Below are positions 1-64,000 of a DNA stretch of 64,000 nucleotides, in pieces (within the stretch, counting starts at the first letter, position 1; each line of letters opens with the position of its first letter). The translations under genes and the position numbers were made by a program. The stretch spans positions 31,931-95,930 of the IMG/VR virus record IMGVR_UViG_3300027861_000016. The stretch is one strand, 5' to 3'. The notes under the pieces were generated by a model. It did no database searches. It was not told the origin of the DNA and was given only the letters and a program-made list of their open reading frames with translations. The stretch is from a virus.

Positions 1-1901
1 GCTTCAATAGTAGTTCCTGTTATTTTATTATTTCCTGGAATATGGTAAGTATATGAATCAGATCCATCCTTGAATTTAGTTTTTATAGCATAAGAATATA
101 CTTCTTCTCTCTTATATCCTTTTCTATATGTTGTGAAGAACTCGTCTTTATAAGCTTGTGATTCATTATCTGCTAATATTCCAGTAATTTCATAATCTAT
201 TTCATTCTCTACTGATGCTTCTAATTGTGTAGTACTATATGATTTAGAACCATCCCAGTTTTTAATGTCAAATATTTGAAAATAGTATTCGGTATGTGTG
301 TCATAATTAAAATAAGCATAAGCTTTATTTCCTTCTACTACAATATTTGTAGGAAGTATTTCCTTATCCTCTAGAGGAGTTCCCCCATCAATACCTGTAA
401 CAGTTAATTCTAAACTACCCGCTGTTGTAGTTATTGGGAAAGTTTCATCTCCTGGTCTTATGGTTACCATTGTTACCAGACCTCCTAGAGAACTACCTCC
501 AAAATTAAAGACTGTCCCTAGTCTACTATTTTCCATAACAGTCTTTAAAGTTATGGTAGTTGCATTTATATCTACTCCTATTAATACATCATTAGAATTA
601 ACAACACTTGTCACAAAGGTGAAGATCTCACCGTCTACTGTAATAGTATCATTTTCAAGAGTAGCAATATCTAATATTGTTATAGACCCAGAAGATCCTC
701 CTACTTCATAAGCTTTAATAGAATCTAATAAAGGTTCTAGTTCTACATTATCTGTAAATGTAAATCCTACAGTATTGGGGAAGTATTCTGTTTCTTCTGC
801 TTTCCATATACCAACTAAATTAAAGTCCCCAACATTCTTATTAGAATATCTATAAGGAACTTCTTCTATCTTATATCTTAGATTAATGTTATTAGCTATA
901 TTCTGTAGCTCATCATCAAATTGATTAGTAGCTTCACTTAGATTTCCAAGTATTAGTCTATTATCTAATTGTTCTATACACTTAGCTTTATTATAACTAA
1001 TCAATACTTCTCTTACTTCCTCTAATGGAATTTCTTCATCTTCTAATCCAATACCTGTAAAGTTATAGATGCTAGTAGTAGCTGTTAATTCTTTAGGAGG
1101 CAAAGCATATGATTTTAATACATTACCATCATCAGTGTATCTATGAGCTATTAATTGATATTGTTTATAATCTTGATCAAGATTAGTTAAGTTTATCTTT
1201 ATAGATTTTGATACTACAGTAGTAGTAGTATTACCATCCTTCTCTTTTCTTTTAGCTCCTACAGCTTCATCTACAATTGGTACAGGTTGAGTTGTACCTA
1301 ACATAATAGTATTAGATAAATCCTCTTTTACATATCTTAATGAAAACTGATAAGTACCACAATATAGTTCTCCTCCTCCTTGAATAATTTCAGAAGGTAC
1401 GATGAATGGCTCATCAAGATCAGCAATCAATTTACTATTCTCTTCCAAACTATCATCTTCAGGAGGATTATCTAAATTGACAGAACCAAAAGGTACATTG
1501 TCATCTGTATAATATAATACTCTTTCCCCTGCATAAGTCTTCTTAGCTACACAATCTACTGGATGATCTGTTGTAAAGCCTAATTGAGACCCTAAATCAT
1601 CAGAAGGTGCAATTCTAGTATAAGTCTTATTATAGTCGATTATTCCCACCTGAGAATAGCCCAGATCACTTGCTAGTACTACTATTATATCATTGTTAAG
1701 AACAGTTTGTCCCATTAGTTTAAATCCAGAAGGGAATGATACTCTTTGATTAATTACACCATTCTCATTTATTAAAGAATAGGTATCTCCATCCTCAGAT
1801 ATTTGAACCCAATGTTTCAATTCCTTTGCTGTATTCTTAGGTTGAAATAAAGGATTACTATCTTTATTAATACCTTTATTAAATTGGTTTACACTTTCCA
1901 T
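1..1901 (-). CDS. Tail nozzle/stabilisation-type structural protein (3'-truncated by window edge)
   Basis: The frame is open from an ATG at 1901 down to position 1, so at least 633 residues are visible and the C-terminus lies outside the window. The N-terminus (MESVNQFNKGINKDSNPL, then a NENG segment) resembles the start of podophage tail nozzle or stabilisation proteins of the T7 gp12 / P22 gp10 kind, which form a beta-propeller at the tail tip. The rest is beta-rich, with many short GD/DG turns and no membrane segment. It is the last visible gene of the head-tail series and starts 1 nt after the stop of the 285-aa gene. In crAss-like phages the equivalent slot holds the tail 'muzzle'; that identity is inferred from position and N-terminus. 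Confidence 0.72.
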   Translation of the reverse strand, partial: MESVNQFNKGINKDSNPLFQPKNTAKELKHWVQISEDGDTYSLINENGVINQRVSFPSGFKLMGQTVLNNDIIVVLASDLGYSQVGIIDYNKTYTRIAPSDDLGSQLGFTTDHPVDCVAKKTYAGERVLYYTDDNVPFGSVNLDNPPEDDSLEENSKLIADLDEPFIVPSEIIQGGGELYCGTYQFSLRYVKEDLSNTIMLGTTQPVPIVDEAVGAKRKEKDGNTTTTVVSKSIKINLTNLDQDYKQYQLIAHRYTDDGNVLKSYALPPKELTATTSIYNFTGIGLEDEEIPLEEVREVLISYNKAKCIEQLDNRLILGNLSEATNQFDDELQNIANNINLRYKIEEVPYRYSNKNVGDFNLVGIWKAEETEYFPNTVGFTFTDNVELEPLLDSIKAYEVGGSSGSITILDIATLENDTITVDGEIFTFVTSVVNSNDVLIGVDINATTITLKTVMENSRLGTVFNFGGSSLGGLVTMVTIRPGDETFPITTTAGSLELTVTGIDGGTPLEDKEILPTNIVVEGNKAYAYFNYDTHTEYYFQIFDIKNWDGSKSYSTTQLEASVENEIDYEITGILADNESQAYKDEFFTTYRKGYKREEVYSYAIKTKFKDGSDSYTYHIPGNNKITGTTIE

Positions 1902-1902
1902 A

Positions 1903-2760
1903 TTATCTTCTTCCGTCTAAATCTAAATTCTGTGCTAATCCTATATCTGTATAATCAGTAAGTGAAGCAGATACATCTCTTACTTGTCTCCAAAGAATAT
2001 TCTTTAAGTTCTCTATTTGATGTACATCAGGCATGTTAGCATAAGATCTTGCTTGTCCACAATACTTTTCCCACATCTGTCTACAGTATTCCATATCCCT
2101 CATTCTCTGGTTAGGAAGCATATCAGGATTTCTCATAGATATATGATAGGCTATATTCCAAAACATAGCTTCTCTAAATCCCACATCATCTGGAACTAAT
2201 GGATAACCTTGTTCATCTGTAGGTATTCCTATATATTGTACAGTTATTTTACCTGTCTCGAAACCCATGTTAATTTTATTGGCTTGGATGTTATAGTCTA
2301 GATCAGTAATAGAATTACTCTTAACATCACCAAATAAATGTTTATTATATTTCAAAGACTGAGGTCTTTGTGAGCTAGCTCCAGCCATCATCCTAGGTTT
2401 AGCAGGATTTAGTATCAAGTTCTGATCATAAATGTTTAATGAACTAAAATCTCCTCCTGACTTCTCTACTATCTCTTGATAGGTACAATCATAGAATGTT
2501 TTATCACAACAAGAATCATCTTGTTTACATCCTACTTGTAATCTAACTAGTTTATATAGATCACAAGGTAATATTCCAGAATAGTCTGTAATATCTACAA
2601 CAGCCTCCATTTCTTTAAATTGAGCATAAGCTCCAATTTGTAATAAAGCATCAGCTACCCATTCTACAAAATCTTGGTAAGGAATATCTTGATTACCTAA
2701 TCCAAGATCTCTTACGATCTTTGATATTACTACATTAATACTTTCTAATTTATATATCAT
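1903..2760 (-). CDS. Head-tail adaptor / tail tube-type structural protein
   Basis: 285 aa, soluble. The N-terminal part (NVVISKIVRDLGLG, then FVEWVADALLQIGA) and the LPCDLYKL turn resemble tail-tube or ring proteins of crAss-like and T7-like podophages, which form the collar below the portal. A Cys cluster (CKQDDSCCDKTFYDC) lies near residue 75. Its ATG overlaps the stop of the upstream 138-aa gene by 4 nt, showing translational coupling within the tail operon. The ring or adaptor role is inferred from order and general look; no catalytic motif is present. Confidence 0.55.
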   Translation of the reverse strand: MIYKLESINVVISKIVRDLGLGNQDIPYQDFVEWVADALLQIGAYAQFKEMEAVVDITDYSGILPCDLYKLVRLQVGCKQDDSCCDKTFYDCTYQEIVEKSGGDFSSLNIYDQNLILNPAKPRMMAGASSQRPQSLKYNKHLFGDVKSNSITDLDYNIQANKINMGFETGKITVQYIGIPTDEQGYPLVPDDVGFREAMFWNIAYHISMRNPDMLPNQRMRDMEYCRQMWEKYCGQARSYANMPDVHQIENLKNILWRQVRDVSASLTDYTDIGLAQNLDLDGRR

Positions 2761-3173
2761 CTTATGTAATTTTTATATCCATTCTTAATAAACCATTTAC
2801 GCATCATTTGGACAGCAGGTTCTCTAACATATATTCTCCAGTTTCTATGTCTTTTCCAAGTCTTATTCTTTCGTAAGTTTATTCTTGGAGCCATGTCATC
2901 TGTCTCTGGACTAGTTTGTATAACTACATCTCCAGGAACAGTTTCTTGCCAGTTAATACAACTCATCTTTCTAGCGTGCATGTGTAATACTCCTACAGGA
3001 AGTCTAACCTTCTTCATATGAACAATTACATCTTCCATAACCATTTGAATAAAGTCTTCAAATATATCCTGTCTTTCAAAAGAATGTACTCCTTTAACTC
3101 CTTCCTTTTTATAAGATTCTGTATAGAATTTATTATAGCCTTTATGATGTCTATTCCAACTATATTTTATCAT
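2757..3173 (-). CDS. Small basic structural-operon protein
   Basis: 138 aa, rich in Lys, Arg, His and Trp. It reads as a tail-region structural protein, possibly a tail completion or ring component. No enzymatic motif is visible. It overlaps both neighbours by 4 nt (ATGA-type junctions), so it is translated with the ring-like genes on either side. Function is not recognised. Confidence 0.7.
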   Translation of the reverse strand: MIKYSWNRHHKGYNKFYTESYKKEGVKGVHSFERQDIFEDFIQMVMEDVIVHMKKVRLPVGVLHMHARKMSCINWQETVPGDVVIQTSPETDDMAPRINLRKNKTWKRHRNWRIYVREPAVQMMRKWFIKNGYKNYIR

Positions 3174-3865
3174 TTAGTTGTTATATTAGATGTCTCACTT
3201 AAAGCATTATTAGTTGTATCTGTTTGATTTACAGGTACTCTCAATTCAGAATCCATAATCATTTTAAATAATGTATCTTCTAAATGAGCAGGGATTGGAT
3301 ATTCAAAGTCATAACCTGTATCTGAACATTGCTCATTATTCTGAGAACAATCACAAGTTCTAAATTCTTCTGCTATTTGAGGATCTTCAAAGATACCTTG
3401 AATGTTAATATAACTCAACATTATGTTAGGTACATTAACTAGATAGATATATCCATTTTGATAATAGTATCCCGGAGACTTAGCTGTGTACTTATTAAAC
3501 TGTTTCCAATATGCAGAATTTGCATTATACCTTTGGAAAGGAGTACCGTTAATCAACCCAACAAAAGATAAATTCAATCCTATATTAGATTCTAATGGTT
3601 TAGGTATTTTAAGTTTAGTTCTAAGAGTACAGTTCTCTATCTCACAACATTCATTCTTATCAAACTTGTCTACATCTAGTTTACCTAAGTTCTGAATATA
3701 TAGATCTTTTATTCCTTTACTCTTCTCTTGTTCTTGCTTTATTAACTTAGCTCTATAGTAATTTATAATATGTGCCAGTTGGGAATCTGATAAGTTAATA
3801 TCATCAGATTGAATACCACCACTATATAAATTCTTTATGTTATATATAATTTTTGATAATAGCAT
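3170..3865 (-). CDS. Cys-containing tail/ring structural protein
   Basis: 231 aa, soluble. An N-terminal helical segment is followed by Cys pairs (ECCEIENC near residue 75, CDCSQ near residue 170). It is the first gene of a four-gene overlapping series ending in the nozzle-type gene. It follows an intrinsic terminator, so it probably has its own promoter in the 100-nt gap upstream. The equivalent crAss-like position is occupied by ring proteins between portal and nozzle; that role is inferred. Confidence 0.6.
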   Translation of the reverse strand: MLLSKIIYNIKNLYSGGIQSDDINLSDSQLAHIINYYRAKLIKQEQEKSKGIKDLYIQNLGKLDVDKFDKNECCEIENCTLRTKLKIPKPLESNIGLNLSFVGLINGTPFQRYNANSAYWKQFNKYTAKSPGYYYQNGYIYLVNVPNIMLSYINIQGIFEDPQIAEEFRTCDCSQNNEQCSDTGYDFEYPIPAHLEDTLFKMIMDSELRVPVNQTDTTNNALSETSNITTK

Positions 3866-3899
3866 ACTTTACATTTTATAGATTATACTCATAAAAGCA

Positions 3900-3932
3900 A
3901 AAAGGGTTCTAAAATTAATTAGAACCCCCAAT
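3900..3932 (-). terminator. Intrinsic terminator after the 438-aa structural gene
   Basis: On the minus strand a GGGTTCTAA/TTAGAACCC stem with a short AT loop is followed by TTTTTG. It separates the 438-aa gene upstream from the ring/nozzle genes downstream. Confidence 0.75.
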
Positions 3933-3966
3933 GAAAAATATATTAATAAACTAAAACAGAGCCATA

Positions 3967-5283
3967 TTATACATCCAAATTCAATGCTGTAAATCCTAAT
4001 ACTCCATTGAAGTATGAATTCATAATAGCTGCAAAGCTATCGCCAGTATCTTCATCAGACTGAGCAAGACCAGTTGGAATATAAACAGTTGCTCTTTGAG
4101 GAGCAGGCATTGGTCGACCAAAATCTCCAGGAATCATATTCTCATACTCAATTGTAATTGAATCATATCCAACAGTGTCACTAACCAATGATACAGGTTT
4201 TTTATGCCAGTAATCAGTCTTAGCATGCCATCCAGCAAATGTTTGTGCTTCACGTTCAGCAGCTCTTACTTGTCTATAGTAACCATTTCCTGCGAAAGGA
4301 TTAGTAGCATAAGTAATTGTAGCAGCAGCATCTAATGCACTTTCTTTTCCCATCTGAGCAAAAGTTGCTTCAAATCTTGTAACAGAATATCTATCGTAAT
4401 CTTCTAGTAATGGTTCAATTGGTAAACCTGTAAGTTTGATACCAAAGCCAGGAGCAGTAACTATAGCAGCGGCACTTATTTGTGTTAGTAAAGTATCTAC
4501 AATTGTAGCACTAGTACCCACATAAGGTGTATCTAAAGTCATAGTGTCAGCAGCATCGTTAATACTTGCTATTTTATAAACAGCATTAGTATCTGCTGTA
4601 GCTCCAGCACCAATAACAATATAAGCTCCTACTATTAATTTAGCTCCTCCACCTGTAACATCATCAATATTACCGTTACAAACAACAACGTTTGAACCTT
4701 TTACAAAATCAAAGCTTGTAGTAGCTGTTCCTAATACAGTTTTAGCAGCATCTGATACTCTTTCAGCAATTACATAAGGATTAGCCCCTACAGAATTTGC
4801 ATAAAAATCATCTACTAATTTACCTGCAATTGTTTCTTGTGTTACACTAGTACTACCAGTAGAAGCATAAGAATCAAAGAACCAAGGTCCACGAGGACTA
4901 AGTACTTTTGCACCTTTGAACACTACTCTTAATCTGAATTCTTCATCAGCAGTTGTTGGAAGTGAAGTCCCCGATCCCGTAACACCGTCAAATCCTACAT
5001 AAGCTACTTGTTCTACTGGAGCATCGTATTTATTACCCAAGTATGTATTTACATCAACTCCTTTGATAGGCATTGATAAGATTGCTTTACCATTTTCAAA
5101 GCAAGAAACGATTTGTACTGTATCATTTTTAGTCAAAGCAGCAGCTTTAGCATCAGTATTAATTAATGCACTACCTTTGATTAAAAAAAGATCTCCTTTT
5201 TCTATTGTTTGTAATGTGGTTGCTGCGCTATTAACACCATCACCAATAAGTACCTGAGGTACTCTCTTTGTATTCTTTCCCAT
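3967..5283 (-). CDS. Virion structural protein, head/tail auxiliary type
   Basis: 438 aa, rich in Ala, Gly, Thr and Val, with predicted beta structure throughout and no membrane or catalytic motif. The N-terminus (MGKNTKRVPQVLIGDG) is followed by a repetitive Ala/Thr/Asp middle part around residues 180-300. It sits fourth after the major capsid protein and has its own terminator downstream, which suits an abundant virion component. Head auxiliary or tail-sheath-like roles are both possible; I cannot decide between them. Confidence 0.6.
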   Translation of the reverse strand: MGKNTKRVPQVLIGDGVNSAATTLQTIEKGDLFLIKGSALINTDAKAAALTKNDTVQIVSCFENGKAILSMPIKGVDVNTYLGNKYDAPVEQVAYVGFDGVTGSGTSLPTTADEEFRLRVVFKGAKVLSPRGPWFFDSYASTGSTSVTQETIAGKLVDDFYANSVGANPYVIAERVSDAAKTVLGTATTSFDFVKGSNVVVCNGNIDDVTGGGAKLIVGAYIVIGAGATADTNAVYKIASINDAADTMTLDTPYVGTSATIVDTLLTQISAAAIVTAPGFGIKLTGLPIEPLLEDYDRYSVTRFEATFAQMGKESALDAAATITYATNPFAGNGYYRQVRAAEREAQTFAGWHAKTDYWHKKPVSLVSDTVGYDSITIEYENMIPGDFGRPMPAPQRATVYIPTGLAQSDEDTGDSFAAIMNSYFNGVLGFTALNLDV

Positions 5284-5305
5284 CTTCTTTTTAATTTAGG
5301 GGTTA

Positions 5306-6019
5306 TTATTCAATTGTATTTAAGTTATTCTGATAAGTATTTCCTCTTGGAGATTCTAAAACTTCTATAGCATCTTTGACAGCCATCTTCACTATTTCTT
5401 CATGAGTGTGCTCTGGTAAATCAAATTCTACTATTGGTCCCCGTGTAATGTCTACGTTTACTCTAGCAGGTTGTTTTAGAAATGTTAATTTAAAATTATC
5501 TATTGTATTAGTTTCTGCACATTTAACAAAAATATCACCACTTTCAAAGTAAAGTATTACTCTATCTTTAGTTGGTTTATTAAATGGATCTTTTAAGACC
5601 TTGTTTAAATCATCTTGTTGAATCTGTTTACACTCTTTATATTTCAATCCACAATTAATATCATTTACTAATGCTCTACTTTTTAAATAGAACCAATAGA
5701 CTTCATCAACACTAACTTGTTTTTCCTCATCACTAAATAATGTAGAAGTACTAATTCTATATGTATTATCTTCATAAGGAACTTCTGTTAGTTCTGGGAA
5801 CCTAGTTACAACTAATGTACGTAAATCATCAGTACGTTTTTGAATCTCTTCAAACCCAGCACGATAGACATTATTCTTTCCGTATCTAGTCTTTGCAAAT
5901 TCATCAGATGCGTTCTGTAAAAATATATCTATTTCTAAAGAACTAACCTCTGCATAACTTTCAGAGGCTAGTTTATCTAAATAGATCTTGAACATTCTAT
6001 GTGCTTCGGTTAATGTCAT
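5306..6019 (-). CDS. Head-tail connector-type protein
   Basis: 237 aa, mostly helical at the N-terminus (TLTEAHRMFKIYLDKLASESYAEV is cut here to its theme: helices with a DIFLQNASDEF segment), then beta-rich. The organisation fits a connector or ring protein that binds below the portal. Its ATG overlaps the stop of the 273-aa gene by 4 nt. The role is inferred from order after the MCP. Confidence 0.55.
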   Translation of the reverse strand: MTLTEAHRMFKIYLDKLASESYAEVSSLEIDIFLQNASDEFAKTRYGKNNVYRAGFEEIQKRTDDLRTLVVTRFPELTEVPYEDNTYRISTSTLFSDEEKQVSVDEVYWFYLKSRALVNDINCGLKYKECKQIQQDDLNKVLKDPFNKPTKDRVILYFESGDIFVKCAETNTIDNFKLTFLKQPARVNVDITRGPIVEFDLPEHTHEEIVKMAVKDAIEVLESPRGNTYQNNLNTIE

Positions 6020-6837
6020 TTAACTGTTTTATACTGAGTTTCTATAGCTTGTTTAATCTTAGAATTCTTTTTATCTAATATGAATCTTGCTACTTGTTCA
6101 AGTGTTAATCCTAAAGAGTTACCTTCATATAATAGTTCTTGATCAAATGTTGGTTTAGCAGATCCTTTTTGAAGTACTCCAGCATTTACATATCTAATCA
6201 CTGTAGCTTTTGATTTATAAATCTCATCATTAAGTAGATTAATAAATACAGCAGGATTCTCTTCCATTTTATCTCCAAGTTCCTTTTTAATTGTATCTGG
6301 AACCATGTTCTGAAGAATAGTTAATGACTTACCATATAATGATAAAGCATCTTTCATATCATTCTCAGATAATGTATTGAAGATTCCATAAGCAGTACCA
6401 ATTAAATCTCTACGTTTGTTTTGTGTACTAGCTTCAATTTGTTCAGAAAGTAATATATAAATATATTTATGAGGTGCTTTTGCATATTCTATTTTAGAAT
6501 TAGCTATACCTTTATCTGCTTTTAATATCTTAATTCTTAATCTATCTAAAGGTTGATTGTCATCTAAAGACAAACCTTGATCTGGTACATCTATTTTAAA
6601 TAGATCCCACCAAGAACTATTTGCTTTTAATTGTCCTTGATTTAGTTGTAGTTCTTTTTCAAACTGTTCACGTTCTTTTACGGATTCATCTGTGTGATCA
6701 AAACTTGTATTTAATGATCCACTTTTACCCATACATAATGAATAAGTAGAATTGCAATTACCAAATGATTTCATCTGTTTGCCATTCTTTCTTATTGGCC
6801 CACCTATTACAGGAGGTATTTCTAATTTATAATTCAT
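6016..6837 (-). CDS. Structural-operon protein downstream of MCP
   Basis: 273 aa, soluble and largely helical; an N-terminal segment with GNCNSTYSLCMGKSG carries two Cys. It is the first gene after the MCP terminator and couples to the next gene by a 4-nt overlap. Several Bacteroides phages have a similar-sized gene in this slot, but its function is not recognised from sequence. Confidence 0.6.
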   Translation of the reverse strand: MNYKLEIPPVIGGPIRKNGKQMKSFGNCNSTYSLCMGKSGSLNTSFDHTDESVKEREQFEKELQLNQGQLKANSSWWDLFKIDVPDQGLSLDDNQPLDRLRIKILKADKGIANSKIEYAKAPHKYIYILLSEQIEASTQNKRRDLIGTAYGIFNTLSENDMKDALSLYGKSLTILQNMVPDTIKKELGDKMEENPAVFINLLNDEIYKSKATVIRYVNAGVLQKGSAKPTFDQELLYEGNSLGLTLEQVARFILDKKNSKIKQAIETQYKTVK

Positions 6838-6868
6838 TTTCTTTTCTGTTTAGCTCTTATTAATATTC

Positions 6869-6901
6869 AAAGAAAGTAGGAGAAATTAATCTCCTACTTT
6901 T
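6869..6901 (-). terminator. Intrinsic terminator after the major capsid gene
   Basis: A long GC-containing stem (AAAGTAGGAGA / TCTCCTACTTT) with an AT loop lies directly after the MCP stop. The symmetrical flanking T and A runs mean it could work in either direction. It would give the capsid gene its own high-abundance transcript end. Confidence 0.8.
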
Positions 6902-6906
6902 ATAAT

Positions 6907-8376
6907 TTAGTCTACTCTTAAAATCAATTCTCCACAAGTTGTTGGATCTTGAATCTGAACACCAAACTCAGAAAGCCAATGTGTTTCATATCCATCATAA
7001 CCAGTTGCTCTTGATGTACCGCCTGTAGCAATACCTGATGTTGGACTTTGTGAACCTTCAACATGCCACATTAAGTTCTTACCATTCTTCATTACTACTT
7101 TTCGAATGTTAGATTTCATATCTTTAGAACCCATGTTCAAGATAGTATATCTATAAGACTCTACAGGATAACCTGTTACTGGATGTTTCTTTCTGAAACG
7201 TTGAGTATCATCATATGGAGGAAACTCTTTAACAGTTACTTTAATACCATTCTGTAATACAACAGAAGTATAGTAACCACTCAATGTGATATTATCGCCA
7301 TTGAACTTCAAGAAGGAAGCATCATTCTTAACAATGTTTCTATCATCTGATTCTTTAGAGATAGCATTATGGAAAGCTCTAATTCCTTGCTTACCTGTTA
7401 ACATGATAAACTCAGCATTTCCACCCCATTCTTTAATCTTATATGATAACATTGTAAAGTAATCATCAATTCTAGCATAAGTAAGCTCGCCAGTATAATA
7501 AGAAATGTTACTCTTAGCAATTTGTTGTCTAACTCCTGCACCTTCATATGCTGGACGACCATTGTTATCTTTATCTAGTACATGACCTTCTGGGTTCTTG
7601 TTGTATGTAGAATACATCAATACTTTATCCATCTCAGCATGCCAGTTTTGGATAGCTACTAATTCTTGATGATTAGTCCACAACTTAGTTGTTTTAGTTG
7701 GGTCATTAGGATTAGGTAATTCCATAACCATTACAGCATCACTAGCAGATCTAGTACAACCAATAGTCTTACGATAGATACCTAAAATATTCTTCATACC
7801 ATAAGGAGTATGATAAACATCAGAGTTACCTCTCATTGATCCTTCACCAACTAAAGTATAATCTTTAGACCATTGTGCATCTGTATCAAGGAATTCAACT
7901 GGACAGAATCCATCAAAACCTCCACCGTGTACAACAGCAGTATAAATTACAGCTTCACCATCTTTAACACCATCATCAGTTAATCTGATTCTAGTAATAG
8001 CATCATCAGCTACTAAAATATCATTTTCACCATACCAATCTCTATCCAAGATAATACGGAAGAAAGTACCATTGATACCAGGTTGAGACGCATCATTAAT
8101 GTAATCAGGTGATTTAACTAATACATTAGAGATCTCTTCATCTTTTGTATAGATGTCCCATTCGTACTCATTCGAATCTACTTCACGTACAGCACCCATT
8201 CCGCCTGTAAGGTATTCAAAAATATTGATACCTTGATGTCCCATCATTTGGGCCATTACTGGTTCAATTATTTGTGGCTTAGTCAAGTAAGCGTTTGCAA
8301 GCATATTGGTTTCTCCAAGTCCGTGGAAATCCGTAGACCTTTTAAACTGCAATACACTATTCATGTCTTGTTGCAT
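6907..8376 (-). CDS. Major capsid protein (HK97 fold, crAss-like)
   Basis: 489 aa, about the size of crAss-like major capsid proteins. The N-terminal arm (GLGETNMLANAYL, then PVMAQMMGHQ) precedes a mixed alpha/beta body with EYEWDIYTKDEE and LDRDWYGEND, consistent with the HK97 fold. No scaffold or protease domain is fused. It is placed directly after the scaffold-like gene and followed by a strong terminator, the usual capsid arrangement. I base the call mainly on size, composition and the portal-scaffold-MCP order. Confidence 0.85.
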   Translation of the reverse strand: MQQDMNSVLQFKRSTDFHGLGETNMLANAYLTKPQIIEPVMAQMMGHQGINIFEYLTGGMGAVREVDSNEYEWDIYTKDEEISNVLVKSPDYINDASQPGINGTFFRIILDRDWYGENDILVADDAITRIRLTDDGVKDGEAVIYTAVVHGGGFDGFCPVEFLDTDAQWSKDYTLVGEGSMRGNSDVYHTPYGMKNILGIYRKTIGCTRSASDAVMVMELPNPNDPTKTTKLWTNHQELVAIQNWHAEMDKVLMYSTYNKNPEGHVLDKDNNGRPAYEGAGVRQQIAKSNISYYTGELTYARIDDYFTMLSYKIKEWGGNAEFIMLTGKQGIRAFHNAISKESDDRNIVKNDASFLKFNGDNITLSGYYTSVVLQNGIKVTVKEFPPYDDTQRFRKKHPVTGYPVESYRYTILNMGSKDMKSNIRKVVMKNGKNLMWHVEGSQSPTSGIATGGTSRATGYDGYETHWLSEFGVQIQDPTTCGELILRVD

Positions 8377-8406
8377 AATCTATTTAATTTAGTTGTTATT
8401 TAATTT

Positions 8407-9498
8407 TTACTTTTGCATATAGTGTTCTAACGCATCGAATACAGCAGATTGCTCTTCAATGTTATTATCCATTGTTCTTGTGGTATTAGCTGATCTAGAA
8501 GCTCCTACTGTTTTGGCTCCTTCTAACTTCTTTTTAAATACCATGTTATTAGTTCTTTCAGCTTTCTTCTCTAACTTCTTGAAATCAAAGTTCTTCATTT
8601 GCATATAAGCAAATAAGTATCTTGATTCATCATTGTCATCTAGTTGTAATTTAGTCTCACCATTCTTACCAATTGGTTTAGTGATGTATTCTAATAACTT
8701 CTTAGACTCTTTCTCATCTACTTTGATTCCTTTTATGTCTCTAAGACCTAATACTTGTTTTTCAAAGTTCTCTTTTTGAATTCTATCACTCTCAGTCTTT
8801 GCTTCTATGTCAGCTAGTCTTTGAGTTTCTTTCTGAGCTATTTCATTCTCTTGAATAGTTTTCAAAGAAGCTTTAGATGCATTGGCCATCTTATCTAATG
8901 AACCTGCTGATTTAAGAGCTTCAACTTGTTCAGCTATATCTGCATTCGATAGTCCTTGTTTTTCTAAAGCATATTCAACAATCATTTGTTGATTACCTTC
9001 TTCTGACATATCTATACCATCATAATCTATAACAGATTGTTGGTCCTTAACAAAGTCATCTATTGAGAATCCTTGTTCAACATGTTCTAATAATCTAACA
9101 CCTTCTTCTGATAAGCTTTCTTTATATTCTGAAATAGCATCTACTTTGCTATTCTTTAAATTCTCTTCTATAAGTGTTACTAACCCATCTTCAGAATCTT
9201 CATACTCACCTTCCTCATTGAACTTTAATAGTCCGCTATCAACAAACTTCTTTGCTGCTTCTCCCCATTGAGTTTCTGGTCCACCTTCTTCAGGTATTGG
9301 GTCTGTAACTGGTTCAGTAGGAACTTCTAATTCCTTCTCTTCTGGTTCGGGTATTACTTCAGGTTCCTTTTGAAGTGGAATATCCTCTACCGGTTTATCT
9401 TCAATAACTTTAGTTTCCTCAACCTCTGGTTGTAAGTCACTGAATGCATCAAAGAGTCTCCCCTCATCTAACATACTTGCTTGCTCTGCTCTATCCAT
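8407..9498 (-). CDS. Capsid scaffold-like protein, acidic coiled coil
   Basis: 363 aa. The first 110 residues are extremely acidic and Pro-rich (EEKELEVPTEPVTDPIP). The middle and C-terminal parts are charged helices rich in Glu, Lys and Gln (residues 150-330), typical of capsid scaffolds that are removed during maturation. It lies between portal and MCP, where tailed phages keep the scaffold gene. No protease motif is visible, so maturation cleavage would need another factor. Confidence 0.72.
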   Translation of the reverse strand: MDRAEQASMLDEGRLFDAFSDLQPEVEETKVIEDKPVEDIPLQKEPEVIPEPEEKELEVPTEPVTDPIPEEGGPETQWGEAAKKFVDSGLLKFNEEGEYEDSEDGLVTLIEENLKNSKVDAISEYKESLSEEGVRLLEHVEQGFSIDDFVKDQQSVIDYDGIDMSEEGNQQMIVEYALEKQGLSNADIAEQVEALKSAGSLDKMANASKASLKTIQENEIAQKETQRLADIEAKTESDRIQKENFEKQVLGLRDIKGIKVDEKESKKLLEYITKPIGKNGETKLQLDDNDESRYLFAYMQMKNFDFKKLEKKAERTNNMVFKKKLEGAKTVGASRSANTTRTMDNNIEEQSAVFDALEHYMQK

Positions 9499-9539
9499 TC
9501 TATTATGTATTACGTAAATAAATTATTTTGTTCACTTTT

Positions 9540-9757
9540 TTAGTTAAAAATTTCACATATTTAGTGAAAATATGTGAAATAATGTAGGATCACCGGCTAA
9601 ACCTACTTGCATACTAAAGTTTAAGTCGGTGTGTATGCTTCCCTTTAACACCTAGGCAGTTTTGTTATATCCTATCCCGTAGATAGAAAGCGGAACTTTA
9701 GGTATTCCGATTGTAAGAACAAGTCTCTAACCATGTCCTTCACCCTTTGAGTGATGA
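9540..9757 (-). ncRNA. Candidate structured RNA with terminator hairpin, between portal-side gene and scaffold gene
   Basis: No reading frame fills this stretch. On the minus strand it can form hairpins TCACTC/GGGTGA (near 9740-9754), GGAA/TTCC (9691-9707), CTATC/GATAG (9671-9685), GCATAC/GTATGC (9609-9638) and GTAGG/CCTAC (9584-9606). The loops of the last two hold CACCG and CGGTG, which can pair as a kissing interaction. It ends in a 13-bp perfect hairpin (9550-9562 with 9568-9580) followed by T residues. This is a compact folded RNA, or a folded 5' leader of the scaffold/MCP transcript with an attenuator. The family is not recognised. Confidence 0.55.
9541..9580 (-). terminator. 13-bp perfect hairpin, terminator or attenuator before the scaffold gene
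   Basis: ATTTCACATATTT pairs perfectly with AAATATGTGAAAT around a 5-nt loop, and the minus strand continues with TTTTAAC. It lies about 50 nt upstream of the scaffold start, so it would end transcripts arriving from the portal side or act as an attenuator. Confidence 0.65.
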
Positions 9758-10177
9758 CTAAAAATTCTCTATTCTTTCTACCAATATAGTTAAATAGTAT
9801 TTCATTGCTAAAAGTTGTTGAGTAAGTCTCTCTTGTTCCTTCTCATCTAGTTTCCCGAAGAAGGGATTATCATTTATAAAAATTCCTAAGTCTTCTACCT
9901 TAACACTCAATTCCATTGATTCTTTTATAACTCTCTCTTGATGTGGTTGAAGTTTTTCACCTAAATCCGAATGAACTTGTAATTCAATTCTCCTATAAGC
10001 TTTTTCAAATACCTCTTTTGGACTCCATGATTCGTAACCGTCTTCGTATTTTACTTTATATCCTAATGTTTCATAGTCCTCTCTTTTTATGAACTTAACA
10101 CTTCCTTGTCCTTCTCGAAAGTCTCCTTGCTTCATAAATTCTGCTTCAATTAATTTTACTCCTAAATATTGCTCCAT
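9758..10177 (-). CDS. Small hypothetical protein between portal and scaffold
   Basis: 139 aa. A short beta segment with YETLGYKVKYEDGYESWSP is followed by long amphipathic helices. The YEDGYxSWSP pattern looks like small Gp49/DUF-type phage proteins that carry a YKV-DGY-SW core, but I cannot name the family with certainty. It lies between portal and scaffold and just upstream of the structured noncoding region, so it is part of the head operon. Confidence 0.65.
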   Translation of the reverse strand: MEQYLGVKLIEAEFMKQGDFREGQGSVKFIKREDYETLGYKVKYEDGYESWSPKEVFEKAYRRIELQVHSDLGEKLQPHQERVIKESMELSVKVEDLGIFINDNPFFGKLDEKEQERLTQQLLAMKYYLTILVERIENF

Positions 10178-10200
10178 CTTTATTTATATTTAATTATTAT

Positions 10201-12549
10201 TTACTTTTGTCCTACAACTTTATTTTTTAGAGCTGTGGCATTCTTCTCTTTCTCAATCTTCTCTTTAGACTTGATCTCTTCTCTCTTCAAGTTTCTATCT
10301 TTCTCTTTATTCAAGTTATCAGAATTTATCTTAGACTGCTCAAGAGCAGTAGAAGCATAATCAAATACTTCTACAGTTCCGCTATCTTGAGTGTCTGTAT
10401 CGAATCCAGCAGATTTCATTGCCTCTACTTGTATCTTATTCTCTCTATCTAATTGATTTTGGTCTGCTTCAAATTGTTGAGCAGCTTGTTGTAATTGTTG
10501 AGCACCTTCTCTTTCAGCTTCAGCTTGTTGTTGTTCTGCTGCTTTCTTATTAGTCTCAGCATCTTTAATAGCATGAGATATTTCAGCAATAGAATTAGAT
10601 TTAACTAAATCAACTATACCTGAGAATTCAACCATTCCAGATGATAAAGCTGTCTCACCTAATCTTTCTAACTTATTAAGTATGTCTCTATCTTTGCCAG
10701 AGTTAGTAATGAATACTCCATAATCAGAATCGGGAAACTTTTCCATATCTATATCCATAAATACTCTAGATATATCATTCATTACATAAGTTAGTTTCTT
10801 CTTACCTTGATAAGCAAATTTAGATACTTCTAATAATGCTGTAAGAACATCTTTCTTAACTATGTTATGTTGGTAGAACCAAGGTTCGGTTATGTATGTT
10901 GAATTGGCTATTGCTGCTTGAGTTCCAGAAGCTGTTTCAGAAGCTTTAGTTTGACCTTCTCTTTGTGGAGTAATACCAATTACTTTATCTATCAATTGTT
11001 CAATCTTACTAAGTATATTAATATACTGCCCTACAGATTCCGACATAGCCATATCTATAGATTGGAATTGATTAAAGTTTGGTTGTTGTTGATTCTTTCC
11101 TTCTTCTAATGAATTAATAACTGCTATATCCATGTTAGAAAACATGTACATCCATTTATTCATATCTATACCTTCTGATCTAGGTATCTGTGCCATATCC
11201 ATTACAAACTTCTTACCTTGAGCTTTATTCATTTCTCTTTCAAGATTGAACCAAGTAATCATGTACATATATTGAAATGGTTTTAACAAATCAACAACTG
11301 ATGTAGGAAGAGTATTTGTAGTATTATGTACTTTACCTATGTAAGGTAATTGTACTTTTCTAGGATTATCCATTGAACGCCCTTGATATTCTAAAGCTGA
11401 TATATTTAGATAAAGATCAGACTCTACTTTAGTTCCTTGCCATACTTCTGGAATCCAAGTCCAGTCTATAGTAACTCCTAATTCTTTCATCTCTTCAGTT
11501 AATTTGAAAGATTCATCAACCATCATAGACTCTTCAGGATTTTCAGGATCTAATAGAAATCCTATCTTCTTTAGTGACTTCCAAGTAACTGTAGATACAG
11601 TGTATAAATTATTATTAGTATTATCCTCATTAAACATATCTAATTTATGTTTAGGTAAAGCATAACCTACTGGTTGATTTACATTAAATGATAATCCTAT
11701 TTCCCCCTTATCTAATTTTCTAACTTCAGAATCAGACATGAACTCACCGTACTCATCTATAATCTGTCCAACAGTCATTAGTCTATCTTCTCTAAACCAA
11801 TCACCATCTTGAATAGTGTTGTTAGAAGGATTCTTATCATAATCACAATATAGAGGATTACAAACTCTTACATTAGGTTCACCATTAACAATTCCTACAT
11901 GAGCAATCTCATGAGAAGATATTAAAGCGTGTTCCCATAAATCTTGGAATACATTGTGTAAGTCTAATTCATATTCTAAATACTTCAATAGATCATTAGC
12001 CCATACTTCTCTAATATCTTGAACTGAATAATTAATCCATTTCTTTAATTCTTTGAATGATTGAGGTTCTCCTTCTTGTTGTTCCGGAGGATTACCAAAT
12101 TCACCTAAAGCTTTTGCAAATTCAGATTGAGCTACTTTCTTAACCATATCAGCTACCATCTTTTCTTTGATAGTAACAGCATTACCATTTACAGCAATTG
12201 CTGAATAGTTGAAGGGTCTAGATAACTCTTCACCTTTTAAAAGATTAATCTTATTTATAATAAGGTTATAATCTCTCATCTTAGAAGGTTGATTCAAATC
12301 CATAGATGAACCATCCATACCATAAGGCTGAGTTACATAGTTGAAATCTGCTGGATCATATATAGAATTGACTAGTCCATAGTTTGCTTTCATTTTAGTC
12401 TTACCTGAACGAAAGCTCATATCAACTCCTGACATTCCTAATATACCGTCCACATTCTGTTCTTGCCATTTCTTAGTGTTCTTCACTGATTGTGAAACAG
12501 CTTGAGCAGGTCTTCCAATATTTTTATATATTTTTTTTGTAGTATCCAT
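10201..12549 (-). CDS. Portal protein
   Basis: 782 aa, the expected size of a crAss-like portal, which forms the dodecameric DNA channel at one capsid vertex. The N-terminus is disordered and basic, the body is mixed with a helical clip/stem, and the C-terminus (about residues 640-782) is a long Gln/Glu/Lys-rich coiled coil (AAEQQQAEAEREGAQQLQQA) that could form the barrel in the capsid. Its ATG overlaps the TerL stop codon, giving the standard TerL-portal pair. The call rests on length, gene order and this architecture. Confidence 0.88.
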   Translation of the reverse strand: MDTTKKIYKNIGRPAQAVSQSVKNTKKWQEQNVDGILGMSGVDMSFRSGKTKMKANYGLVNSIYDPADFNYVTQPYGMDGSSMDLNQPSKMRDYNLIINKINLLKGEELSRPFNYSAIAVNGNAVTIKEKMVADMVKKVAQSEFAKALGEFGNPPEQQEGEPQSFKELKKWINYSVQDIREVWANDLLKYLEYELDLHNVFQDLWEHALISSHEIAHVGIVNGEPNVRVCNPLYCDYDKNPSNNTIQDGDWFREDRLMTVGQIIDEYGEFMSDSEVRKLDKGEIGLSFNVNQPVGYALPKHKLDMFNEDNTNNNLYTVSTVTWKSLKKIGFLLDPENPEESMMVDESFKLTEEMKELGVTIDWTWIPEVWQGTKVESDLYLNISALEYQGRSMDNPRKVQLPYIGKVHNTTNTLPTSVVDLLKPFQYMYMITWFNLEREMNKAQGKKFVMDMAQIPRSEGIDMNKWMYMFSNMDIAVINSLEEGKNQQQPNFNQFQSIDMAMSESVGQYINILSKIEQLIDKVIGITPQREGQTKASETASGTQAAIANSTYITEPWFYQHNIVKKDVLTALLEVSKFAYQGKKKLTYVMNDISRVFMDIDMEKFPDSDYGVFITNSGKDRDILNKLERLGETALSSGMVEFSGIVDLVKSNSIAEISHAIKDAETNKKAAEQQQAEAEREGAQQLQQAAQQFEADQNQLDRENKIQVEAMKSAGFDTDTQDSGTVEVFDYASTALEQSKINSDNLNKEKDRNLKREEIKSKEKIEKEKNATALKNKVVGQK

Positions 12550-15365
12550 TAATATCTATAGTTTGTATTTTGAGTTGGATTATTTGTAAAATAGTTTTCT
12601 AAGTTATCGAAGAACGCATCTACTTTAGTTTCTTTAACCATGTCTACTCTTACTTTATAATTATCTAACTTATGTGTTATTACTAATAACATTGCAATGA
12701 TTCTATCAAAGTTACCAGTATCATTATAATTAATAAGTTCATCTAGTAATGGTAACGAATAAATCTTATTAAGGTTTAGTTTTCCGTCTTGATCTTCTTC
12801 CATTAACCAATCTCTAAGATACATTTCCATCTCTAACTTAATATCCTTAGTCATATGAATACCATATTGTCTGTTTACTTTAGATCCTTCTGTTGCTTTT
12901 AGAATAGTAGGAGTCTTCTTTAATAGATGTAAACATCTTTTAAATTCTAAATGATATTTTAATGTGTTCCTCTCATTCTCATATAAGTCTTTTGCATTAT
13001 AATACATCAAAAGCTTTCTAACATTTTCATGATGTTCATGTGCTGTATCAGGTCTAGCTGTATATTCAGCTACTAACCAATGATTAATCTGATCTAATCC
13101 TCCAAATGTTTTATAGATATACGTAGATCCTAATGAAGTTGTTGTGGATTGATCCTGATCATATGGATCTGTTCCTGCTATGTAAAGACCAAACGGAATA
13201 TTCCCTTCATTATCTTTTTTAGGATGTTCCCATATTTGTACACAGCCTGTAGTATCATCAGTCTTTTGCATATTATATTTACAAGGAACTAATTTACCTT
13301 TTAGATCTGGTTTCCATATTACTTCATTAGCTGTATCTGGTTTTATAAATAATTCACCACATTGACCTTGAACTAATCCATCAGTTTGTATAGCTGATTG
13401 AACCCATCCTCTTTGTTCCATTAACTCTGCTGTGGGAAATATATTTGAGTTACTAACATGAAATGCTTCAGTTGGTACATCAGGGTTATTCTGTATCTCA
13501 GCTTCATATTTGTATCTATCCTTTTGATTTAGTAGCTTTTCACGTTTATCTTCTGTAAACATACTAGCTCTAGATAGATCAATGACTCCATTAGAATCTC
13601 TATATTCATCAAACTTAAACTGATAAGGTATAAAGAATCCTACATTCCCATTACCTTCCCAAATATCTTCAAAACATAAAGCATCATATCTTTCAGGATG
13701 AAAGAACATATCTTTGATTCCTTCTGATACTCCTTTACCCATATCTCCACCAGTCCCTGTTGCATAGATAGTACCAAACTTATTTAGTCCATCTTTAGTA
13801 GCATCTGTAAGTGCTGAGAATGTTTCTATAATATTAGAGAAGAATCCTACTTCCTCTAATACTATTAAGTTAGGTCCAGTACCATTACCTGCTAATGGGT
13901 TATCAGCAAATGTTCTATGATGTATTTTAGATCTAGACCCTTTAGTTACCCAGCCTCCAGGAAGTTTCTGATCAAACGCTGCTTCTAAGAATTTACCTGG
14001 CATTAGAGATCCTCTACTTTGTTTAGCAAATGGAGAAGGTCTTTCAATACCATTGAAAGTCATATTTCCTTTTAAATTCTCTAAGATTAGTTTAGTCTTA
14101 TTTAGTAAATCTCCAGAGTACTTGGAATCAATAGCTCCTACTAATGTTTCAGAAGAAGGTATAGTACCTGTATTCTTAGCATTTAGAAACATATCATAGT
14201 CAGTGGCTCCATCAAATAAATAGTTATGAACTATCATAGATCCTGCACTTCCCCAAGAGTTATGTGTAACTACATAATCATTGACTAAGAACAAAGAATC
14301 TTTATTATCCACTCTAATACATACTGAGGGTTTTATATCTAAAGGTTTAATATCATGTATTGCACACCAAGAGACTCCTAGCTCTGGAAGATACGAAGGT
14401 ATATCATATTTATAATGCTTTATACTACAATCATAATCATAAAAGAATTCAGTTCTAAAATTATCTAGTTCTAACGTTACTTCCTCTTCTGTTTTTCTGT
14501 CTCTTACTGTCCATAAATGTCCACCACCACATGTTACAGTTCTACCGTCCCTCAAAGTAACTTCATATTGTAACTGATCGTCAAAATCAATTCTCTCTAA
14601 AATAGTAGTTGGTTTACCGTCACCTCCAAAGATAATATCCCCTACCTTTACATTTTTAATAACTCTCTTTGAACCATCAATATAATGTAATAAACTATCT
14701 TCATGTAGATCTTTTCCCATACGTCTAGCTTGTATATCCACTACGTTAGAGGCATTATTCTCATATAAAGGTTTACCATAATTCTTAGGATGTATCCTTC
14801 TTAAATAATCTCTAGGATGTACAAAGGTTTTAAACTTACCGTCCTTCTTATAAGCTGTTGGGGGTATAATAGCAAGTTCTAATTTTCTTTTATATTGTTC
14901 TTTATCTTTATTACTAAGTTCTTCTAATTCTTTTACTATATGTAAGCAAGTGATAGTATCATCCCCATCGAATCCAGAGAATCCTCTAGACTCCATATAG
15001 ACATAAGCTTTCTCCCATTCTATATCTCTAAGAAATGGACTACCTAATGATTTACCTTTAGAATTAGGTAGGTTCAAAAGTATCATACAGAAATTAGTAT
15101 AGAAATATAAATTACCCGGCATCCATTTACCTTCAACCCAATATCCTTCTATACACTTTCTCTTCTGTTCTTTCCAGTAATTTGTGTATTTATTTGTATG
15201 TGGATTCATGTAACTAGGAAGTTCTATAATGAACTTATTCCTATCTACACCTTTACTATGTAAACCTCTTTCAGCATATTTCCAGTAGTCACAACTAGCC
15301 AGTCTTTTATGTAATTTATCAGCAGGTACTATTTCAATTCCTGATCCGCTTTCCACTTCAGCCAT
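12549..15365 (-). CDS. terL: Terminase large subunit with in-frame mini-intein
   Basis: 938 aa as translated, 787 aa after removal of the intein. It powers DNA packaging at the portal and cuts concatemers. The ATPase Walker A (ARRMGK|SWGSAG) is split by the intein at residues 219-369. The Walker B is LIVLEEVGFF at about residues 500-509, with the coupling motif YATGTGG just after. The C-terminal RNase H-like nuclease begins at LYIAGTDPYDQD, with D733 and D736 as probable metal ligands, and ends with a DELINYNDTGNFD region holding further acidic residues. The gene overlaps its upstream neighbour by 37 nt and meets the portal start at one shared base. It must splice to rebuild the Walker A lysine-serine pair, so an unspliced product should be inactive. 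Confidence 0.95.
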   Translation of the reverse strand: MAEVESGSGIEIVPADKLHKRLASCDYWKYAERGLHSKGVDRNKFIIELPSYMNPHTNKYTNYWKEQKRKCIEGYWVEGKWMPGNLYFYTNFCMILLNLPNSKGKSLGSPFLRDIEWEKAYVYMESRGFSGFDGDDTITCLHIVKELEELSNKDKEQYKRKLELAIIPPTAYKKDGKFKTFVHPRDYLRRIHPKNYGKPLYENNASNVVDIQARRMGKDLHEDSLLHYIDGSKRVIKNVKVGDIIFGGDGKPTTILERIDFDDQLQYEVTLRDGRTVTCGGGHLWTVRDRKTEEEVTLELDNFRTEFFYDYDCSIKHYKYDIPSYLPELGVSWCAIHDIKPLDIKPSVCIRVDNKDSLFLVNDYVVTHNSWGSAGSMIVHNYLFDGATDYDMFLNAKNTGTIPSSETLVGAIDSKYSGDLLNKTKLILENLKGNMTFNGIERPSPFAKQSRGSLMPGKFLEAAFDQKLPGGWVTKGSRSKIHHRTFADNPLAGNGTGPNLIVLEEVGFFSNIIETFSALTDATKDGLNKFGTIYATGTGGDMGKGVSEGIKDMFFHPERYDALCFEDIWEGNGNVGFFIPYQFKFDEYRDSNGVIDLSRASMFTEDKREKLLNQKDRYKYEAEIQNNPDVPTEAFHVSNSNIFPTAELMEQRGWVQSAIQTDGLVQGQCGELFIKPDTANEVIWKPDLKGKLVPCKYNMQKTDDTTGCVQIWEHPKKDNEGNIPFGLYIAGTDPYDQDQSTTTSLGSTYIYKTFGGLDQINHWLVAEYTARPDTAHEHHENVRKLLMYYNAKDLYENERNTLKYHLEFKRCLHLLKKTPTILKATEGSKVNRQYGIHMTKDIKLEMEMYLRDWLMEEDQDGKLNLNKIYSLPLLDELINYNDTGNFDRIIAMLLVITHKLDNYKVRVDMVKETKVDAFFDNLENYFTNNPTQNTNYRY
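14259..14711 (-). other. Mini-intein (class 3 type) inserted in TerL Walker A
   Basis: 151 residues, D1 to N151, between GK and SWGS of the Walker A. It has intein blocks but no homing endonuclease: block A DLHEDSLLHYIDG with KVGD, block B GGGHLWTV, block F VCIRVDNKDSLFLVND, block G VVTHN followed by Ser+1. Residue 1 is Asp, not Cys or Ser, and W67, C131 and T149 form the WCT signature of class 3 inteins, in which the block F Cys makes the first thioester. Removing it joins GK to SWGSAG in frame. It is read as a single open frame with base composition like the host gene. Confidence 0.9.
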
Positions 15366-15643
15366 CTTTCTCTATTTCTTTTTTGAATGTATAAGTATCC
15401 TCTATATCTATTTTGACTAAACTTCATTTTAAAGAAGCTACCAAAGAACATTTCCATATCATCAGTATCTCTGGTTATTCCTTTACTAATTAACTTAATC
15501 CAGTTAAAAGGAGAATTGAGGAATACGTATAGTTCTTTTTTAGAATACTTTGGATATTTCTCATGTAGTCTAGCTGCATAATGATTTAATGTGTCCTTAG
15601 AGGATAAGTGTAGTGACTTCTCTTTAGATTGCTCCATCATCAC
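15329..15643 (-). CDS. Small basic protein upstream of TerL
   Basis: 104 aa, Lys/Arg-rich, helical. It overlaps the TerL start by 37 nt and the upstream 183-aa gene by 20 nt, so it is translated as part of the packaging operon. No known motif is visible; a DNA-binding helper for packaging is possible but not shown. Confidence 0.7.
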   Translation of the reverse strand: MMMEQSKEKSLHLSSKDTLNHYAARLHEKYPKYSKKELYVFLNSPFNWIKLISKGITRDTDDMEMFFGSFFKMKFSQNRYRGYLYIQKRNRERWLKWKADQELK

Positions 15644-16175
15644 TTAGTGAGGTTTCTATACCTCCTTTATTAGTTCCTTTGTCTTTTTCAGCCATTACTT
15701 TCTTTCTAGCATCTTCTAATTCATTTGCTATCTTAGAAGTAGCAGGTAATAGCTTTTCTAGTATATCACAATGCTCTTTGTAGTTTAGTCCATTAATATA
15801 TTCTGCTCTTTCTATAAACTTGTTCTCATGATTTACCAATGCCTTCTCTAACTTAGAAGTAGTAAGGTCAGTATATGCTTTCATTAAGTTATTTAGCTTA
15901 GTCCTATACTTTACATGCCAATCCTTTTTAGTAGTAGAGATACTACCAATCATGTCATCAAAGATTTCATTGATCCTATCTTCTAAAGGACTTTGTGCAA
16001 ATTCAGAATCACTATCACATATTTTAGTAATAGACCACATAACAGTAGAAGTAAATATCTTCTTAGAAGTTTTATCTGTAAAATGAAATTCCTTAAAAGG
16101 ACCAGTCACCTTGAATATAGGATACTCTTCCCAAAAGGAATGTTTTACATCTATAAAGTTTTTATTGAATCCCAT
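15624..16175 (-). CDS. Hypothetical protein, possible small terminase role
   Basis: 183 aa. A beta-rich N-terminus (VKHSFWEEYPIFKVTGPFKEF) is followed by long helices (residues 60-160) and a disordered Lys/Gly/Asp tail. Position two genes before TerL would suit a small terminase subunit, but no helix-turn-helix is evident. The ATG overlaps the Cys-rich gene upstream by 25 nt. Confidence 0.65.
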   Translation of the reverse strand: MGFNKNFIDVKHSFWEEYPIFKVTGPFKEFHFTDKTSKKIFTSTVMWSITKICDSDSEFAQSPLEDRINEIFDDMIGSISTTKKDWHVKYRTKLNNLMKAYTDLTTSKLEKALVNHENKFIERAEYINGLNYKEHCDILEKLLPATSKIANELEDARKKVMAEKDKGTNKGGIETSLSDDGAI

Positions 16176-16405
16176 TTGTCTAATTTACATTTATTCTCTA
16201 TTCTAATAATCTTAGCTGGAAGATAACATCCACAAGCTCCACATATATTTAAAGTCTTCTCTTTACAGTTGGTACAAGCTTCGACACGTTTAACAACTAT
16301 GTCCTTTTCCTTATCTGTTAGTTCTATCATATTTAGATTAAGTCTAATTAACTTAGCCCAACTATCATAGACTGTTTTCCAACTAAACTTATAGTTCTTT
16401 CCCAT
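16151..16405 (-). CDS. Zinc-ribbon-like small protein
   Basis: 84 aa. CTNCKEKTLNICGACGCYL provides two Cys pairs plus a later Cys (NKCKLDKW), as in small zinc-binding phage proteins common in Bacteroidetes phages. It overlaps both neighbours by 17-25 nt. A zinc-dependent DNA- or protein-binding role is inferred. Confidence 0.7.
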   Translation of the reverse strand: MGKNYKFSWKTVYDSWAKLIRLNLNMIELTDKEKDIVVKRVEACTNCKEKTLNICGACGCYLPAKIIRIENKCKLDKWDSIKTL

Positions 16406-16727
16406 TATAAAATACTGTTTTATCTGTGAATTCTAATAATTCTTCTTTCCAACCATTGGGAAGGAATGATTTAATATAATCTTTCAGAATCATAGAATGA
16501 CCTATATGAGATCTAACAAACTTATTAAGTCTTTTAATCTTAGCTACACCTTCTGGAGAATCATCAGTAGGATCAACTTGTTTTACATTCTTTAGTTTAC
16601 GCATATGAAGTCTATACTGTTTAGCATAGAATTTCTTCTTAGCTTTCTGCTCTTGACTACTATTGATTGTTTTAAATTCAACAACCTTTTCCTTCATTCC
16701 AGAATCATCTATTTCATTCTTGCTCAT
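16389..16727 (-). CDS. Hypothetical basic protein
   Basis: 112 aa, strongly basic in the middle (AKQYRLHMRKLKNVKQ). It overlaps its upstream neighbour by 14 nt and its downstream neighbour by 17 nt. No family is recognised. Confidence 0.65.
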   Translation of the reverse strand: MSKNEIDDSGMKEKVVEFKTINSSQEQKAKKKFYAKQYRLHMRKLKNVKQVDPTDDSPEGVAKIKRLNKFVRSHIGHSMILKDYIKSFLPNGWKEELLEFTDKTVFYNGKEL

Positions 16728-17094
16728 CTTCTATCTGTTTAAATTTAAAACCTATCGAACTTTGTGGTACTAATAATTGATTAATTAGTAAATTATCTTT
16801 TACTTTAAACAATGCTTTCTTCTCTAATAATGCATTCTTAATATTATGGTATTGATTGATGCTTAATCCCGTCTCTTCACAAAGTTTAATTATTTCACTC
16901 TTACTAAATACCTCTTTATTTAAAAAGAATACATTATGTTTAGGATATTGTTTTTTAAATTCTAAGAGAGATATTATTAAGTACAACATAATACGTATCT
17001 CAGTATCTGTTAATTTAAGTTCTCCTTGATATAATGATAAATACTTTGAGTAGAAATCATCGGTATCTTTATATGGTATTTCTAGTATTCTCAT
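16714..17094 (-). CDS. Winged-helix-like protein
   Basis: 126 aa. The core reads as a helical DNA-binding fold: LKLTDTEIRIMLYLIISLLEF, then SKSEIIKLCEETGLSINQYH (helix-turn-helix-like, residues 68-88), then a short beta wing. It resembles MarR/RepA-type winged helices. It is directly followed by another winged-helix-like gene with a 4-nt overlap, so the pair could be phage regulators of the late block. The function is inferred. Confidence 0.6.
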   Translation of the reverse strand: MRILEIPYKDTDDFYSKYLSLYQGELKLTDTEIRIMLYLIISLLEFKKQYPKHNVFFLNKEVFSKSEIIKLCEETGLSINQYHNIKNALLEKKALFKVKDNLLINQLLVPQSSIGFKFKQIEDEQE

Positions 17095-17354
17095 ATTTGT
17101 ATAAATTGATCATTATATATTGTTGCTCCTCCTATATTAAGTAAAAGTGTTGCTCTGTTCAGTTTACTTAATGAGGTTCCTAAAGTCTGTCTAGAAATAT
17201 CTAGTTCTTTTTGTAGAACTAAACGTACTTGAGAATTAATAACAACAAAACCCGATTCCTCCATATAAGGAACCAGGCTAAATAACACTTTAATATCAGA
17301 GAGAGTTAACTCTCTGAATATTTCATTTGCTCTATCTTTAGTTATCTTTATCAT
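17091..17354 (-). CDS. Winged-helix replication/regulatory-like protein
   Basis: 87 aa. LTLSDIKVLFSLVPYM is followed by LVLQKELDISRQTLGTSLSK, a good helix-turn-helix, and a beta hairpin (LLLNIGGATIYNDQF). This layout resembles RepA/firmicute plasmid replication winged helices seen as small regulators in Bacteroides phages. It overlaps the next gene by 4 nt and shares 1 nt with the previous one. Confidence 0.65.
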   Translation of the reverse strand: MIKITKDRANEIFRELTLSDIKVLFSLVPYMEESGFVVINSQVRLVLQKELDISRQTLGTSLSKLNRATLLLNIGGATIYNDQFIQI

Positions 17355-17671
17355 TATTTATCAAAATGTCCAGCATATGATGTAATAGGTAATTCCCATT
17401 TCTCACCTTCTTCAAAATTGAAAGATTTCATACCCATAATATTTTTTAATAGAATATACTGCCCTTTATTAATTGTTAACTTACCATCACTCGATACAAA
17501 ATCTTTAGCTACCAATAAAGGCTTGCCATCATCTACCCAGTCCATCTTTTCTTTTTGTACTACAGTATCAGGTTTAATAGTCTCACTTTTACCTACAGTC
17601 ATTTTTACAATAGGGACATCTAACATAATGTTGTTAGGAGCAGGTACATACTTACTTAATGGTAACGTCAT
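17354..17671 (-). CDS. Hypothetical protein
   Basis: 105 aa, beta-rich (VPIVKMTVGKSETIKPDTV), soluble. It overlaps the upstream 63-aa gene by 20 nt and touches the downstream winged-helix gene by 1 nt. No family is recognised; co-transcription with the two winged-helix genes is the only clue. Confidence 0.6.
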   Translation of the reverse strand: MTLPLSKYVPAPNNIMLDVPIVKMTVGKSETIKPDTVVQKEKMDWVDDGKPLLVAKDFVSSDGKLTINKGQYILLKNIMGMKSFNFEEGEKWELPITSYAGHFDK

Positions 17672-17843
17672 CTTTCTTTACTTTAACTTTTTTAACTTTC
17701 TTTTCTTCAACTACAGCTTCTAAAACGAATTCATCTTTATCAGCTACTACTTTAAATGGAACTACTTTACCATTTACTTTTAATACTACATCCTTATCTC
17801 CTGGATAAGAGTTTAGTGTTTTTACTAGATTACTCTTTTTCAT
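17652..17843 (-). CDS. Small Lys/Val-rich hypothetical protein
   Basis: 63 aa. NSYPGDKDVVLKVNGKVV gives it the look of small phage proteins that begin with 'L...YPxDxxV.l..nG', followed by a Lys/Val-rich tail. A similar YPKNMEVKVHNG pattern occurs in the gene at 31799. Function unknown. Confidence 0.55.
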   Translation of the reverse strand: MKKSNLVKTLNSYPGDKDVVLKVNGKVVPFKVVADKDEFVLEAVVEEKKVKKVKVKKDDVTIK

Positions 17844-17902
17844 ATAATGTTAAATCAATTTAACTTGTTGTTAATTCTATTACTCATAATGTTAAATAAA
17901 GG

Positions 17903-18097
17903 TTACACAAATCCTACTTTCTTTTTCTCAGGCTCATCTATGTCTATACATTTATTATCTACATTAGTCTCTGCATCATATACTTTAATTCCTAAGAAGT
18001 ATATTCTCTTTCTAAAATTTCCTGTAGGCATTGCATATACACCTATATCAGGATTCTCTTTATACGTTTGATTCTCTTCGTACTTAATCTTTATCAT
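17903..18097 (-). CDS. Small hypothetical protein
   Basis: 64 aa, charged, soluble. It overlaps the upstream gene by 4 nt. No motif is seen. Confidence 0.5.
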   Translation of the reverse strand: MIKIKYEENQTYKENPDIGVYAMPTGNFRKRIYFLGIKVYDAETNVDNKCIDIDEPEKKKVGFV

Positions 18098-18372
18098 ATT
18101 GTATTAGTTTTAATTATTTCTTTTGCATCCTCTATAGCTTGTAGTCTTTCAGCATACTCATAGTTTGTTTCCAATCTACCTGTATAAAACACTAATCGTT
18201 CTATCCCATCATCTCCTTCTTCTATACTAACTTTATCAATTCGCCATTTGGCTAACTCATCACTTGATCTATATATAGTACCATAATCAAAATATGGTTT
18301 ACCATCTTCCCAAGAATCAGCCTTGACTATTAGTCTTCTTTCATAAATTACTTTCTTGTTATTCTTTATCAT
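18094..18372 (-). CDS. Hypothetical protein
   Basis: 92 aa, beta-rich with a C-terminal helix. The IYRSSDELAKWRIDKVSIEEGDD stretch is typical of small soluble accessory proteins; no family is recognised. It overlaps the next gene by 4 nt. Confidence 0.55.
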   Translation of the reverse strand: MIKNNKKVIYERRLIVKADSWEDGKPYFDYGTIYRSSDELAKWRIDKVSIEEGDDGIERLVFYTGRLETNYEYAERLQAIEDAKEIIKTNTI

Positions 18373-18374
18373 AT

Positions 18375-18605
18375 CTACTTGTTTAAATAATAATTAGCCG
18401 CATCGTTAAATGCTAAGTTTACATCTTGAATTTTTTGCATTCCTAATCCTTTATGTATATGGGAATGTACCATACTTAGTTCTTTAAAGGGATTAACCTT
18501 AACGGTCTTTCCTTTCCTCTCCTTAATATACTGCTCAATAACATATACTTGTTCTTCTATAGTATAAGTCATTGGTTGTCTATTTACTATCTCTGTTACA
18601 TCCAT
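18375..18605 (-). CDS. Hypothetical helical protein
   Basis: 76 aa, helical, Lys/Gln-rich; contains KERKGKTVKVNPFKELS. Its ATG overlaps the TAA of a 36-aa gene upstream (TAATG), which supports translation of both. Confidence 0.55.
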   Translation of the reverse strand: MDVTEIVNRQPMTYTIEEQVYVIEQYIKERKGKTVKVNPFKELSMVHSHIHKGLGMQKIQDVNLAFNDAANYYLNK

Positions 18606-18715
18606 TACTTTCTCTTTTTAGCTTTTCCATAGAAGTATTTCTTTACTGGTATATAATGTTTAACTACTATTGGTTGACCTACTAAATCAACTCCTATTAC
18701 ATATTCGTGTATCAT
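18605..18715 (-). CDS. Small 36-aa basic protein
   Basis: A 36-codon gene preceded by a strong Shine-Dalgarno-like AAAGGAGGAGAA, unusual in this genome, 7-8 nt before its ATG. The C-terminus is very basic (YFYGKAKKRK). The start overlaps nothing, and the stop overlaps the next start by 1 nt. The ribosome binding site makes it a likely real gene. Function unknown. Confidence 0.6.
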   Translation of the reverse strand: MIHEYVIGVDLVGQPIVVKHYIPVKKYFYGKAKKRK

Positions 18716-18736
18716 TTCTTCTCCTCCTTTTTATTA

Positions 18737-18943
18737 TTAAACCCAACTATTACGACATATAATATATAATTCAAAAAGCTCCTCTTCGTTGAGAGATTCA
18801 AGATTTCTCCATTCTGTACTTCCATATTGATCTCTATATAGATGACCAGCCTTTATTGTTAGCGGATTATTAAACGCATTATAATTTGGATGACTTCCTT
18901 TAACTAGAGCCTCTAAACCTTCTCTATCTAAATCTATTTTCAT
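18737..18943 (-). CDS. Small hypothetical protein
   Basis: 68 aa, helical, acidic at the C-terminus (LNEEELFELYIICRN). Preceded by GAGGAGAAG, a Shine-Dalgarno-like site that fixes the ATG at 18943. It overlaps the upstream gene by 4 nt. Confidence 0.6.
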   Translation of the reverse strand: MKIDLDREGLEALVKGSHPNYNAFNNPLTIKAGHLYRDQYGSTEWRNLESLNEEELFELYIICRNSWV

Positions 18944-19137
18944 TTCTTCTCCTCTATTATTTGTTTATTCCTTTTAATTATTTCTTGTAGTAACTCACTA
19001 GCTACTACTTTATCTTTACTTAGTATATCTACAGCTAATTGTCTTAACTCTGGTGTACTTAGATTAGAATAGTATGCTTTATTAATTACTTTAAAGTCTT
19101 CTTCTGTGTGATGTACTAATGGTGAATCTTTACTCAT
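18940..19137 (-). CDS. Small helical hypothetical protein
   Basis: 65 aa, helical and charged; overlaps its upstream neighbour by 8 nt and its downstream neighbour by 4 nt. No motif is recognised. Confidence 0.55.
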   Translation of the reverse strand: MSKDSPLVHHTEEDFKVINKAYYSNLSTPELRQLAVDILSKDKVVASELLQEIIKRNKQIIEEKK

Positions 19138-19561
19138 AATTTATATTTAATTGTTTAAATAGTTTCTTTAGTTCACTTTTGTTTTTAATGGTTCCTGCAA
19201 ATATCTGCTCCCCATGAGAAGGTTCATAAATAAAAACTAACCCCTCTTCTAACCAAATCTGATCTCCTTTCTTATTCACAAAGAACTCAGGATTCTCTTC
19301 AAAACCTAAACTTTCTATATCTAAAGAGTCTAAGTGTTTTACTCTGACACCACATAAACCATTATCTGCATTTTTACCAAACAACATTCTTTCTATATAG
19401 GGAGAATCTTGGCTTCCTGTGATACGTTCTATCCATTTGGCTTTATCATATTCTTCTTGTGTTTTAACTGTACCATCTCCGAAACGTTCTTTCATTTCAT
19501 ATTCAAATCCAAAATAAAACTCAGATATATCTGGCGTATAATATTTATTCATAGTATTCAT
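19130..19561 (-). CDS. Conserved-type phage hypothetical protein
   Basis: 143 aa. The start, YYTPDISEFYFGFEYE, is a pattern I associate with a small protein family frequent in Bacteroidetes phages. The rest is beta-rich with a C-terminal helix (NKSELKKLFKQLNI). Function unknown. It overlaps the upstream zinc-ribbon gene by 17 nt. Confidence 0.65.
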   Translation of the reverse strand: MNTMNKYYTPDISEFYFGFEYEMKERFGDGTVKTQEEYDKAKWIERITGSQDSPYIERMLFGKNADNGLCGVRVKHLDSLDIESLGFEENPEFFVNKKGDQIWLEEGLVFIYEPSHGEQIFAGTIKNKSELKKLFKQLNINYE

Positions 19562-19763
19562 TAAAATTGTTTATAAACTCTATATAGTCCTTCTTCTTTT
19601 TAGGATAAGGAACTCTTATTTTTTTATATTCTTCAAATCCACAGTTAGGACAACTAAACTGACCATCCATCATTGATATTGATTCTCTTTTATATTCAGT
19701 ATAACATCTATGATTTTGGCATTTAATTACTAATTCATATTTACCTTCATCATCTTCTAACAT
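19545..19763 (-). CDS. Zinc-ribbon-like small protein
   Basis: 72 aa. CQNHRCYTEYKR and FSCPNCGFEEYKK give two Cys pairs spaced like a zinc ribbon at residues 15-42. Such domains usually bind nucleic acid or a partner protein. Confidence 0.65.
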   Translation of the reverse strand: MLEDDEGKYELVIKCQNHRCYTEYKRESISMMDGQFSCPNCGFEEYKKIRVPYPKKKKDYIEFINNFNEYYE

Positions 19764-19765
19764 AG

Positions 19766-19942
19766 TTATTTACTTACTGGATACTTTCTATCTAAATCCT
19801 CTCTAATCATTTCTTCTTGTAAAGGATCAATCTCTTCTCCATACATTTCTAGAAGTTCATATCCTGTTACCCATTTAACTTTATCTCTATACTTTAATCT
19901 AGAGTCTAATTTATGTTGTTCTATTTGATCTTCTACATCCAT
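19766..19942 (-). CDS. Small acidic helical protein
   Basis: A 58-codon frame from ATG at 19942 to TAA. The product is helical and strongly charged (VKWVTGYELLEMYGEEID near the middle). Its start overlaps the stop of the upstream 85-aa gene by 10 nt and the next gene begins 3 nt after it, so it fits tightly into the operon. Function unknown. Confidence 0.6.
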   Translation of the reverse strand: MDVEDQIEQHKLDSRLKYRDKVKWVTGYELLEMYGEEIDPLQEEMIREDLDRKYPVSK

Positions 19943-20190
19943 CTTCCAAATCCCGGTTTAGTTTTTAACTCTTTTCTTTGTAAATATATTTGATTACTTA
20001 ATCTCATTTGTATATCAGTAATATGATCCATTAGTAAATCAAATTCTATAAGTTCTTGAGTATACTTTTGATAGATTTTATCAGCAGGAGGTCTTTTCCA
20101 AGTATGTTCTTTTGTAGTATCTATTGGGAAATCCTTTATTACTCTTCTATAATTTAATTGGAACCATTTATTAATTCTAAACTCATGCAT
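19933..20190 (-). CDS. Small hypothetical protein
   Basis: 85 aa, basic, helical; contains HTWKRPPADKIYQKYTQEL. No family is recognised. It starts about 10 nt after the stop of the Cys-rich FTR-like gene. Confidence 0.6.
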   Translation of the reverse strand: MHEFRINKWFQLNYRRVIKDFPIDTTKEHTWKRPPADKIYQKYTQELIEFDLLMDHITDIQMRLSNQIYLQRKELKTKPGFGRWM

Positions 20191-20199
20191 AGTTTTACT

Positions 20200-20502
20200 T
20201 TATTTATATAATTTACAACAACATTCTTCTTTCTCATATCCATTGATACATAATTGATCAATGGTAATCTCATAAGGTAATTGACTTTCAAAAGGACAAT
20301 TACTCTTAGGTGTTCTTTCTACTTGACATGGACAATAACCTTCTTTCTTTTCTATACCATCTAATATCTTGTGTACATATTTAATATCTTGGTTAATTGT
20401 TAGTTTTTCTTTCTTCTTAGCTTTTTGCTTCTGTACTATTCCTAATACTTCTTTCATGGCTGCGTCTAAATCTCTAACTACTGTTTCTTTATCTAATATC
20501 AT
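20200..20502 (-). CDS. Ferredoxin-thioredoxin-reductase-beta-like Cys protein
   Basis: 100 aa from the ATG at 20502. GYCPCQVERTPKSNCPFE followed by a terminal ECCCKLYK matches the CPC...CP...CxC layout of ferredoxin-thioredoxin reductase catalytic subunits, which carry a 4Fe-4S cluster beside a redox disulfide. It could help re-reduce the class II ribonucleotide reductase, but that link is inferred. A 15-nt longer GTG start is possible but rejected, because a full promoter (-7 TACATTTG at 20507-20514) overlaps that stretch and lies 4 nt before the ATG. Confidence 0.6.
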   Translation of the reverse strand: MILDKETVVRDLDAAMKEVLGIVQKQKAKKKEKLTINQDIKYVHKILDGIEKKEGYCPCQVERTPKSNCPFESQLPYEITIDQLCINGYEKEECCCKLYK

Positions 20503-20506
20503 ACAC

Positions 20507-20537
20507 CAAATGTACACTAATAATTCTATAAAACAAA
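20507..20537 (-). promoter_or_regulatory. Bacteroidetes-type promoter for the FTR-like gene, 4 nt from ATG
   Basis: Minus strand: -33 TTTG (20534-20537), 19-nt spacer, -7 TACATTTG (20507-20514), then four bases and the ATG. This fits the Bacteroides TTTG-N19-21-TAnnTTTG consensus exactly. Transcription would start at or next to the ATG, giving a leaderless or nearly leaderless mRNA. Confidence 0.75.
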
Positions 20538-20568
20538 AAATCCTCTAACATTAATTTGTTAGAGGATT
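20531..20568 (-). terminator. Intrinsic terminator of the 20.6-kb RNA
   Basis: AATCCTCTAAC pairs with GTTAGAGGATT around an 8-nt loop (20539-20568), followed on the minus strand by TTTTTTGTTTT. The T tract overlaps the -33 box of the next promoter. Confidence 0.85.
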
Positions 20569-20735
20569 ATAATTTTCCACCAGGAAGCAAACCTTGGTTT
20601 GTACATTAATTTGAAAGGACTTATTCATACTTTACCTTTCTTGTATAACCTATCTATGACATAGGCTTCGTGGAAGTGAAAGAGTCGAACTTTCTTTATA
20701 CCCTCTAGTAGTAACCATTACTTCCTTATTCTGCA
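20531..20735 (-). ncRNA. Candidate small structured RNA (~200 nt) with own promoter and terminator
   Basis: No gene fits here. On the minus strand a -7-like TATATTTG (20734-20741) is followed by a transcript of about 190 nt that ends in an 11-bp hairpin and T tract. Visible helices: GGAAGT with ACTTCC; GAAAG-TTCGACT-CTTTC, which copies a tRNA T-arm including the TTCRANY loop; CCTAT/ATAGG; GAAAGG/CCTTTC; CAAAC/GTTTG; TTCC/GGAA. The spacing is too short for a tRNA. It looks like an independent regulatory RNA, but the family is unknown. Confidence 0.6.
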
Positions 20736-20741
20736 AATATA
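20734..20741 (-). promoter_or_regulatory. -7 promoter element for the structured RNA
   Basis: TATATTTG on the minus strand matches the Bacteroidetes TAnnTTTG element. No good TTTG lies at the usual -33 distance, so the promoter is only half supported. Confidence 0.45.
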
Positions 20742-20769
20742 ATATTATTAATTTAGAATCCTAATGTTT

Positions 20770-20922
20770 CTATAGTAAAAGGATTAAAAATACTATCAAT
20801 ACTATGATAGGTAAGAATCTAAATACTTCAAGTACTAATATTACTATATAATACAGAAGTAATAAATTGATGTAAAATACTACTATAAGTAAGAGTAGTA
20901 TTATTTCTATAAATGTTTTCAT
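20770..20922 (-). CDS. 50-aa hydrophobic membrane peptide
   Basis: ATG at 20922 to TAG at 20770. Nearly the whole peptide is Leu/Ile/Val (ILLLLIVVFYINLLLLYYI, then a second run), so one or two membrane helices fill it. It starts 2 nt after the stop of the upstream basic gene. A host-membrane effect is possible but unproved. Confidence 0.6.
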   Translation of the reverse strand: MKTFIEIILLLLIVVFYINLLLLYYIVILVLEVFRFLPIIVLIVFLILLL

Positions 20923-20924
20923 AT

Positions 20925-21107
20925 CTAAAATCTAAATATATCTTTTTGTTTTATTCTCTTTATAAACTGTGATGGACTAATACCTCTCTTATGTATTTCT
21001 GAAATATCCATAACAAACTTACATCCTTGTCTTTTCTTACACCTATCAATATTAATTAAAATTCTTCTATAGAATTCTTTCTTCTGTTTTCTTGGTAGTC
21101 TGCTCAT
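20925..21107 (-). CDS. Small basic protein
   Basis: 60 aa, very basic (PRKQKKEFYRR at the start; KRIKQKDIFRF at the end). It may bind nucleic acid. It sits 2 nt after the stop of the 54-aa gene. Confidence 0.55.
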   Translation of the reverse strand: MSRLPRKQKKEFYRRILINIDRCKKRQGCKFVMDISEIHKRGISPSQFIKRIKQKDIFRF

Positions 21108-21109
21108 AT

Positions 21110-21274
21110 TTATCTGTGTTTAGCTAAAGGTTTTAAATACTCGTGTACATCTAATATAGTTTTACAATTGTATGCTGTAAAGCCTTCAAGATTCCATACT
21201 ATAACATCATCTGAGATTCTACTGTCTTCTTCTTTAATTTTTCTATTGAGATCATTTATAGTTTCTTCTTTCAT
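21110..21274 (-). CDS. Small 54-aa hypothetical protein
   Basis: ATG at 21274 to TAA at 21110; charged helical start (KEETINDLNRKIKEEDS) and a beta-helix end. A -33 TTTG (21306-21309), 19-nt spacer and TAACTTTA (21279-21286) lie exactly 4 nt before the ATG, which supports both start and expression. Function unknown. Confidence 0.6.
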   Translation of the reverse strand: MKEETINDLNRKIKEEDSRISDDVIVWNLEGFTAYNCKTILDVHEYLKPLAKHR

Positions 21275-21278
21275 AGTG

Positions 21279-21309
21279 TAAAGTTAAACATATTATTCTT
21301 TTATCCAAA
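21279..21309 (-). promoter_or_regulatory. Promoter 4 nt from ATG of the 54-aa gene
   Basis: TTTG, 19 nt, TAACTTTA, 4 nt, ATG on the minus strand. One mismatch (A for G) to the TAnnTTTG element. Its -33 box is inside the end of the upstream gene. Confidence 0.55.
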
Positions 21310-21549
21310 AATTATATACCCTTCTTCTTTATATACCTTCTTTCTTTGTTCTGTTATAATACTATCCTTATGTATATATGTTAACTCTGTACCATACTTT
21401 CCTTCTTTATGTGCCCATAGGAAGTAGTCATCAAAATCCTTTACTGTAGTAGATACTTTAAGTCTAGACATCTCCTGTACTGTCATATATTTACTCCAGT
21501 CTACATCTGTTAGTAACACTTTTATTTGTTTGAATTCATCTTCTTTCAT
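21301..21549 (-). CDS. First minus-strand early gene, hypothetical
   Basis: 82 aa, soluble, acidic N-terminus (MKEDEFKQIKVLLTDVDW). The TDVDWSKY motif resembles DVDWTKEF in the plus-strand gene at 28846, suggesting distant kinship. TATATTTG (21554-21561) lies exactly 4 nt before the ATG, so the message should be nearly leaderless. Function unknown. Confidence 0.65.
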   Translation of the reverse strand: MKEDEFKQIKVLLTDVDWSKYMTVQEMSRLKVSTTVKDFDDYFLWAHKEGKYGTELTYIHKDSIITEQRKKVYKEEGYIIFG

Positions 21550-21553
21550 AAGT

Positions 21554-21561
21554 CAAATATA
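21554..21561 (-). promoter_or_regulatory. -7 element 4 nt before ATG of the first minus-strand gene
   Basis: TATATTTG on the minus strand, then four bases and ATG. The nearest TTTG is 25 nt upstream, longer than the normal 19-21, so the -33 box is uncertain. Confidence 0.55.
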
Positions 21562-21599
21562 ATAATTTTTTTTATTTTTTATAATACAAAGTAGATTAA

Positions 21600-21753
21600 T
21601 TTATATAGGGAGGTGTACAAATTGTATGAAGGGTTACAAATACCATGGTCTCTATCATACCCTCCCCTAGTCAGCGGTGGAGATTGGCTGTACCCCCATG
21701 TTTATCACAGCTTTAAATTCAATTCATTTATTAATAACTTAATACATAACATT
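21600..21753 (+). promoter_or_regulatory. Structured 5' leader of the first plus-strand gene
   Basis: GGGAGG (21608-21613) and GTATGA (21624-21629) pair with the adjacent TCATAC (21655-21660) and CCTCCC (21661-21666), giving a two-part stem that stacks on its 3' side. The inner loop holds a palindromic ACCATGGT. The following 85 nt up to the ATG at 21754 hold no gene. It looks like a leader RNA controlling the first plus-strand gene. Confidence 0.5.
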
Positions 21754-22281
21754 ATGTCTACAACAAACACAGTAATCGGATCAGTTCTTTTATCAACATT
21801 CCTTAAAGAACAAACAAACTTTACCTTCAGAGCAGTTCCTAACAAAGAAAAGCAACCAACTGAAGGTATCATGAATAAAGAGAGTGACAATCCTATTAAC
21901 ATGGGTAAGTACTCTATCTTACTTCCTCAAGTAATGAGTGACTTCACTATGATTACTCCTCAAATATCAATGGAAGTAACTGAAGATGGTAGGACTTACA
22001 CTAAAGTACAAGAGAAGGGTTACATCAACTTCTGGGCATTCGCAGGTTTATCTGATAAAGAATTCTCATTAATACCTGATAAGTGTCACGTACAGATCGA
22101 GAAGTCTGTTAATGAGGATACTGGAGACGTGTATTACAACACTAACCTTGTACCTGAAGATGGTGGTTTAACTCTTCCTATTGCATCTAAGACTACTAAT
22201 AAGTCTAATGCACAAACTAGTAAAGCAGGTATTCCTGAAGTACCTGTAAAACAAAAAGAGACTACTGATGAAACATTCTAG
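21754..22281 (+). CDS. First plus-strand early gene, hypothetical
   Basis: 175 aa from the ATG at 21754 (MSTTNTVIGSVLLSTFLKE). The frame is open 47 codons further upstream, but that part overlaps the structured leader and looks non-protein-like. Beta-rich core with a disordered Thr/Lys tail (KTTNKSNAQTSKAG). It has its own leader and its own UUCG terminator, so it is probably an abundant early protein. Function unknown. Confidence 0.72.
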   Translation: MSTTNTVIGSVLLSTFLKEQTNFTFRAVPNKEKQPTEGIMNKESDNPINMGKYSILLPQVMSDFTMITPQISMEVTEDGRTYTKVQEKGYINFWAFAGLSDKEFSLIPDKCHVQIEKSVNEDTGDVYYNTNLVPEDGGLTLPIASKTTNKSNAQTSKAGIPEVPVKQKETTDETF

Positions 22282-22290
22282 TAGATTCTC

Positions 22291-22320
22291 CTCCCTTCGG
22301 GGAGTTTCTCTTTTATTTTA
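22291..22320 (+). terminator. UUCG-loop terminator
   Basis: CTCCC-TTCG-GGGAG (22291-22304) followed by a T-rich run, directly after the first plus-strand gene. Confidence 0.85.
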
Positions 22321-22341
22321 ATTACTTAATACTATAATATT

Positions 22342-22680
22342 ATGAATATTCCTACAATAAATACAGTTGATACTGATTGCAAATTAATAAAAGTAGATTC
22401 ATTCCAAGCTACTCAAATAGCTTGTGGACTTGTACATGATAATAACTTTGTTGAGTTATCAACTCTCAAATCTACTTGTGGTATTCCAATGTGTACATGG
22501 TTATCAATAACTAATGAGTTGCCTCAATCTATTACATTCCATGAATCTAATAGAACTGTTCTTAGAGAGGCTATCATTTCACGAATTAGACATTGCAAGA
22601 AAGAACGAGATAATGGTGGATTTGATTTTAATCCTCGTACTTATAATGCACAGCTTACTCTTCTGGAGAAATTACTTTAA
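22342..22680 (+). CDS. Hypothetical protein
   Basis: 112 aa with four Cys (CKLIKV, IACGLV, STCGIPMCTW), soluble, ending in a basic helical part (SRIRHCKKERDNGGFDF). It begins shortly after the terminator of the preceding gene. No family is recognised. Confidence 0.6.
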   Translation: MNIPTINTVDTDCKLIKVDSFQATQIACGLVHDNNFVELSTLKSTCGIPMCTWLSITNELPQSITFHESNRTVLREAIISRIRHCKKERDNGGFDFNPRTYNAQLTLLEKLL

Positions 22681-22719
22681 TTATCTAACTACAACTTAAT
22701 TACTTAATAACTAACTACT

Positions 22720-22824
22720 ATGAACAAGATTATATTCAGAGCACTCGTAGAAACAATGACTGACGAAGAATTATCAATTCTTAATAAAGATAGTGAGTTT
22801 AAATCATTCTATAAGACTTTATAA
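22720..22824 (+). CDS. Tiny 34-aa protein
   Basis: ATG at 22720; amphipathic helical peptide (FRALVETMTDEELSILNKD). Its TAA overlaps the next ATG (TAATG), so translational coupling supports it. Function unknown. Confidence 0.5.
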   Translation: MNKIIFRALVETMTDEELSILNKDSEFKSFYKTL

Positions 22825-22922
22825 TGCATAAACTAAAAGAATTAATCAAACAAGCAATACCTTACACATGTTGTGTAGGGTTCTTTGCGGTATTTTACTT
22901 TATAACAATAGTGTTTAACTGA
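22824..22922 (+). CDS. Tiny 32-aa membrane peptide
   Basis: MHKLKELIKQAIPY followed by one membrane helix (CCVGFFAVFYFITIVF). Its TGA is immediately followed by a UUCG terminator hairpin, so it closes this small operon. Confidence 0.5.
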   Translation: MHKLKELIKQAIPYTCCVGFFAVFYFITIVFN

Positions 22923-22945
22923 CCTCTTCGGAGGTTATTTTCTTT
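22922..22945 (+). terminator. UUCG-loop terminator
   Basis: ACCTC-TTCG-GAGGT followed by TATTTTCTTTC. It ends the small operon of 22342-22922. Confidence 0.8.
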
Positions 22946-22949
22946 CACT

Positions 22950-23243
22950 TCTGATTCCTAGGAATCATAATTTAATCGACTAAAAGAAATGATTGTTCCT
23001 CGATATTTATCACAATAGTTAGAAACCTTAGATAAATGATTGTCTCTTGATATATTAATACAACAGTCAGAGAACAATCTATTCATAGATTAATACAACA
23101 GTTTATACAGATATTAAGGCAACAGTCTATTCATGTATGAAATGATTGTTTGTCGAATTTGAGCTTCGAACTGGTCTTCGATGTGATTACCTCAACCAAC
23201 GTGACTACCTTGACCAAGGTGGGTATAAATAAAAATAAAAGAT
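22950..23243 (+). repeat. Repeat-rich noncoding region, candidate regulatory/origin
   Basis: About 300 nt without a gene. It holds a 14-nt palindrome GATTCCTAGGAATC (about 22953-22966), three copies of AAATGATTGT (22987, 23034, 23140), four copies of a CAACAGT/CAATAGT motif, a hairpin TCGAA/TTCGA, and an imperfect tandem duplication of 18 nt (23183-23200 and 23201-23218). Several are iteron-like. The strand is arbitrary. Confidence 0.5.
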
Positions 23244-23450
23244 ATGACAGTAAATATGTTATTAATAGGAGTGGGATGTGTGATTTGGTGCTTCCCTTTG
23301 TGGACAGTATTATCTAATATGATAACGACTCCTGTGCAGTTTTACCAACCAAAACTATGGGAAAAGTGGGTATTCTGGTTAACTATTGGTATGATAGTTG
23401 TTTCTGTGATAAAGATCATAGTTAACTATGGAGATTACGCATTGTTTTAG
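23244..23450 (+). CDS. Small two-helix membrane protein
   Basis: 68 aa. Two membrane helices (MLLIGVGCVIWCFPLW and WLTIGMIVVSVIKII) joined by a loop with QFYQPKLWEKW. It could alter the host envelope; no family is recognised. The following 265 nt up to 23715 hold only a short inverted repeat TTAAAGT/ACTTTAA just after the stop. Confidence 0.65.
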   Translation: MTVNMLLIGVGCVIWCFPLWTVLSNMITTPVQFYQPKLWEKWVFWLTIGMIVVSVIKIIVNYGDYALF

Positions 23451-23715
23451 TTAAAGTATTACTTTAAGTGGGTGCTATAAGTGGTTGAGTGTTAAGAAGT
23501 TAACGTGTTAGTCTCACTCCTTCCTATTCCCTCAACAATCCTCAATATTCACACTTCCATAACTAACCAACATTCTTTACCATTTAAACACAATTACAAT
23601 ACAACCCAATTGACACAGACTCTTCATATTACACCCAATAAAGAATATAAATCAATACCAAAACTCTTAAAAATATGCTTTACAATACAGTAAACGTACA
23701 ATTAACACTAAACCA

Positions 23716-23862
23716 ATGGAAATACTAGCTCTATCAATAGGAATGTTATTAGGTTTAATAATATGGTTATTAGATGTTCTAACAAAGAAAGCACCAATAT
23801 TTGCTCTAATAATACTACTAGCAATTATAATTTCACTTCTAACTTTAATATTTAATCAATAA
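23716..23862 (+). CDS. 48-aa membrane protein
   Basis: ATG at 23716. Two hydrophobic runs (LALSIGMLLGLIIWLL and FALIILLAIIISLLTL) separated by DVLTKKAP, giving a helical hairpin. It sits 53 nt upstream of the radical SAM gene. Function unknown. Confidence 0.55.
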   Translation: MEILALSIGMLLGLIIWLLDVLTKKAPIFALIILLAIIISLLTLIFNQ

Positions 23863-23915
23863 AGTTCATGAAAGAAAGACATGTATTAAAACAACACAAT
23901 TTAAACTAATCAAAT

Positions 23916-24860
23916 ATGAAAATAAAAAGATTTAATAGCTCAGAAGGTAATGTGTGGAAGTATGTATTTGACTTCAAAGATGCAATTGCAGAAGCAATAT
24001 TATATAAATATGATACATTCACAAAAAGAACAGTATTATGCATCTCTGTACAATCAGGATGTCCAGTAGGATGTAACTTCTGTGGAACAGGAAAACAATT
24101 CATTAGAAACCTAACATCTGATGAAATAGTGAATCAAGTACGACATGTACTAAAAGATATGAATATTGACACTGATGACATAGAAAGATTCCAAATCATG
24201 TTCATGTCAATGGGTGAACCTATGTTAAACTTCGATAACGTTAAATGTTCTATTCATGACTTACATTATCTTTACTCAAATACTGAATTACTATTATCTA
24301 CTATTGGTGTATTAAATGCTGAAGTAGTAGCTGATCTTATTACTTTAAGTAGAGCAATTGATAAAGTAGGTCTACAATTTTCAGTACATGAAGCAATTGA
24401 TACTAAAAGAGATGAATTAATACCCTTTAAAAACAAATTAACTCTTCGTCAAATAAGAGACTTTGGTATACTTTGGAATCAACAAACAAATAGACCTGTT
24501 TATATCAATTATTGTGTAACAGATACAAACCAAAGCGAAGAAGAGTTATATAGACTAATGGATCTATTTCCTCCAGCCATATTCAATTTTACATTCTCTG
24601 TAGTATGTTCAGACGATGAAACTATGAAAGATAAAGGGTATAAAGACTTAGGCGCAATAAATAAAATATCTTCTTTATTCTTATCCAATGATTACAATGT
24701 CAGAGTATTTAATCCAGCAGGACAAGATGATATTGGAGGAGGATGTGGACAACTATGGTATGTGCAAGAATGGATGAAAAAGAATAAAAAATGTTTAACC
24801 AACACTAAATATGATGAACAGTTAAAACTTGGAATACCTTTAGATAAAATAATAAACTAA
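23916..24860 (+). CDS. RlmN/Cfr-like radical SAM RNA methyltransferase
   Basis: 314 aa. The radical SAM cluster motif CPVGCNFC (C49, C53, C56) binds 4Fe-4S. C42, seven residues before it, matches the resolving Cys of RlmN (C118) and Cfr. C277 in GGGCGQLWY matches the methyl-carrying Cys (RlmN C355). Other family marks: MSMGEPMLN (SAM-binding glycines) and FNPAGQDDIGG. The family methylates adenine C2 or C8 of 23S rRNA A2503, or tRNA. The first 10 residues begin inside the family's SSxG region, so the usual N-terminal accessory domain is missing. Whether it modifies rRNA, tRNA or phage RNA cannot be seen. Confidence 0.88.
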   Translation: MKIKRFNSSEGNVWKYVFDFKDAIAEAILYKYDTFTKRTVLCISVQSGCPVGCNFCGTGKQFIRNLTSDEIVNQVRHVLKDMNIDTDDIERFQIMFMSMGEPMLNFDNVKCSIHDLHYLYSNTELLLSTIGVLNAEVVADLITLSRAIDKVGLQFSVHEAIDTKRDELIPFKNKLTLRQIRDFGILWNQQTNRPVYINYCVTDTNQSEEELYRLMDLFPPAIFNFTFSVVCSDDETMKDKGYKDLGAINKISSLFLSNDYNVRVFNPAGQDDIGGGCGQLWYVQEWMKKNKKCLTNTKYDEQLKLGIPLDKIIN

Positions 24861-24873
24861 CTATTTAAACCAT

Positions 24874-25077
24874 ATGAAAGTATATCTTTTTAAATTCGAT
24901 ACAAACTATGGAGAAGCCGGTATAATAGTAACAACAGTTCTAGGATTAGAACATGCTAAGAAACTAGCTTTAGAACAAGGTGCTTGGGATACAAATTGTA
25001 TTACAGAACTAAGCCCTAAAGAAGGAGCTATAACAAGTGTAAACTTTGGAGTACAAGGTAATTATGGTAACTACTAA
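24874..25077 (+). CDS. Small hypothetical protein
   Basis: 67 aa; starts 13 nt after the radical SAM gene. KVYLFKFDTNYGEAGIIVTT, then a helix, then a Gly/Asn-rich end (NFGVQGNYGNY). Likely an alpha/beta single-domain protein; family not recognised. Confidence 0.6.
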   Translation: MKVYLFKFDTNYGEAGIIVTTVLGLEHAKKLALEQGAWDTNCITELSPKEGAITSVNFGVQGNYGNY

Positions 25078-25097
25078 TAATACTAAAACAAAAACCA

Positions 25098-25268
25098 ATG
25101 AATAAAACTATAGAATTCGTAACTACATGTGTAAAACATGATAATGATATACTAAGAGAAGACTCTTCTCCTTACTCTGAACTTTTAGATATAAATGAAT
25201 TAATAATGAACAATATCCCTGAAGATGAAGAGTATACTCTAACTATTAAACTAGAAAAGAATGAATAA
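25098..25268 (+). CDS. Small acidic 56-aa protein
   Basis: ATG at 25098; acidic helical protein (HDNDILREDSSPYSELLD). Its last codons overlap the start of the lipoprotein gene by 8 nt, so the two are coupled. Function unknown. Confidence 0.5.
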   Translation: MNKTIEFVTTCVKHDNDILREDSSPYSELLDINELIMNNIPEDEEYTLTIKLEKNE

Positions 25269-25509
25269 AACAATCTATCTAATACTAGCAATAATACTAC
25301 TCCACTCATGTGGTGAAAGAATACCTATACTTGATGGAGAAGAGCCATTTGTTGTAGAAAGTATAACAACTTATAATGACACCCATTGTATCTATGTAGC
25401 ACATGATTGGAACAGTGGGTATAGTTTTTGGGCAATGGGTGAGCCACAAATAATACTCCCAACAGGATTATATCAAATCAATGATACTATAAGTATTTCA
25501 CCTAACTAA
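25261..25509 (+). CDS. Small secreted lipoprotein
   Basis: 82 aa. A signal peptide (YLILAIILLHSC) ends in a lipobox L-H-S-C, so a mature lipoprotein of about 66 residues would be anchored in an envelope membrane. Phage lipoproteins of this size often block superinfecting phages at the receptor or DNA entry step; here that is an inference. The mature part has PFVVESITTYND and is beta-rich. Confidence 0.7.
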   Translation: MNKTIYLILAIILLHSCGERIPILDGEEPFVVESITTYNDTHCIYVAHDWNSGYSFWAMGEPQIILPTGLYQINDTISISPN

Positions 25510-25520
25510 CAATTAATATC

Positions 25521-26114
25521 ATGAACAATCTACCAGAGAACTGGTGTGTAAAAGTGACCAAGGAGAATAAATCAGTAATCAATAAATGGAAGATTAAACA
25601 AGACTTAAATGCTTCATTATTTGACTATGATTATCGTTTTGTTAAAAACAATGGTTGTGGAGATGTAACAGAACCAAGACATTTACAACTAATAACATTC
25701 GAACAATTTAAAAAATATATACTTATGCAAGAAGAAGAAATAATAGGATATAAACTAAAAGACTTTGTAAATATTGAAGACGCTACGAATCTTTTTGAGT
25801 GTGAGTTAATACTAAGAAATAATTGTAATATACAAACAGATCAAATTGGATTAGTAAATATGGCTAAAGCCTTAAAAATATTAGACATATGGTTCGAACC
25901 TGTTTATGCACCTAAACTTACTTTACCTATAATTGGTGATTATCATGGATCCTTAGCAAGAGGTAACCTTAGTGTAGAATATGGTTGTAAAAATATATCA
26001 CTTGAATTTATCCGAGGACTACTTGCAATAGGAGTCGAATCTCTTAAAATTGAAGGAATTCCTATTTCTAGGAAACAATTAGAACAAATAGTTAAATACT
26101 TTAATAATCTATAG
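25521..26114 (+). CDS. Modular hypothetical protein (WC-TKEN module)
   Basis: 197 aa. The N-terminal 65 residues (ENWCVKVTKENKSVINKW ... FEQFKKYI) match a C-terminal module of the 393-aa protein at 29869 (DTWCIQITKENREVVKKW ... EEFYKKI), so the two share a domain. The rest is alpha/beta with an NCNIQTDQIGLV segment. The module is a recognisable phage-encoded unit but its function is unknown. Confidence 0.6.
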   Translation: MNNLPENWCVKVTKENKSVINKWKIKQDLNASLFDYDYRFVKNNGCGDVTEPRHLQLITFEQFKKYILMQEEEIIGYKLKDFVNIEDATNLFECELILRNNCNIQTDQIGLVNMAKALKILDIWFEPVYAPKLTLPIIGDYHGSLARGNLSVEYGCKNISLEFIRGLLAIGVESLKIEGIPISRKQLEQIVKYFNNL

Positions 26115-26116
26115 TC

Positions 26117-26602
26117 ATGAATCAGCCAATAACAGAAACAGTAATAACAGCACCAGAAGGATTTCAAATAGATCCTGAAGCTTTAAAGAATAATGAAGTA
26201 AAGTTTATACCTATCAATGAACTAGATAACTTACCTGAAAGTTGGGAAGAGTTAGAGGAATTAACAGGTGAATATATATCAGAAGGTTCAGATGTAAGGA
26301 TTGCAATTGAACATAGTACAAGAGCATACTTTAAAAACATAGTACCAAAAGGTTACGGAGAACCAATGTTAGCACTCTGTCAACTCTTACAACTAAGAGA
26401 TAGATATAATGGTGATTGGGAACCTGATTATAATGCCGAAACACCTAAATTCTTTATTAACACTGCTTTTAATACCATAGATTATGGTTGGACAAAGAGT
26501 ATAAACCATAGTCTAGCCTTCAAAACAGAAGAACTAAGAGACAAATTCTTCAACGCTCCTAAAATAAGAGAATTAATAGAAATTGCAAAACCACTTTTAT
26601 AA
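26117..26602 (+). CDS. Hypothetical protein, Bacteroides-phage type
   Basis: 161 aa. The stretch LPESWEELEEL followed by LALCQLLQLRDRYNGDW resembles a small protein family often seen in Bacteroidetes phages and prophages. Acidic N-terminus, helical middle; no catalytic residues are visible. It begins 3 nt after the stop of the previous gene. Confidence 0.6.
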   Translation: MNQPITETVITAPEGFQIDPEALKNNEVKFIPINELDNLPESWEELEELTGEYISEGSDVRIAIEHSTRAYFKNIVPKGYGEPMLALCQLLQLRDRYNGDWEPDYNAETPKFFINTAFNTIDYGWTKSINHSLAFKTEELRDKFFNAPKIRELIEIAKPLL

Positions 26603-26622
26603 ACAATTAAAAATAGAAAGAT

Positions 26623-26907
26623 ATGGAAATAGGAATGATTGTAATAATGTGTATAGTAATGTTAGGAATAATAATAAGCTCTGCTGTACTAGAAGGAACT
26701 GATGGTGTATCGGTTATAGGTTTGATTCTACTTCTTGCTTTTTTAGGTTTTCTATTGTGCATAAATAATGAGCTAATAACTACAAAAGCAGAACAACAAA
26801 CTTATCACAAAGCCTTAATACATAACCCATATGAAATGACTATTTTATACGATGCACTTAATAATCCTAGAGATACAATTTATGAACTAAAAGAAATAAA
26901 ACTATGA
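26623..26907 (+). CDS. Small membrane protein
   Basis: 94 aa with two N-terminal membrane helices (MIVIMCIVMLGIIISSAVL and LILLLAFLGFLLCI) and a soluble C-terminal helix. It overlaps the next membrane-protein gene by 4 nt. Confidence 0.6.
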   Translation: MEIGMIVIMCIVMLGIIISSAVLEGTDGVSVIGLILLLAFLGFLLCINNELITTKAEQQTYHKALIHNPYEMTILYDALNNPRDTIYELKEIKL

Positions 26908-27119
26908 CACTACTAATAATAGGAACAGTATTTGGATGGTGGGTTCTAGGATTTCTAGCAGCTTATATAGCACATAGAATAGAAAATGTAAACTATAAAT
27001 TTTATGTTATAATGTTCATTACGCTCGTTGGTGGTTTTAGTTTGTGTATAGTTTTACTACTTATACTCTTTACACTCATCCCTTGGAATAAAACTATCTG
27101 GAAAGCCAGAAAGAAGTAA
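26904..27119 (+). CDS. Small two-helix membrane protein
   Basis: 71 aa; helices LLIIGTVFGWWVLGFLAAYI and MFITLVGGFSLCIVLLLI with a basic end (KTIWKARKK). Coupled to the preceding membrane protein by ATGA, so the two may act together. Function unknown. Confidence 0.6.
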   Translation: MTLLIIGTVFGWWVLGFLAAYIAHRIENVNYKFYVIMFITLVGGFSLCIVLLLILFTLIPWNKTIWKARKK

Positions 27120-27138
27120 AATAATTTAAACTAAACAT

Positions 27139-27582
27139 ATGAAAAGAATAGTAATAGTAGGCATAGACGGTACAATATCTAAAGTAGGAGATAGATTAAA
27201 ATACTTAAATCAAACACCTAAAGATTGGGATAGTTTCTATAAAGCATGTGATGAAGATGAGCCTATAGATGATGTACTTAACCTGGTTTATACATTAGAT
27301 CAAGAAGATTATGATATAATATTCTGTACAGGTAGAAGATCATCAGAAAGAACTAAAACAATTAAATGGATAGATGAAAATATAGTACTTTCAGATTACA
27401 AATTATTAATGAGACCTACTAAAGACCATAGACATGATACAATTGTTAAACCTGAATTATTAGAAAATCATGGTATTCCTCTTGATAATATAATGTTTGT
27501 TTTAGAAGATAGAAATTCAATGGTAGCTAAATGGAGAGAGTTAGGTTTAACTTGTCTACAAGTAGCTGAAGGAGATTTCTAA
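27139..27582 (+). CDS. HAD-like protein related to PNKP 3'-phosphatase domains, nucleophile replaced
   Basis: 147 aa. The fold marks of small HAD phosphatases are present: motif I region IVGIDGT, motif II IIFCTGRR, motif III LMRPTKDHR, motif IV FVLEDRNSMV with the tail WRELGLTCLQVAEGDF, typical of the T4 PseT-like phosphatase domain. But the nucleophile Asp of DxDGT is Gly8 (codon GGC, one base from GAC), while D10 stays. Motif IV has ED in place of DD. The protein is probably inactive as a phosphatase or acts as a binding protein. Confidence 0.75.
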   Translation: MKRIVIVGIDGTISKVGDRLKYLNQTPKDWDSFYKACDEDEPIDDVLNLVYTLDQEDYDIIFCTGRRSSERTKTIKWIDENIVLSDYKLLMRPTKDHRHDTIVKPELLENHGIPLDNIMFVLEDRNSMVAKWRELGLTCLQVAEGDF

Positions 27583-27612
27583 AATAATTTATAAATAACT
27601 AAAAATAATAAA

Positions 27613-27816
27613 ATGGAAATAATAGGAACAACAATAGCAGTGATAATTGGAGTAGTAATAATGGCATTAATATATGCTTTACCTGTAATGTGGTTATGGA
27701 ATTGGTTATGTCCTGATATATTTGGGTTAACTGAACTAAGTTTCTTACAAGCATTAGGTCTATCATTATTATCAGGCATTCTATTTAAAAGTAATATTTC
27801 AAACTCTTCTGATTAA
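27613..27816 (+). CDS. Small membrane protein
   Basis: 67 aa; two membrane helices (TTIAVIIGVVIMALIYALPV and FLQALGLSLLSGILF) with a WLWNWLCPD loop. It precedes the noncoding RNA region. Function unknown. Confidence 0.6.
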   Translation: MEIIGTTIAVIIGVVIMALIYALPVMWLWNWLCPDIFGLTELSFLQALGLSLLSGILFKSNISNSSD

Positions 27817-27819
27817 ATA

Positions 27820-27851
27820 TTTGCATTATAACAAAAATAATATTACTTTTG
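27820..27851 (+). promoter_or_regulatory. Consensus Bacteroidetes promoter
   Basis: TTTG (27820-27823), 20-nt spacer, TACTTTTG (27844-27851). It matches TTTG-N19-21-TAnnTTTG in every fixed position, so transcription should begin near 27856-27860. It reads into the noncoding RNA region. Confidence 0.8.
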
Positions 27852-27855
27852 TCTC

Positions 27856-28012
27856 ACTTATTTGAAACTACTATAGCTGGTAAACGTTTAATTAAATGTT
27901 CGCCAACAACACATGTTTATTTCATTTAAGTAAATACGGAAAACCCTAATATACCCCTTAATAGACTTGTTGATTTGGCGATCAAAATTCTTATTAAGGG
28001 TTTTCTTTTTTA
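27856..28012 (+). ncRNA. Candidate leader/small RNA with alternative stems and terminator
   Basis: No frame. After the promoter comes an 11-bp hairpin GGTAAACGTTT/AAATGTTCGCC (with two wobble or mismatched pairs), then CCCTTAATA pairs with TATTAAGGG before a T run. An upstream AAAACCCTAAT segment (27940-27950) can pair with the same TATTAAGGGTTTT, so two mutually exclusive stems exist, as in an attenuator. Either a short ~155-nt RNA or a regulated read-through into the larger folded RNA. Confidence 0.55.
27955..28012 (+). terminator. Terminator with competing upstream arm
   Basis: CCCTTAATA (27955-27963) with TATTAAGGG (27992-28000), then TTTTCTTTTTT. The 28-nt loop is long for a simple terminator. 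An alternative 5' arm lies 15 nt upstream. Confidence 0.65.
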
Positions 28013-28039
28013 CACTCCCTTATAAAAACATATTAAACG

Positions 28040-28420
28040 GTGTGCTGAATTGCACCTTAAAAGAAGGGTAAGAAATTGCCTGGGCCGAAGTCTCGAACAA
28101 AGGGAACAAAGACTACACTCAATAGCTTGATACGGTTGAAATCCGTGCTCGTTCTCTTTTATCCAGTAGTTTATAACTTACAACTATAAACTAACAGCTT
28201 GAATTTAAGTTCACACTTATTACTTGAGGCTTCTATAATATCTTTTCTGTTCCCTTTTAAGATATATGTCTCAGACCTGTTGTATTCTATTAACTTCTAT
28301 AGTAGACAATGATAGTAAATCTAAATTGTCGAAGAAGTGGCCCTGCGAGATACTAGGAGTGTAGCAAGCATTGAAGAGTGCTTAACTATTAAACTGGATG
28401 GGTGATTCTCCTACAATCAA
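28040..28420 (+). ncRNA. Large folded noncoding RNA, candidate
   Basis: About 380 nt without a gene and with higher GC than its surroundings. GGGCC (28082-28086) can pair with GGCCC (28339-28343), closing a multi-branch domain. Inside: AGTCT/AGACT (28089, 28110) whose loop AAAGGGAACA (28099-28108) can pair with TGTTCCCTTT (28248-28257); AGC-ACGG/CCGT-GCT (28124-28149); AGTTTATA/TATAAACT (28158-28182); ACTTCT-GACAAT/ATTGTC-AGAAGT (28293-28338), stacked directly on the closing GGCCC. A second domain is TAGGAG/CTCCTA (28354-28413) around AAGCA/TGCTT. The complexity resembles large ornate phage RNAs. It is not a recognised family. Confidence 0.6.
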
Positions 28421-28503
28421 AATAACAAATCTTCATTTCTATTATTCTCACCAAATTTGACAGAGGGCGATAGCTATATCTAATAACTAAATAACTAACA
28501 AAC

Positions 28504-28839
28504 ATGAAACTAAAACTAATAACAATACTACTATTAATTAGTAGTTATGCTTTTGCATTTGAACTAGAAATAATAGCAGTTAAACAAAATGATTCTTTAG
28601 TAAAAGTAACAGGAAGTATATTTGGTAATGATGACCACATATTCATTAGTAAAAATGGTGAAGATTATACTTTCATAATTACTAAGATTATAAAAACTGA
28701 GGAGACATTACAAATGTATTGTGATGATGTTATCATAGGTATGCAATTTCTAAGAGAATGTGATGGTAATAAATTATTCAATATTACAATAATATTTGAA
28801 GATGGTACTATAGCATTTTTAACTAGAACTAATAACTAA
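28504..28839 (+). CDS. Small secreted protein
   Basis: 111 aa with a signal peptide (LKLITILLLISSYAFAF, cleavage probably after AFA). The mature part is beta-rich. It may act in the periplasm. It is the first gene after the folded RNA region, preceded by an 80-nt gap with no clear promoter. Confidence 0.65.
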   Translation: MKLKLITILLLISSYAFAFELEIIAVKQNDSLVKVTGSIFGNDDHIFISKNGEDYTFIITKIIKTEETLQMYCDDVIIGMQFLRECDGNKLFNITIIFEDGTIAFLTRTNN

Positions 28840-28845
28840 AGAGAT

Positions 28846-29130
28846 ATGAACATAGGTATGACTAAAGAAGAATACATCAAGGCACAAGAAATGTTTCCAG
28901 ATGTAGATTGGACTAAAGAGTTCCCAAGAGAGATGTTGGTTACTGATAATTTAAAAGGATTGAAAACAAAAGCATTAGTACATGGTATATTTCCTAATAG
29001 ATTAAATAAATGGAAAGTAATAACAGATAAGGATAGTTTTGTATATGCAAAAGAACTACCCACAACAAAGAAAATGACAGTAGCTGAACTTGAAGAAGAA
29101 TTAGGATATAGTATAGAAATAGTTAAATAA
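28846..29130 (+). CDS. Small hypothetical protein
   Basis: 94 aa. The TKEEYIKAQEMFPDVDWTKEFPREM part resembles the start of the minus-strand gene at 21549 (DVDWSKYMTVQEM), suggesting shared ancestry. It starts 6 nt after the previous stop. Ends with an acidic helix. Function unknown. Confidence 0.6.
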   Translation: MNIGMTKEEYIKAQEMFPDVDWTKEFPREMLVTDNLKGLKTKALVHGIFPNRLNKWKVITDKDSFVYAKELPTTKKMTVAELEEELGYSIEIVK

Positions 29131-29139
29131 AAATAAAAC

Positions 29140-29325
29140 ATGAACATAGATAGAAAAGAACTAATAAGATTACTAGAATTTGCCCAAATAGGTATTGATA
29201 GAGATATGTGTTATACTCATTGTGCAAAGACAGAGCAAGACAGAGTACAAGACCTCAAAGATGTAAATAAACTAATAGATGAGTTAGAATCTATTGAAGT
29301 AGATGATATAGAAATAGTTAAATAA
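29140..29325 (+). CDS. Small helical protein
   Basis: 61 aa, acidic and helical, ending VDDIEIVK like its upstream neighbour's VEIVK ending (SIEIVK). It lies just before a tRNA-like gene. Function unknown. Confidence 0.55.
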   Translation: MNIDRKELIRLLEFAQIGIDRDMCYTHCAKTEQDRVQDLKDVNKLIDELESIEVDDIEIVK

Positions 29326-29331
29326 AACAAT

Positions 29332-29452
29332 AAAGGGATAGCTCAGTCTGGTAGAGCAAGGTATATTAGACGACAAACGGTCACTAGATTTATACTTTAA
29401 AGATAAACTAAGTCGCTTACCAAGGTCGTAGGTTCAAATCCTACTCCCTTTA
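29332..29452 (+). tRNA. tRNA-like gene with ~47-nt insertion in the anticodon loop
   Basis: 121 nt where a tRNA needs 73. Acceptor AAAGGGA pairs fully with TCCCTTT; D-arm GCTC-AGTCTGGTA-GAGC and T-arm GTAGG-TTCAAAT-CCTAC are canonical. The anticodon stem (AGGTA with TACCA, one mismatch at 27-43) encloses 54 nt instead of 7. The insert contains CGAC/GTCG and a hairpin AGATTTAT/ATAAACT. It is far too short for a group I intron. The anticodon therefore cannot be read with certainty. Confidence 0.65.
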
Positions 29453-29468
29453 CTAAAACTTATAAACA

Positions 29469-29567
29469 ATGAAGAAAAGAAATAAAGAAACACAAGCTAT
29501 AATAGGCTTTACAATATCAATATTATTATTCATATCAACAATAGCATGTATAACTTATAATGTATGA
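29469..29567 (+). CDS. 32-aa membrane peptide
   Basis: ATG at 29469; basic N-terminus (KKRNKE) and one membrane helix (IIGFTISILLFISTIACI). Its TGA overlaps the ATG of the next frame (ATGA). Confidence 0.45.
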   Translation: MKKRNKETQAIIGFTISILLFISTIACITYNV

Positions 29568-29821
29568 GACAAAGACTAAGAACACCTGAACCGAAATGTA
29601 TCTATTCTACTAACCCAATAGAATTATCTGGTAGAAAACAATTACAAATAGCTACTAACACTTTAAAACAAGAAAGGATAAGAGATGAACGAAGACAATC
29701 AAACAAGACTAGACAAGTTACAAAAGTTGAATGCAAATATCCTGGACAATCTAAAAGACTTGAAAGATTTAAAGGATCTAACAACTCAGAAGATGTGCAT
29801 GAGCTTATCATCGGTTTCTAA
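29564..29821 (+). CDS. Basic hypothetical protein, doubtful 3' part
   Basis: 85 aa, rich in Arg, Lys and Gln. It begins with a 4-nt overlap with the membrane peptide, which favours a real start. From 29685 it overlaps a second plausible gene in another frame over 137 nt, so either the last 40 codons are read in two frames or the gene was truncated by a frameshift. No family is recognised. Confidence 0.4.
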   Translation: MRQRLRTPEPKCIYSTNPIELSGRKQLQIATNTLKQERIRDERRQSNKTRQVTKVECKYPGQSKRLERFKGSNNSEDVHELIIGF

Positions 29822-29879
29822 AGAACTAAATTCTCTAATTATAAAAGAAATTACAGGAGATATAGAAGATGAAAGTTGA
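29685..29879 (+). CDS. Small coiled-coil protein
   Basis: 64 aa with a clear heptad-like helix (LDKLQKLNANILDNLKDLKD). The stop overlaps the ATG of the 393-aa gene by 11 nt, as expected in this tight operon. It overlaps the end of the upstream basic gene in a different frame. Function unknown. Confidence 0.55.
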   Translation: MNEDNQTRLDKLQKLNANILDNLKDLKDLKDLTTQKMCMSLSSVSKELNSLIIKEITGDIEDES

Positions 29880-31050
29880 AAATTTAATAGAAGGAGAGTA
29901 TTATTACTGTGATTGGGATGGTTTTTCTCACATTTTTGAATGTAAATATAATGGAGCAAGTATTGATATTGATGATAATAGATTTACAGATAGATGTTGG
30001 AAATTTTGGGAAATGAAGGCTACAAACATAAGACCAGTAACTAAAGATGAAAGAGAATGGTTAGATTTATGTATAAAAGAAGGAAAGTTTGTAGATAAAC
30101 CTGATAAGATTAAAGAAGGATTTAAAGTTGATGATTGGGTTGAACATATTGATAGTTCAGATCCGAAACCAGAACAAATAATAGGATTTCATTCAAATGG
30201 TTGTTTGTCTTTAAAAGGAAAGAAAAGAGAACATTGCTATATAAAAGATTATAGACTAGCAACTCCTGAAGAAATAGCTAGTGTTGAGAAGTCTAAGTTT
30301 GAAATAGGTAAGTGGTATAAACTCAAAAATTCATCAGGAACCAAGTTTCTAGGATATATTGATAAAAAGAATCATTACTATGGGTTTGGTCCTACAGGTA
30401 AATGGATTGAATCTGACTTAGTAAAACCAGATCATTCTAAATATATACAGGCAACTGACTCTGAGGTGAAAGATCGTTTACTGTTTTATGCTAAAGAGAA
30501 ATATCCTGTTGGGAGTTTCTATAAATGTTTTGTAAATAAAGATAAATGTGAAATAAGATTTGATGATGTACAATTTACAGATAATTTGGACGGGATTGTG
30601 GATTCTGATATAGGTTATATTTATCATGATGGAAAATGGGCAGAGATAGTAGAAGAATCTAAACCTAAAAATGATACTTGGTGTATACAAATTACTAAAG
30701 AGAATAGAGAAGTAGTTAAGAAGTGGTATGCTCGTACTAACCCATCATATAATATAGGTGCTTACTACGGTCTTAAAGAGAATGTAAAACATGCAAGAGG
30801 TAGTAACATGGTTCCTTGGACAAAGGATGATATTATATCAACTGAAGAGTTCTATAAAAAGATAGGACATGTTCCACCATCATTTGGTGAAAATCCTTGT
30901 AAACAAGTAGCTGTAGATTCATTAAAAGATGACTATCCAGTAGAAATATATGGAGGATGTAATGATGATGGAGCTTTAGATGATTTCATGAAAGGTCAAG
31001 AAGTTGGTAGAGTAAGAAAAAGAAAGAGATTTAATCCTCCAAAAATTTAA
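29869..31050 (+). CDS. Large modular hypothetical protein
   Basis: 393 aa composed of repeated small beta modules: residues 1-70 (EGEYYYCDWDG), 75-135 (KVDDWVEHIDS), 140-190 (EIGKWYKLKN), 205-270 (AKEKYPVGSFYKC), 275-340 (DTWCIQITKENREVVKKW). The fourth module matches AKKKFPIGTIYLS in the 272-aa protein at 53490; the fifth matches the start of the protein at 25521. The C-terminus is basic (RVRKRKRF). It looks like a mosaic of small phage domains; function unknown. Confidence 0.7.
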   Translation: MKVENLIEGEYYYCDWDGFSHIFECKYNGASIDIDDNRFTDRCWKFWEMKATNIRPVTKDEREWLDLCIKEGKFVDKPDKIKEGFKVDDWVEHIDSSDPKPEQIIGFHSNGCLSLKGKKREHCYIKDYRLATPEEIASVEKSKFEIGKWYKLKNSSGTKFLGYIDKKNHYYGFGPTGKWIESDLVKPDHSKYIQATDSEVKDRLLFYAKEKYPVGSFYKCFVNKDKCEIRFDDVQFTDNLDGIVDSDIGYIYHDGKWAEIVEESKPKNDTWCIQITKENREVVKKWYARTNPSYNIGAYYGLKENVKHARGSNMVPWTKDDIISTEEFYKKIGHVPPSFGENPCKQVAVDSLKDDYPVEIYGGCNDDGALDDFMKGQEVGRVRKRKRFNPPKI

Positions 31051-31094
31051 GTAATTAATAATTTTTAGTAAATAATAATTAAAAGTAAAGTATT

Positions 31095-31559
31095 ATGTCA
31101 AAAGAAAACAAATCAGTAGTAGAAGTAGTAAGTGAGTTTGCATTAGTAAAGAAAATAATGGCTACATTGAAATTAGATGATGCTGGTAAAATGGATAAGT
31201 TCTTTAAAGGTGAAGTAAGAACATGTAATGATATTATTACACAGTTTAAAGCAGATATGTCTGGAGATACATTGCAACACGATATAGATCAAAGTAAATT
31301 AGACAGAGCTATTGAGGATGCTATTGAAGCAGTAGACCAAGCTTACCAAGCTGTTACACCTGAGAATATTGTTAATAATGCAGCTTGTACTAAGTTTAGT
31401 AGTGTGTATTGGGCTAATATTACTAGAGCAGAACATAGTTTAGATAGATTAACAGAAGATAAAGAAGAGGATATAAAAATGTATGAAGAAACAAAGAAAG
31501 AGAATCTAGAACAAATAGAGAAATATAACGCTAGAATAGTAAAGATTTCTAAGAAATAA
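31095..31559 (+). CDS. Helical hypothetical protein
   Basis: 154 aa, almost all helical; the C-terminal 35 residues form a charged coiled coil (DIKMYEETKKENLEQIEKY). The gap upstream (31051-31094) is AT-rich with no promoter match. Function unknown. Confidence 0.65.
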   Translation: MSKENKSVVEVVSEFALVKKIMATLKLDDAGKMDKFFKGEVRTCNDIITQFKADMSGDTLQHDIDQSKLDRAIEDAIEAVDQAYQAVTPENIVNNAACTKFSSVYWANITRAEHSLDRLTEDKEEDIKMYEETKKENLEQIEKYNARIVKISKK

Positions 31560-31569
31560 AAGAATGGTT

Positions 31570-31647
31570 AGTAAACAGGCGTAATGCGGAATTGGTTCCA
31601 AACCCTATTATAGGTCGCTTATCCAGGTTCGAGTCCTGGGTTTACTT
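31570..31647 (+). tRNA. tRNA-like element, non-canonical core
   Basis: Acceptor AGTAAAC pairs with GTTTACT, and the T-arm CCAGG-TTCGAGT-CCTGG is perfect, so the outer half is tRNA. The core of 44 nt does not form standard D and anticodon arms: it contains GCGGAATTGG, like the D-arm of leucine tRNAs, then a CCTA/TAGG hairpin. Total length (77 nt to the acceptor end) is near normal. It may be a decayed tRNA. The GTCGCTTATCC before the T-arm also occurs (GTCGCTTACC) in the tRNA-like gene at 29332. Confidence 0.5.
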
Positions 31648-31678
31648 CGAAAAGTATTAATTAATAAAACTAAAAGAT

Positions 31679-31795
31679 ATGAGTTATACTAAAGAACAAG
31701 TAGAATCACTAATAGTTAAATTCAAAGGAGATAATTTCAAGCATTTATATATGACTATTGCTCAATTACAAGAATGGTTTACTAAAAACTTATAG
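31679..31795 (+). CDS. Small 38-aa protein
   Basis: ATG at 31679; MSYTKEQVESLIVKFKG, helical. It sits in the ordered series 3 nt before the next gene. Function unknown. Confidence 0.5.
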   Translation: MSYTKEQVESLIVKFKGDNFKHLYMTIAQLQEWFTKNL

Positions 31796-31798
31796 ATT

Positions 31799-32134
31799 AT
31801 GAATGTGCAACAATTGATAGAACAACTTCAACAATATCCTAAGAATATGGAAGTAAAGGTTCATAATGGATTAGTTGATGATTGGCAACTGTTTAATCTT
31901 ACTAGATATAGATTAGAAAGATGGGATGAGAATTTTATCTATAAAATGGCTATGCGTCAATGTTTAGATAGAGATAAGAATACTGAACTTCCTTTTAGAA
32001 TTAAAAAACAAGTATGGGAATATTCAGAGTCTTGCAGTGAGAATAAGAATAAAAAGTATAAAAATATATTATTACTTACTCCTATACCAAGAGGTATAAC
32101 TTCATCAGATAGATTAGGAACAATAGATTATTAA
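31799..32134 (+). CDS. Small hypothetical protein (YPKNMEV type)
   Basis: 111 aa. VQQLIEQLQQYPKNMEVKV is the common opening of small phage proteins whose role is unknown; the remainder is basic and less structured. A related YPGDKDVVLKVNG pattern occurs in the gene at 17652. Confidence 0.6.
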   Translation: MNVQQLIEQLQQYPKNMEVKVHNGLVDDWQLFNLTRYRLERWDENFIYKMAMRQCLDRDKNTELPFRIKKQVWEYSESCSENKNKKYKNILLLTPIPRGITSSDRLGTIDY

Positions 32135-32144
32135 TTAGAACAAC

Positions 32145-32432
32145 ATGAAAGAATTCTTTAAAATTAAGTATTATTTAACATCTTGGGAATATATATTAAA
32201 AGATTCCAGTAGATTACATTACGATAGAATATTAACAAATAAGTCTTCAAGAGGAGATCATTTGTATAGTTTTATAGTTACTAAAAGAACATGGTTAGAT
32301 AGAATACCTTTCTTTAAAATAGAAGATAGAAGGTATCAAGAAGAAGTATGGTTAGCTAAAAGTAGTTATCCATTTGTATCTGGTCAAGAATTAATAGGAT
32401 TTACATTCAAAGAAGATATTAGAGTATATTAA
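32145..32432 (+). CDS. Hypothetical protein
   Basis: 95 aa, basic and beta-rich, containing HLYSFIVTKRTWLDRIPFF. It is the last gene before a strong terminator. No family is recognised. Confidence 0.55.
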   Translation: MKEFFKIKYYLTSWEYILKDSSRLHYDRILTNKSSRGDHLYSFIVTKRTWLDRIPFFKIEDRRYQEEVWLAKSSYPFVSGQELIGFTFKEDIRVY

Positions 32433-32463
32433 AAGATAAAATAGTTAGTTTAAATTAGGTTGT

Positions 32464-32501
32464 AATCCCAGAGAAGTAGTTAGCTCTGGGATTTTTACTT
32501 T
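32464..32501 (+). terminator. Intrinsic terminator before the replication genes
   Basis: AATCCCAGAG (32464-32473) pairs with CTCTGGGATT (32484-32493), followed by TTTACTTT. Confidence 0.85.
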
Positions 32502-32513
32502 AAAACAGATGAT

Positions 32514-32771
32514 ATGAAGAAACTAGATAAGAAAGAGATAGATTTTATAATAAATCTATTAAAGACAACAGGACTAGAACATGAAATAGAAGGAACAGTT
32601 GAAATTACCTTCACAGGCGTTCCAAGTGATAAAATACAAGGAGAAACTTGGATGATGAAAGGTAGTTATGCTCAAGGAACAGATAAATTAATAGCAACTG
32701 TAATAGACTTTGATCTATCTAGTTCAAAAATAGAAATACCAGATGAATTTTTAAACAGTTATGAGATATGA
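32514..32771 (+). CDS. Small hypothetical protein
   Basis: 85 aa. A short N-terminal helix (KEIDFIINLLKTTGLEH) is followed by beta strands (VEITFTGVPSD). It overlaps the next gene by 4 nt. First gene of the operon leading into the DNA polymerase. Confidence 0.6.
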   Translation: MKKLDKKEIDFIINLLKTTGLEHEIEGTVEITFTGVPSDKIQGETWMMKGSYAQGTDKLIATVIDFDLSSSKIEIPDEFLNSYEI

Positions 32772-32986
32772 GAAAAGAAGTAGAAGTAGATGGAAATAAT
32801 TTCATAGTTCAATATGATTTCCAACCAGAAGAAGTACCTGAAACAGGACCAGAAGCACAATATCCTGGATGTGGAGCAGGTATAACAATTGAAGGTATTA
32901 TTTATAAAAGTGTAGATGTTTCGGAGATAATAGATGAGTATTTATATGATAGAATAGAAGACTTACTTTGGGAGGATCATAGATGA
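32768..32986 (+). CDS. Small acidic hypothetical protein
   Basis: 72 aa, beta-rich and acidic, ending IEDLLWEDHR. It overlaps both neighbours by 4 nt, placing it in the polymerase operon. Function unknown. Confidence 0.6.
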   Translation: MRKEVEVDGNNFIVQYDFQPEEVPETGPEAQYPGCGAGITIEGIIYKSVDVSEIIDEYLYDRIEDLLWEDHR

Positions 32987-34908
32987 GGAAGGAATTCATA
33001 GTATATGATATAGAAACATATATGCATTGTTTTATCCTTGTTGCTTATAACATCAATACTAACGTAATATATGTATTTGAAATATCTAAGAGAAAGAATG
33101 AACTAAATGTGATAAAGAACTTTATCAAGACTAATAGTAACAATTACTTTGTTGGTTATAATAATATTGAGTTTGATTATCCTATAGTACATTGGATGTT
33201 AAGTCATGAAACAATAGAATCACATGATATTTATTATAAAGCTCAAGATATAATTGAAGCTGAAGTTAAATGGCATATAGTAATACCAGAGTATAAGCAA
33301 AAATGTAAACAGATAGATCTATACAAGATTCATCACTTTGATAATGCAGCTAAAAGAACAAGTTTAAAAGCATTAGAGATTGCTATGAAGATGTCTAATG
33401 TTAAAGATTTACCTTATGATATAGGTCAACCTTTAACTAATGATCAAATTGAAGAACTAATTGCATATTGTAAACATGATGTAAAAGCTACAACAATGTT
33501 CTTCTTTAAATCTAAAAATGAAATACAACTAAGATTTGATCTATCTAAAGAATATGGTTTAAATCTAATAAACCATAATGATCCTAAGATGGGAGAAGGT
33601 ATATTTATGAAATACTTATCTAAGTCTACAGGAAAACCTAGGAAACACTTTGTTGAAAATAATACTCGTAGAAAGTATGTAGATTTAGATGAATGTATTT
33701 TAGATTATATCAAATTCGATACTAAACAATTTCAACTTCTAAATGATTGGTTGAAAAGGCAAAGAGTATATTATACTAAAGGCTTCTTTACAAGACTTAA
33801 ACATGAAAACGTTAAAGAATTGTTACCTTATATGAATAAGAAGCTTGAGAAAGGTTTAATAAAGAATCTAAATGTAATTCATAATGGATTTCAGTATGAT
33901 ATAGGAACCGGAGGCTTACACGGTTGTATAAAAGCAGGTGTGCATGTTGAAACAGAAGAAGAATGTATCATTGACTATGATGTCAGTAGCTACTATCCGA
34001 ATCTTGCTATAGTAAATAAATTTTATCCTGAACATTTGAATGAAACATTTTGTGACATATACAAAATGATTTATGAAATGAGAAAAGCAATACCTAAATC
34101 TGATAGTAGAAATGGTGGATTAAAATTAGCATTGAATGGTACTTTTGGTAAAGCTGGTGAAGAAAACTCTCCATTCTTTGATAATAAATTCTTATTATCT
34201 ATTACTTTAAACGGTCAATTACTTTTATTAAAGTATGTAGAAATGCTAACAAAAGTTGTTCCAGATGTATTAATATTACAAGTCAATACTGATGGTGTTA
34301 CTTTTAAATGTAATAGAAAATATATTGACATTGTTGATAAGATTAGTAAAGAATGGGAAACTCATACAAATTTAGAATTAGAACGTGCTTTCTATAAGAA
34401 AATGGTCATTAATAATGTAAATAACTATCAATCTGAATACACTAACGGTGATGTTAAACTTAAAGGATTATTTGAAGTAAATAAAGCTTGGCATAAAGAT
34501 CATTCTATGATAATTGTACCAATAGCTTTAAAGAAATACTTTATTGATGGTATATCTATTGAAGAAACTATTAGGAATCATGATAATATTTATGACTTCT
34601 GTTTAAGACAGAAATTTAATAAAGGTTTTCAAGGAGAACTACATTCTGTAAATGGTTCAGACATATTAATAGAACCTACTCAAAAGAATACTAGATATAT
34701 AATTTCTAAAACAGGTAAATACTTCTGGAAGAAGAAACTAGAAACTGGTAAACTTTCAACAATCAATGAAAGGATGAAAGTAATTGATTCTAACAATATT
34801 GATGAGACTACTTCAATATCAGATTATAATATTAATTATGATTGGTATATAAAAGAAGCTAGGAAGATACTTAATATTATAGAAGATAAACAACTAACCT
34901 TATTTTAA
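32983..34908 (+). CDS. Family B DNA polymerase
   Basis: 641 aa, a short PolB as found in several crAss-like groups. The 3'-5' exonuclease holds ExoI VYDIETY, ExoII GYNNIEFDYP and ExoIII YCKHDVKAT. The polymerase carries motif A DYDVSSYYPN, motif B KLALNGTFGKAG and motif C QVNTDGVTF, where the usual YxDTDS is read as VNTDGV with the first catalytic Asp kept. It replicates the phage genome with the ligase, helicases and primases downstream. No terminal-protein priming region is obvious. Confidence 0.93.
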   Translation: MRKEFIVYDIETYMHCFILVAYNINTNVIYVFEISKRKNELNVIKNFIKTNSNNYFVGYNNIEFDYPIVHWMLSHETIESHDIYYKAQDIIEAEVKWHIVIPEYKQKCKQIDLYKIHHFDNAAKRTSLKALEIAMKMSNVKDLPYDIGQPLTNDQIEELIAYCKHDVKATTMFFFKSKNEIQLRFDLSKEYGLNLINHNDPKMGEGIFMKYLSKSTGKPRKHFVENNTRRKYVDLDECILDYIKFDTKQFQLLNDWLKRQRVYYTKGFFTRLKHENVKELLPYMNKKLEKGLIKNLNVIHNGFQYDIGTGGLHGCIKAGVHVETEEECIIDYDVSSYYPNLAIVNKFYPEHLNETFCDIYKMIYEMRKAIPKSDSRNGGLKLALNGTFGKAGEENSPFFDNKFLLSITLNGQLLLLKYVEMLTKVVPDVLILQVNTDGVTFKCNRKYIDIVDKISKEWETHTNLELERAFYKKMVINNVNNYQSEYTNGDVKLKGLFEVNKAWHKDHSMIIVPIALKKYFIDGISIEETIRNHDNIYDFCLRQKFNKGFQGELHSVNGSDILIEPTQKNTRYIISKTGKYFWKKKLETGKLSTINERMKVIDSNNIDETTSISDYNINYDWYIKEARKILNIIEDKQLTLF

Positions 34909-34910
34909 TT

Positions 34911-35296
34911 ATGAAAGAAGAAGAAATATTAGAGAATAATAAGTTGATTGCTGGCTGGATGGATTGTAAATACAGAGCTGATCTAAGTGGTACTATGTAT
35001 AACCATGTATCAGAAACAGAATTGTTTTTACCTTCTAAAGGTATTGTTCGATTTGATACTATAGATGTAGGAAAAGGACCTATAATCAAATACCATAAAT
35101 CTTGGGATTGGTTGATGGAAGTTTGGGGTAAAATTATGAGTATTGATGATTATGCTAATGTGGATGACGATTCTTCTTGGTCAGAGTTTTATATATATAT
35201 ACTGAAGCTGCTCAAGATGGATTATGGGCTTGTAATATATTAGATACTTACAAAGGAATCGTACAATTTATTAAATGGTATAATAAAACCAAATAA
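34911..35296 (+). CDS. Hypothetical protein with probable 2-nt frameshift in a TA repeat
   Basis: The ATG frame runs 110 codons to 35243, ending in an unnatural FYIYILKLLKMDYGLVIY. The other reading phase after the TATATATATATA run (35190-35201) continues as FYIYTEAAQDGLWACNILD ... VQFIKWYNKTK to a TAA at 35296, which looks like true protein. One TA unit more or less joins the two. The N-terminal part (ENNKLIAGWMD) matches the start of a small phage protein type. It follows the polymerase by 2 nt. Confidence 0.6.
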
Positions 35297-35298
35297 CT

Positions 35299-35364
35299 AT
35301 GAACAACTGGATAGAATTTGATAATTGGATGGAATCTGAATTTGAAGATTTAGATCCTATTTAA
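35299..35364 (+). CDS. Possible 21-aa acidic peptide
   Basis: ATG at 35299 to TAA at 35364: MNNWIEFDNWMESEFEDLD. Tightly spaced after the previous gene. It may be a true small gene or chance. Confidence 0.3.
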   Translation: MNNWIEFDNWMESEFEDLDPI

Positions 35365-35403
35365 GTAGAGTAATTTAATAGTATTAATTTTAAAAAGACT
35401 AAA

Positions 35404-36435
35404 ATGTCACATATAAAAAAATATAAAGTAGGAGAAATAAAAGGTATTCTGGAAAAGATTTATAATAATTCAGAACTTAGACGGAATGTAGTACCTTTGT
35501 TTATGTCTGATTCTGGATTAGGTAAGACATATATTATTGAGGAATTTATGAAAGAAAAAGGTGTTTACAAACCTCCTTTCGTGTTATCTCAGAGAATGCC
35601 TTTCGAAGTTAGTGGGATGGCAATGGTCGATAAGGATATAGATAGAATGAAATATTATGACTTTGATTTCTTATTAGACTTAAAAGATGGAGATATTCTA
35701 TTTATAGATGAGACTTATAATGCAAATCCAAATACATTATCTGCATTTCTAACTTTTTTAGAAAGTAGGATAATGATTTCTGGGAAAGAATTACCTGATA
35801 TAATGATTGTAGCTGCGGCTAATCCACAAGGTATGCCCATACTTACACCACAAATCAAGAGAAGATTTCTACAGTATGATATTGAATTTGATAGCAACTC
35901 ATTTAATACGTTCATGTATAATAAGTATGAACTAATTAAACCTATATCAAATAAACTTTGTAGACTTATTAAGGATGAAGATTTTACCGGATATAATTTT
36001 AATACTCCTGCTGATTTAGATAAAGCTGTAGGAATGATCATCAATGATGTACCTACTCCTTATGAAACTGAGATAAAACCAATTCTCTCAACAATCATAG
36101 AGAATAAATTAGGAGGTAAAGTAGAAGATAAAGGTTTAACTGTAGAATCTAATGAAAAAATTACATGGTTAGATTTAATTAGATCTGATAAAGAGATAAG
36201 ATTAGAGGGGCCGGCGAAGGAAGAAGTAACATCTAATACTGATGAAATATTAATATTAAATAAAGATAAAGAAGAGATAGGATCAATTAAAGATATAGAG
36301 GCTTTGAAAATGATGTATCATTTTGATACTGATGATATTATAGATTTGGAAAAAGGCAAAGCAGTCTACTCCTCCTCCCGCCTCACCTCCTTCCAGGGTA
36401 AATGCTGCTTTTTTCAAAAAAAAATAAATAAATAA
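35404..36435 (+). CDS. MoxR-type AAA+ ATPase
   Basis: 343 aa. Walker A SDSGLGKTY (residues 37-45), Walker B DILFIDET with the following Asn-rich loop, sensor AAANPQGMP and arginine-finger region IKRRF are typical of MoxR ATPases, which remodel or activate partner proteins. The VWA-domain gene follows by 16 nt, the usual MoxR-VWA pair. The last ~25 residues (VYSSSRLTSFQGKCCFFQ) come from a GC-rich, C/T-rich patch (about 36361-36400) quite unlike the rest, so the C-terminus may have been altered. Confidence 0.85.
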   Translation: MSHIKKYKVGEIKGILEKIYNNSELRRNVVPLFMSDSGLGKTYIIEEFMKEKGVYKPPFVLSQRMPFEVSGMAMVDKDIDRMKYYDFDFLLDLKDGDILFIDETYNANPNTLSAFLTFLESRIMISGKELPDIMIVAAANPQGMPILTPQIKRRFLQYDIEFDSNSFNTFMYNKYELIKPISNKLCRLIKDEDFTGYNFNTPADLDKAVGMIINDVPTPYETEIKPILSTIIENKLGGKVEDKGLTVESNEKITWLDLIRSDKEIRLEGPAKEEVTSNTDEILILNKDKEEIGSIKDIEALKMMYHFDTDDIIDLEKGKAVYSSSRLTSFQGKCCFFQKKINK

Positions 36436-36451
36436 CACTAAATTATATGAA

Positions 36452-37462
36452 ATGGAACTATTAAAAAGTAAGAAGTTTAAGTTACCTACCTTATATTACA
36501 TAAGCGATAGAGAAAAAGTGAAAGACATACCTGTTGGTGTACCTTTCATCTTTGGAGAAGAAAGAAATAAAGAATATGTTATTCGATTATTAGAGTATGA
36601 GATTCTATATCAAAAAGCAGTGTCTTCTGGATTACCTTTTAATTTTAGAATGATCTTAGAAGATGAAGGTTATGATGATATGAAAGCATTCGGATATGAT
36701 CATCCTGTTTTCATGGATTATGGAACAGAAGGAGGTGATTATGATATAGATACAATTGAAGTAGAAGATATTACTATGGATATTGGTGAAGAATCAATGT
36801 TCAAAGAGTATGTAAAAGATTCCGCTGCTTATTTAGATGTAACCAAGTTAAAAGACTTAAACGTATTTCCTATTTGGTTAGATGCTATAGAAACTGCTGT
36901 TCATACTAATATTCATAACTTTGCTGTGTACAATAATAATATGTACAATAAGAAGTTAGGAGGAATGTATGGTAGTTTAGAATTAACATCTCCTGATAGA
37001 AATCTAATTATTATAGATATTTCTGGAAGTATTCCTAAAGGTGTATCCTCTACTTGTTTAGCTTTAGCTAAGAATTTAGCTGAGACATTCTATGCGGATC
37101 TTCTAATAACAGGTTCTATATCAACACTTTATCAGTATGAGAACTTACATGAATTAGATATTACAACTATCTATGAAGTAAATGGGATGAATAATGATCA
37201 GATCCATTTCAAAAAGCTTCTTACAGAAACTAAGAGACATTATAGAACAGCTATAGTATTTGGTGATAATGATCATCCTGGATGGAATTGGTCTGGTGCT
37301 AAAACCATTAGTGATAAAGAGGGTAAAAAGTTATGCCAATGGGAGATAGATAAACTTATATCATTTCATACTGGAGGAGTAAAACATTTAGCAGGATATA
37401 GTAGATGGTTTAGTCCAGAAGAAACTACCAGAATTGATAACTGGGTTAAATACCTTAATTAG
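36452..37462 (+). CDS. VWA-domain protein partner of the MoxR ATPase
   Basis: 336 aa. The MIDAS motif DISGS in NLIIIDISGSIPKG (about residues 188-201) is the metal-binding site of von Willebrand A domains. An acidic N-terminal half precedes it, and an IVFGDNDHP segment with further acidic residues follows. In bacteria and some phages MoxR-VWA pairs act as chaperones for metal loading or complex assembly. The phage target is unknown. Confidence 0.8.
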   Translation: MELLKSKKFKLPTLYYISDREKVKDIPVGVPFIFGEERNKEYVIRLLEYEILYQKAVSSGLPFNFRMILEDEGYDDMKAFGYDHPVFMDYGTEGGDYDIDTIEVEDITMDIGEESMFKEYVKDSAAYLDVTKLKDLNVFPIWLDAIETAVHTNIHNFAVYNNNMYNKKLGGMYGSLELTSPDRNLIIIDISGSIPKGVSSTCLALAKNLAETFYADLLITGSISTLYQYENLHELDITTIYEVNGMNNDQIHFKKLLTETKRHYRTAIVFGDNDHPGWNWSGAKTISDKEGKKLCQWEIDKLISFHTGGVKHLAGYSRWFSPEETTRIDNWVKYLN

Positions 37463-37513
37463 AATTAAAAAAGTAATAAATAAATTAGTAATCAAATTTT
37501 AAATATAAATATT

Positions 37514-38008
37514 ATGACAATTTTCGTAACAGCAACAGAATTAGAATTAGTAGCAGGTGGATATGTATCAATCAAAGGTGAGAAAATCAACCCAGTAAGT
37601 AATGAAGAGTTTGAAACAGCACAAAAACAAGCTGAGTATATAATTACTTTAGCTGAGAAAGCTAAAGGTAAAGATCTTGTAGGTAAGAAAGCAGATACTA
37701 AAGAAAGTATTATAGCTGAGGTTGATAAAGCTCTTGCTGATAAAGCAACAGTATTTGTATCGAAACCTAAAGAAGTTAAACAAGAATTAACTGAGAAGTT
37801 AAAAGCTGAAGCATTAGCATTTATTGATTTCAAAGGAAACTCTGGTAAAACAGAGAAAATTAATGCATTCTTACAACAATTCAATATCTTAAAGGAATTT
37901 GAAGAATTTGGGTTATTCTTTGAACCTAAAGTAACTAAATTGAATAAGATTTATACACTTGATGAAGTTATTGTAGCAGTAACAGAAGTAATTGATATTT
38001 TAGACTAA
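37514..38008 (+). CDS. Hypothetical abundant-type protein
   Basis: 164 aa, Lys/Glu/Ala-rich, helical with a beta start (TIFVTATELELVAGGYVS). A good terminator follows, so the gene forms the end of a unit and may be strongly expressed. Function unknown. Confidence 0.65.
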   Translation: MTIFVTATELELVAGGYVSIKGEKINPVSNEEFETAQKQAEYIITLAEKAKGKDLVGKKADTKESIIAEVDKALADKATVFVSKPKEVKQELTEKLKAEALAFIDFKGNSGKTEKINAFLQQFNILKEFEEFGLFFEPKVTKLNKIYTLDEVIVAVTEVIDILD

Positions 38009-38030
38009 TTAAACTAATTTTTAACAAACC

Positions 38031-38062
38031 AAAGCCGGGTATATCTATATCCGGCTTTTTAA
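38031..38062 (+). terminator. Intrinsic terminator
   Basis: AAAGCCGG pairs with CCGGCTTT around a TA-rich loop, followed by TTAATT. Confidence 0.85.
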
Positions 38063-38070
38063 TTTAATTA

Positions 38071-38469
38071 ATGATGGAAAATAACAACTTAGAAGTAGCC
38101 CTAACCAAAGAAATATGTTTTATCTGTGGCAATGAAGTAGATGGTCCTATAGTTATGAATAAAATTTTAACTAAAGAACATGCAGATCAAGCTAAAAAGT
38201 GCCATAATAAAGTTATAGGTTTTACAGAAGAACCTTGTAATGAATGTAAAAAGAACATGGAAAAAGCATTCATGATTATAGGGTTTGATGAGGATAAATC
38301 TGACTTAACTAATTTACCAGAAGGGTTTTATAGAACTGGTGCTATTATAGGAGTTAAGAAAGATATACCACTAGTTCAAGAATTTATCAAAGAACAACAA
38401 CCACAAGCAATAGAAAAAGGATATATATTTATGCCAGAATTAGTAATGGCTCAACTAAACTTAATTTAA
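38071..38469 (+). CDS. Small zinc-binding hypothetical protein
   Basis: 132 aa. CFICGNEVDG (residues 13-16) and CNECKKNM (about 55-58) give two CxxC pairs, and KKCHNKV adds a His. The C-terminal half (EGFYRTGAIIGVKKD) resembles a protein type frequent in phages of Gram-positive and Bacteroidetes hosts. Function unknown. Confidence 0.65.
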   Translation: MMENNNLEVALTKEICFICGNEVDGPIVMNKILTKEHADQAKKCHNKVIGFTEEPCNECKKNMEKAFMIIGFDEDKSDLTNLPEGFYRTGAIIGVKKDIPLVQEFIKEQQPQAIEKGYIFMPELVMAQLNLI

Positions 38470-38474
38470 TTAAT

Positions 38475-39230
38475 ATGAAAAAGCAAATAGAAGCAGTAAT
38501 AGAATATTTAAAAGAACAACCTATTAAAGGAGTAATAACTGGTAGTTGTCTACTAGGAGAATATTGGTCGGGGATGGACGTAGATTGCTTTGTATATGAT
38601 GAGAAGTCATTTAATAAAGTACTATTCGCAATGCATCATAATCCTATGTTTCAGATACTTGATCCTTTGGAATTATGGAAATTCAACCAATTCATTAATA
38701 AAAATGGTGATCCTTTTAGTAAGCATGGAGTACTTACAATCAAATTTACTTACAATACAACCATACCTGTAAACATAATACTTAAAAGATCTTGTTATAA
38801 TATATTTTCTGTATTATCTAGTTTTGATTTTAATCTAATATCAATTGGTTACGATATAGAAACTAAACAGACATTAGATCTATCTGAAGATTCTATAAAA
38901 ACTAAAGTCGTAGGTTTTAATAAATGGAATACTTCTTTCTATGATCCAACTTTATGGAAGATGAATAGAATGTTGAGACAACTTGATAGGGCTTTCAAGT
39001 ACTATAGAAGAGGCTTTGACACTGATAATGTAGTACTTAAGTACATTGAACTGATTGATAAGATTCAAGCAACAACAGATATATTTAATTCAGAGAATTA
39101 TAGTGCTAAACTTAAAATCAATAAGAATAACACTAAGATCATAAGAAAGATCTGTGAAGTATGGTTAGATACTCATGAAATAACTGATAAAGAAATTGAA
39201 TTACTAAAAGAAAAACTTAGAGAAATATAA
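38475..39230 (+). CDS. Nucleotidyltransferase-fold protein
   Basis: 251 aa. GVITGSCLLGEYWSGMDVDCFVYD holds the GS motif and the DxD carboxylates of the Pol beta-like nucleotidyltransferase fold. The expected third acidic residue falls in IPVNIILK, which has Asn, so activity is uncertain. The second half is helical. It could modify RNA or tRNA, but no substrate clue is visible. Confidence 0.6.
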   Translation: MKKQIEAVIEYLKEQPIKGVITGSCLLGEYWSGMDVDCFVYDEKSFNKVLFAMHHNPMFQILDPLELWKFNQFINKNGDPFSKHGVLTIKFTYNTTIPVNIILKRSCYNIFSVLSSFDFNLISIGYDIETKQTLDLSEDSIKTKVVGFNKWNTSFYDPTLWKMNRMLRQLDRAFKYYRRGFDTDNVVLKYIELIDKIQATTDIFNSENYSAKLKINKNNTKIIRKICEVWLDTHEITDKEIELLKEKLREI

Positions 39231-39232
39231 TC

Positions 39233-39436
39233 ATGGGAGAAGAAAAAGTATTTACAATTAAAGACTTATTGAATAGTCTTCAAAATCCAGATAAAGTTAC
39301 ATTACCTAATACTTCTGAAACATGGAACAGAATAGGTAAAAAAGATTCATTCGATGAATTAGGGTTAGAACCTTCTGAATTAGAGACATTTTTAAAGGAA
39401 TGGACAGCCGATAACGATTACGATTCCCTGACCTAA
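39233..39436 (+). CDS. Small acidic protein
   Basis: 67 aa, acidic, starts 2 nt after the nucleotidyltransferase-like gene and is probably its translational partner. Ends WTADNDYDSLT. Function unknown. Confidence 0.6.
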   Translation: MGEEKVFTIKDLLNSLQNPDKVTLPNTSETWNRIGKKDSFDELGLEPSELETFLKEWTADNDYDSLT

Positions 39437-39449
39437 TATTAAAATATTT

Positions 39450-39462
39450 TTGTATATTTGCA
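39450..39462 (+). promoter_or_regulatory. -7 element upstream of the GIY-YIG gene
   Basis: TATATTTG lies about 25-30 nt upstream of the GIY-YIG ATG and matches TAnnTTTG. No TTTG lies at the standard -33 distance. It suggests a separate promoter for the inserted nuclease gene. Confidence 0.4.
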
Positions 39463-39483
39463 TTTATTATAAAATATAAATAT

Positions 39484-39798
39484 ATGAATTGTAAATTAGG
39501 TGTAGTTTATATGATTATTAGTCCTACTAATAGAATATATATTGGCTCGACTATAAATTTAAAAAAGAGAATAAGTACTTATAAAAATAACAATAACAAT
39601 GGACAAATAAAAATTTATAACTCTATTAGAAAACATGGCTGGGTTAATCATAAATTAAAAATTATTTGGAGTGGCAATCCGCACAAGAAGCGGAGAAGGA
39701 GGAAGGATTTAACGGGAGTCATATTAGAAGTTGTTGTAGAGGTAAACGGAAAACGCATAAAAAGTTTAAATGGAGAAATAAATAAAGTGACTAACTAA
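39484..39798 (+). CDS. GIY-YIG homing-type nuclease, C-terminally degenerate
   Basis: 104 aa. GVVYMIISPTNRIYIGST gives the GIY-YIG strands, followed by the helix with NLKKRISTY and the IYNSIRKHGW segment. After KLKII the normal conserved glutamate region is missing; the sequence turns basic (NPHKKRRRRKDL) in a GC-rich stretch. So it is probably a decayed mobile homing endonuclease. It has its own promoter-like box upstream. Confidence 0.75.
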   Translation: MNCKLGVVYMIISPTNRIYIGSTINLKKRISTYKNNNNNGQIKIYNSIRKHGWVNHKLKIIWSGNPHKKRRRRKDLTGVILEVVVEVNGKRIKSLNGEINKVTN

Positions 39799-39809
39799 AA
39801 AGATAAAAG

Positions 39810-40106
39810 ATGAATAAGATACAGAAATTTATAGAAGATAATTGTTTAGATTTAGAAGGAATAAATGATACAGCTACTAGTATAGACAGTGGTGTTAATG
39901 GGACACTTATAATAATAGCAGGATTTGCCTGTCATTTAGGTCTAGAAACTTATACAGAAGTATCGGAGCAAGTAGAAGAAGATGGTCTATATGATTTAAC
40001 AAGTGTAATATCTACTGAATTAGAAAGGGTATTTGATTATGCTGAAAATAATGGTTATGATATATGGTGGCAAACTACAGAAGCTCATGATCAGTATATC
40101 TTTTAG
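39810..40106 (+). CDS. Small acidic hypothetical protein
   Basis: 98 aa, acidic, alpha/beta; IIIAGFACHLGLETY is the only distinctive part. It sits 3 nt upstream of the Prim-Pol gene. Function unknown. Confidence 0.6.
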   Translation: MNKIQKFIEDNCLDLEGINDTATSIDSGVNGTLIIIAGFACHLGLETYTEVSEQVEEDGLYDLTSVISTELERVFDYAENNGYDIWWQTTEAHDQYIF

Positions 40107-40108
40107 AT

Positions 40109-40558
40109 ATGAAGAGCTTCTTAGTACGTAACAAAGTACCGATAATTAAATGGACACATTTACCTGATAATATCTATTATGAAGGAGAAATTCCAGAAGG
40201 ATTTGATCTTGCAGTATGTCCTTCAGAAGGATATATAGTAGTAGATATAGATAGACATGGAGATAAGAATGGATTTGATCATGTCCCAGAAGAATTAGAA
40301 TGGGAATTATATTCAACTCTTAGTTATCCTACTAAAAATAAAGGATTACATTGCTGGTTCAAATATACTGGTAATGTAAATCTAGCTAATAAACCAAGTG
40401 GTATCGGAATTGATTTGAGAACGTCACGTGGATACGTGGTGTTTTATCCAAGAGATGATTTTAGAAAACACATACATGAAATAAAAGAAAGTTCAGAAGA
40501 AATGAATGAATGGTTAGAAATGCTATTCTATGGTAAATCACTAAATAGAAAGAAATGA
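40109..40558 (+). CDS. Small Prim-Pol (archaeo-eukaryotic primase-type) domain protein
   Basis: 149 aa, just the catalytic domain. The DxD metal ligands are in YIVVDIDRHGD, the conserved His in NKGLHCWF, and the third Asp with Arg in GIDLRTSRG. Prim-Pol proteins synthesise primers and can extend them. It overlaps the ligase gene by 4 nt. The phage also encodes a Toprim primase at 47716. Confidence 0.85.
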   Translation: MKSFLVRNKVPIIKWTHLPDNIYYEGEIPEGFDLAVCPSEGYIVVDIDRHGDKNGFDHVPEELEWELYSTLSYPTKNKGLHCWFKYTGNVNLANKPSGIGIDLRTSRGYVVFYPRDDFRKHIHEIKESSEEMNEWLEMLFYGKSLNRKK

Positions 40559-41604
40559 TATTATATAAAAGTGATCAAAAACAACGAATAAGAACATTAG
40601 AGATTATAGCTCTTAATGGGAGACTAATTCAAATCTCTGGACTAATCAATGGAAAGAAGGTAGAGAATAGTAAATTATGTAAGCCTAAAAATATAGGTAA
40701 AAGTAATTCTACAAGTTCAATTACACAAGCTTTTATTGAAGCAGATGCTTTGGTGACTAAAAAGCTGTCAGAAGGTTATTTTAAAACTATTGATGATGCT
40801 AGACTTACAGAAGTAATACTTCCAATGTTAGCTAAAGAATATGGTAAGGAACAACATAAGATTGATTGGTCCAAACCTGTCTTCGTACAGCCAAAATTAG
40901 ATGGTATGAGGGCATTATCTTTATCAGATGATAATCTTATATCAAGAAAGAATAAATCTATCAATACACTAGCTCATTTACAGTCAGAAATTAGTGAACT
41001 AAGAAGATTAGGTATTGATATTCCAGATGGAGAAGTATATGCTCATGGTTTAACGTTCCAAGAGAATATGAAGTTGATTAAGAAGTACAGACCTGGGGAG
41101 ACAGAGAAAGTTTGTTATCATATTTATGATCACATTAATTCTCTTACTTTTAAAGAGAGATTTGATATACTTCAATTAGCTTTTATGGGGACTACTTTTA
41201 AGTATTTAGAATTAGTGAAAACCTTTCAAATATTCTCAGAAGAACAGTTGAAAAAGTTTCATAGACAATTCCTAGCAGAAGGATATGAAGGTACTATAAT
41301 TAGACATGGTGATGAGCCTTATAAGGTAAATGGTAGAAGTTCTAATCTATTAAAGTATAAAGACTTTAAGGATATGGATGCTGAAGTAATAGATGTAGTT
41401 CCTTCTGACGCTAGACCTGAACAAGGAGTAATTGTATGTAAAGGATTTAAAGCTAATCTAAAATTCTCTCATAAGGAAAGAGAAGAAATACTAACTAATA
41501 AAAAGGATTATATTGGGAAAATAGCAAATATTAGATATTTTGAGATGACAGATGAAAAAGTCCCGAGATTCCCAGTATGTATTGGTTTTCATGAAGATAG
41601 ATAA
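40555..41604 (+). CDS. ATP-dependent DNA ligase with WGR-like N-terminus
   Basis: 349 aa. The nucleotidyltransferase motif I is QPKLDGMRA, where Lys forms the AMP adduct; EGYEGTIIRHGD and LLKYKD are motifs IV and V. The first 75 residues (AKNIGKSN-like KPKNIGKSNSTSS) resemble a WGR domain. It seals nicks during replication and recombination. It is coupled to the Prim-Pol gene by ATGA. Confidence 0.9.
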   Translation: MILYKSDQKQRIRTLEIIALNGRLIQISGLINGKKVENSKLCKPKNIGKSNSTSSITQAFIEADALVTKKLSEGYFKTIDDARLTEVILPMLAKEYGKEQHKIDWSKPVFVQPKLDGMRALSLSDDNLISRKNKSINTLAHLQSEISELRRLGIDIPDGEVYAHGLTFQENMKLIKKYRPGETEKVCYHIYDHINSLTFKERFDILQLAFMGTTFKYLELVKTFQIFSEEQLKKFHRQFLAEGYEGTIIRHGDEPYKVNGRSSNLLKYKDFKDMDAEVIDVVPSDARPEQGVIVCKGFKANLKFSHKEREEILTNKKDYIGKIANIRYFEMTDEKVPRFPVCIGFHEDR

Positions 41605-41618
41605 CTAAAAAGAGAGAT

Positions 41619-41831
41619 ATGAGTACAACATTTGCAGTAAAAGTTCCTTCACTATACGATGAAGAAGTAATTGAAGAAATAGATGTAGCATTTAGAAGTA
41701 ATTATATTAGATGGGAAAATCCATTAGCTCAATTACTTCCAGATGAGACAGAAGTTATTCCTACAGATAATTCCGCACAAGGGATCTATACTATAGGTGA
41801 TATTAAAAAGAAAATGAATGAAACAAAGTAA
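41619..41831 (+). CDS. Small hypothetical protein
   Basis: 70 aa, acidic, beta-rich start (TTFAVKVPSLYDEEVIEEI). It overlaps the SF2 helicase gene by 14 nt. Function unknown. Confidence 0.6.
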   Translation: MSTTFAVKVPSLYDEEVIEEIDVAFRSNYIRWENPLAQLLPDETEVIPTDNSAQGIYTIGDIKKKMNETK

Positions 41832-43197
41832 ACTATTAAACATTGACATGACGGAATTTGATATGTCCCGTTATGTTAAACAATTAAGAGGTATTGTAAA
41901 ATGGAAGAGAAATAAAGGACGTGGATTGTTAAATTTTAATGTTGGAAGTGGAAAGACTCTATGTGGTATAATTGCTCATAAAAAGATGCAACAAAAGGAT
42001 AAAAATAGATCAACAATTGTTGTAGTACCTACACAGCCTTTATTAGAACAATGGAATAAAGAGATTAAAACATTCAGCTTAACTAAGATAAAAGTTTATA
42101 TTATAAACACTGCTTTAAAAGCTGATCTATCATGTAATTTACTGATCTTAGATGAGGTACATCTATTTTGCTCAAATGAAAGGATTAAGATCCTAAATCT
42201 AAAACATAATTGGTGTCTTGGGTTAACTGGTACTCCTTTCAGGAAAGATGGATTAGAAAGTAGAATGTTAGGCTATATTCCTATAGTCGATACTATTAAG
42301 TTTGATGATAGTGTAAAGTTAGGTTATGTTGAGGATGTTCAGATATATAACTTAGCTATTCCTTTATCTAAAGGAGATAACTATAAGTTGAAAGGTTTTA
42401 ACATTAAATTTATAGAGGCTCTAAAGTTCTTTGATGACTTTCAAATGATGATGGCTTGCATAAATAAGAATAATGCACAAAAGTATTCAGAAAAGTACTC
42501 TGGATCAGATTATATTGATCCTAAACTTATTCAGATTACAGCTCTTAATGGAAATAGAGCTATGCAGATGAGAAAGAAGCTGTTAAATATTAGTGAAGCT
42601 AAGTTACAAGGAGTAATTGATATTCTAAACACATTTGATGAAAGAGTATTGACCTTTGGATTAGATACTTCCTTTTCTGATAAGATAACTGAAGCATTTC
42701 CTAAAGAAGCTATAAGCTATCATACTAATGTAGAACCTATAATAATTAAACAAAAGAAAGAGAAACTATATAAAACAGAAATAGCTGCAAAGAGAAACAA
42801 AGAAAAGATACCCTACTCTAAGATAAAAGAGACAAAGGACGGTTTTTTACTAACATGGAATGTGGATAGGAAGTTACCTAGTAAAGATGCTTTAGAATAT
42901 ATTCTAACTAAATTTAAAGATTATAGAGCTAATCTTAGGATTATTAATACAGCACTAAAACTGAAACAAGGCGTAAGTATTAATGAACTGGGATTGGTTA
43001 TTATAACATCTAGACATGGTAGTTGGAATGATTTTGAACAGATATTAGGAAGAGCTTGTAGATTGTATGAAGGAAAGCGTCCTAAGTTAATTAATTTATA
43101 TCATCCTGGAACACAGGATGAGAAGTGGTTGCGTGAGGCAACAAAAAACTTTAAAGATAAAATCAAATGGATAACTAACATAAAAGAAATAGAATGA
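41818..43197 (+). CDS. SF2 helicase
   Basis: 459 aa. Motif I VGSGKTLCG, motif II LDEVHLF, motif III GLTGTPFRKDG and motif VI QILGRACRLYEGKR are all present, giving an intact two-domain ATP-driven DNA helicase of the UvsW/RadD style. It probably handles branched DNA during replication or repair. Overlaps both neighbours. Confidence 0.9.
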   Translation: MKQSKLLNIDMTEFDMSRYVKQLRGIVKWKRNKGRGLLNFNVGSGKTLCGIIAHKKMQQKDKNRSTIVVVPTQPLLEQWNKEIKTFSLTKIKVYIINTALKADLSCNLLILDEVHLFCSNERIKILNLKHNWCLGLTGTPFRKDGLESRMLGYIPIVDTIKFDDSVKLGYVEDVQIYNLAIPLSKGDNYKLKGFNIKFIEALKFFDDFQMMMACINKNNAQKYSEKYSGSDYIDPKLIQITALNGNRAMQMRKKLLNISEAKLQGVIDILNTFDERVLTFGLDTSFSDKITEAFPKEAISYHTNVEPIIIKQKKEKLYKTEIAAKRNKEKIPYSKIKETKDGFLLTWNVDRKLPSKDALEYILTKFKDYRANLRIINTALKLKQGVSINELGLVIITSRHGSWNDFEQILGRACRLYEGKRPKLINLYHPGTQDEKWLREATKNFKDKIKWITNIKEIE

Positions 43198-43832
43198 TAT
43201 ACACGAGAGTTACAGACCTAGAACTCTGTAAGAAACATAATATTACACCTAACCATCTACTAATGATTAAATTATATGTAGATGATCCATCTGTAACAGA
43301 AGAAAAGACTGCTGATGCGGAATTTATGAAGAATTTATATGCTTTTTCTAAGATATTTGGATGGGATATGACTAAACAAAGGTTATCTAAAGAGGAAGTA
43401 GAGGCTAAAGATAAATTCTTAGTAGAGATTGTAGGAGAACTAATTGATAAAGAGATATTAGTTCAACCTGAAACACCTGTTAGATATAAAGCAAGTCTAG
43501 ATACTTTTGAAATTAACTTTGATTTCTTACAAGATTTCACAGTTAATGTACATGAAATGCCAGAAGAGTTATTTGAAGCCTATCCTAGTCTATTTGGAAA
43601 CAACTATCCGGCTAGAGGAGTTACTGTGGAACAATTTGGAGTTAAATATTTAAAGCATATAAATAATGATAGAAAGAAACATGAAGAGATCATTGAATTA
43701 GTCTTATGGGCTAAAGAGAATAAGAAGATTATGTTTAAATTAGAGACTTTTGTAAACACTAAAGGCTGGGAAAGTTTAGAAGAATTAAGAGAGGAAGGAG
43801 GATCAATTGGCTTCAGCGCAGAACTTGTCTAA
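43194..43832 (+). CDS. Hypothetical replication-operon protein
   Basis: 212 aa, helical. It lies between the SF2 helicase and the DnaB-like helicase with overlaps at both ends, as a helicase loader or accessory factor would; no motif proves this. RKKHEEIIELVLWAKENK near the C-terminus recalls DnaD-like or replication-protein C-terminal regions. Confidence 0.6.
   Translation: MIYTRVTDLELCKKHNITPNHLLMIKLYVDDPSVTEEKTADAEFMKNLYAFSKIFGWDMTKQRLSKEEVEAKDKFLVEIVGELIDKEILVQPETPVRYKASLDTFEINFDFLQDFTVNVHEMPEELFEAYPSLFGNNYPARGVTVEQFGVKYLKHINNDRKKHEEIIELVLWAKENKKIMFKLETFVNTKGWESLEELREEGGSIGFSAELV
43793..43806 (+). promoter_or_regulatory. Strong ribosome binding site deciding a TTG start
   Basis: GAGGAAGGAGG lies inside the end of the previous gene, a few bases before TTG at 43807. 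Shine-Dalgarno sites are rare in this genome, so this one is informative. Confidence 0.7.
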
Positions 43833-44871
43833 ACTATTCCCACCCACAACTCATATTAGAGATGTAGTTGATGAAGCTTATGCTTATGTGAAAGGTAGAG
43901 CCGATGGAACCATTGTATCTGCTAAAACTAAATTTAACTTATTTAATAATAAGTTAATGGGTGGACCAGAATTAAATACAATCTTAACTCTTTCAGCAAT
44001 GTCTGGAGCAGGTAAAACTACTATGGCTAAAGAATTAAGACATTCAATAGCTAAGTTGAATCCTAATATGAAGTTGAAACAGATTGTCTTTAACTTCGAA
44101 ATGATAATGATCTCTCAAATTAATAGAGAGGTTGTTACCCAATCTAAGATTAAGATGCAGGATTTATATTCAGTTGAAAAGATTTTAGAAGATACCACTA
44201 TAGAAGAGTTAAAGAAGTATTATGATGAGTTAAGAAAGGAAGATATACATTTAGTAGATGTTCCTGTCTCTGCTGAAATATTAGTAGCTATGCTTTATGA
44301 CTTTTGGGAAAGAGAATGTAAAGAAGGTGGTTATACTATGATCTATGAAATAGACAACTTAATGTTATTAGACGGATCTAATGAAAAAGAAAAGATAGAT
44401 GCTGCTAATTATGGTTTAGTTAAACTTAAAAAGCAAATTGAATCAGAAGGAGGATCATCCATTGGGATAGTATTAACTCAAATGAATAGAAATATTGAAG
44501 GTGTAGAAAGATTAAATACTCCAGAATTACATAAACCTATGGCTTCTGATTTAATGGCTGCAAGTTCTACTAATTTCTGTTCAGACTATATTATCTTTGT
44601 ACATGTTCCAGCTAAATTAGGATTAAAATCTTATACTCATTTAAAATTACCTACTAAAGTTATTTATCCAGGTGGAGCTCAAGTAGATATGGCTTATTTA
44701 GAGTTAGTAAAGAATAGATCTGGAGAACCTAATCTAACTTTTGCTCTACACAATCGTATGAAATACTTCTCATTTAATGAAATGGGTGTAAATGAGAAGA
44801 AATCTATTTACGGTAAGGAGATAAAGAAAGATGAAAAAACAAAATTACCAATAATTAAATTAGATAAATAA
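43807..44871 (+). CDS. DnaB-like replicative helicase ATPase
   Basis: 354 aa, the RecA-like C-terminal domain only. Walker A is SAMSGAGKTT, Walker B MIYEIDNLML, with sensor VLTQMNRN. The start is TTG at 43807, chosen because GAGGAAGGAGG lies 5-6 nt upstream and no nearby ATG fits. It should unwind the fork ahead of PolB. It overlaps the upstream gene by 26 nt. Confidence 0.85.
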   Translation: MASAQNLSKLFPPTTHIRDVVDEAYAYVKGRADGTIVSAKTKFNLFNNKLMGGPELNTILTLSAMSGAGKTTMAKELRHSIAKLNPNMKLKQIVFNFEMIMISQINREVVTQSKIKMQDLYSVEKILEDTTIEELKKYYDELRKEDIHLVDVPVSAEILVAMLYDFWERECKEGGYTMIYEIDNLMLLDGSNEKEKIDAANYGLVKLKKQIESEGGSSIGIVLTQMNRNIEGVERLNTPELHKPMASDLMAASSTNFCSDYIIFVHVPAKLGLKSYTHLKLPTKVIYPGGAQVDMAYLELVKNRSGEPNLTFALHNRMKYFSFNEMGVNEKKSIYGKEIKKDEKTKLPIIKLDK

Positions 44872-44879
44872 AGAGTAAT

Positions 44880-45677
44880 ATGGAATTACCAACGAAAGTA
44901 AGAAAAGCAGAATTAGTTAGTCCAGCATCAATATTAATATATGCTCCACCTAAAATTGGAAAAACTACCATTGTAAGTCAATTACCTAATAACCTAATCC
45001 TTGAATTGGAACCTAATGGTGCTAAGTTTGTAGATGCTATGGTGTTAGAATTGGACAAGCCTTCTAAATTTAATGAAGCATTGACCTCCATCGAAGCTGC
45101 AAATAAAGAAAAAGGAGGATTTGTATATGACTATATTACTGTAGATACTATTACAGTATTAGATGAGTGGGCTGAAATCACAGGTACATATAGATATATG
45201 AAGAAACCTCAAGGACAAAAATTTAATAGAGTTGATGAGAAAAAGGGAGGTAAATTAATATATCACAACGAAGGTAGTTTTGAATCAGTACATGAACTTC
45301 CAAATGGTTTTGGATATAAGCATAGTAGGGATGAGATGGTAGACTGGTTTTATAGACTATTAAAATTAGCTCCACATATCATTTTAATAGCCCATGTCAA
45401 GGATAAAATGGTTGAAAGTAAGAAGACCGGAGACACTGTAGAAGTTAAAGATATTAACCTTACTGGTAAAGTAAAATCAATATTTTGTTCTAAGGTTGAT
45501 TCTGTAGCTTTATTAGAAAAATCTGAAGGAAAAGGCTATTTAAACTTTGCTAATGAAAATAATAAAGTAGCAGGAGGTAGATGTTTACATCTTGACGGTA
45601 GATTACTTATCTCTGAGAAATTAGAAGATAAAAGCATTAAAACATTTTGGGAAAATATTTATATTGATAATAAATAA
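44880..45677 (+). CDS. Sak4-like recombination ATPase (AAA_24 type)
   Basis: 265 aa. Walker A is YAPPKIGKTT and Walker B YITVDTITVLDE, followed by a long insertion and HVKDKMVE. This is the RecA-fold single-strand annealing/recombination ATPase of the Sak4 or AAA_24 family, a steady member of crAss-like replication blocks. It starts 8 nt after the DnaB-like gene. Confidence 0.85.
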   Translation: MELPTKVRKAELVSPASILIYAPPKIGKTTIVSQLPNNLILELEPNGAKFVDAMVLELDKPSKFNEALTSIEAANKEKGGFVYDYITVDTITVLDEWAEITGTYRYMKKPQGQKFNRVDEKKGGKLIYHNEGSFESVHELPNGFGYKHSRDEMVDWFYRLLKLAPHIILIAHVKDKMVESKKTGDTVEVKDINLTGKVKSIFCSKVDSVALLEKSEGKGYLNFANENNKVAGGRCLHLDGRLLISEKLEDKSIKTFWENIYIDNK

Positions 45678-45714
45678 CCTTCAACTGGAACAAAATATTT
45701 ATTTAATAAAACAA

Positions 45715-45742
45715 GAGAGGTGAAAGTCCTCTCACATTTTTA
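45715..45742 (+). terminator. Intrinsic terminator after the Sak4-like gene
   Basis: GAGAGG pairs with CCTCTC around TGAAAGT, then ACATTTTT. Confidence 0.75.
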
Positions 45743-45761
45743 AACAACTAAAATAAAAGAT

Positions 45762-46130
45762 ATGATTTTTGAAGTAAAAGATTTCTCAGGTTCAATAGTA
45801 GTTTCAGGAAAAGCAGTTGTAACCTTAGATGACGCAAGTCATAAAGTAATAATTTTTAATAAAAAGAATAAACCAACAGAAAATAAGAAGAAAGCTATTA
45901 TCCCAATCCCTTTACCACTTGAAACTATAGAAGTAGATAGAGTAATAGATCATACTATAGAAGATCCGCAGCCAAATTCAAAACCTATATCATTGAAAAA
46001 GGGGATATATACTTATAAATACTCTTCTTTACTTTCTGCTGCCTGTGGTTTAGGTCTTGTTTATCATAGACTAGTACTTGCTGTAAAAAATGGAGATAAA
46101 GAGATAGAAGGATATACAATTATAAAATAA
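45762..46130 (+). CDS. Hypothetical protein
   Basis: 122 aa, beta start (FEVKDFSGSIVVSGKAVV), basic middle (NKKNKPTENKKKA). It sits between two terminators, so it is transcribed as a single gene. Function unknown. Confidence 0.6.
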   Translation: MIFEVKDFSGSIVVSGKAVVTLDDASHKVIIFNKKNKPTENKKKAIIPIPLPLETIEVDRVIDHTIEDPQPNSKPISLKKGIYTYKYSSLLSAACGLGLVYHRLVLAVKNGDKEIEGYTIIK

Positions 46131-46145
46131 ATAACAAATAATTAT

Positions 46146-46172
46146 GTAAGGAGATAAATTCTCCTTACTTTT
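46146..46172 (+). terminator. Intrinsic terminator
   Basis: GTAAGGAG pairs with CTCCTTAC (46146-46168), then TTTT. Confidence 0.75.
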
Positions 46173-46199
46173 ACAAACTTTTAATAATAAATATATAAT

Positions 46200-46793
46200 A
46201 TGAAATTACAAGAATTAGCTAAATTATCAATCGGAATCGTAGCAAATCAAGCAGCAATAACTATTGGAACAGGAAACAAAGTAACATTATCTAATGAAGT
46301 AGCAAAAACAAGACTTGGTTATAAAGAAGGAGATGTTTTATACATTGATAGATTAGTTAGAGATGAAGAGACTTATGATGTAATTGCTTGTTTACCTCCT
46401 GTAGAAGGAATTAAAACATTTGCTTTTAATAAAGGAGTATTATCTTTTGGAGATAAGTTATTAGCTGAGACATTAGGGGGTTTTGGTGCTGAATGGAATG
46501 TAGTAACTTTATTTGATACTATTGAATTAGAAGATAGAAATTGTTCATTACTAATTATAGAACAAAGAGAAGTAATTCTACCTACTAAAGTTGAGCCTAT
46601 TATAGAGAAAGTAATTGAAGTAGTAGAAACTCCTAAAGTAACTCCTAAAGTAACACCTACTATTGAAATCAAACCAGTGGAGCCTAAGATTATTACAAAT
46701 ACTGAACCTAAATATGGTGAAGAAGAGTTTGAGTCAGAAGCTCCTGAATTAGAAGGAACTCCTCAAGGACCATTTGGTAATTTAGTAAAATAA
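46200..46793 (+). CDS. Hypothetical protein with Pro/Val linker
   Basis: 197 aa. A beta-rich N-terminal domain to residue about 125 is followed by a repetitive linker (ETPKVTPKVTPTIEIKP) and an acidic tail (EEEFESEAPELEGTP). Placed before the SSB-like gene. The acidic tail could recruit partners. Function unknown. Confidence 0.65.
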   Translation: MKLQELAKLSIGIVANQAAITIGTGNKVTLSNEVAKTRLGYKEGDVLYIDRLVRDEETYDVIACLPPVEGIKTFAFNKGVLSFGDKLLAETLGGFGAEWNVVTLFDTIELEDRNCSLLIIEQREVILPTKVEPIIEKVIEVVETPKVTPKVTPTIEIKPVEPKIITNTEPKYGEEEFESEAPELEGTPQGPFGNLVK

Positions 46794-46840
46794 GAATAAA
46801 TAATAAAATATAATAATAATAATAAATTAAAATAAGACAT

Positions 46841-47650
46841 ATGTTTAATACAGAAGTAATTGCAGAGAAAAAACAATATACAGGAATAGCACCATGTAAA
46901 GTATTAGCTATTAATCCTAGTGGACAATGGTTAAAAGAAAATGGTTTTAGACGTGATGATACAGATTTAGATTATAGTTATGACTTTGGTAATGATAATT
47001 CTGGTACAAAGGTTATGATCTTTGTAGAAGGAATAGAAGATAAGAATGTTAGAGGTCAAGTAGACTTCTTAATATCAGCTAATGGTCAAGTAGCTAAATC
47101 AGGTAAGAATCTATATATAGATACTTATGGTAATAGTTCATGGGCAGAAAGCTTAGATGATGTACCAGAATGGTTTAAGAAAGATTCGGCAATTCATGGA
47201 TCTAAAGGATTAGAAAATCTAATTAAATTTATTAGAACTTGGGCAAGAATTGATAGAGAGAATGCAGTTTCTTTTGATTTAGCTAAAGTAATGACAGGTA
47301 ATATGTTAGATTTACAAGCTTTACCTAGTCAATCAGAGGCTATTTCTAAAGCACAAAAAGGATATGTATTTGGTATTCAATTAATGTTTGGAGTAAATGA
47401 TAAGGGATATTCAACTATCTATAATCAAGCATTTGTTAGAATAGATTCTAAGAATGTAAAACATTTAAAGACTGCTATTGAAGGTGAATATACTTTATTT
47501 AAAGCAGACTATCAAAAATCATTGAACTTCAAAGAATATGTTCCTTCATTAGATGTAGAAACACCTACTCCAGATGCTGAACCTAATAATAGCGATAGTG
47601 ATATTGGATTGCCTGATATTGCTAATAATGGAGATGATTTACCGTTCTAG
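46841..47650 (+). CDS. Single-stranded DNA binding-like protein
   Basis: 269 aa, N-terminal beta-rich region (YTGIAPCKVLAINPSG) and an acidic tail ending GDDLPF, like the acidic partner-binding tip (DDIPF) of bacterial SSB. This is the probable replisome SSB, located between the recombination ATPase and the primase. The OB fold is inferred. Confidence 0.7.
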   Translation: MFNTEVIAEKKQYTGIAPCKVLAINPSGQWLKENGFRRDDTDLDYSYDFGNDNSGTKVMIFVEGIEDKNVRGQVDFLISANGQVAKSGKNLYIDTYGNSSWAESLDDVPEWFKKDSAIHGSKGLENLIKFIRTWARIDRENAVSFDLAKVMTGNMLDLQALPSQSEAISKAQKGYVFGIQLMFGVNDKGYSTIYNQAFVRIDSKNVKHLKTAIEGEYTLFKADYQKSLNFKEYVPSLDVETPTPDAEPNNSDSDIGLPDIANNGDDLPF

Positions 47651-47676
47651 TAACTAATTAATAATCAATAACTTAC

Positions 47677-47710
47677 AACCTTATCCTTAATTGGATAAGG
47701 TTTTTTATTT
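47677..47710 (+). terminator. Intrinsic terminator after the SSB-like gene
   Basis: AACCTTATCC pairs with GGATAAGGTT (47677-47702), then TTTTATTTTT. Confidence 0.85.
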
Positions 47711-47715
47711 TTAAT

Positions 47716-48711
47716 ATGAATCCATTCTTAGAATCAATAATTACTAAAGACTTTATACTTTCAAGTTTATCTCAAGAACAGATATTTGAAAAGTATTTAG
47801 GAATAAGTGTGGAATATAATAAATTACAAAGATCTGGATTAAGAAAAGATCCTAAACCTTCTGTAGCATTTAAAAAGATGATAGGAGGTGATATTATTTG
47901 CAGTGATTTTGGTGATGCTAGGATTAAAGGAGATTGTTTTAATCTTGTAGCAGCTATTCATAGATGTGAATATAAAGACACCTATAAAATTATAGCAAAT
48001 GATTTTAATATTATTGACACACAGATTACACCACAATCAATTAAAAAGATCTATAAATCAGAAATACTAAAAGATTCAAAAGAAAAAGAAGTAGTTCCTA
48101 TACAAATTAAGAAAAGGGAATGGTCTAAACAAGACATAGACTTTTGGAGACAATACGGTATTTCACTAAAAACACTAAGAAAATTTAATGTATTTCCTAT
48201 ATCACATTATTGGTACAATGATAATATAAGAACCTGTAGATCAATGAGTTTTGCTTATTTCTTCTATACTTTCTGTTATAAAATCTATTCTCCTTTGGAG
48301 AAAGTTTATAGGTTTATTAACAATAGTACTAGAATACAAGGATATGGACAACTCCCAGATAAAGGAGAATTATTGATAATTACTAAATCCTTAAAAGATG
48401 TAATGGTTTTGTATGAATTTGGTATAACCTCTGTATCATTACAAGCGGAGGGGAATATGTTGAATCAAGAATACTATGATGATCTATCTTCGAGATTTGA
48501 TAAGATTATCAGTTTCTATGATTACGATTATCAGGGTATTTCTGGATCTGGAAATTTAAAAAGAAGATATGGAATACCAAGAATAATGTTAAGTAATGGG
48601 AAGTATAATACTAAAGATTACGGAGCTAAGGACATATCAGATTATTATTTAGCTTTTGGTAAAGAAAAAACACAGTTATTAATTAATAAATTTAAAGAGA
48701 ATGAGTTTTGA
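47716..48711 (+). CDS. DnaG-type Toprim primase
   Basis: 331 aa. The N-terminal half resembles the catalytic-core start of DnaG-like primases without a visible CHC2 zinc finger, apart from GDCFNLV and IHRCEY. The Toprim core has LIITKSLKDVMVL (where many primases have Glu) and SFYDYDYQGISG with the DxD metal site. It makes RNA primers. The phage has a Prim-Pol as well. It overlaps the zinc-ribbon gene by 11 nt. Confidence 0.8.
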   Translation: MNPFLESIITKDFILSSLSQEQIFEKYLGISVEYNKLQRSGLRKDPKPSVAFKKMIGGDIICSDFGDARIKGDCFNLVAAIHRCEYKDTYKIIANDFNIIDTQITPQSIKKIYKSEILKDSKEKEVVPIQIKKREWSKQDIDFWRQYGISLKTLRKFNVFPISHYWYNDNIRTCRSMSFAYFFYTFCYKIYSPLEKVYRFINNSTRIQGYGQLPDKGELLIITKSLKDVMVLYEFGITSVSLQAEGNMLNQEYYDDLSSRFDKIISFYDYDYQGISGSGNLKRRYGIPRIMLSNGKYNTKDYGAKDISDYYLAFGKEKTQLLINKFKENEF

Positions 48712-48892
48712 TCCTCAAGAAGGAGAATATGAAGATCATGAACTAATTAGAAGATCTGATTTTGAAATAGAAGAATGTTATTCAGCAATATGTCCTAATT
48801 GTCAAGGATATATTATGGTGAACCAAAGACCAACAGGAAAGGAGATAATATGTCCTAATTGTAATATAGTATTAACCTTATTAGATTGTTAA
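48701..48892 (+). CDS. Small zinc-ribbon protein
   Basis: 63 aa. CPNCQGYIMV and CPNCNIVL form a classical four-Cys zinc ribbon. Coupled to the primase gene; it might supply the zinc-binding function missing from the primase, but that is inference. Confidence 0.7.
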   Translation: MSFDPQEGEYEDHELIRRSDFEIEECYSAICPNCQGYIMVNQRPTGKEIICPNCNIVLTLLDC

Positions 48893-48893
48893 C

Positions 48894-49508
48894 ATGGTAG
48901 AAGAAATAAAGTTTAAGTCCGATGAGGAGCTTTATTTTTCATGGTATTTAGAAGAACTACAAGAAGCAGGTTATATTGAATCTTGGGGATATGAAATCTC
49001 TAAGTTTCAATTGACAGAACCTCATTCAAGGAAGTATCTAAAACAAATGAAAACTAAAGTTAAAGAGGAAGATGAGTTTCTATTACATGGAAGTTCTATC
49101 ACTGCTGATTTTACTATAGACTGGAGTAAAAAAGCTTTAAATGTATTTGTGGCAGATAGTTCTATTCCCGTTGTAAAAATTAAAGAACTTCCTTTTAGAT
49201 TAGGAGAAGAAGGTTGGGAGGATTTTCTTATATCTTACATAGAAGTCAAGCCTATAGTAGAAATACAGAATTCCTCAGTAAGTTTCCCTTATAAACAGAA
49301 GTTCTGTTTAGATAGACATGGAATCTATATCCAAAAGATAAAACCTTTTGATACTAAAAAGAAATGTTTATTTTCAGATACATTCTTTCCTAAGAAAGTA
49401 TTAGAATGCCAGAAATATAAAGTCAATTGTAAAGGAGGAAAAATTGGTGAGTCGAAAATTAAACATAAAATAGTAAGAACACTTAAAGAATTTGTAGATG
49501 AAATATGA
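48894..49508 (+). CDS. PD-(D/E)XK-type nuclease-like protein
   Basis: 204 aa. The opening FKSDEELYFSWYLEELQEAG and then TADFTIDW and SYIEVKPIV provide Glu, Asp and ExK in the order of the PD-(D/E)XK fold. Similar small phage nucleases sit in replication blocks of Bacteroidetes and Firmicutes phages. It could cut junctions or recessed DNA. The exact family is not settled. Confidence 0.65.
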   Translation: MVEEIKFKSDEELYFSWYLEELQEAGYIESWGYEISKFQLTEPHSRKYLKQMKTKVKEEDEFLLHGSSITADFTIDWSKKALNVFVADSSIPVVKIKELPFRLGEEGWEDFLISYIEVKPIVEIQNSSVSFPYKQKFCLDRHGIYIQKIKPFDTKKKCLFSDTFFPKKVLECQKYKVNCKGGKIGESKIKHKIVRTLKEFVDEI

Positions 49509-49800
49509 AATAGATGAGCTAGCTAAAGATGTAGCTTGTAAATTAAGTTCTATACTTGATAAGGAAGTACAAAGTAAAATTCAAAGTATAGATAAATATA
49601 AACAGGCATACGAACAATTAGTACAACATATAAAAGATCAGACACTAAGTTATAAAGAAGCACATGAATATTTCAAAGAAACAAACATGTATATGAACAT
49701 GGTTGAGTATGAAGGTGGGAGATTAACTTTGGAAGGAGTTCTAACAGAGATTGAAGAGATTGATAAATATACACTTGATATAAAAGAAAATGAAAGATAA
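49498..49800 (+). CDS. Helical hypothetical protein
   Basis: 100 aa, helical (KDQTLSYKEAHEYFKETN). It overlaps the nuclease-like gene and the next gene by about 11 nt each. Function unknown. Confidence 0.6.
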   Translation: MKYEIDELAKDVACKLSSILDKEVQSKIQSIDKYKQAYEQLVQHIKDQTLSYKEAHEYFKETNMYMNMVEYEGGRLTLEGVLTEIEEIDKYTLDIKENER

Positions 49801-50032
49801 TATTAAAGTACCAAAGAAAGAATATAAAAGACCTTTAACAGGTGAAGAAGCAGCATTCCCCATAAATACCAGAGATGGTAAATGGAATCCGGGAATGAGT
49901 ACTACATTGTATATTGTAACTCAATTATTGGCGAGTGAAAATTATATAATGGGAGGAAGCACTAAAGAAATGGTTGAAGATGCTTATAATATAGCAGACG
50001 AAATAATAAAACAAGAAAATGAAAGAAGCTAA
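49790..50032 (+). CDS. Small hypothetical protein
   Basis: 80 aa. GEEAAFPINTRDGKWNPGMST is the only distinctive stretch. It overlaps both neighbours by 11-14 nt. Function unknown. Confidence 0.6.
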   Translation: MKDNIKVPKKEYKRPLTGEEAAFPINTRDGKWNPGMSTTLYIVTQLLASENYIMGGSTKEMVEDAYNIADEIIKQENERS

Positions 50033-50294
50033 AGAGTATTTAAAATACAGATTTCAAGAGTATGATCCTGTAAGTCAAAAATCAATTTATAATGATGAAG
50101 GAGCAATTGAAGCCATACAAGAAGCACAAAAAGAAGCTGTAGAATATGCTTTGAAAATGGCTGCTAGTAATGCTGAAGTAGAGGAAGAACTTGGGAACAT
50201 GTTTGATCCTGAGTCTATTTATTACATTGTAGATGAAGATTCAATACTAAAACTAAAAGATAAAATATTTAAGGAGATGGGAATAGATGAGTAA
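50019..50294 (+). CDS. Small acidic helical protein
   Basis: 91 aa, helical and acidic (AIEAIQEAQKEAVEYALKM). It overlaps the next gene by 8 nt. Function unknown. Confidence 0.6.
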   Translation: MKEAKEYLKYRFQEYDPVSQKSIYNDEGAIEAIQEAQKEAVEYALKMAASNAEVEEELGNMFDPESIYYIVDEDSILKLKDKIFKEMGIDE

Positions 50295-50589
50295 AGAAAG
50301 AGAAATAATAAAAGGATTCACAGAAGAAGAGATTCATGAATTGATGTATGATGATACTCTTGATTATGGCTCTGTGAAACATACCATAACATCATGTGAT
50401 GAAGAAGATGGGGGTGCTGATAACTATTTAGTGATACAAAGAAAATCAGATAAGAAATATTTTCATGCACAATTTACAGATTGGGAATACAAACCAGATG
50501 GTCATAGTGAGACTGATGATGATAATGCTGTTTTAGTAGAATTTGAAGAGTGCTTTCCTAAACAAATAACTATAACTGAATATGTGTAA
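50287..50589 (+). CDS. Small acidic hypothetical protein
   Basis: 100 aa, acidic, beta-rich with YLVIQRKSDKKYFHAQ. Several phage genes have this layout of a short TEEEIHELMYD start. It overlaps the exonuclease gene by 8 nt. Function unknown. Confidence 0.6.
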   Translation: MSKEREIIKGFTEEEIHELMYDDTLDYGSVKHTITSCDEEDGGADNYLVIQRKSDKKYFHAQFTDWEYKPDGHSETDDDNAVLVEFEECFPKQITITEYV

Positions 50590-51490
50590 AAAGAAGATTT
50601 TATTAATAGATGCCGACTATATAGCCTACAAACACAAAGCAGAAGATATTCTGGAAGAAGCTATAAAGAAAGTAGATGAACATATAGCTTGGATATTAGA
50701 GTTTAGTGATGCTGATGGATATGCTATGTTTATTAGTGAAGGTAAATATTTTAGGTTTGATCTAGCAACTAAGAAAGGAGACTTCCAAAGCTCATATAAA
50801 GCTAATAGAGGACCTTCAAAACAGCCTTGGATAAAAACTATTAAAGAGTATTTAAAGTCTAAATATAAGGCTAAAAACTGTTATGGTGCTGAAGCTGATG
50901 ATTTAGTTGTGTATTTCAAGAATCAAGATTTACGTTATTGTTATCACTCTAAAGAGCACATCTGTAATCTAGAAGAGTCTAAGCAGTATGACGGTATTAA
51001 AATAGAAGAAGTAGAAACTACAATTGTAGCCTGTGATAAAGATGTAATTGGAAATACTGTTGGTAAACATATCAACCCTAATAAAAAGAATGAAGCTGGT
51101 ATGTGGGAAACTGTTTGGATTGAGACTAATTTACGAGAGGCTAGAAATCATTTCTGGACCCAAATGATTATTGGTGATACAGTCGATGGTATTAAAGGTA
51201 TTGAAGGAAAAGGTAAAGTATTTGCTGCTAAACTATTCATGGAAGAATTAAGTGACATAGGCGAGAGAACTATAGAAGATGCTTATCGAACTGCTACATT
51301 AAATGCTTACATTGATAAATATGGAGAATCTAAAGGAATCTATGAATTTCAAAAGAATTATAGATTATTAAAGATGTTAGAAACTGATGAAGAGTGGCTT
51401 AGAGAAATTGGTTACATTCCTGTATTAGATAATGTAAACTTTATAGAAAAAGAAACCGTAAACGATGAACAATTAAAATTAGAATTTTAA
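50582..51490 (+). CDS. 5'-3' exonuclease / flap nuclease
   Basis: 302 aa. PIN-domain marks: LLIDADYIAYK, SSYKANRG, YGAEADDLV, VACDKDV and the helix-hairpin-helix segment IIGDTVDGIKGIEGKGKVFAAKL. It removes primers or flaps during replication. It precedes the ribonucleotide reductase gene by 3 nt. Confidence 0.9.
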   Translation: MCKKKILLIDADYIAYKHKAEDILEEAIKKVDEHIAWILEFSDADGYAMFISEGKYFRFDLATKKGDFQSSYKANRGPSKQPWIKTIKEYLKSKYKAKNCYGAEADDLVVYFKNQDLRYCYHSKEHICNLEESKQYDGIKIEEVETTIVACDKDVIGNTVGKHINPNKKNEAGMWETVWIETNLREARNHFWTQMIIGDTVDGIKGIEGKGKVFAAKLFMEELSDIGERTIEDAYRTATLNAYIDKYGESKGIYEFQKNYRLLKMLETDEEWLREIGYIPVLDNVNFIEKETVNDEQLKLEF

Positions 51491-51493
51491 AAT

Positions 51494-53353
51494 ATGGATA
51501 TAAATAATGAAATATTATCGGACGTAACAGTCCATATGAAATATGCTAAATATACTCCTTCTGAGGAAAGAAGAGAGACTTGGGGGGAATTAGTAGATAG
51601 GAATAAATATATGCATTTGAATAAGTTCCCAGAGCAAGTAGAAAGAATTAATTGGGCCTATCAGTTTGTATATGATAAGAAGGTTTTACCTTCAATGAGA
51701 AGTATGCAATTTGCAGGTTTAGCTTCAGAAATAAATCCAGCAAGACTATTTAATTGTAGTTTTATGGCTATGAATGACATTAAGGTCTTTCAAGAGTTAA
51801 TGTTCTTACTTTTGAGTGGATGTGGTGTTGGAATTTCGGTACAAAAACATCATGTAGAACAATTACCTGAGATACATAAACCAACAGGAGAAAGAAAGAG
51901 AAGATATGTTATCGGAGATTCTATTGTAGGATGGGCAGATGCTATTAAAGCATTAATGAAGTCTTACTTTGGAATTAAGAATATATCTTTAGAATTTGAT
52001 TATTCTGATATTAGACCTAAGGGTGCAATGCTTATTACTTCTGGGGGAAATGCACCTGGACCAGACCCATTAAGAAAATGCATTTCTAATATTAAATTGA
52101 TTTTAGATGCTAAACCTAATGGTACGAAACTATCTACTACTGAAGTATTCGATGTTGCGTGCCACGTGGCTGACGCAGTATTATCAGGAGGCATAAGACG
52201 AGCAGCATTGATTACTTTATTTACTGTCAATGATGAAAAGATGTTGAATAGTAAAGTGGGTAATTGGTGGGAACAAAATCCACAAAGAGGACGTTCTAAT
52301 AATTCTGCTGTACTTGTAAGATCTAGAATAACTGAAGATAAATTCTATGAAGTATGGGAAAGAGTAAAGAATAGTGGATCAGGAGAGCCTGGATTTTCTT
52401 TTACTAATAATCCTGAAATGGGATACAATCCGTGTCACGAAATAAGTTTACGAGACATGCAATTCTGTAATCTAACAGAAATAAATGTTTCAGATGTCGA
52501 TACACAAGAAGAATTTAATAATAGAGCTAAAGCAGCTACTATATTAGGTACTTTACAAGCAGCCTATACAAACTTTCATTATCTAAGAGACGATTGGAAG
52601 AGGAATACTGAGAAAGATGCTTTATTAGGTGTGAGTATGACAGGTGTAGCTTCTATGAATATTTTTAATTTAGATGTAAAAGAAGCAGCTTTAATCACGG
52701 TTAAAGAGAATGAAGTACTAGCAGACGAATTGGGAATTAACAGAGCTAAAAGGATTACTACCTTAAAACCAGCAGGTACAACCTCTTTAGTCTTTGGGAC
52801 TAGTTCGGGTGTACATGCTTGGCATGATGAGTATTATATTAGAAGAATCAGAGTTAATAAGGCCGAAGCAATTTATTCTTATTTAGCTATATATCATCCT
52901 GAGCTAATAGAGGACGATGTATCAGCTCCAGATACAACAGCAGTAATCCAAGTACCTCAAAAAGCACCGGAGAATGCTGTAACAAGAAAAGAAAGTGCTA
53001 TTGATTTATTAGAAAGAGTTAAAACTGTTACTACCGATTGGGTAAATGTTGGCTACAAAGATGGATATAATCAACATAACGTTTCTTGTACAGCCTCTAT
53101 AAAAAATGATGAGTGGGATGAAGTAGGTGAATGGATGTGGGAAAATAGAGAGGTTTATAGCGGAATATCTGTATTACCTTATTCAGACCATACTTACAAA
53201 CAGGCTCCTTTTGAATCTTGTACTAAAGAGGAGTATGAAGAATTATCTAAATCTCTAGTTAATATAGACTTAACTAAAGTGATAGAAACTTCTGACAATA
53301 CAAATCTTAATGAGCAAGCAGCTTGTAGTGGTGGAAAAGGTTGTGAAATATGA
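51494..53353 (+). CDS. nrdJ: Class II (B12-dependent) ribonucleotide reductase
   Basis: 619 aa. KVLPSMRSMQFAG, NPARLFNCSF and LLLSGCGVGISVQ match the monomeric adenosylcobalamin-dependent RTPR type; GGIRRAALI and MQFCNLTEINVSD hold the thiyl-radical Cys and the catalytic Glu. The C-terminal ACSGGKGCEI (C611 and C617) is the swinging redox pair. It makes dNTPs from ribonucleotides and needs cobalamin from the host, independent of oxygen. Suits an anaerobic gut host. Shorter than cellular RTPR at about 740 aa. Confidence 0.93.
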   Translation: MDINNEILSDVTVHMKYAKYTPSEERRETWGELVDRNKYMHLNKFPEQVERINWAYQFVYDKKVLPSMRSMQFAGLASEINPARLFNCSFMAMNDIKVFQELMFLLLSGCGVGISVQKHHVEQLPEIHKPTGERKRRYVIGDSIVGWADAIKALMKSYFGIKNISLEFDYSDIRPKGAMLITSGGNAPGPDPLRKCISNIKLILDAKPNGTKLSTTEVFDVACHVADAVLSGGIRRAALITLFTVNDEKMLNSKVGNWWEQNPQRGRSNNSAVLVRSRITEDKFYEVWERVKNSGSGEPGFSFTNNPEMGYNPCHEISLRDMQFCNLTEINVSDVDTQEEFNNRAKAATILGTLQAAYTNFHYLRDDWKRNTEKDALLGVSMTGVASMNIFNLDVKEAALITVKENEVLADELGINRAKRITTLKPAGTTSLVFGTSSGVHAWHDEYYIRRIRVNKAEAIYSYLAIYHPELIEDDVSAPDTTAVIQVPQKAPENAVTRKESAIDLLERVKTVTTDWVNVGYKDGYNQHNVSCTASIKNDEWDEVGEWMWENREVYSGISVLPYSDHTYKQAPFESCTKEEYEELSKSLVNIDLTKVIETSDNTNLNEQAACSGGKGCEI

Positions 53354-53511
53354 CAACACTAACATTATTACTAATAATATGTCTTATATTTGGGTTTATA
53401 GAATATATAAATCCAAATATAGACCCTACAAGAGAGGGAGTTTACTATTTATATTATACAATTAACAATAAAAGAAAAACAATTAGAATATGGAAAAAGA
53501 GAGTAAATTAG
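53350..53511 (+). CDS. 53-aa membrane protein
   Basis: ATG at 53350 overlaps the NrdJ stop (ATGA). One N-terminal membrane helix (TLLLIICLIFGFIEYI) and a basic C-terminus (KRKTIRIWKKRVN). Overlaps the next gene by 22 nt. Function unknown. Confidence 0.55.
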   Translation: MTTLTLLLIICLIFGFIEYINPNIDPTREGVYYLYYTINNKRKTIRIWKKRVN

Positions 53512-54308
53512 TTTTAAAAGAAACAGGAAAAGAAGTAAAATTAGGTAGTAAATTACATGTAAATGGAGTAAGAGTTAATTTAACTAAAACATTTGTAAAA
53601 GAGAATAGTAGTTTATTTGAAGAAGTAGATAGTAAACAAGAATTATTAGCAGAAGCTAAGAAGAAATTTCCTATTGGGACTATCTACTTATCCCCCTTAG
53701 GTAATTTTAAAAGAGTAGTTGTTGGTAATTCACATATAACATCTAATGGAGATGTAGCTGATGGAGGGTATATTATATATAATAAAGATAAGGATAAATG
53801 GGCAACACCTATATTACCCTTATTCAAATCTGTTGATGGAGTAGATGTGTATGAAGGGGATGAATATTGGTTTATTCAGACTAAAATATATATAGACCGT
53901 GAAAAAGGTATACACTCTTTAGAACCTTGGGAAATATTTCATTCTTCGAAAGGAGTATATACAGGGAACACAGATATCAAAAGATTTAGTGAAAGATCAG
54001 AAGCAGAAGCTTGGTTAGAAGATAATAAACCTGAAAAGACTTTAGCTGATTATGAATTACCTTTACTAACTCATACAACACCTTTATATGTTGAGATGAA
54101 AGTTAAAGAGCCTAAATTATATTGGTATAAAGTTATGTTACTAATACAAGAAGATTTAGGTAAGGGTGAATACTTTGTTTTAAAATGTCAAACTGTAGAA
54201 ATGTATGATGCTAAATTTTCAGGTATTACAGATATAGGATTCAAATCCAGTGAAATAGCTTGGAAAGTAATCGAATTAATGGGAGATAAATTAGAATTAT
54301 TCAAATAA
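53490..54308 (+). CDS. Modular hypothetical protein
   Basis: 272 aa. Residues 50-90 (AKKKFPIGTIYLSPLG) share the module of the 393-aa protein at 29869. A second part (YWFIQTKIYIDREKGI) and a helical SEAEAWLEDNKPEKTLADYE segment follow. A mosaic of small domains; function unknown. Confidence 0.6.
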   Translation: MEKESKLVLKETGKEVKLGSKLHVNGVRVNLTKTFVKENSSLFEEVDSKQELLAEAKKKFPIGTIYLSPLGNFKRVVVGNSHITSNGDVADGGYIIYNKDKDKWATPILPLFKSVDGVDVYEGDEYWFIQTKIYIDREKGIHSLEPWEIFHSSKGVYTGNTDIKRFSERSEAEAWLEDNKPEKTLADYELPLLTHTTPLYVEMKVKEPKLYWYKVMLLIQEDLGKGEYFVLKCQTVEMYDAKFSGITDIGFKSSEIAWKVIELMGDKLELFK

Positions 54309-54314
54309 ACTAAA

Positions 54315-54345
54315 TAGGGCTTCTTAATTGAAGTCCTATATTTAA
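54315..54345 (+). terminator. Weak intrinsic terminator
   Basis: ATAGGGCTTC pairs with GAAGTCCTAT except one wobble-type pair, followed by ATTTAATT. Weak T tract. Confidence 0.5.
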
Positions 54346-54361
54346 TTACTAAAAATAGAGT

Positions 54362-54979
54362 ATGAAGATAGAAGTAACACCCTTTTGTGATTTATCTGCA
54401 ATGTGGTCTAAAGTACTAAGAGACTCCAGAAGAACAGTAGGTAAAGATGATTTATTAAAAGAACCTAGTCAAAATTTTAAGAATTCTATTATGAGAAGTA
54501 GACATTCTCCTATTAGAAAACTAAAGTTTGAAATCTTTATAGAAGAAGTACCTGCATTTGTATCCCAACAGTTTAGTAGACATCATATAGCATTAGCTTC
54601 AGATCCTACATCTAGTTTTGCAGAACCCATACATCCTACAGATGTAGAGCATTTTGTTCAGACATCAAGAGCTGACAGGACAGGAATAAAAAGAAGTGAA
54701 AGAAAGCAAACGGATATGGTTTCCTATAACTTTGAGGCAAATGCTCAAGGATTGTTAGATGCTTCTAAAAAAAGATTATGTTTAGCGTCTGATCCACAGG
54801 CTGTAAAGTATTGGTCTGAAGTTAAAATACAATTAGCCAAAATATGTCCAGAAGTAGCTGTAAAAATGCAACCAGAATGTGTATGTGTTGGTTTTTGCCC
54901 AGAAGATCCCAATTTAGTGAAATGTAGATATACTAAAACTAAACAATATGAAAAATTAAGAGAGGAGTATATACGCTAA
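54362..54979 (+). CDS. thyX: ThyX-like flavin-dependent thymidylate synthase
   Basis: 205 aa. The pattern of ThyX is present: RHSPIRKLKFEIFIEE, then SQQFSRHHIALASDP, where RHH stands for the RHR of the signature and a Ser follows. Later VQTSRADR, NFEANAQGLLDASKKRL and YWSEVKIQLAKICP match the flavin/dUMP-binding core. It makes dTMP from dUMP, supplied by Dut next door. The signature is imperfect, so the exact subfamily is unclear. It overlaps dut by 1 nt. Confidence 0.72.
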   Translation: MKIEVTPFCDLSAMWSKVLRDSRRTVGKDDLLKEPSQNFKNSIMRSRHSPIRKLKFEIFIEEVPAFVSQQFSRHHIALASDPTSSFAEPIHPTDVEHFVQTSRADRTGIKRSERKQTDMVSYNFEANAQGLLDASKKRLCLASDPQAVKYWSEVKIQLAKICPEVAVKMQPECVCVGFCPEDPNLVKCRYTKTKQYEKLREEYIR

Positions 54980-55488
54980 TGAAGAAAAAGATAAAGATTA
55001 AGAATGACAAATTACCTATAGAAACTCATGGTAATTGGTATGATCTAAAAGCTACTGAAACTACTATATTAAAAGCTCCTCATTTAGAGGAGAGTGGTAG
55101 GATAGTATTTAATAATGCTTTATTGAAATTGAATCTATCAATTGATTTACCTAAATGGTATGAGATACATATAGAACCAAGATCAAGTGCTTTTAAAGAG
55201 TTCGGGATTATGATGGTCAATTCAGGAAAAGGAGTAGTTGATGGTCCTGATAATGATACTAAAGGATATATAGGTGATGGAGATGTTGTAAGATTTCATG
55301 CATTACCTTTTAGGAATCTAACAGTTATTAGAGGTGATAGAATTGCACAGTTTAAAATAGTTTTAAATCAAAAAGCTCCTTGGTGGGTTAAAATGAGAGA
55401 TTTATTTTATTCTGGTTTTGAATTTGAAGTAGTAGATATACTACATAATAAAAATAGAGGAGGACACGGTACAAGTGGTAGAAATTGA
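54979..55488 (+). CDS. dut: dUTPase
   Basis: 169 aa, trimeric dUTPase type. Motif 2 IEPRSSAF, motif 3 GVVDGPDNDTKGYIGD, motif 4 RGDRIAQF and the C-terminal motif 5 RGGHGTSGR are all present. It hydrolyses dUTP to dUMP, preventing uracil incorporation and feeding ThyX. A 30-residue insertion near the C-terminus (KAPWWVKMRDLFYSGF) is unusual. Confidence 0.93.
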   Translation: MKKKIKIKNDKLPIETHGNWYDLKATETTILKAPHLEESGRIVFNNALLKLNLSIDLPKWYEIHIEPRSSAFKEFGIMMVNSGKGVVDGPDNDTKGYIGDGDVVRFHALPFRNLTVIRGDRIAQFKIVLNQKAPWWVKMRDLFYSGFEFEVVDILHNKNRGGHGTSGRN

Positions 55489-55684
55489 GATTAAAGGAGA
55501 ACTAAGAAACCCTGATGATATATTTGATAATTGTACAGACACTATAGAATGTATTAAAGTAGCTCAAAAGAATGCTATAGAAGTATTCTCAAAGAGTTTA
55601 CCTCATACTAAGTGGAATGACATTGATGCTAATAACAGGGAGAAACTACAGTTAAAAATGAATAAACTAATAGATGAATCATGA
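55475..55684 (+). CDS. Small hypothetical protein
   Basis: 69 aa, starting at GTG at 55475 with GAGGAGG about 10 nt upstream in the dut 3' end. Acidic, helical C-terminus. Overlaps the DUF3310-type gene by 4 nt. Function unknown. Confidence 0.6.
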   Translation: MVEIEIKGELRNPDDIFDNCTDTIECIKVAQKNAIEVFSKSLPHTKWNDIDANNREKLQLKMNKLIDES

Positions 55685-55896
55685 GTGAAACATTAGATAA
55701 ACAGATAGGAGGAGACCATTATAAAAAGGGAGGAATACAACCTATAGAATATATTACTTCCAATGACTTAGGTTTTTGTGAAGGTAATGTGGTTAAATAT
55801 ATCAGTAGACATGAAAAGAAGAATGGCTTAGAAGATTTAGAAAAAGCCAAACATTACATTGAGTTATTAATAGATTTAAAATATAAAAACAAATAG
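55681..55896 (+). CDS. DUF3310 / SaV-like small protein
   Basis: 71 aa. QIGGDHYKKGGIQPIEYI, then GNVVKYISRHEKKNG and EDLEKAKHYIELL match the small phage nucleotide-kinase-like domain DUF3310. Its role is not established; it sits within the nucleotide-metabolism cluster. Confidence 0.85.
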   Translation: MSETLDKQIGGDHYKKGGIQPIEYITSNDLGFCEGNVVKYISRHEKKNGLEDLEKAKHYIELLIDLKYKNK

Positions 55897-55899
55897 AAT

Positions 55900-56274
55900 A
55901 TGTATTTCGATATTAAAATAAGACAAGTAGTAGATGATAAAGCTAAAGTAAATCCTTATATCATACAATGTGATATAATAGAAGAAGTATTTACTATATT
56001 AGCAGCCCATGAAGATTTTAAAGATATTGAGTATACAGTAGTACATCTGAGTGAGGCTAAGTATATTAGTGATTATGTTGCTGAAGAATGTGGCTATTAT
56101 TGGAAAGTAGAGCTAGTTTTTGAAACTATAGATGGAAAAGACAATAAAGAGCTTTATGTAGTTGAAGGTGAACATATGAATAAAGTCAGAGATAAATTAA
56201 TTGAATCTGTTGAAGGATGTAGTATCGAAAACTTTAAAAAACATGATGAGTTAAAAATACTTGAGATTATTTAA
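55900..56274 (+). CDS. Hypothetical protein, last plus-strand gene
   Basis: 124 aa, alpha/beta and acidic (RQVVDDKAKVNPYIIQCD). Starts 3 nt after the DUF3310-type gene and ends just before the convergent terminator. Function unknown. Confidence 0.65.
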   Translation: MYFDIKIRQVVDDKAKVNPYIIQCDIIEEVFTILAAHEDFKDIEYTVVHLSEAKYISDYVAEECGYYWKVELVFETIDGKDNKELYVVEGEHMNKVRDKLIESVEGCSIENFKKHDELKILEII

Positions 56275-56276
56275 AA

Positions 56277-56312
56277 ACAAAGGGAGGGCTAACGCCTTCC
56301 CTTTTTAATGTT
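56277..56312. terminator. Bidirectional terminator at the convergent junction
   Basis: AAAGGGA-GGGC pairs with GCC-TTCCCTT around CTAAC, with A residues before and T residues after, so it works on both strands. It ends the plus block and the minus-strand fibre gene at 56318. Confidence 0.85.
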
Positions 56313-56317
56313 CTCGA

Positions 56318-57637
56318 TTACTTTTTAACATTTAAACTATAAGGCTCGAAGTATAAAGTAGAGCCATCACTCATTTTAATCCAGTTTGTAATAGTAACTC
56401 TTTGGTGATCTTCTCCTGAGTCTTGCAAAGCATTTTCCATATCAAGATTAAATTGTGCTTGACTAATACTTCCCATCTCTCCATCACCTTTTAGATCGTA
56501 TTCTGTAGAACTCCAACCATAAGAAGTCAGATTATCATATCCTATAAATGGGTTAGCTGTATCCATGAAATCCATAGCATCTGAACCATATCCTGCAATA
56601 TCCTGCATAACAGTTAATCCTAGATTAGTAGCCCATGTACCATTTGTGATTGTCTTAGTAAGTAAAGAATGGAAGTTAGCATTGGATGTTTCTCCTCCAC
56701 TACCTTTAGCTGGATATACAATTGTTTTAAAGAAATCAAACTGAGAAGAAGATGCTATAAATGCTGCATAATCTGTTTGATATAAACTTGTAGGAGATTG
56801 ACTCAATACACTACTTCCTATATAGTAAATAGGATCAGCTTCATCTTCAAAGATTACAAACATACATTTCTTATTTGTAACAGTTCCTATCTCTACACTT
56901 GTTGTTACAACACCTTCATTACTAGTGATTCTATCTGCTGTTTTCCAATTACTTTCTATATATTCTTTAGGAAATAAAACAAATCTTTCTTGGATATTTT
57001 GAGATAGATATTCAGAAGCATCTCTTAGATTACTATTTACTACCCCTGTAGATATCTCTAACATTCTTCCTTGATAGTTAGGATTATCATTTCTATACGA
57101 TGCGAACCAAGAAGTAATTCTTTCTTTAGCACTTGTTAAAGATGGGCCTATAAAAGAAGTTGTATCATATACAACAACAACGTCTGTATCAATAGGTATA
57201 TCATAAGATAAATCTACACCTCCTTCAACAGGAATAACACTTGTAATATCTGCTGATATTTTATATTTATTTTTAGTTGTAACTGTTGGATCTATTTCAA
57301 CTATAATATCTCCTTCACCAACTACTTCTGGTAATTGAGAAGGTTGAACAACCCTGGCTATATTATCTGATTTAACAACTCCGACTTTAGCTTGTTCATC
57401 TGTAGCTAATACAACAAAACCTTGCTTCTCAGATAATGGTTTAGAAGGATCATCTTCATAAGCTTTATCTGTTACTTCCCCTTTAAATCCTATACCTTCA
57501 AATAGATTTCTAAAAGCTGTTTCATCTGGTCTATCATCTGTTAAAAATCTACTACCTCTCTTTAAAGGTGAAGATGTCTTTTGGAAATACCAATCCTTTG
57601 ACTTGATAGCTCCCTTTACTAATTTATTTCTACTCAT
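56318..57637 (-). CDS. Virion fibre/spike-type protein
   Basis: 439 aa. An N-terminal virion-anchoring-like part (residues 1-60, GRFLTDDRPDETAF-like RGSRFLTDDRPDETAFR) is followed by beta-rich domains with VVVLATDEQAKV and VVVYDTTSFIGPSL, and a C-terminal YGWSSTEYDLKGDGEMGS part. The overlap with the glycosyltransferase gene (4 nt) and position in the fibre cluster suggest a receptor-binding or fibre component. No enzymatic motif is seen. Confidence 0.6.
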   Translation of the reverse strand: MSRNKLVKGAIKSKDWYFQKTSSPLKRGSRFLTDDRPDETAFRNLFEGIGFKGEVTDKAYEDDPSKPLSEKQGFVVLATDEQAKVGVVKSDNIARVVQPSQLPEVVGEGDIIVEIDPTVTTKNKYKISADITSVIPVEGGVDLSYDIPIDTDVVVVYDTTSFIGPSLTSAKERITSWFASYRNDNPNYQGRMLEISTGVVNSNLRDASEYLSQNIQERFVLFPKEYIESNWKTADRITSNEGVVTTSVEIGTVTNKKCMFVIFEDEADPIYYIGSSVLSQSPTSLYQTDYAAFIASSSQFDFFKTIVYPAKGSGGETSNANFHSLLTKTITNGTWATNLGLTVMQDIAGYGSDAMDFMDTANPFIGYDNLTSYGWSSTEYDLKGDGEMGSISQAQFNLDMENALQDSGEDHQRVTITNWIKMSDGSTLYFEPYSLNVKK

Positions 57638-58248
57638 CGTATTATGTATTTAACTTTGCGTTTTCTAATATTTGAAAAATCTTTCTTTTGATAACATACT
57701 GTATTATTCATCTTATAGCATTTACCTTTTGTTTGAAAAGTATCTATTGTAATATGATCTATAGGTCTATCCATCTTTTCAATCTCTTCTATATATTCAT
57801 CATAACAATTACTATTGATAGCGTACGCATGACAACAGAAACTATTGGTTAATTTGGACCATGAGTTATTATATTTCTTAACTCTTTCCTTATCTATAGT
57901 TCCAAAGTGTAACATATCCCATTCATCGCTTTTTAACCACTTCAACCTGTCCAACATTCTAGAAGCATTTACTGTAAACTCTATATCGTCTTCAAATATT
58001 AGAATACTTTTGTAATTATTCTTCTTAGCATCCTCTAATATCTTTAATGTAGTCAGAGCTAATGCAGCAGAATTCTTATTCCACATATCAGCTCTTTTTA
58101 CAAAGTCTATCTCTTCTACATCTCCATCTATAGCTTTTACAACTTCATAAGTAACACCTATAGATTGAAGCTGTTCAGCTACAGCTTCTAATCTATCAGG
58201 TCTCCTTTCTAGGTTTATGAGGTATATATGTTCAAATTGATTGCGCAT
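57634..58248 (-). CDS. GT25-type glycosyltransferase (LPS galactosyltransferase-like)
   Basis: 204 aa. IYLINLERRPDRLE, then ILIFEDDIEF with the DxD-type metal site, and HAYAINSNCYDE match glycosyltransferase family 25. It could decorate a virion fibre with sugar or alter host surface glycans. It sits between two fibre-type genes and overlaps the 439-aa gene by 4 nt, so it is translated with virion genes. Acceptor unknown. Confidence 0.85.
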   Translation of the reverse strand: MRNQFEHIYLINLERRPDRLEAVAEQLQSIGVTYEVVKAIDGDVEEIDFVKRADMWNKNSAALALTTLKILEDAKKNNYKSILIFEDDIEFTVNASRMLDRLKWLKSDEWDMLHFGTIDKERVKKYNNSWSKLTNSFCCHAYAINSNCYDEYIEEIEKMDRPIDHITIDTFQTKGKCYKMNNTVCYQKKDFSNIRKRKVKYIIR

Positions 58249-58249
58249 A

Positions 58250-60445
58250 TTAATCTATTTTTATAGAGCTTACTAATTTTAATTGTGATAATGCACCTAC
58301 TACTACTTTTTTTACATTTATTATATAAGTAGCAGCAACTTCTATACTTACAGTGTCAGCACCTATTATAACATCAATAGCAGAACTATCTGTGTTTTTA
58401 ACATAGAAGGATGTTTCTATGTTTGCAGGTAATAAAATAAAACCATATAAAGCTGATGCTCCTGCTTCTATATAAGGGATTGTATGTTTTAGATATAAAG
58501 AGTAATCTAATACTATTGCTCCTGCTGATGTTACTATAATATCTGTAAGAATATCACCAGCAATTAACGTAGTTCCATCATATATATTATTTGCAGTATA
58601 ATCTTCTATATATGCTTTATTTACTGCTAATGTCTCGAAAGCAAGTATATTACAGTTGTCACCCATACTCAACTCTGATATAGCAACATTACTTGTGATT
58701 GTTGTATTATTATTACCTATTTTACTATTGCTAATAAGGGAAGTGAAAGTAAAAGAACTATTACCTTGTCCTATGATTAAATCTGTTACATTTCCAGAAG
58801 TAGGTATAATTGATATATTATCATTATAGTTACCTAATTTTATGTTTGTAAAATCAGCATCCTGTAGAGTAATATAACTATTACCAACATTCATTTGCAT
58901 AGCTACTACATTAGCATTACTTATAGTGATATTAGTACAACCATTATCTATTAGCACATCATCTATTGTTGTAGTAGATATATCTTCACCTATCGTTATA
59001 AGATTACAGTTATTACCTATAGTTAATCCTTCACAATTTGCTTTTATTGTAATATTAGTATTACGATCACCAATAGTATTTCCAGTACTTTGTATAATTA
59101 CTAAGTCCAAGTTACTACAATTCTCACCAATAGTGGACTCTTGTAGACCTTCTATATTGGAAATACTTAACCTACTTCCTATGTTACATAAATCCACATT
59201 ATCTAGGTAAGAAGATCTACATCCATTTTCTAAAGTGGTATAGTCTATACTTGTTAAACTTAGTTCATATCCATTTTTAATAGTACTTGATGATACATTA
59301 CCAGCTAATGTATAATTGGAAGATATGTTTGAAGTATTTATTATTCTAAAATAACCACTACTATCTTTAATATTGGTGTTATTTACATCCATATAGATTC
59401 CTAAAATATCTTGGAAACTAGATTTATCAGAATCTAATATATAACTATTAGAGCAACCAGCACTAAAATTTAGGTTTGTACTATTATCCACATGTACACC
59501 TGAAAAAGCACCATCTTGAAATTCTATATTAAGACAGTTCGTAAATGTGATGTTTGGATATGTTAGTGTTGATTCTTGATAAACATTTTCCCTATTGTTT
59601 ATTATAATATCTTGACAAGTAGAATCAAAAGTAAGCCTATCTATAACTGTATTACTTCTAATAATATTACTATTAAGACCATTTACAGAGAATGTAGCTT
59701 TAGGGAGCCACTCATCTAATTCCTTATCATCAAATATTAGATAGTTTATATCTGCAAGAGATTCTATTCCTGTAACATCTTTTAATACTATATTTAGTAT
59801 AGTCCCGTTATTATAAGTAAAAGTATCTCCTTTTAATAAATTGATATTACCTGCTGTAAGATCTAAATCAGTTATATCTTTAGTTCTAGAAGCTGCTACA
59901 TCCATTAAACCTCTTCTATAATAAACTCCTCTAAAATCATAATAGGTCTCTAGATTGTTTTCATGATCTTTTCTATAAATTACTTCGCCTGTTCTTGCAA
60001 TTAATTGTGTATCTGTATCAACATAATTAGCAGTAAAATCAAATACGATCATATCATAAATATGGTTATATGATTTAACAACTGCATGTAATTCATGATC
60101 ACTTATAGCTATAGCTTCAAATTGTTCTATCTTCACTACATAATCATTAGAAGCAGTGTTTAAGATAGCTGGATCTGCTGTGGGTATGTAATGTTTACAT
60201 TGGTAATCAAATACATATTTTTGACCAATAACTAAACTATTAGTATCAGCTAAGTTTATTAAATCACCATAAACAATACTAATAGGAGCACTTCCACCTA
60301 ATTGAGGCCAAAGTGTTTCTATAATATCATTCATTGCTGTCTGTTCAGCATCAGCGGAAATCTCATTATTGGTGTTTGTATATACTAAAGCTTCTACAGC
60401 ATCTAGTAAGGCCGGTTTAGTTCCGTAATCAGTTCCTTGACTCAT
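58250..60445 (-). CDS. Beta-helix tail fibre/spike protein
   Basis: 731 aa. After an N-terminal anchoring region (TKPALLDAVEALVYTN, residues 10-25) the residues about 230-640 are a long series of Asn/Ile/Thr-rich turns (e.g. TIGNNCNLITIGED, NTIGDRNTNITIKANC) like the coils of a parallel beta helix, as in spikes that bind or cut host polysaccharide. The C-terminus has an ITLQDADFTN-type turn, then a compact domain. No lyase or glycosidase residues can be picked out by eye. It begins 1 nt before the GT25 gene. Confidence 0.7.
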   Translation of the reverse strand: MSQGTDYGTKPALLDAVEALVYTNTNNEISADAEQTAMNDIIETLWPQLGGSAPISIVYGDLINLADTNSLVIGQKYVFDYQCKHYIPTADPAILNTASNDYVVKIEQFEAIAISDHELHAVVKSYNHIYDMIVFDFTANYVDTDTQLIARTGEVIYRKDHENNLETYYDFRGVYYRRGLMDVAASRTKDITDLDLTAGNINLLKGDTFTYNNGTILNIVLKDVTGIESLADINYLIFDDKELDEWLPKATFSVNGLNSNIIRSNTVIDRLTFDSTCQDIIINNRENVYQESTLTYPNITFTNCLNIEFQDGAFSGVHVDNSTNLNFSAGCSNSYILDSDKSSFQDILGIYMDVNNTNIKDSSGYFRIINTSNISSNYTLAGNVSSSTIKNGYELSLTSIDYTTLENGCRSSYLDNVDLCNIGSRLSISNIEGLQESTIGENCSNLDLVIIQSTGNTIGDRNTNITIKANCEGLTIGNNCNLITIGEDISTTTIDDVLIDNGCTNITISNANVVAMQMNVGNSYITLQDADFTNIKLGNYNDNISIIPTSGNVTDLIIGQGNSSFTFTSLISNSKIGNNNTTITSNVAISELSMGDNCNILAFETLAVNKAYIEDYTANNIYDGTTLIAGDILTDIIVTSAGAIVLDYSLYLKHTIPYIEAGASALYGFILLPANIETSFYVKNTDSSAIDVIIGADTVSIEVAATYIINVKKVVVGALSQLKLVSSIKID

Positions 60446-60448
60446 TTC

Positions 60449-61021
60449 TTATACGTTAAAATTAGTTCTTTCTTCATTTATAAATTCATTTAAGGTAAAT
60501 TCTCCATAAGCTTCTGGTATAGTTGGTCCAGTATTACAGATAGTTCCTCCTACTAAAAAAGCAGTGCATTCATTTTCACCATCAGCTATCATAGTACCTA
60601 TACCACTACAACATTCCTCACATTCTGTAGTTTGGAAGTTAATACCAGCAATAGATAAAATATCATCAAAGTATTTTAAATAGTCCTGACCGTACTTTAT
60701 TCCTATACATGGAAGATTATCTTTTACACAGTCTATTTTAAAAGGTAAATTAGATACACAGTTAGATAGAGTACTTTCTCTTTGAATATATCTTCTTATA
60801 ATCTTTACATATTCTAATAAGAAATAGTACATATTTACAGCTTTGTAGTATTTCAAACTACATTCTGTATTACCTTTTAGATCTTCTTGATAGGCTTTAT
60901 GTAAGAGTAATTCAATATCTTTTTCAACTAAATCAAAAGCTAATCTATCAAGATCATCTTCTTCATTAGGTTCTACCTTATTTTTATAAGGATATTTTAA
61001 GTTGTTTATGAACATCCACAA
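60449..61021 (-). CDS. Cys-containing virion-region protein
   Basis: 190 aa, helical first half (ELLLHKAYQEDLKGNTECSLKYYKA) and a Cys-rich part (TECEECCSGIGTM). It overlaps the 293-aa gene by 16 nt. Cys pairs also occur there, so the two may form disulfides or bind metal together. Function unknown. Confidence 0.6.
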   Translation of the reverse strand: MWMFINNLKYPYKNKVEPNEEDDLDRLAFDLVEKDIELLLHKAYQEDLKGNTECSLKYYKAVNMYYFLLEYVKIIRRYIQRESTLSNCVSNLPFKIDCVKDNLPCIGIKYGQDYLKYFDDILSIAGINFQTTECEECCSGIGTMIADGENECTAFLVGGTICNTGPTIPEAYGEFTLNEFINEERTNFNV

Positions 61022-61887
61022 TCTGAATTAACTGTTAATTTACTTGTATCTCCACAACCACCATCTAGACAGTAGGTGCGATCACACATCTTAGCAATCT
61101 TAGCTAGTACTTGATCTATAGTAGCTAACTCATCCAATTTAGTATCTGTAAGAGCTGAGTATTTATTATTGAATCCATACTCTGATTGTAATTTCATGAA
61201 GTAAGTCTCCTTTAAAGCAAACATTCTTATTACTTTTACTTCAGCACTAGAGTCATATTCACAAGTACAATCTCTTGTATCTTGACATAATAAATCTTCT
61301 ATGAATGCTGTAAAACAAGCATCTAATTTACAGAAAGTATTTAGTACATATTCTGTGTGAGTCTCATTATAATCTACAGATACTATAAATAATCCTATTT
61401 CCTCAAATGTTATAGTAGCAGAAGTATTAGCTGCTAAAGCTGTACTTTCTACAATAGTGTCTCCTTGTACATTCTTAATACCATAAGTAGCATCTATTGT
61501 AGTAGATTTGTTACTCATTGAGAATGTATCACAAGCAATATAATCAAAAGTAATAAATTCTGAGGCTGGTATGATTACTTCATAAGTACTAGTTAATCCT
61601 GTTTCAACTTCTGTAATTACCACATCTACAGTGTAATCACCTTGTTTACTTAAAGTAACAGTATAACCTAAATTGTCTTGATCTGTTGTACTTGTAAAAC
61701 CTCTTGAATAAGGAGTTAGTTCTATATTATCTGGATCACTTCCTGAATACTCTATAGTATAACTATAAAGTGGATTTAATCCTGTTATTGTAGGCATTAC
61801 TTGTACATCACTATACAAAGCAAATTCATCTACTCCTCCTAATTGGTCTTGTGATGAATATATTGAAAACGTTGTATTTATAGCCAT
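61006..61887 (-). CDS. Ig-like structural protein with Cys-rich C-terminus
   Basis: 293 aa. The N-terminal 110 residues look like two Ig-like beta sandwiches (DEFALYSDVQVMPTITGL, GDYTVDVVITEVETG), followed by a helical part and a Cys-rich end (DGGCGDTSKLTVNSDCGCS). The layout suits an adhesion or fibre-tip protein. It overlaps the spanin-like gene by 10 nt. Confidence 0.6.
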   Translation of the reverse strand: MAINTTFSIYSSQDQLGGVDEFALYSDVQVMPTITGLNPLYSYTIEYSGSDPDNIELTPYSRGFTSTTDQDNLGYTVTLSKQGDYTVDVVITEVETGLTSTYEVIIPASEFITFDYIACDTFSMSNKSTTIDATYGIKNVQGDTIVESTALAANTSATITFEEIGLFIVSVDYNETHTEYVLNTFCKLDACFTAFIEDLLCQDTRDCTCEYDSSAEVKVIRMFALKETYFMKLQSEYGFNNKYSALTDTKLDELATIDQVLAKIAKMCDRTYCLDGGCGDTSKLTVNSDCGCS

Positions 61888-62267
61888 AATCCTATTAATG
61901 TTGTTATAGTTAAAATCATTATTATAGTTTTACCTATTTTAATAACTTTGGTTTGTTTTTTTATCTTATTATCTTTATGTTTTATTATCTCATCTCTATT
62001 ATCTATAGCATCTTTTAAGTTGATAGTGATCTCTTCATTAATACTATCCGATAGATTATAGTAATAGTTCTGACTCTTTAAATTTTTGATCTCGACTAGA
62101 GCTGTATCATACTTCTCAATATATTCTAATCTTTCAAGATTAGACCTAGCTAATATCTCCAAAGTATCTCTAGAGAAACAATATCTATAAGTGGTCTGTA
62201 CAGAAGAATATGAGCTTATTGAGAGAATCATTAGTAACAAAAATAACACCGTCTTTAGCTTCTTCAT
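61878..62267 (-). CDS. Spanin-type envelope protein (outer component candidate)
   Basis: 129 aa. A signal-like N-terminus (TVLFLLLMILSISSYSS) is followed by a charged coiled-coil region and a C-terminal membrane helix (TIIMILTITTLIGLWL). There is no lipobox, so it is not a classical o-spanin. It overlaps the 97-aa gene by 83 nt in another frame, as spanin genes often do. Probably acts in disrupting the outer membrane at lysis. Confidence 0.5.
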   Translation of the reverse strand: MKKLKTVLFLLLMILSISSYSSVQTTYRYCFSRDTLEILARSNLERLEYIEKYDTALVEIKNLKSQNYYYNLSDSINEEITINLKDAIDNRDEIIKHKDNKIKKQTKVIKIGKTIIMILTITTLIGLWL

Positions 62268-62478
62268 ATCTTTCAGTTATTATTATAGTATCTCTAATTT
62301 TATCTATAGCTTGTAAAGAATCTATTGTCTTATTTAAAGTATCTAATTCTTTATACTTCTCATTCAATACTTCTACTAAACTATCATTAGGTGTCACAGG
62401 TACATTTGTTCTTATTTTAATAAAAGTACATATAAGAACTACACTAATACTTAGACATATTACTATAAAGTATTTCAT
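62185..62478 (-). CDS. Spanin-type inner-membrane protein (Rz-like)
   Basis: 97 aa with one N-terminal membrane helix (FIVICLSISVVLICTFI) and a periplasmic coiled coil (VLNEKYKELDTLNKTIDSL), the layout of i-spanins. It lies right after the holin and partly over the 129-aa gene. Together they probably span the periplasm. Confidence 0.55.
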   Translation of the reverse strand: MKYFIVICLSISVVLICTFIKIRTNVPVTPNDSLVEVLNEKYKELDTLNKTIDSLQAIDKIRDTIIITERYEEAKDGVIFVTNDSLNKLIFFCTDHL

Positions 62479-62687
62479 CGTTTAGGTATAAGGTTATTAA
62501 ATAGATCTGTGAAGAATGAGTCTTTAGCCATAATGAATGCACAGCCAGCTCCAACTAATAAGATAGAAGCCCAAATACTCACAGGAGCTATAATACCAAA
62601 CATTCCTAAGAATATTTGTAATAAACCAGCAATAGATAGAATAGTTCCTATCATTGTAGTAATCCAATTTTTAAGTGCTTTTTTCAT
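62475..62687 (-). CDS. Holin-like membrane protein
   Basis: 70 aa; two membrane helices (TMIGTILSIAGLLQIFLGMF and VSIWASILLVGAGCAFIMA) and a basic C-terminus (NLIPKR). It starts 1 nt after the amidase gene, the usual endolysin-holin pair. It should form holes letting the amidase reach the wall. Confidence 0.7.
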   Translation of the reverse strand: MKKALKNWITTMIGTILSIAGLLQIFLGMFGIIAPVSIWASILLVGAGCAFIMAKDSFFTDLFNNLIPKR

Positions 62688-62688
62688 A

Positions 62689-63363
62689 TCAAATTAAGTT
62701 TAGTTCAACCTTCTCCTCTACTCTACGTTGAGCTGACCAAGTTAGTTTCGCAACTATATCTCTAAAATGAGGATCATTCATTTTCACAGCATCTTTTCTA
62801 TTAGTATAGAATCCTATCTCTGGTAATATCCAAGGACAATGTGTTCTTACTAATTCCCAAAAGTTCTTTTCTTTATCTAAATCTTTTATAGATATGTCCC
62901 AGAAATCCTTTCTAAAATTCATATCTAAGTTCTCATAGAAGCTTCCAAATATGTCTGCTATTTTATCAGACTTAGTTTGTCCTATAGATGTAAATATCTC
63001 TACACCATTAGCATAAGCTGTACTAGCTGCATTACCATGTAATGAAATACCTATAGGATAAAATCCCTTCTTCCTTAAATCAAAGATTATTTTATTAGCT
63101 CTATATGTCTTCTCTCTTACAGATATATCTTCATCTTCTGGATTTATGATTACGAAATTACTATTAGAGTATAAATTAATATCTACTACTCTAGCAATAA
63201 TATCTCTACCATAAACCCATTCTTTTATTTGGAAATCATTTGCTTTATTATCTTGGAAGACTGGCCCTCTTTTACCAGGAGTATCTTTACCATGACATAA
63301 TGAATACAACCAAACTGTTTTCCCAGGTCCTTCTAAATGTTCTTTTATCATCCTACTCATCAC
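62689..63363 (-). CDS. N-acetylmuramoyl-L-alanine amidase (endolysin)
   Basis: 224 aa, Amidase_3-type zinc enzyme. Ligands: H24 in SLCHGKDT, E48 in KEWVYG, H109 in SLHGNAAS; the catalytic E182 is in LPEIGFYTN. It cuts the bond between muramic acid and L-Ala in peptidoglycan. No signal peptide, so export needs the holin. It overlaps the coiled-coil membrane protein gene by 11 nt. Confidence 0.93.
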   Translation of the reverse strand: MMSRMIKEHLEGPGKTVWLYSLCHGKDTPGKRGPVFQDNKANDFQIKEWVYGRDIIARVVDINLYSNSNFVIINPEDEDISVREKTYRANKIIFDLRKKGFYPIGISLHGNAASTAYANGVEIFTSIGQTKSDKIADIFGSFYENLDMNFRKDFWDISIKDLDKEKNFWELVRTHCPWILPEIGFYTNRKDAVKMNDPHFRDIVAKLTWSAQRRVEEKVELNLI

Positions 63364-63688
63364 AAATTTGCATTGATTCTACAGTTGTTTTTAATACAGT
63401 AATACATTGAAAAACTTCCTTATTGAAGTCTCCTTGTTTTTCATCTTTCCTTCTTTGCATATCTAAAGCTTGTTTTTGAAAAGAAGCTTCATTCTCAATT
63501 CTAGTATTCATTGTTTCAAGTAAAGCATATAATGTAACTATGTCTATTTTCTTCTCCTGTTCTGTTTCCAAAGCCATTACTTTCTCAGTAACAATTGAAA
63601 TATGTATTATAGAAGATATAATTACTACTCCAAAAACACCTACAAACCATTTTAACCAATTGGTTAGATTATTCATTGTCTCTCCCAT
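63353..63688 (-). CDS. Holin-associated membrane protein with coiled coil
   Basis: 111 aa. One membrane helix (WFVGVFGVVIISSIIHISI) and a long charged coiled coil, like XhlA-type lysis helpers. It directly precedes the amidase gene. A second holin component is likely; not proved. Confidence 0.6.
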   Translation of the reverse strand: MGETMNNLTNWLKWFVGVFGVVIISSIIHISIVTEKVMALETEQEKKIDIVTLYALLETMNTRIENEASFQKQALDMQRRKDEKQGDFNKEVFQCITVLKTTVESMQICDE

Positions 63689-63690
63689 AA

Positions 63691-64000
63691 TTATATATTC
63701 TTTATAATTTGCGGAGTTATTGAAGTGTTATCTGAAATAAAGAAATAACTACAATAGTATACAAACTCTAAATCACATGTTTTAAACGCTCTAGTCGTAA
63801 GATCTACAGTATAAAAACCGCTTTTAATTTCTGCTTTTGTTTCATTCTCATTGATGAATTTATGAAGCTCTCTAAATGTTTTGTCGTAAACTTCAACATT
63901 CAAACTATCTGCTATTGATACTAATAAATCAATAGCTTCTTTTGCAGGAACAACATCTAATAACGATTTGTTAATGTCAAACCAAACATCACCGTTACAA
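63691..64000 (-). CDS. Hypothetical protein (5'-truncated by window edge)
   Basis: The frame is open from the stop at 63691 to the right edge (at least 102 codons) with no ATG inside it: it contains VPAKEAIDLLVSIADSLNVEVY. A TTG at 63903 is internal, not a start. The visible end is alpha/beta. It stands at the head of the lysis operon; its start lies outside the window. Confidence 0.6.
   Translation of the reverse strand, partial: CNGDVWFDINKSLLDVVPAKEAIDLLVSIADSLNVEVYDKTFRELHKFINENETKAEIKSGFYTVDLTTRAFKTCDLEFVYYCSYFFISDNTSITPQIIKNI

What the first reader, a model, noticed from the sequence alone, without database searches (positions are those of the whole stretch)
57634..58248. GT25 glycosyltransferase embedded between fibre genes
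A GT25 enzyme with its DxD site lies in the late fibre operon and overlaps a fibre-type gene. Most phage glycosyltransferases are early and act on DNA or host LPS; late co-expression points to glycosylation of the virion fibre itself, perhaps to escape antibodies or bind mucin.
Basis: partly seen in the sequence, partly recalled or inferred. Interest (0 to 1): 0.6.

Follow-up and report, generated by a model that had tools for sequence, protein, structure and literature searches.

The report
Fibre-linked glycosyltransferase in crAss-like phage
A bacterial virus related to the gut crAss phages carries a sugar-adding enzyme wedged between two of its fibre-type genes; close relatives of this enzyme sit beside fibre genes in several unrelated phages, which suggests, without proving it, that these phages sugar-coat their own fibres.

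Summary
A 204-aa GT25 gene (57634-58248, minus strand; Pfam E=1e-12; EDD motif; confident GT-A model closest to COLGALT1, mimivirus R655 and bacterial beta-1,4-galactosyltransferases) lies 1 nt after a 731-aa beta-helix-type fibre gene and overlaps the next gene by ATGA. It is the penultimate gene of the late operon of a 96-kb crAss-like phage. New evidence: the enzyme falls in a well-supported GT25 clade (99/96). All phage members with a readable non-GT neighbour sit beside fibre or tailspike genes, in crAss-like phages, a 636-kb huge phage and T4-like or unclassified contigs. Other phage GT25s sit mostly in sugar-biosynthesis clusters. A related crAss-like phage keeps the same operon with fibres but no GT, so the gene is an accessory of certain fibres. 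Best reading: a late enzyme that glycosylates the fibre made with it (0.5). Main rival: it alters the host glycan that the fibre binds (0.25). Acceptor and sugar are unknown. Antibody escape or mucin binding has no support here; no isolate or gut crAss-like record in the phage collection gave a hit to the GT. New variant of a known kind (phage virion glycosylation); interest 0.5.

The parts
57634..58248 (-). GT25 glycosyltransferase, 204 aa
   Evidence: PF01755 E=1e-12; AlphaFold2 pLDDT 92, pTM 0.90; Foldseek to COLGALT1 TMq 0.79, mimivirus R655 0.74, beta-1,4-galactosyltransferase 0.67; fibre-linked clade 99/96
57985..57993 (-). EDD motif (residues 86-88), GT25 metal/nucleotide-sugar site
   Evidence: Codons GAA GAC GAT; invariant in 26 relatives
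58250..60445 (-). 731-aa fibre protein: conserved ~50-aa N-terminal anchor, an 'xYxxLxxL...YxxxDY' domain, then an Asn-rich beta-helix-type repeat region with Cys-x-x-Ile steps; proposed acceptor
   Evidence: Homologous N-terminal region in L021 and L004 fibres, anchor shared with two further crAss-like phages; composition NSTG 0.35, KER 0.09
56318..57637 (-). 439-aa protein coupled to the GT (ATGA overlap); structural/fibre-type, role unknown
   Evidence: 32% identical homologue in the same place in G012; that homologue has a phrog_22680 hit over the fibre-like GGTTGQ stretch; model unusable, pLDDT 33
60449..61021 (-). 190-aa Cys-rich protein, conserved upstream neighbour of the fibre
   Evidence: Homologues in the same order in G012, G010 and G011
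61006..61887 (-). 293-aa protein, conserved upstream neighbour
   Evidence: Homologue in G012 and a protein in the same place in G011
56279..56304 (.). Stem-loop between the converging early (+) and late (-) transcription units; T-run on the late side also
   Evidence: Terminator scan and sequence read of the minus strand

Best explanation
The gene encodes a small soluble GT25 (galactosyltransferase-like) enzyme translated late from the same message as the virion fibre. It most likely transfers a sugar from a host nucleotide-sugar pool onto the newly made fibre protein in the cytoplasm before assembly, probably on its beta-helix region, so that released virions carry glycosylated fibres. The enzyme travels with particular fibre types as an accessory gene. 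Shown here: the family, the intact motif, the predicted fold, operon position, conserved order, and the fibre-linked clade. Inferred: activity, protein acceptor, which fibre, which sugar, and the benefit (protection or altered binding of the fibre).
For: Translation-coupled order fibre-GT-439 kept in two crAss-like phages whose MCPs are about 45% identical. In a 636-kb huge phage a fibre with a related N-terminal domain directly precedes a 37%-identical GT. The 8-member clade (99 SH-aLRT; 99/96) has fibre or tailspike genes next to the GT, or next to its tandem GT partner, in every phage member; the label needs 2 changes on the tree against 7.7 for shuffled labels, 0 of 500 shuffles as low. 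No other GT was recognised in the module. Fold neighbours include protein-acting COLGALT1. Mycobacteriophage virions are known to carry GT-made glycans on capsid and tail tube (PMC12619734 citing Freeman 2023).
Against: No glycan has been seen. GT25 enzymes also build bacterial LOS, and the model matches bacterial beta-1,4-galactosyltransferases too. Fibres with the same N-terminal domain occur without GT25 (L106, L107, Sphingomonas phage PAU gp99), so the fibre family does not need it. The two crAss-like GTs are not sisters inside the clade. No shared acceptor motif was found across all GT-linked fibres.
Confidence: 0.5

Rival explanations
1. The GT modifies the host surface glycan (LPS/LOS or capsule precursor) that the neighbouring fibre binds, so that progeny do not re-adsorb to spent cells or debris, or so that other phages are excluded. 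It co-travels with the fibre because both concern one receptor.
For: GT25 is best known from LOS synthesis; bacterial beta-1,4-galactosyltransferases match the model; many other phage GT25s sit in sugar clusters. A host-wall role was proposed for a glycosyltransferase encoded beside a HipA-type kinase gene located between portal and MCP in Gratiaviridae (PMC8008677).
Against: No membrane partner, flippase or second glycan enzyme recognised in the module; expression at the very end of the late operon leaves little time to change surface glycans (inference).
Confidence: 0.25
2. The GT glycosylates a different virion protein, such as the coupled 439-aa protein or the capsid, and the fibre is only a neighbour.
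For: The 439-aa gene overlaps the GT; both occur together in G012 and neither was found in the other crAss-like records searched, most of them fragments. The mycobacteriophage precedent is capsid and tail tube.
Against: In L004, L023 and L042/L044 the GT is beside fibres without a 439-family gene.
Confidence: 0.15
3. The GT glycosylates modified bases in phage DNA.
For: Phage GTs that decorate DNA are well known (PMC12619734).
Against: No thymidylate-synthase/hydroxymethylase family gene in the record and none seen among the early proteins scanned; late fibre-operon position. The TET/JBP search was uninformative because no control rang.
Confidence: 0.04
4. A passenger (moron) gene with no role tied to fibres, placed there by chance.
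For: It is accessory: missing at the syntenic place in G011.
Against: The recurrence next to fibres of a single GT25 clade in several phage types and intact motifs despite great divergence.
Confidence: 0.06

Closest known systems
Mycobacteriophage virion glycosylation (Freeman et al. 2023, known here only as cited in PMC12619734 and PMC10877033)
   Same: Phage-encoded glycosyltransferase and proposed sugar on virion proteins.
   Different: There capsid and tail-tube subunits were shown to carry glycans. Here a fibre is the proposed target, the phage group differs, and no glycan has been shown. Homology between the enzymes was not tested.
Collagen galactosyltransferase COLGALT1 and mimivirus R655 (GT25)
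   Same: Same family and fold (TMq 0.79 and 0.74); COLGALT1 acts on protein.
   Different: 204-aa single domain, about 20% identity; acceptor hydroxylysine needs a hydroxylase, none seen here. R655 activity itself was still untested in PMC9546862.
Bacterial beta-1,4-galactosyltransferases of GT25 type (LOS synthesis)
   Same: Size about 210 aa, fold (TMq 0.62-0.67).
   Different: Known from glycan synthesis; the fibre-linked clade has its own C-terminal signature (D-x-[IV]-T ... G-[KN]-[SC]-[YF] ... S-x-[IL]-R in most members) where other phage GT25s have SDI.
GT25s in phage sugar clusters (L027-L048, L018)
   Same: Same family, phage-encoded.
   Different: Sit with fucosyltransferase-like, other GT or sulfotransferase-like genes, not fibres; separate on the tree.

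Membership tests
GT25 (PF01755) | Profile score above the curated cut-off | tested here: met
   48.8 bits, cut-off 24
GT25 (PF01755) | INL-x-R-x-x-DR N-terminal motif and EDD motif | tested here: met
   INLERRPDR and EDD in the sequence; N12, R19, E86-D88 conserved
GT25 (PF01755) | GT-A fold like solved GT25 structures | tested here: met
   pLDDT 92 model; COLGALT1 TMq 0.79; a prediction, not a solved structure
GT25 (PF01755) | Sugar transfer activity | not testable with these tools
   Needs biochemistry
Phage virion glycosylation system | Phage GT gene next to virion genes | tested here: met
Phage virion glycosylation system | Glycan on a virion protein, lost when the GT is lost | not testable with these tools
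   No virion available
Crassvirales (the phage) | crAss-type MCP, portal and terminase | tested here: met
   phrog_11589 E=1e-93, phrog_6547, phrog_6681; MCP 30-34% identical to gut crAss-like phages
Seroconversion gtr cluster | GtrA flippase / GtrB beside the GT | tested here: not met
   No such family among the ten genes of the module
DNA hypermodification GT | Pyrimidine hydroxymethylase in the genome | tested here: not met
   No PF00303 match, controls positive; the record may be incomplete
DNA hypermodification GT | TET/JBP oxygenase in the genome | tested here: inconclusive
   No match, but no control rang

The most novel reading that the evidence does not exclude
A dedicated lineage of GT25 enzymes moves between unrelated, probably Bacteroidota-infecting, phages together with a class of Asn-rich beta-helix fibres bearing a Cys-x-x-Ile ladder, and adds a sugar to a repeated residue of that ladder (possibly the cysteines, or Asn/Ser/Thr beside them), giving regularly sugar-studded fibres.
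Probability: 0.12. Interest if true: 0.8.

Novelty: new variant of a known kind. Interest (0 to 1): 0.5.

Why it matters
Phage virion glycosylation is known from a few cases on capsid and tail tube. A GT lineage tied by gene order to receptor-binding-type fibres in several phage groups, including crAss-like phages, would mean that the host-contact part of the virion is itself sugar-modified. That would affect host recognition, fibre stability and the interpretation of fibres produced recombinantly without their enzyme. It also gives a directly testable pair: one fibre, one small soluble GT.

Tried and rejected
Single-protein searches of viral contigs with the GT, the 439-aa protein and the fibre found nothing; the alignment query worked for the GT. 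tblastn of both neighbours in the phage collection found nothing. DNA modification: no hydroxymethylase; the TET/JBP search gave no usable answer. The 439-aa model from two sequences is unusable (pLDDT 33), so no fold claim is made. Cys ladder: C-x-x-[IVLF] takes 35 of 52 Cys in four GT-linked fibres against 6 of 39 in GT-less ones (Fisher p=7e-7), but this was noticed after the fact, sequences are not independent, and L042 fibres (GT-linked) lack it. A pattern scan meant to test it gave only one usable fibre, at a contig end, so it remains a lead. NxS/T sequons are not enriched. Homology of the module to crAss001 gp21-gp30 fibres and lysis proteins: none convincing, so head fibre versus tail fibre is undecided. 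L088, a bacterial MAG member of the clade, lacks its N-terminus and looks like a broken copy. Literature searches found no report of GT25 in phage fibre operons in the held library.

Full report
What is there. The ORF at 57634-58248 on the minus strand is an intact 204-aa GT25 protein, the only PF01755 match in the 95,930-bp virus record of which the window is bases 31931-95930. Its EDD motif (57985-57993) is invariant among 26 relatives. An AlphaFold2 model from 25 aligned sequences is confident (pLDDT 92, pTM 0.90). Its nearest solved structures are human COLGALT1 (TMq 0.79), mimivirus R655 (0.74) and bacterial beta-1,4-galactosyltransferases (0.62-0.67); its nearest predicted viral structures are mostly annotated as GT25 or as glycosyltransferases. 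So the family call is solid; the sugar and the acceptor are not known.

Where it is. The record is a crAss-like phage: major capsid protein, portal and terminase match Crassvirales-type families. Minus-strand genes include the virion and lysis genes, plus-strand genes replication and nucleotide metabolism. The last minus-strand genes run amidase, small membrane proteins, 293 aa, 190 aa, 731-aa fibre, GT, 439 aa, then a stem-loop that can end both converging units (56279-56304). The GT starts 1 nt after the fibre's stop and its own stop overlaps the next start (ATGA). This makes late co-translation very likely, though no transcript data exist.

Is the fibre link more than one genome's accident? 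Three lines say yes. First, a crAss-like relative (G012, MCP 45% identical) has the same order 552 aa, 202 aa, 887-aa fibre, GT25, 481 aa with 1-3 nt gaps around the GT. Second, an unrelated 636-kb huge phage (LR756504.1) has a 567-aa beta-helix-type fibre with a related N-terminal domain directly before a 37%-identical GT25. Third, of 71 distinct GT25 proteins gathered from viral and cellular contigs, the window protein falls in a clade of eight (99 SH-aLRT; 99/96 in a careful tree of 35, present in 98% of bootstrap trees). Its seven phage members come from the two crAss-like phages, the huge phage, a T4-like contig with two GT25 genes in tandem followed by a tailspike-like gene (L023; portal phrog_213 and terminase phrog_2 in L110), and two contigs where the GT lies between two fibre paralogues (L042, L044). 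Every member with a readable non-GT neighbour is next to a fibre or tailspike gene (high Asn/Ser/Thr/Gly, low charge); the first L023 GT has a contig end upstream and the second GT downstream. Most other phage GT25s sit in sugar clusters with fucosyltransferase-like, other GT or sulfotransferase-like genes; one, L017, is next to structural-looking genes but lies outside the clade. The fibre label was assigned by reading neighbours, and clade members were collected with a query that included three of them, so the count is descriptive rather than a formal test.

Accessory nature. G011, another crAss-like contig, keeps the upstream genes and two fibres with the same N-terminal anchor but ends the operon without GT or 439-aa gene. 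G010 shares the upstream genes and anchor but its contig ends inside the fibre. G016 (L106) carries three fibres of this domain family and no GT25. The two crAss-like GTs are not sisters in the clade: the G012 enzyme pairs with one of the T4-like contig's enzymes (99/96), which fits exchange between phages. The GT is thus an optional partner of certain fibres. None of the crAss-like records in the phage collection gave a hit to the GT.

How it probably works. The simplest reading is that the enzyme, made with the fibre, adds a sugar to it in the cytoplasm using host nucleotide sugars. A rival that the gene order cannot exclude is that it changes the host glycan that this fibre recognises. The fold neighbours include both a protein-acting enzyme and glycan-acting ones, so the fold does not decide. 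The fibre itself could be a head or a tail fibre: crAss001 has both kinds (PMC10172136), and its gp21-gp30 show no convincing homology to the module. Antibody or mucin roles are not supported by anything found.

Against the known. Phage virion glycosylation exists (mycobacteriophage capsid and tail tube, cited in PMC12619734, and PMC10877033). GT25 as a family and phage-encoded GT25s are known. What appears new is a GT25 lineage tied to fibre genes across phage groups, including crAss-like phages; I found no held paper that reports it, but the library is incomplete. A Cys-x-x-Ile ladder in four of the GT-linked fibres is a lead for the acceptor only.

Noticed in passing
56279-56304: GC-rich stem-loop with T-runs readable on both strands between the converging early and late units: likely bidirectional terminator.
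   Followed up: partly
61878-62687 and 62689-63363: Lysis cassette: Amidase_3 endolysin, small membrane protein (holin-like), and two overlapping genes that resemble a spanin pair (weak phrog_739 hit).
   Followed up: no
12549-15365: 938-aa terminase gene: the main terminase match begins only at residue 441, with DnaC-like and primase-like ATPase hits at 193-325; unusual length, possible insertion or fusion.
   Followed up: no
L023:206-1457: Two tandem GT25 genes before a tailspike-like gene in a T4-like phage contig; they are not sisters on the tree.
   Followed up: partly
L088:5770-6210: Fibre-clade GT25 lacking its N-terminus next to an htpG-like gene in a Cytophagaceae MAG: remnant of phage DNA or a binning error.
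   Followed up: partly
L018:7357-16877: 484-kb phage cluster with two GT25s, several sulfotransferase-like genes and other sugar genes.
   Followed up: no
L055, L058, L064, L070 and similar (about 760 aa): GT25 domain inside a conserved 760-aa protein followed by a 386-aa gene in many viral contigs; a separate, tight clade.
   Followed up: no
23916-24860: Radical-SAM-like protein (E=1e-5, below Pfam cut-off) among early genes.
   Followed up: no
58250-60445; L021:8038-10701; L004:8267-9970; L157:3-977: Cys-x-x-Ile ladder in Asn-rich beta-helix-type fibres, enriched in GT-linked ones; tested only after the fact.
   Followed up: partly
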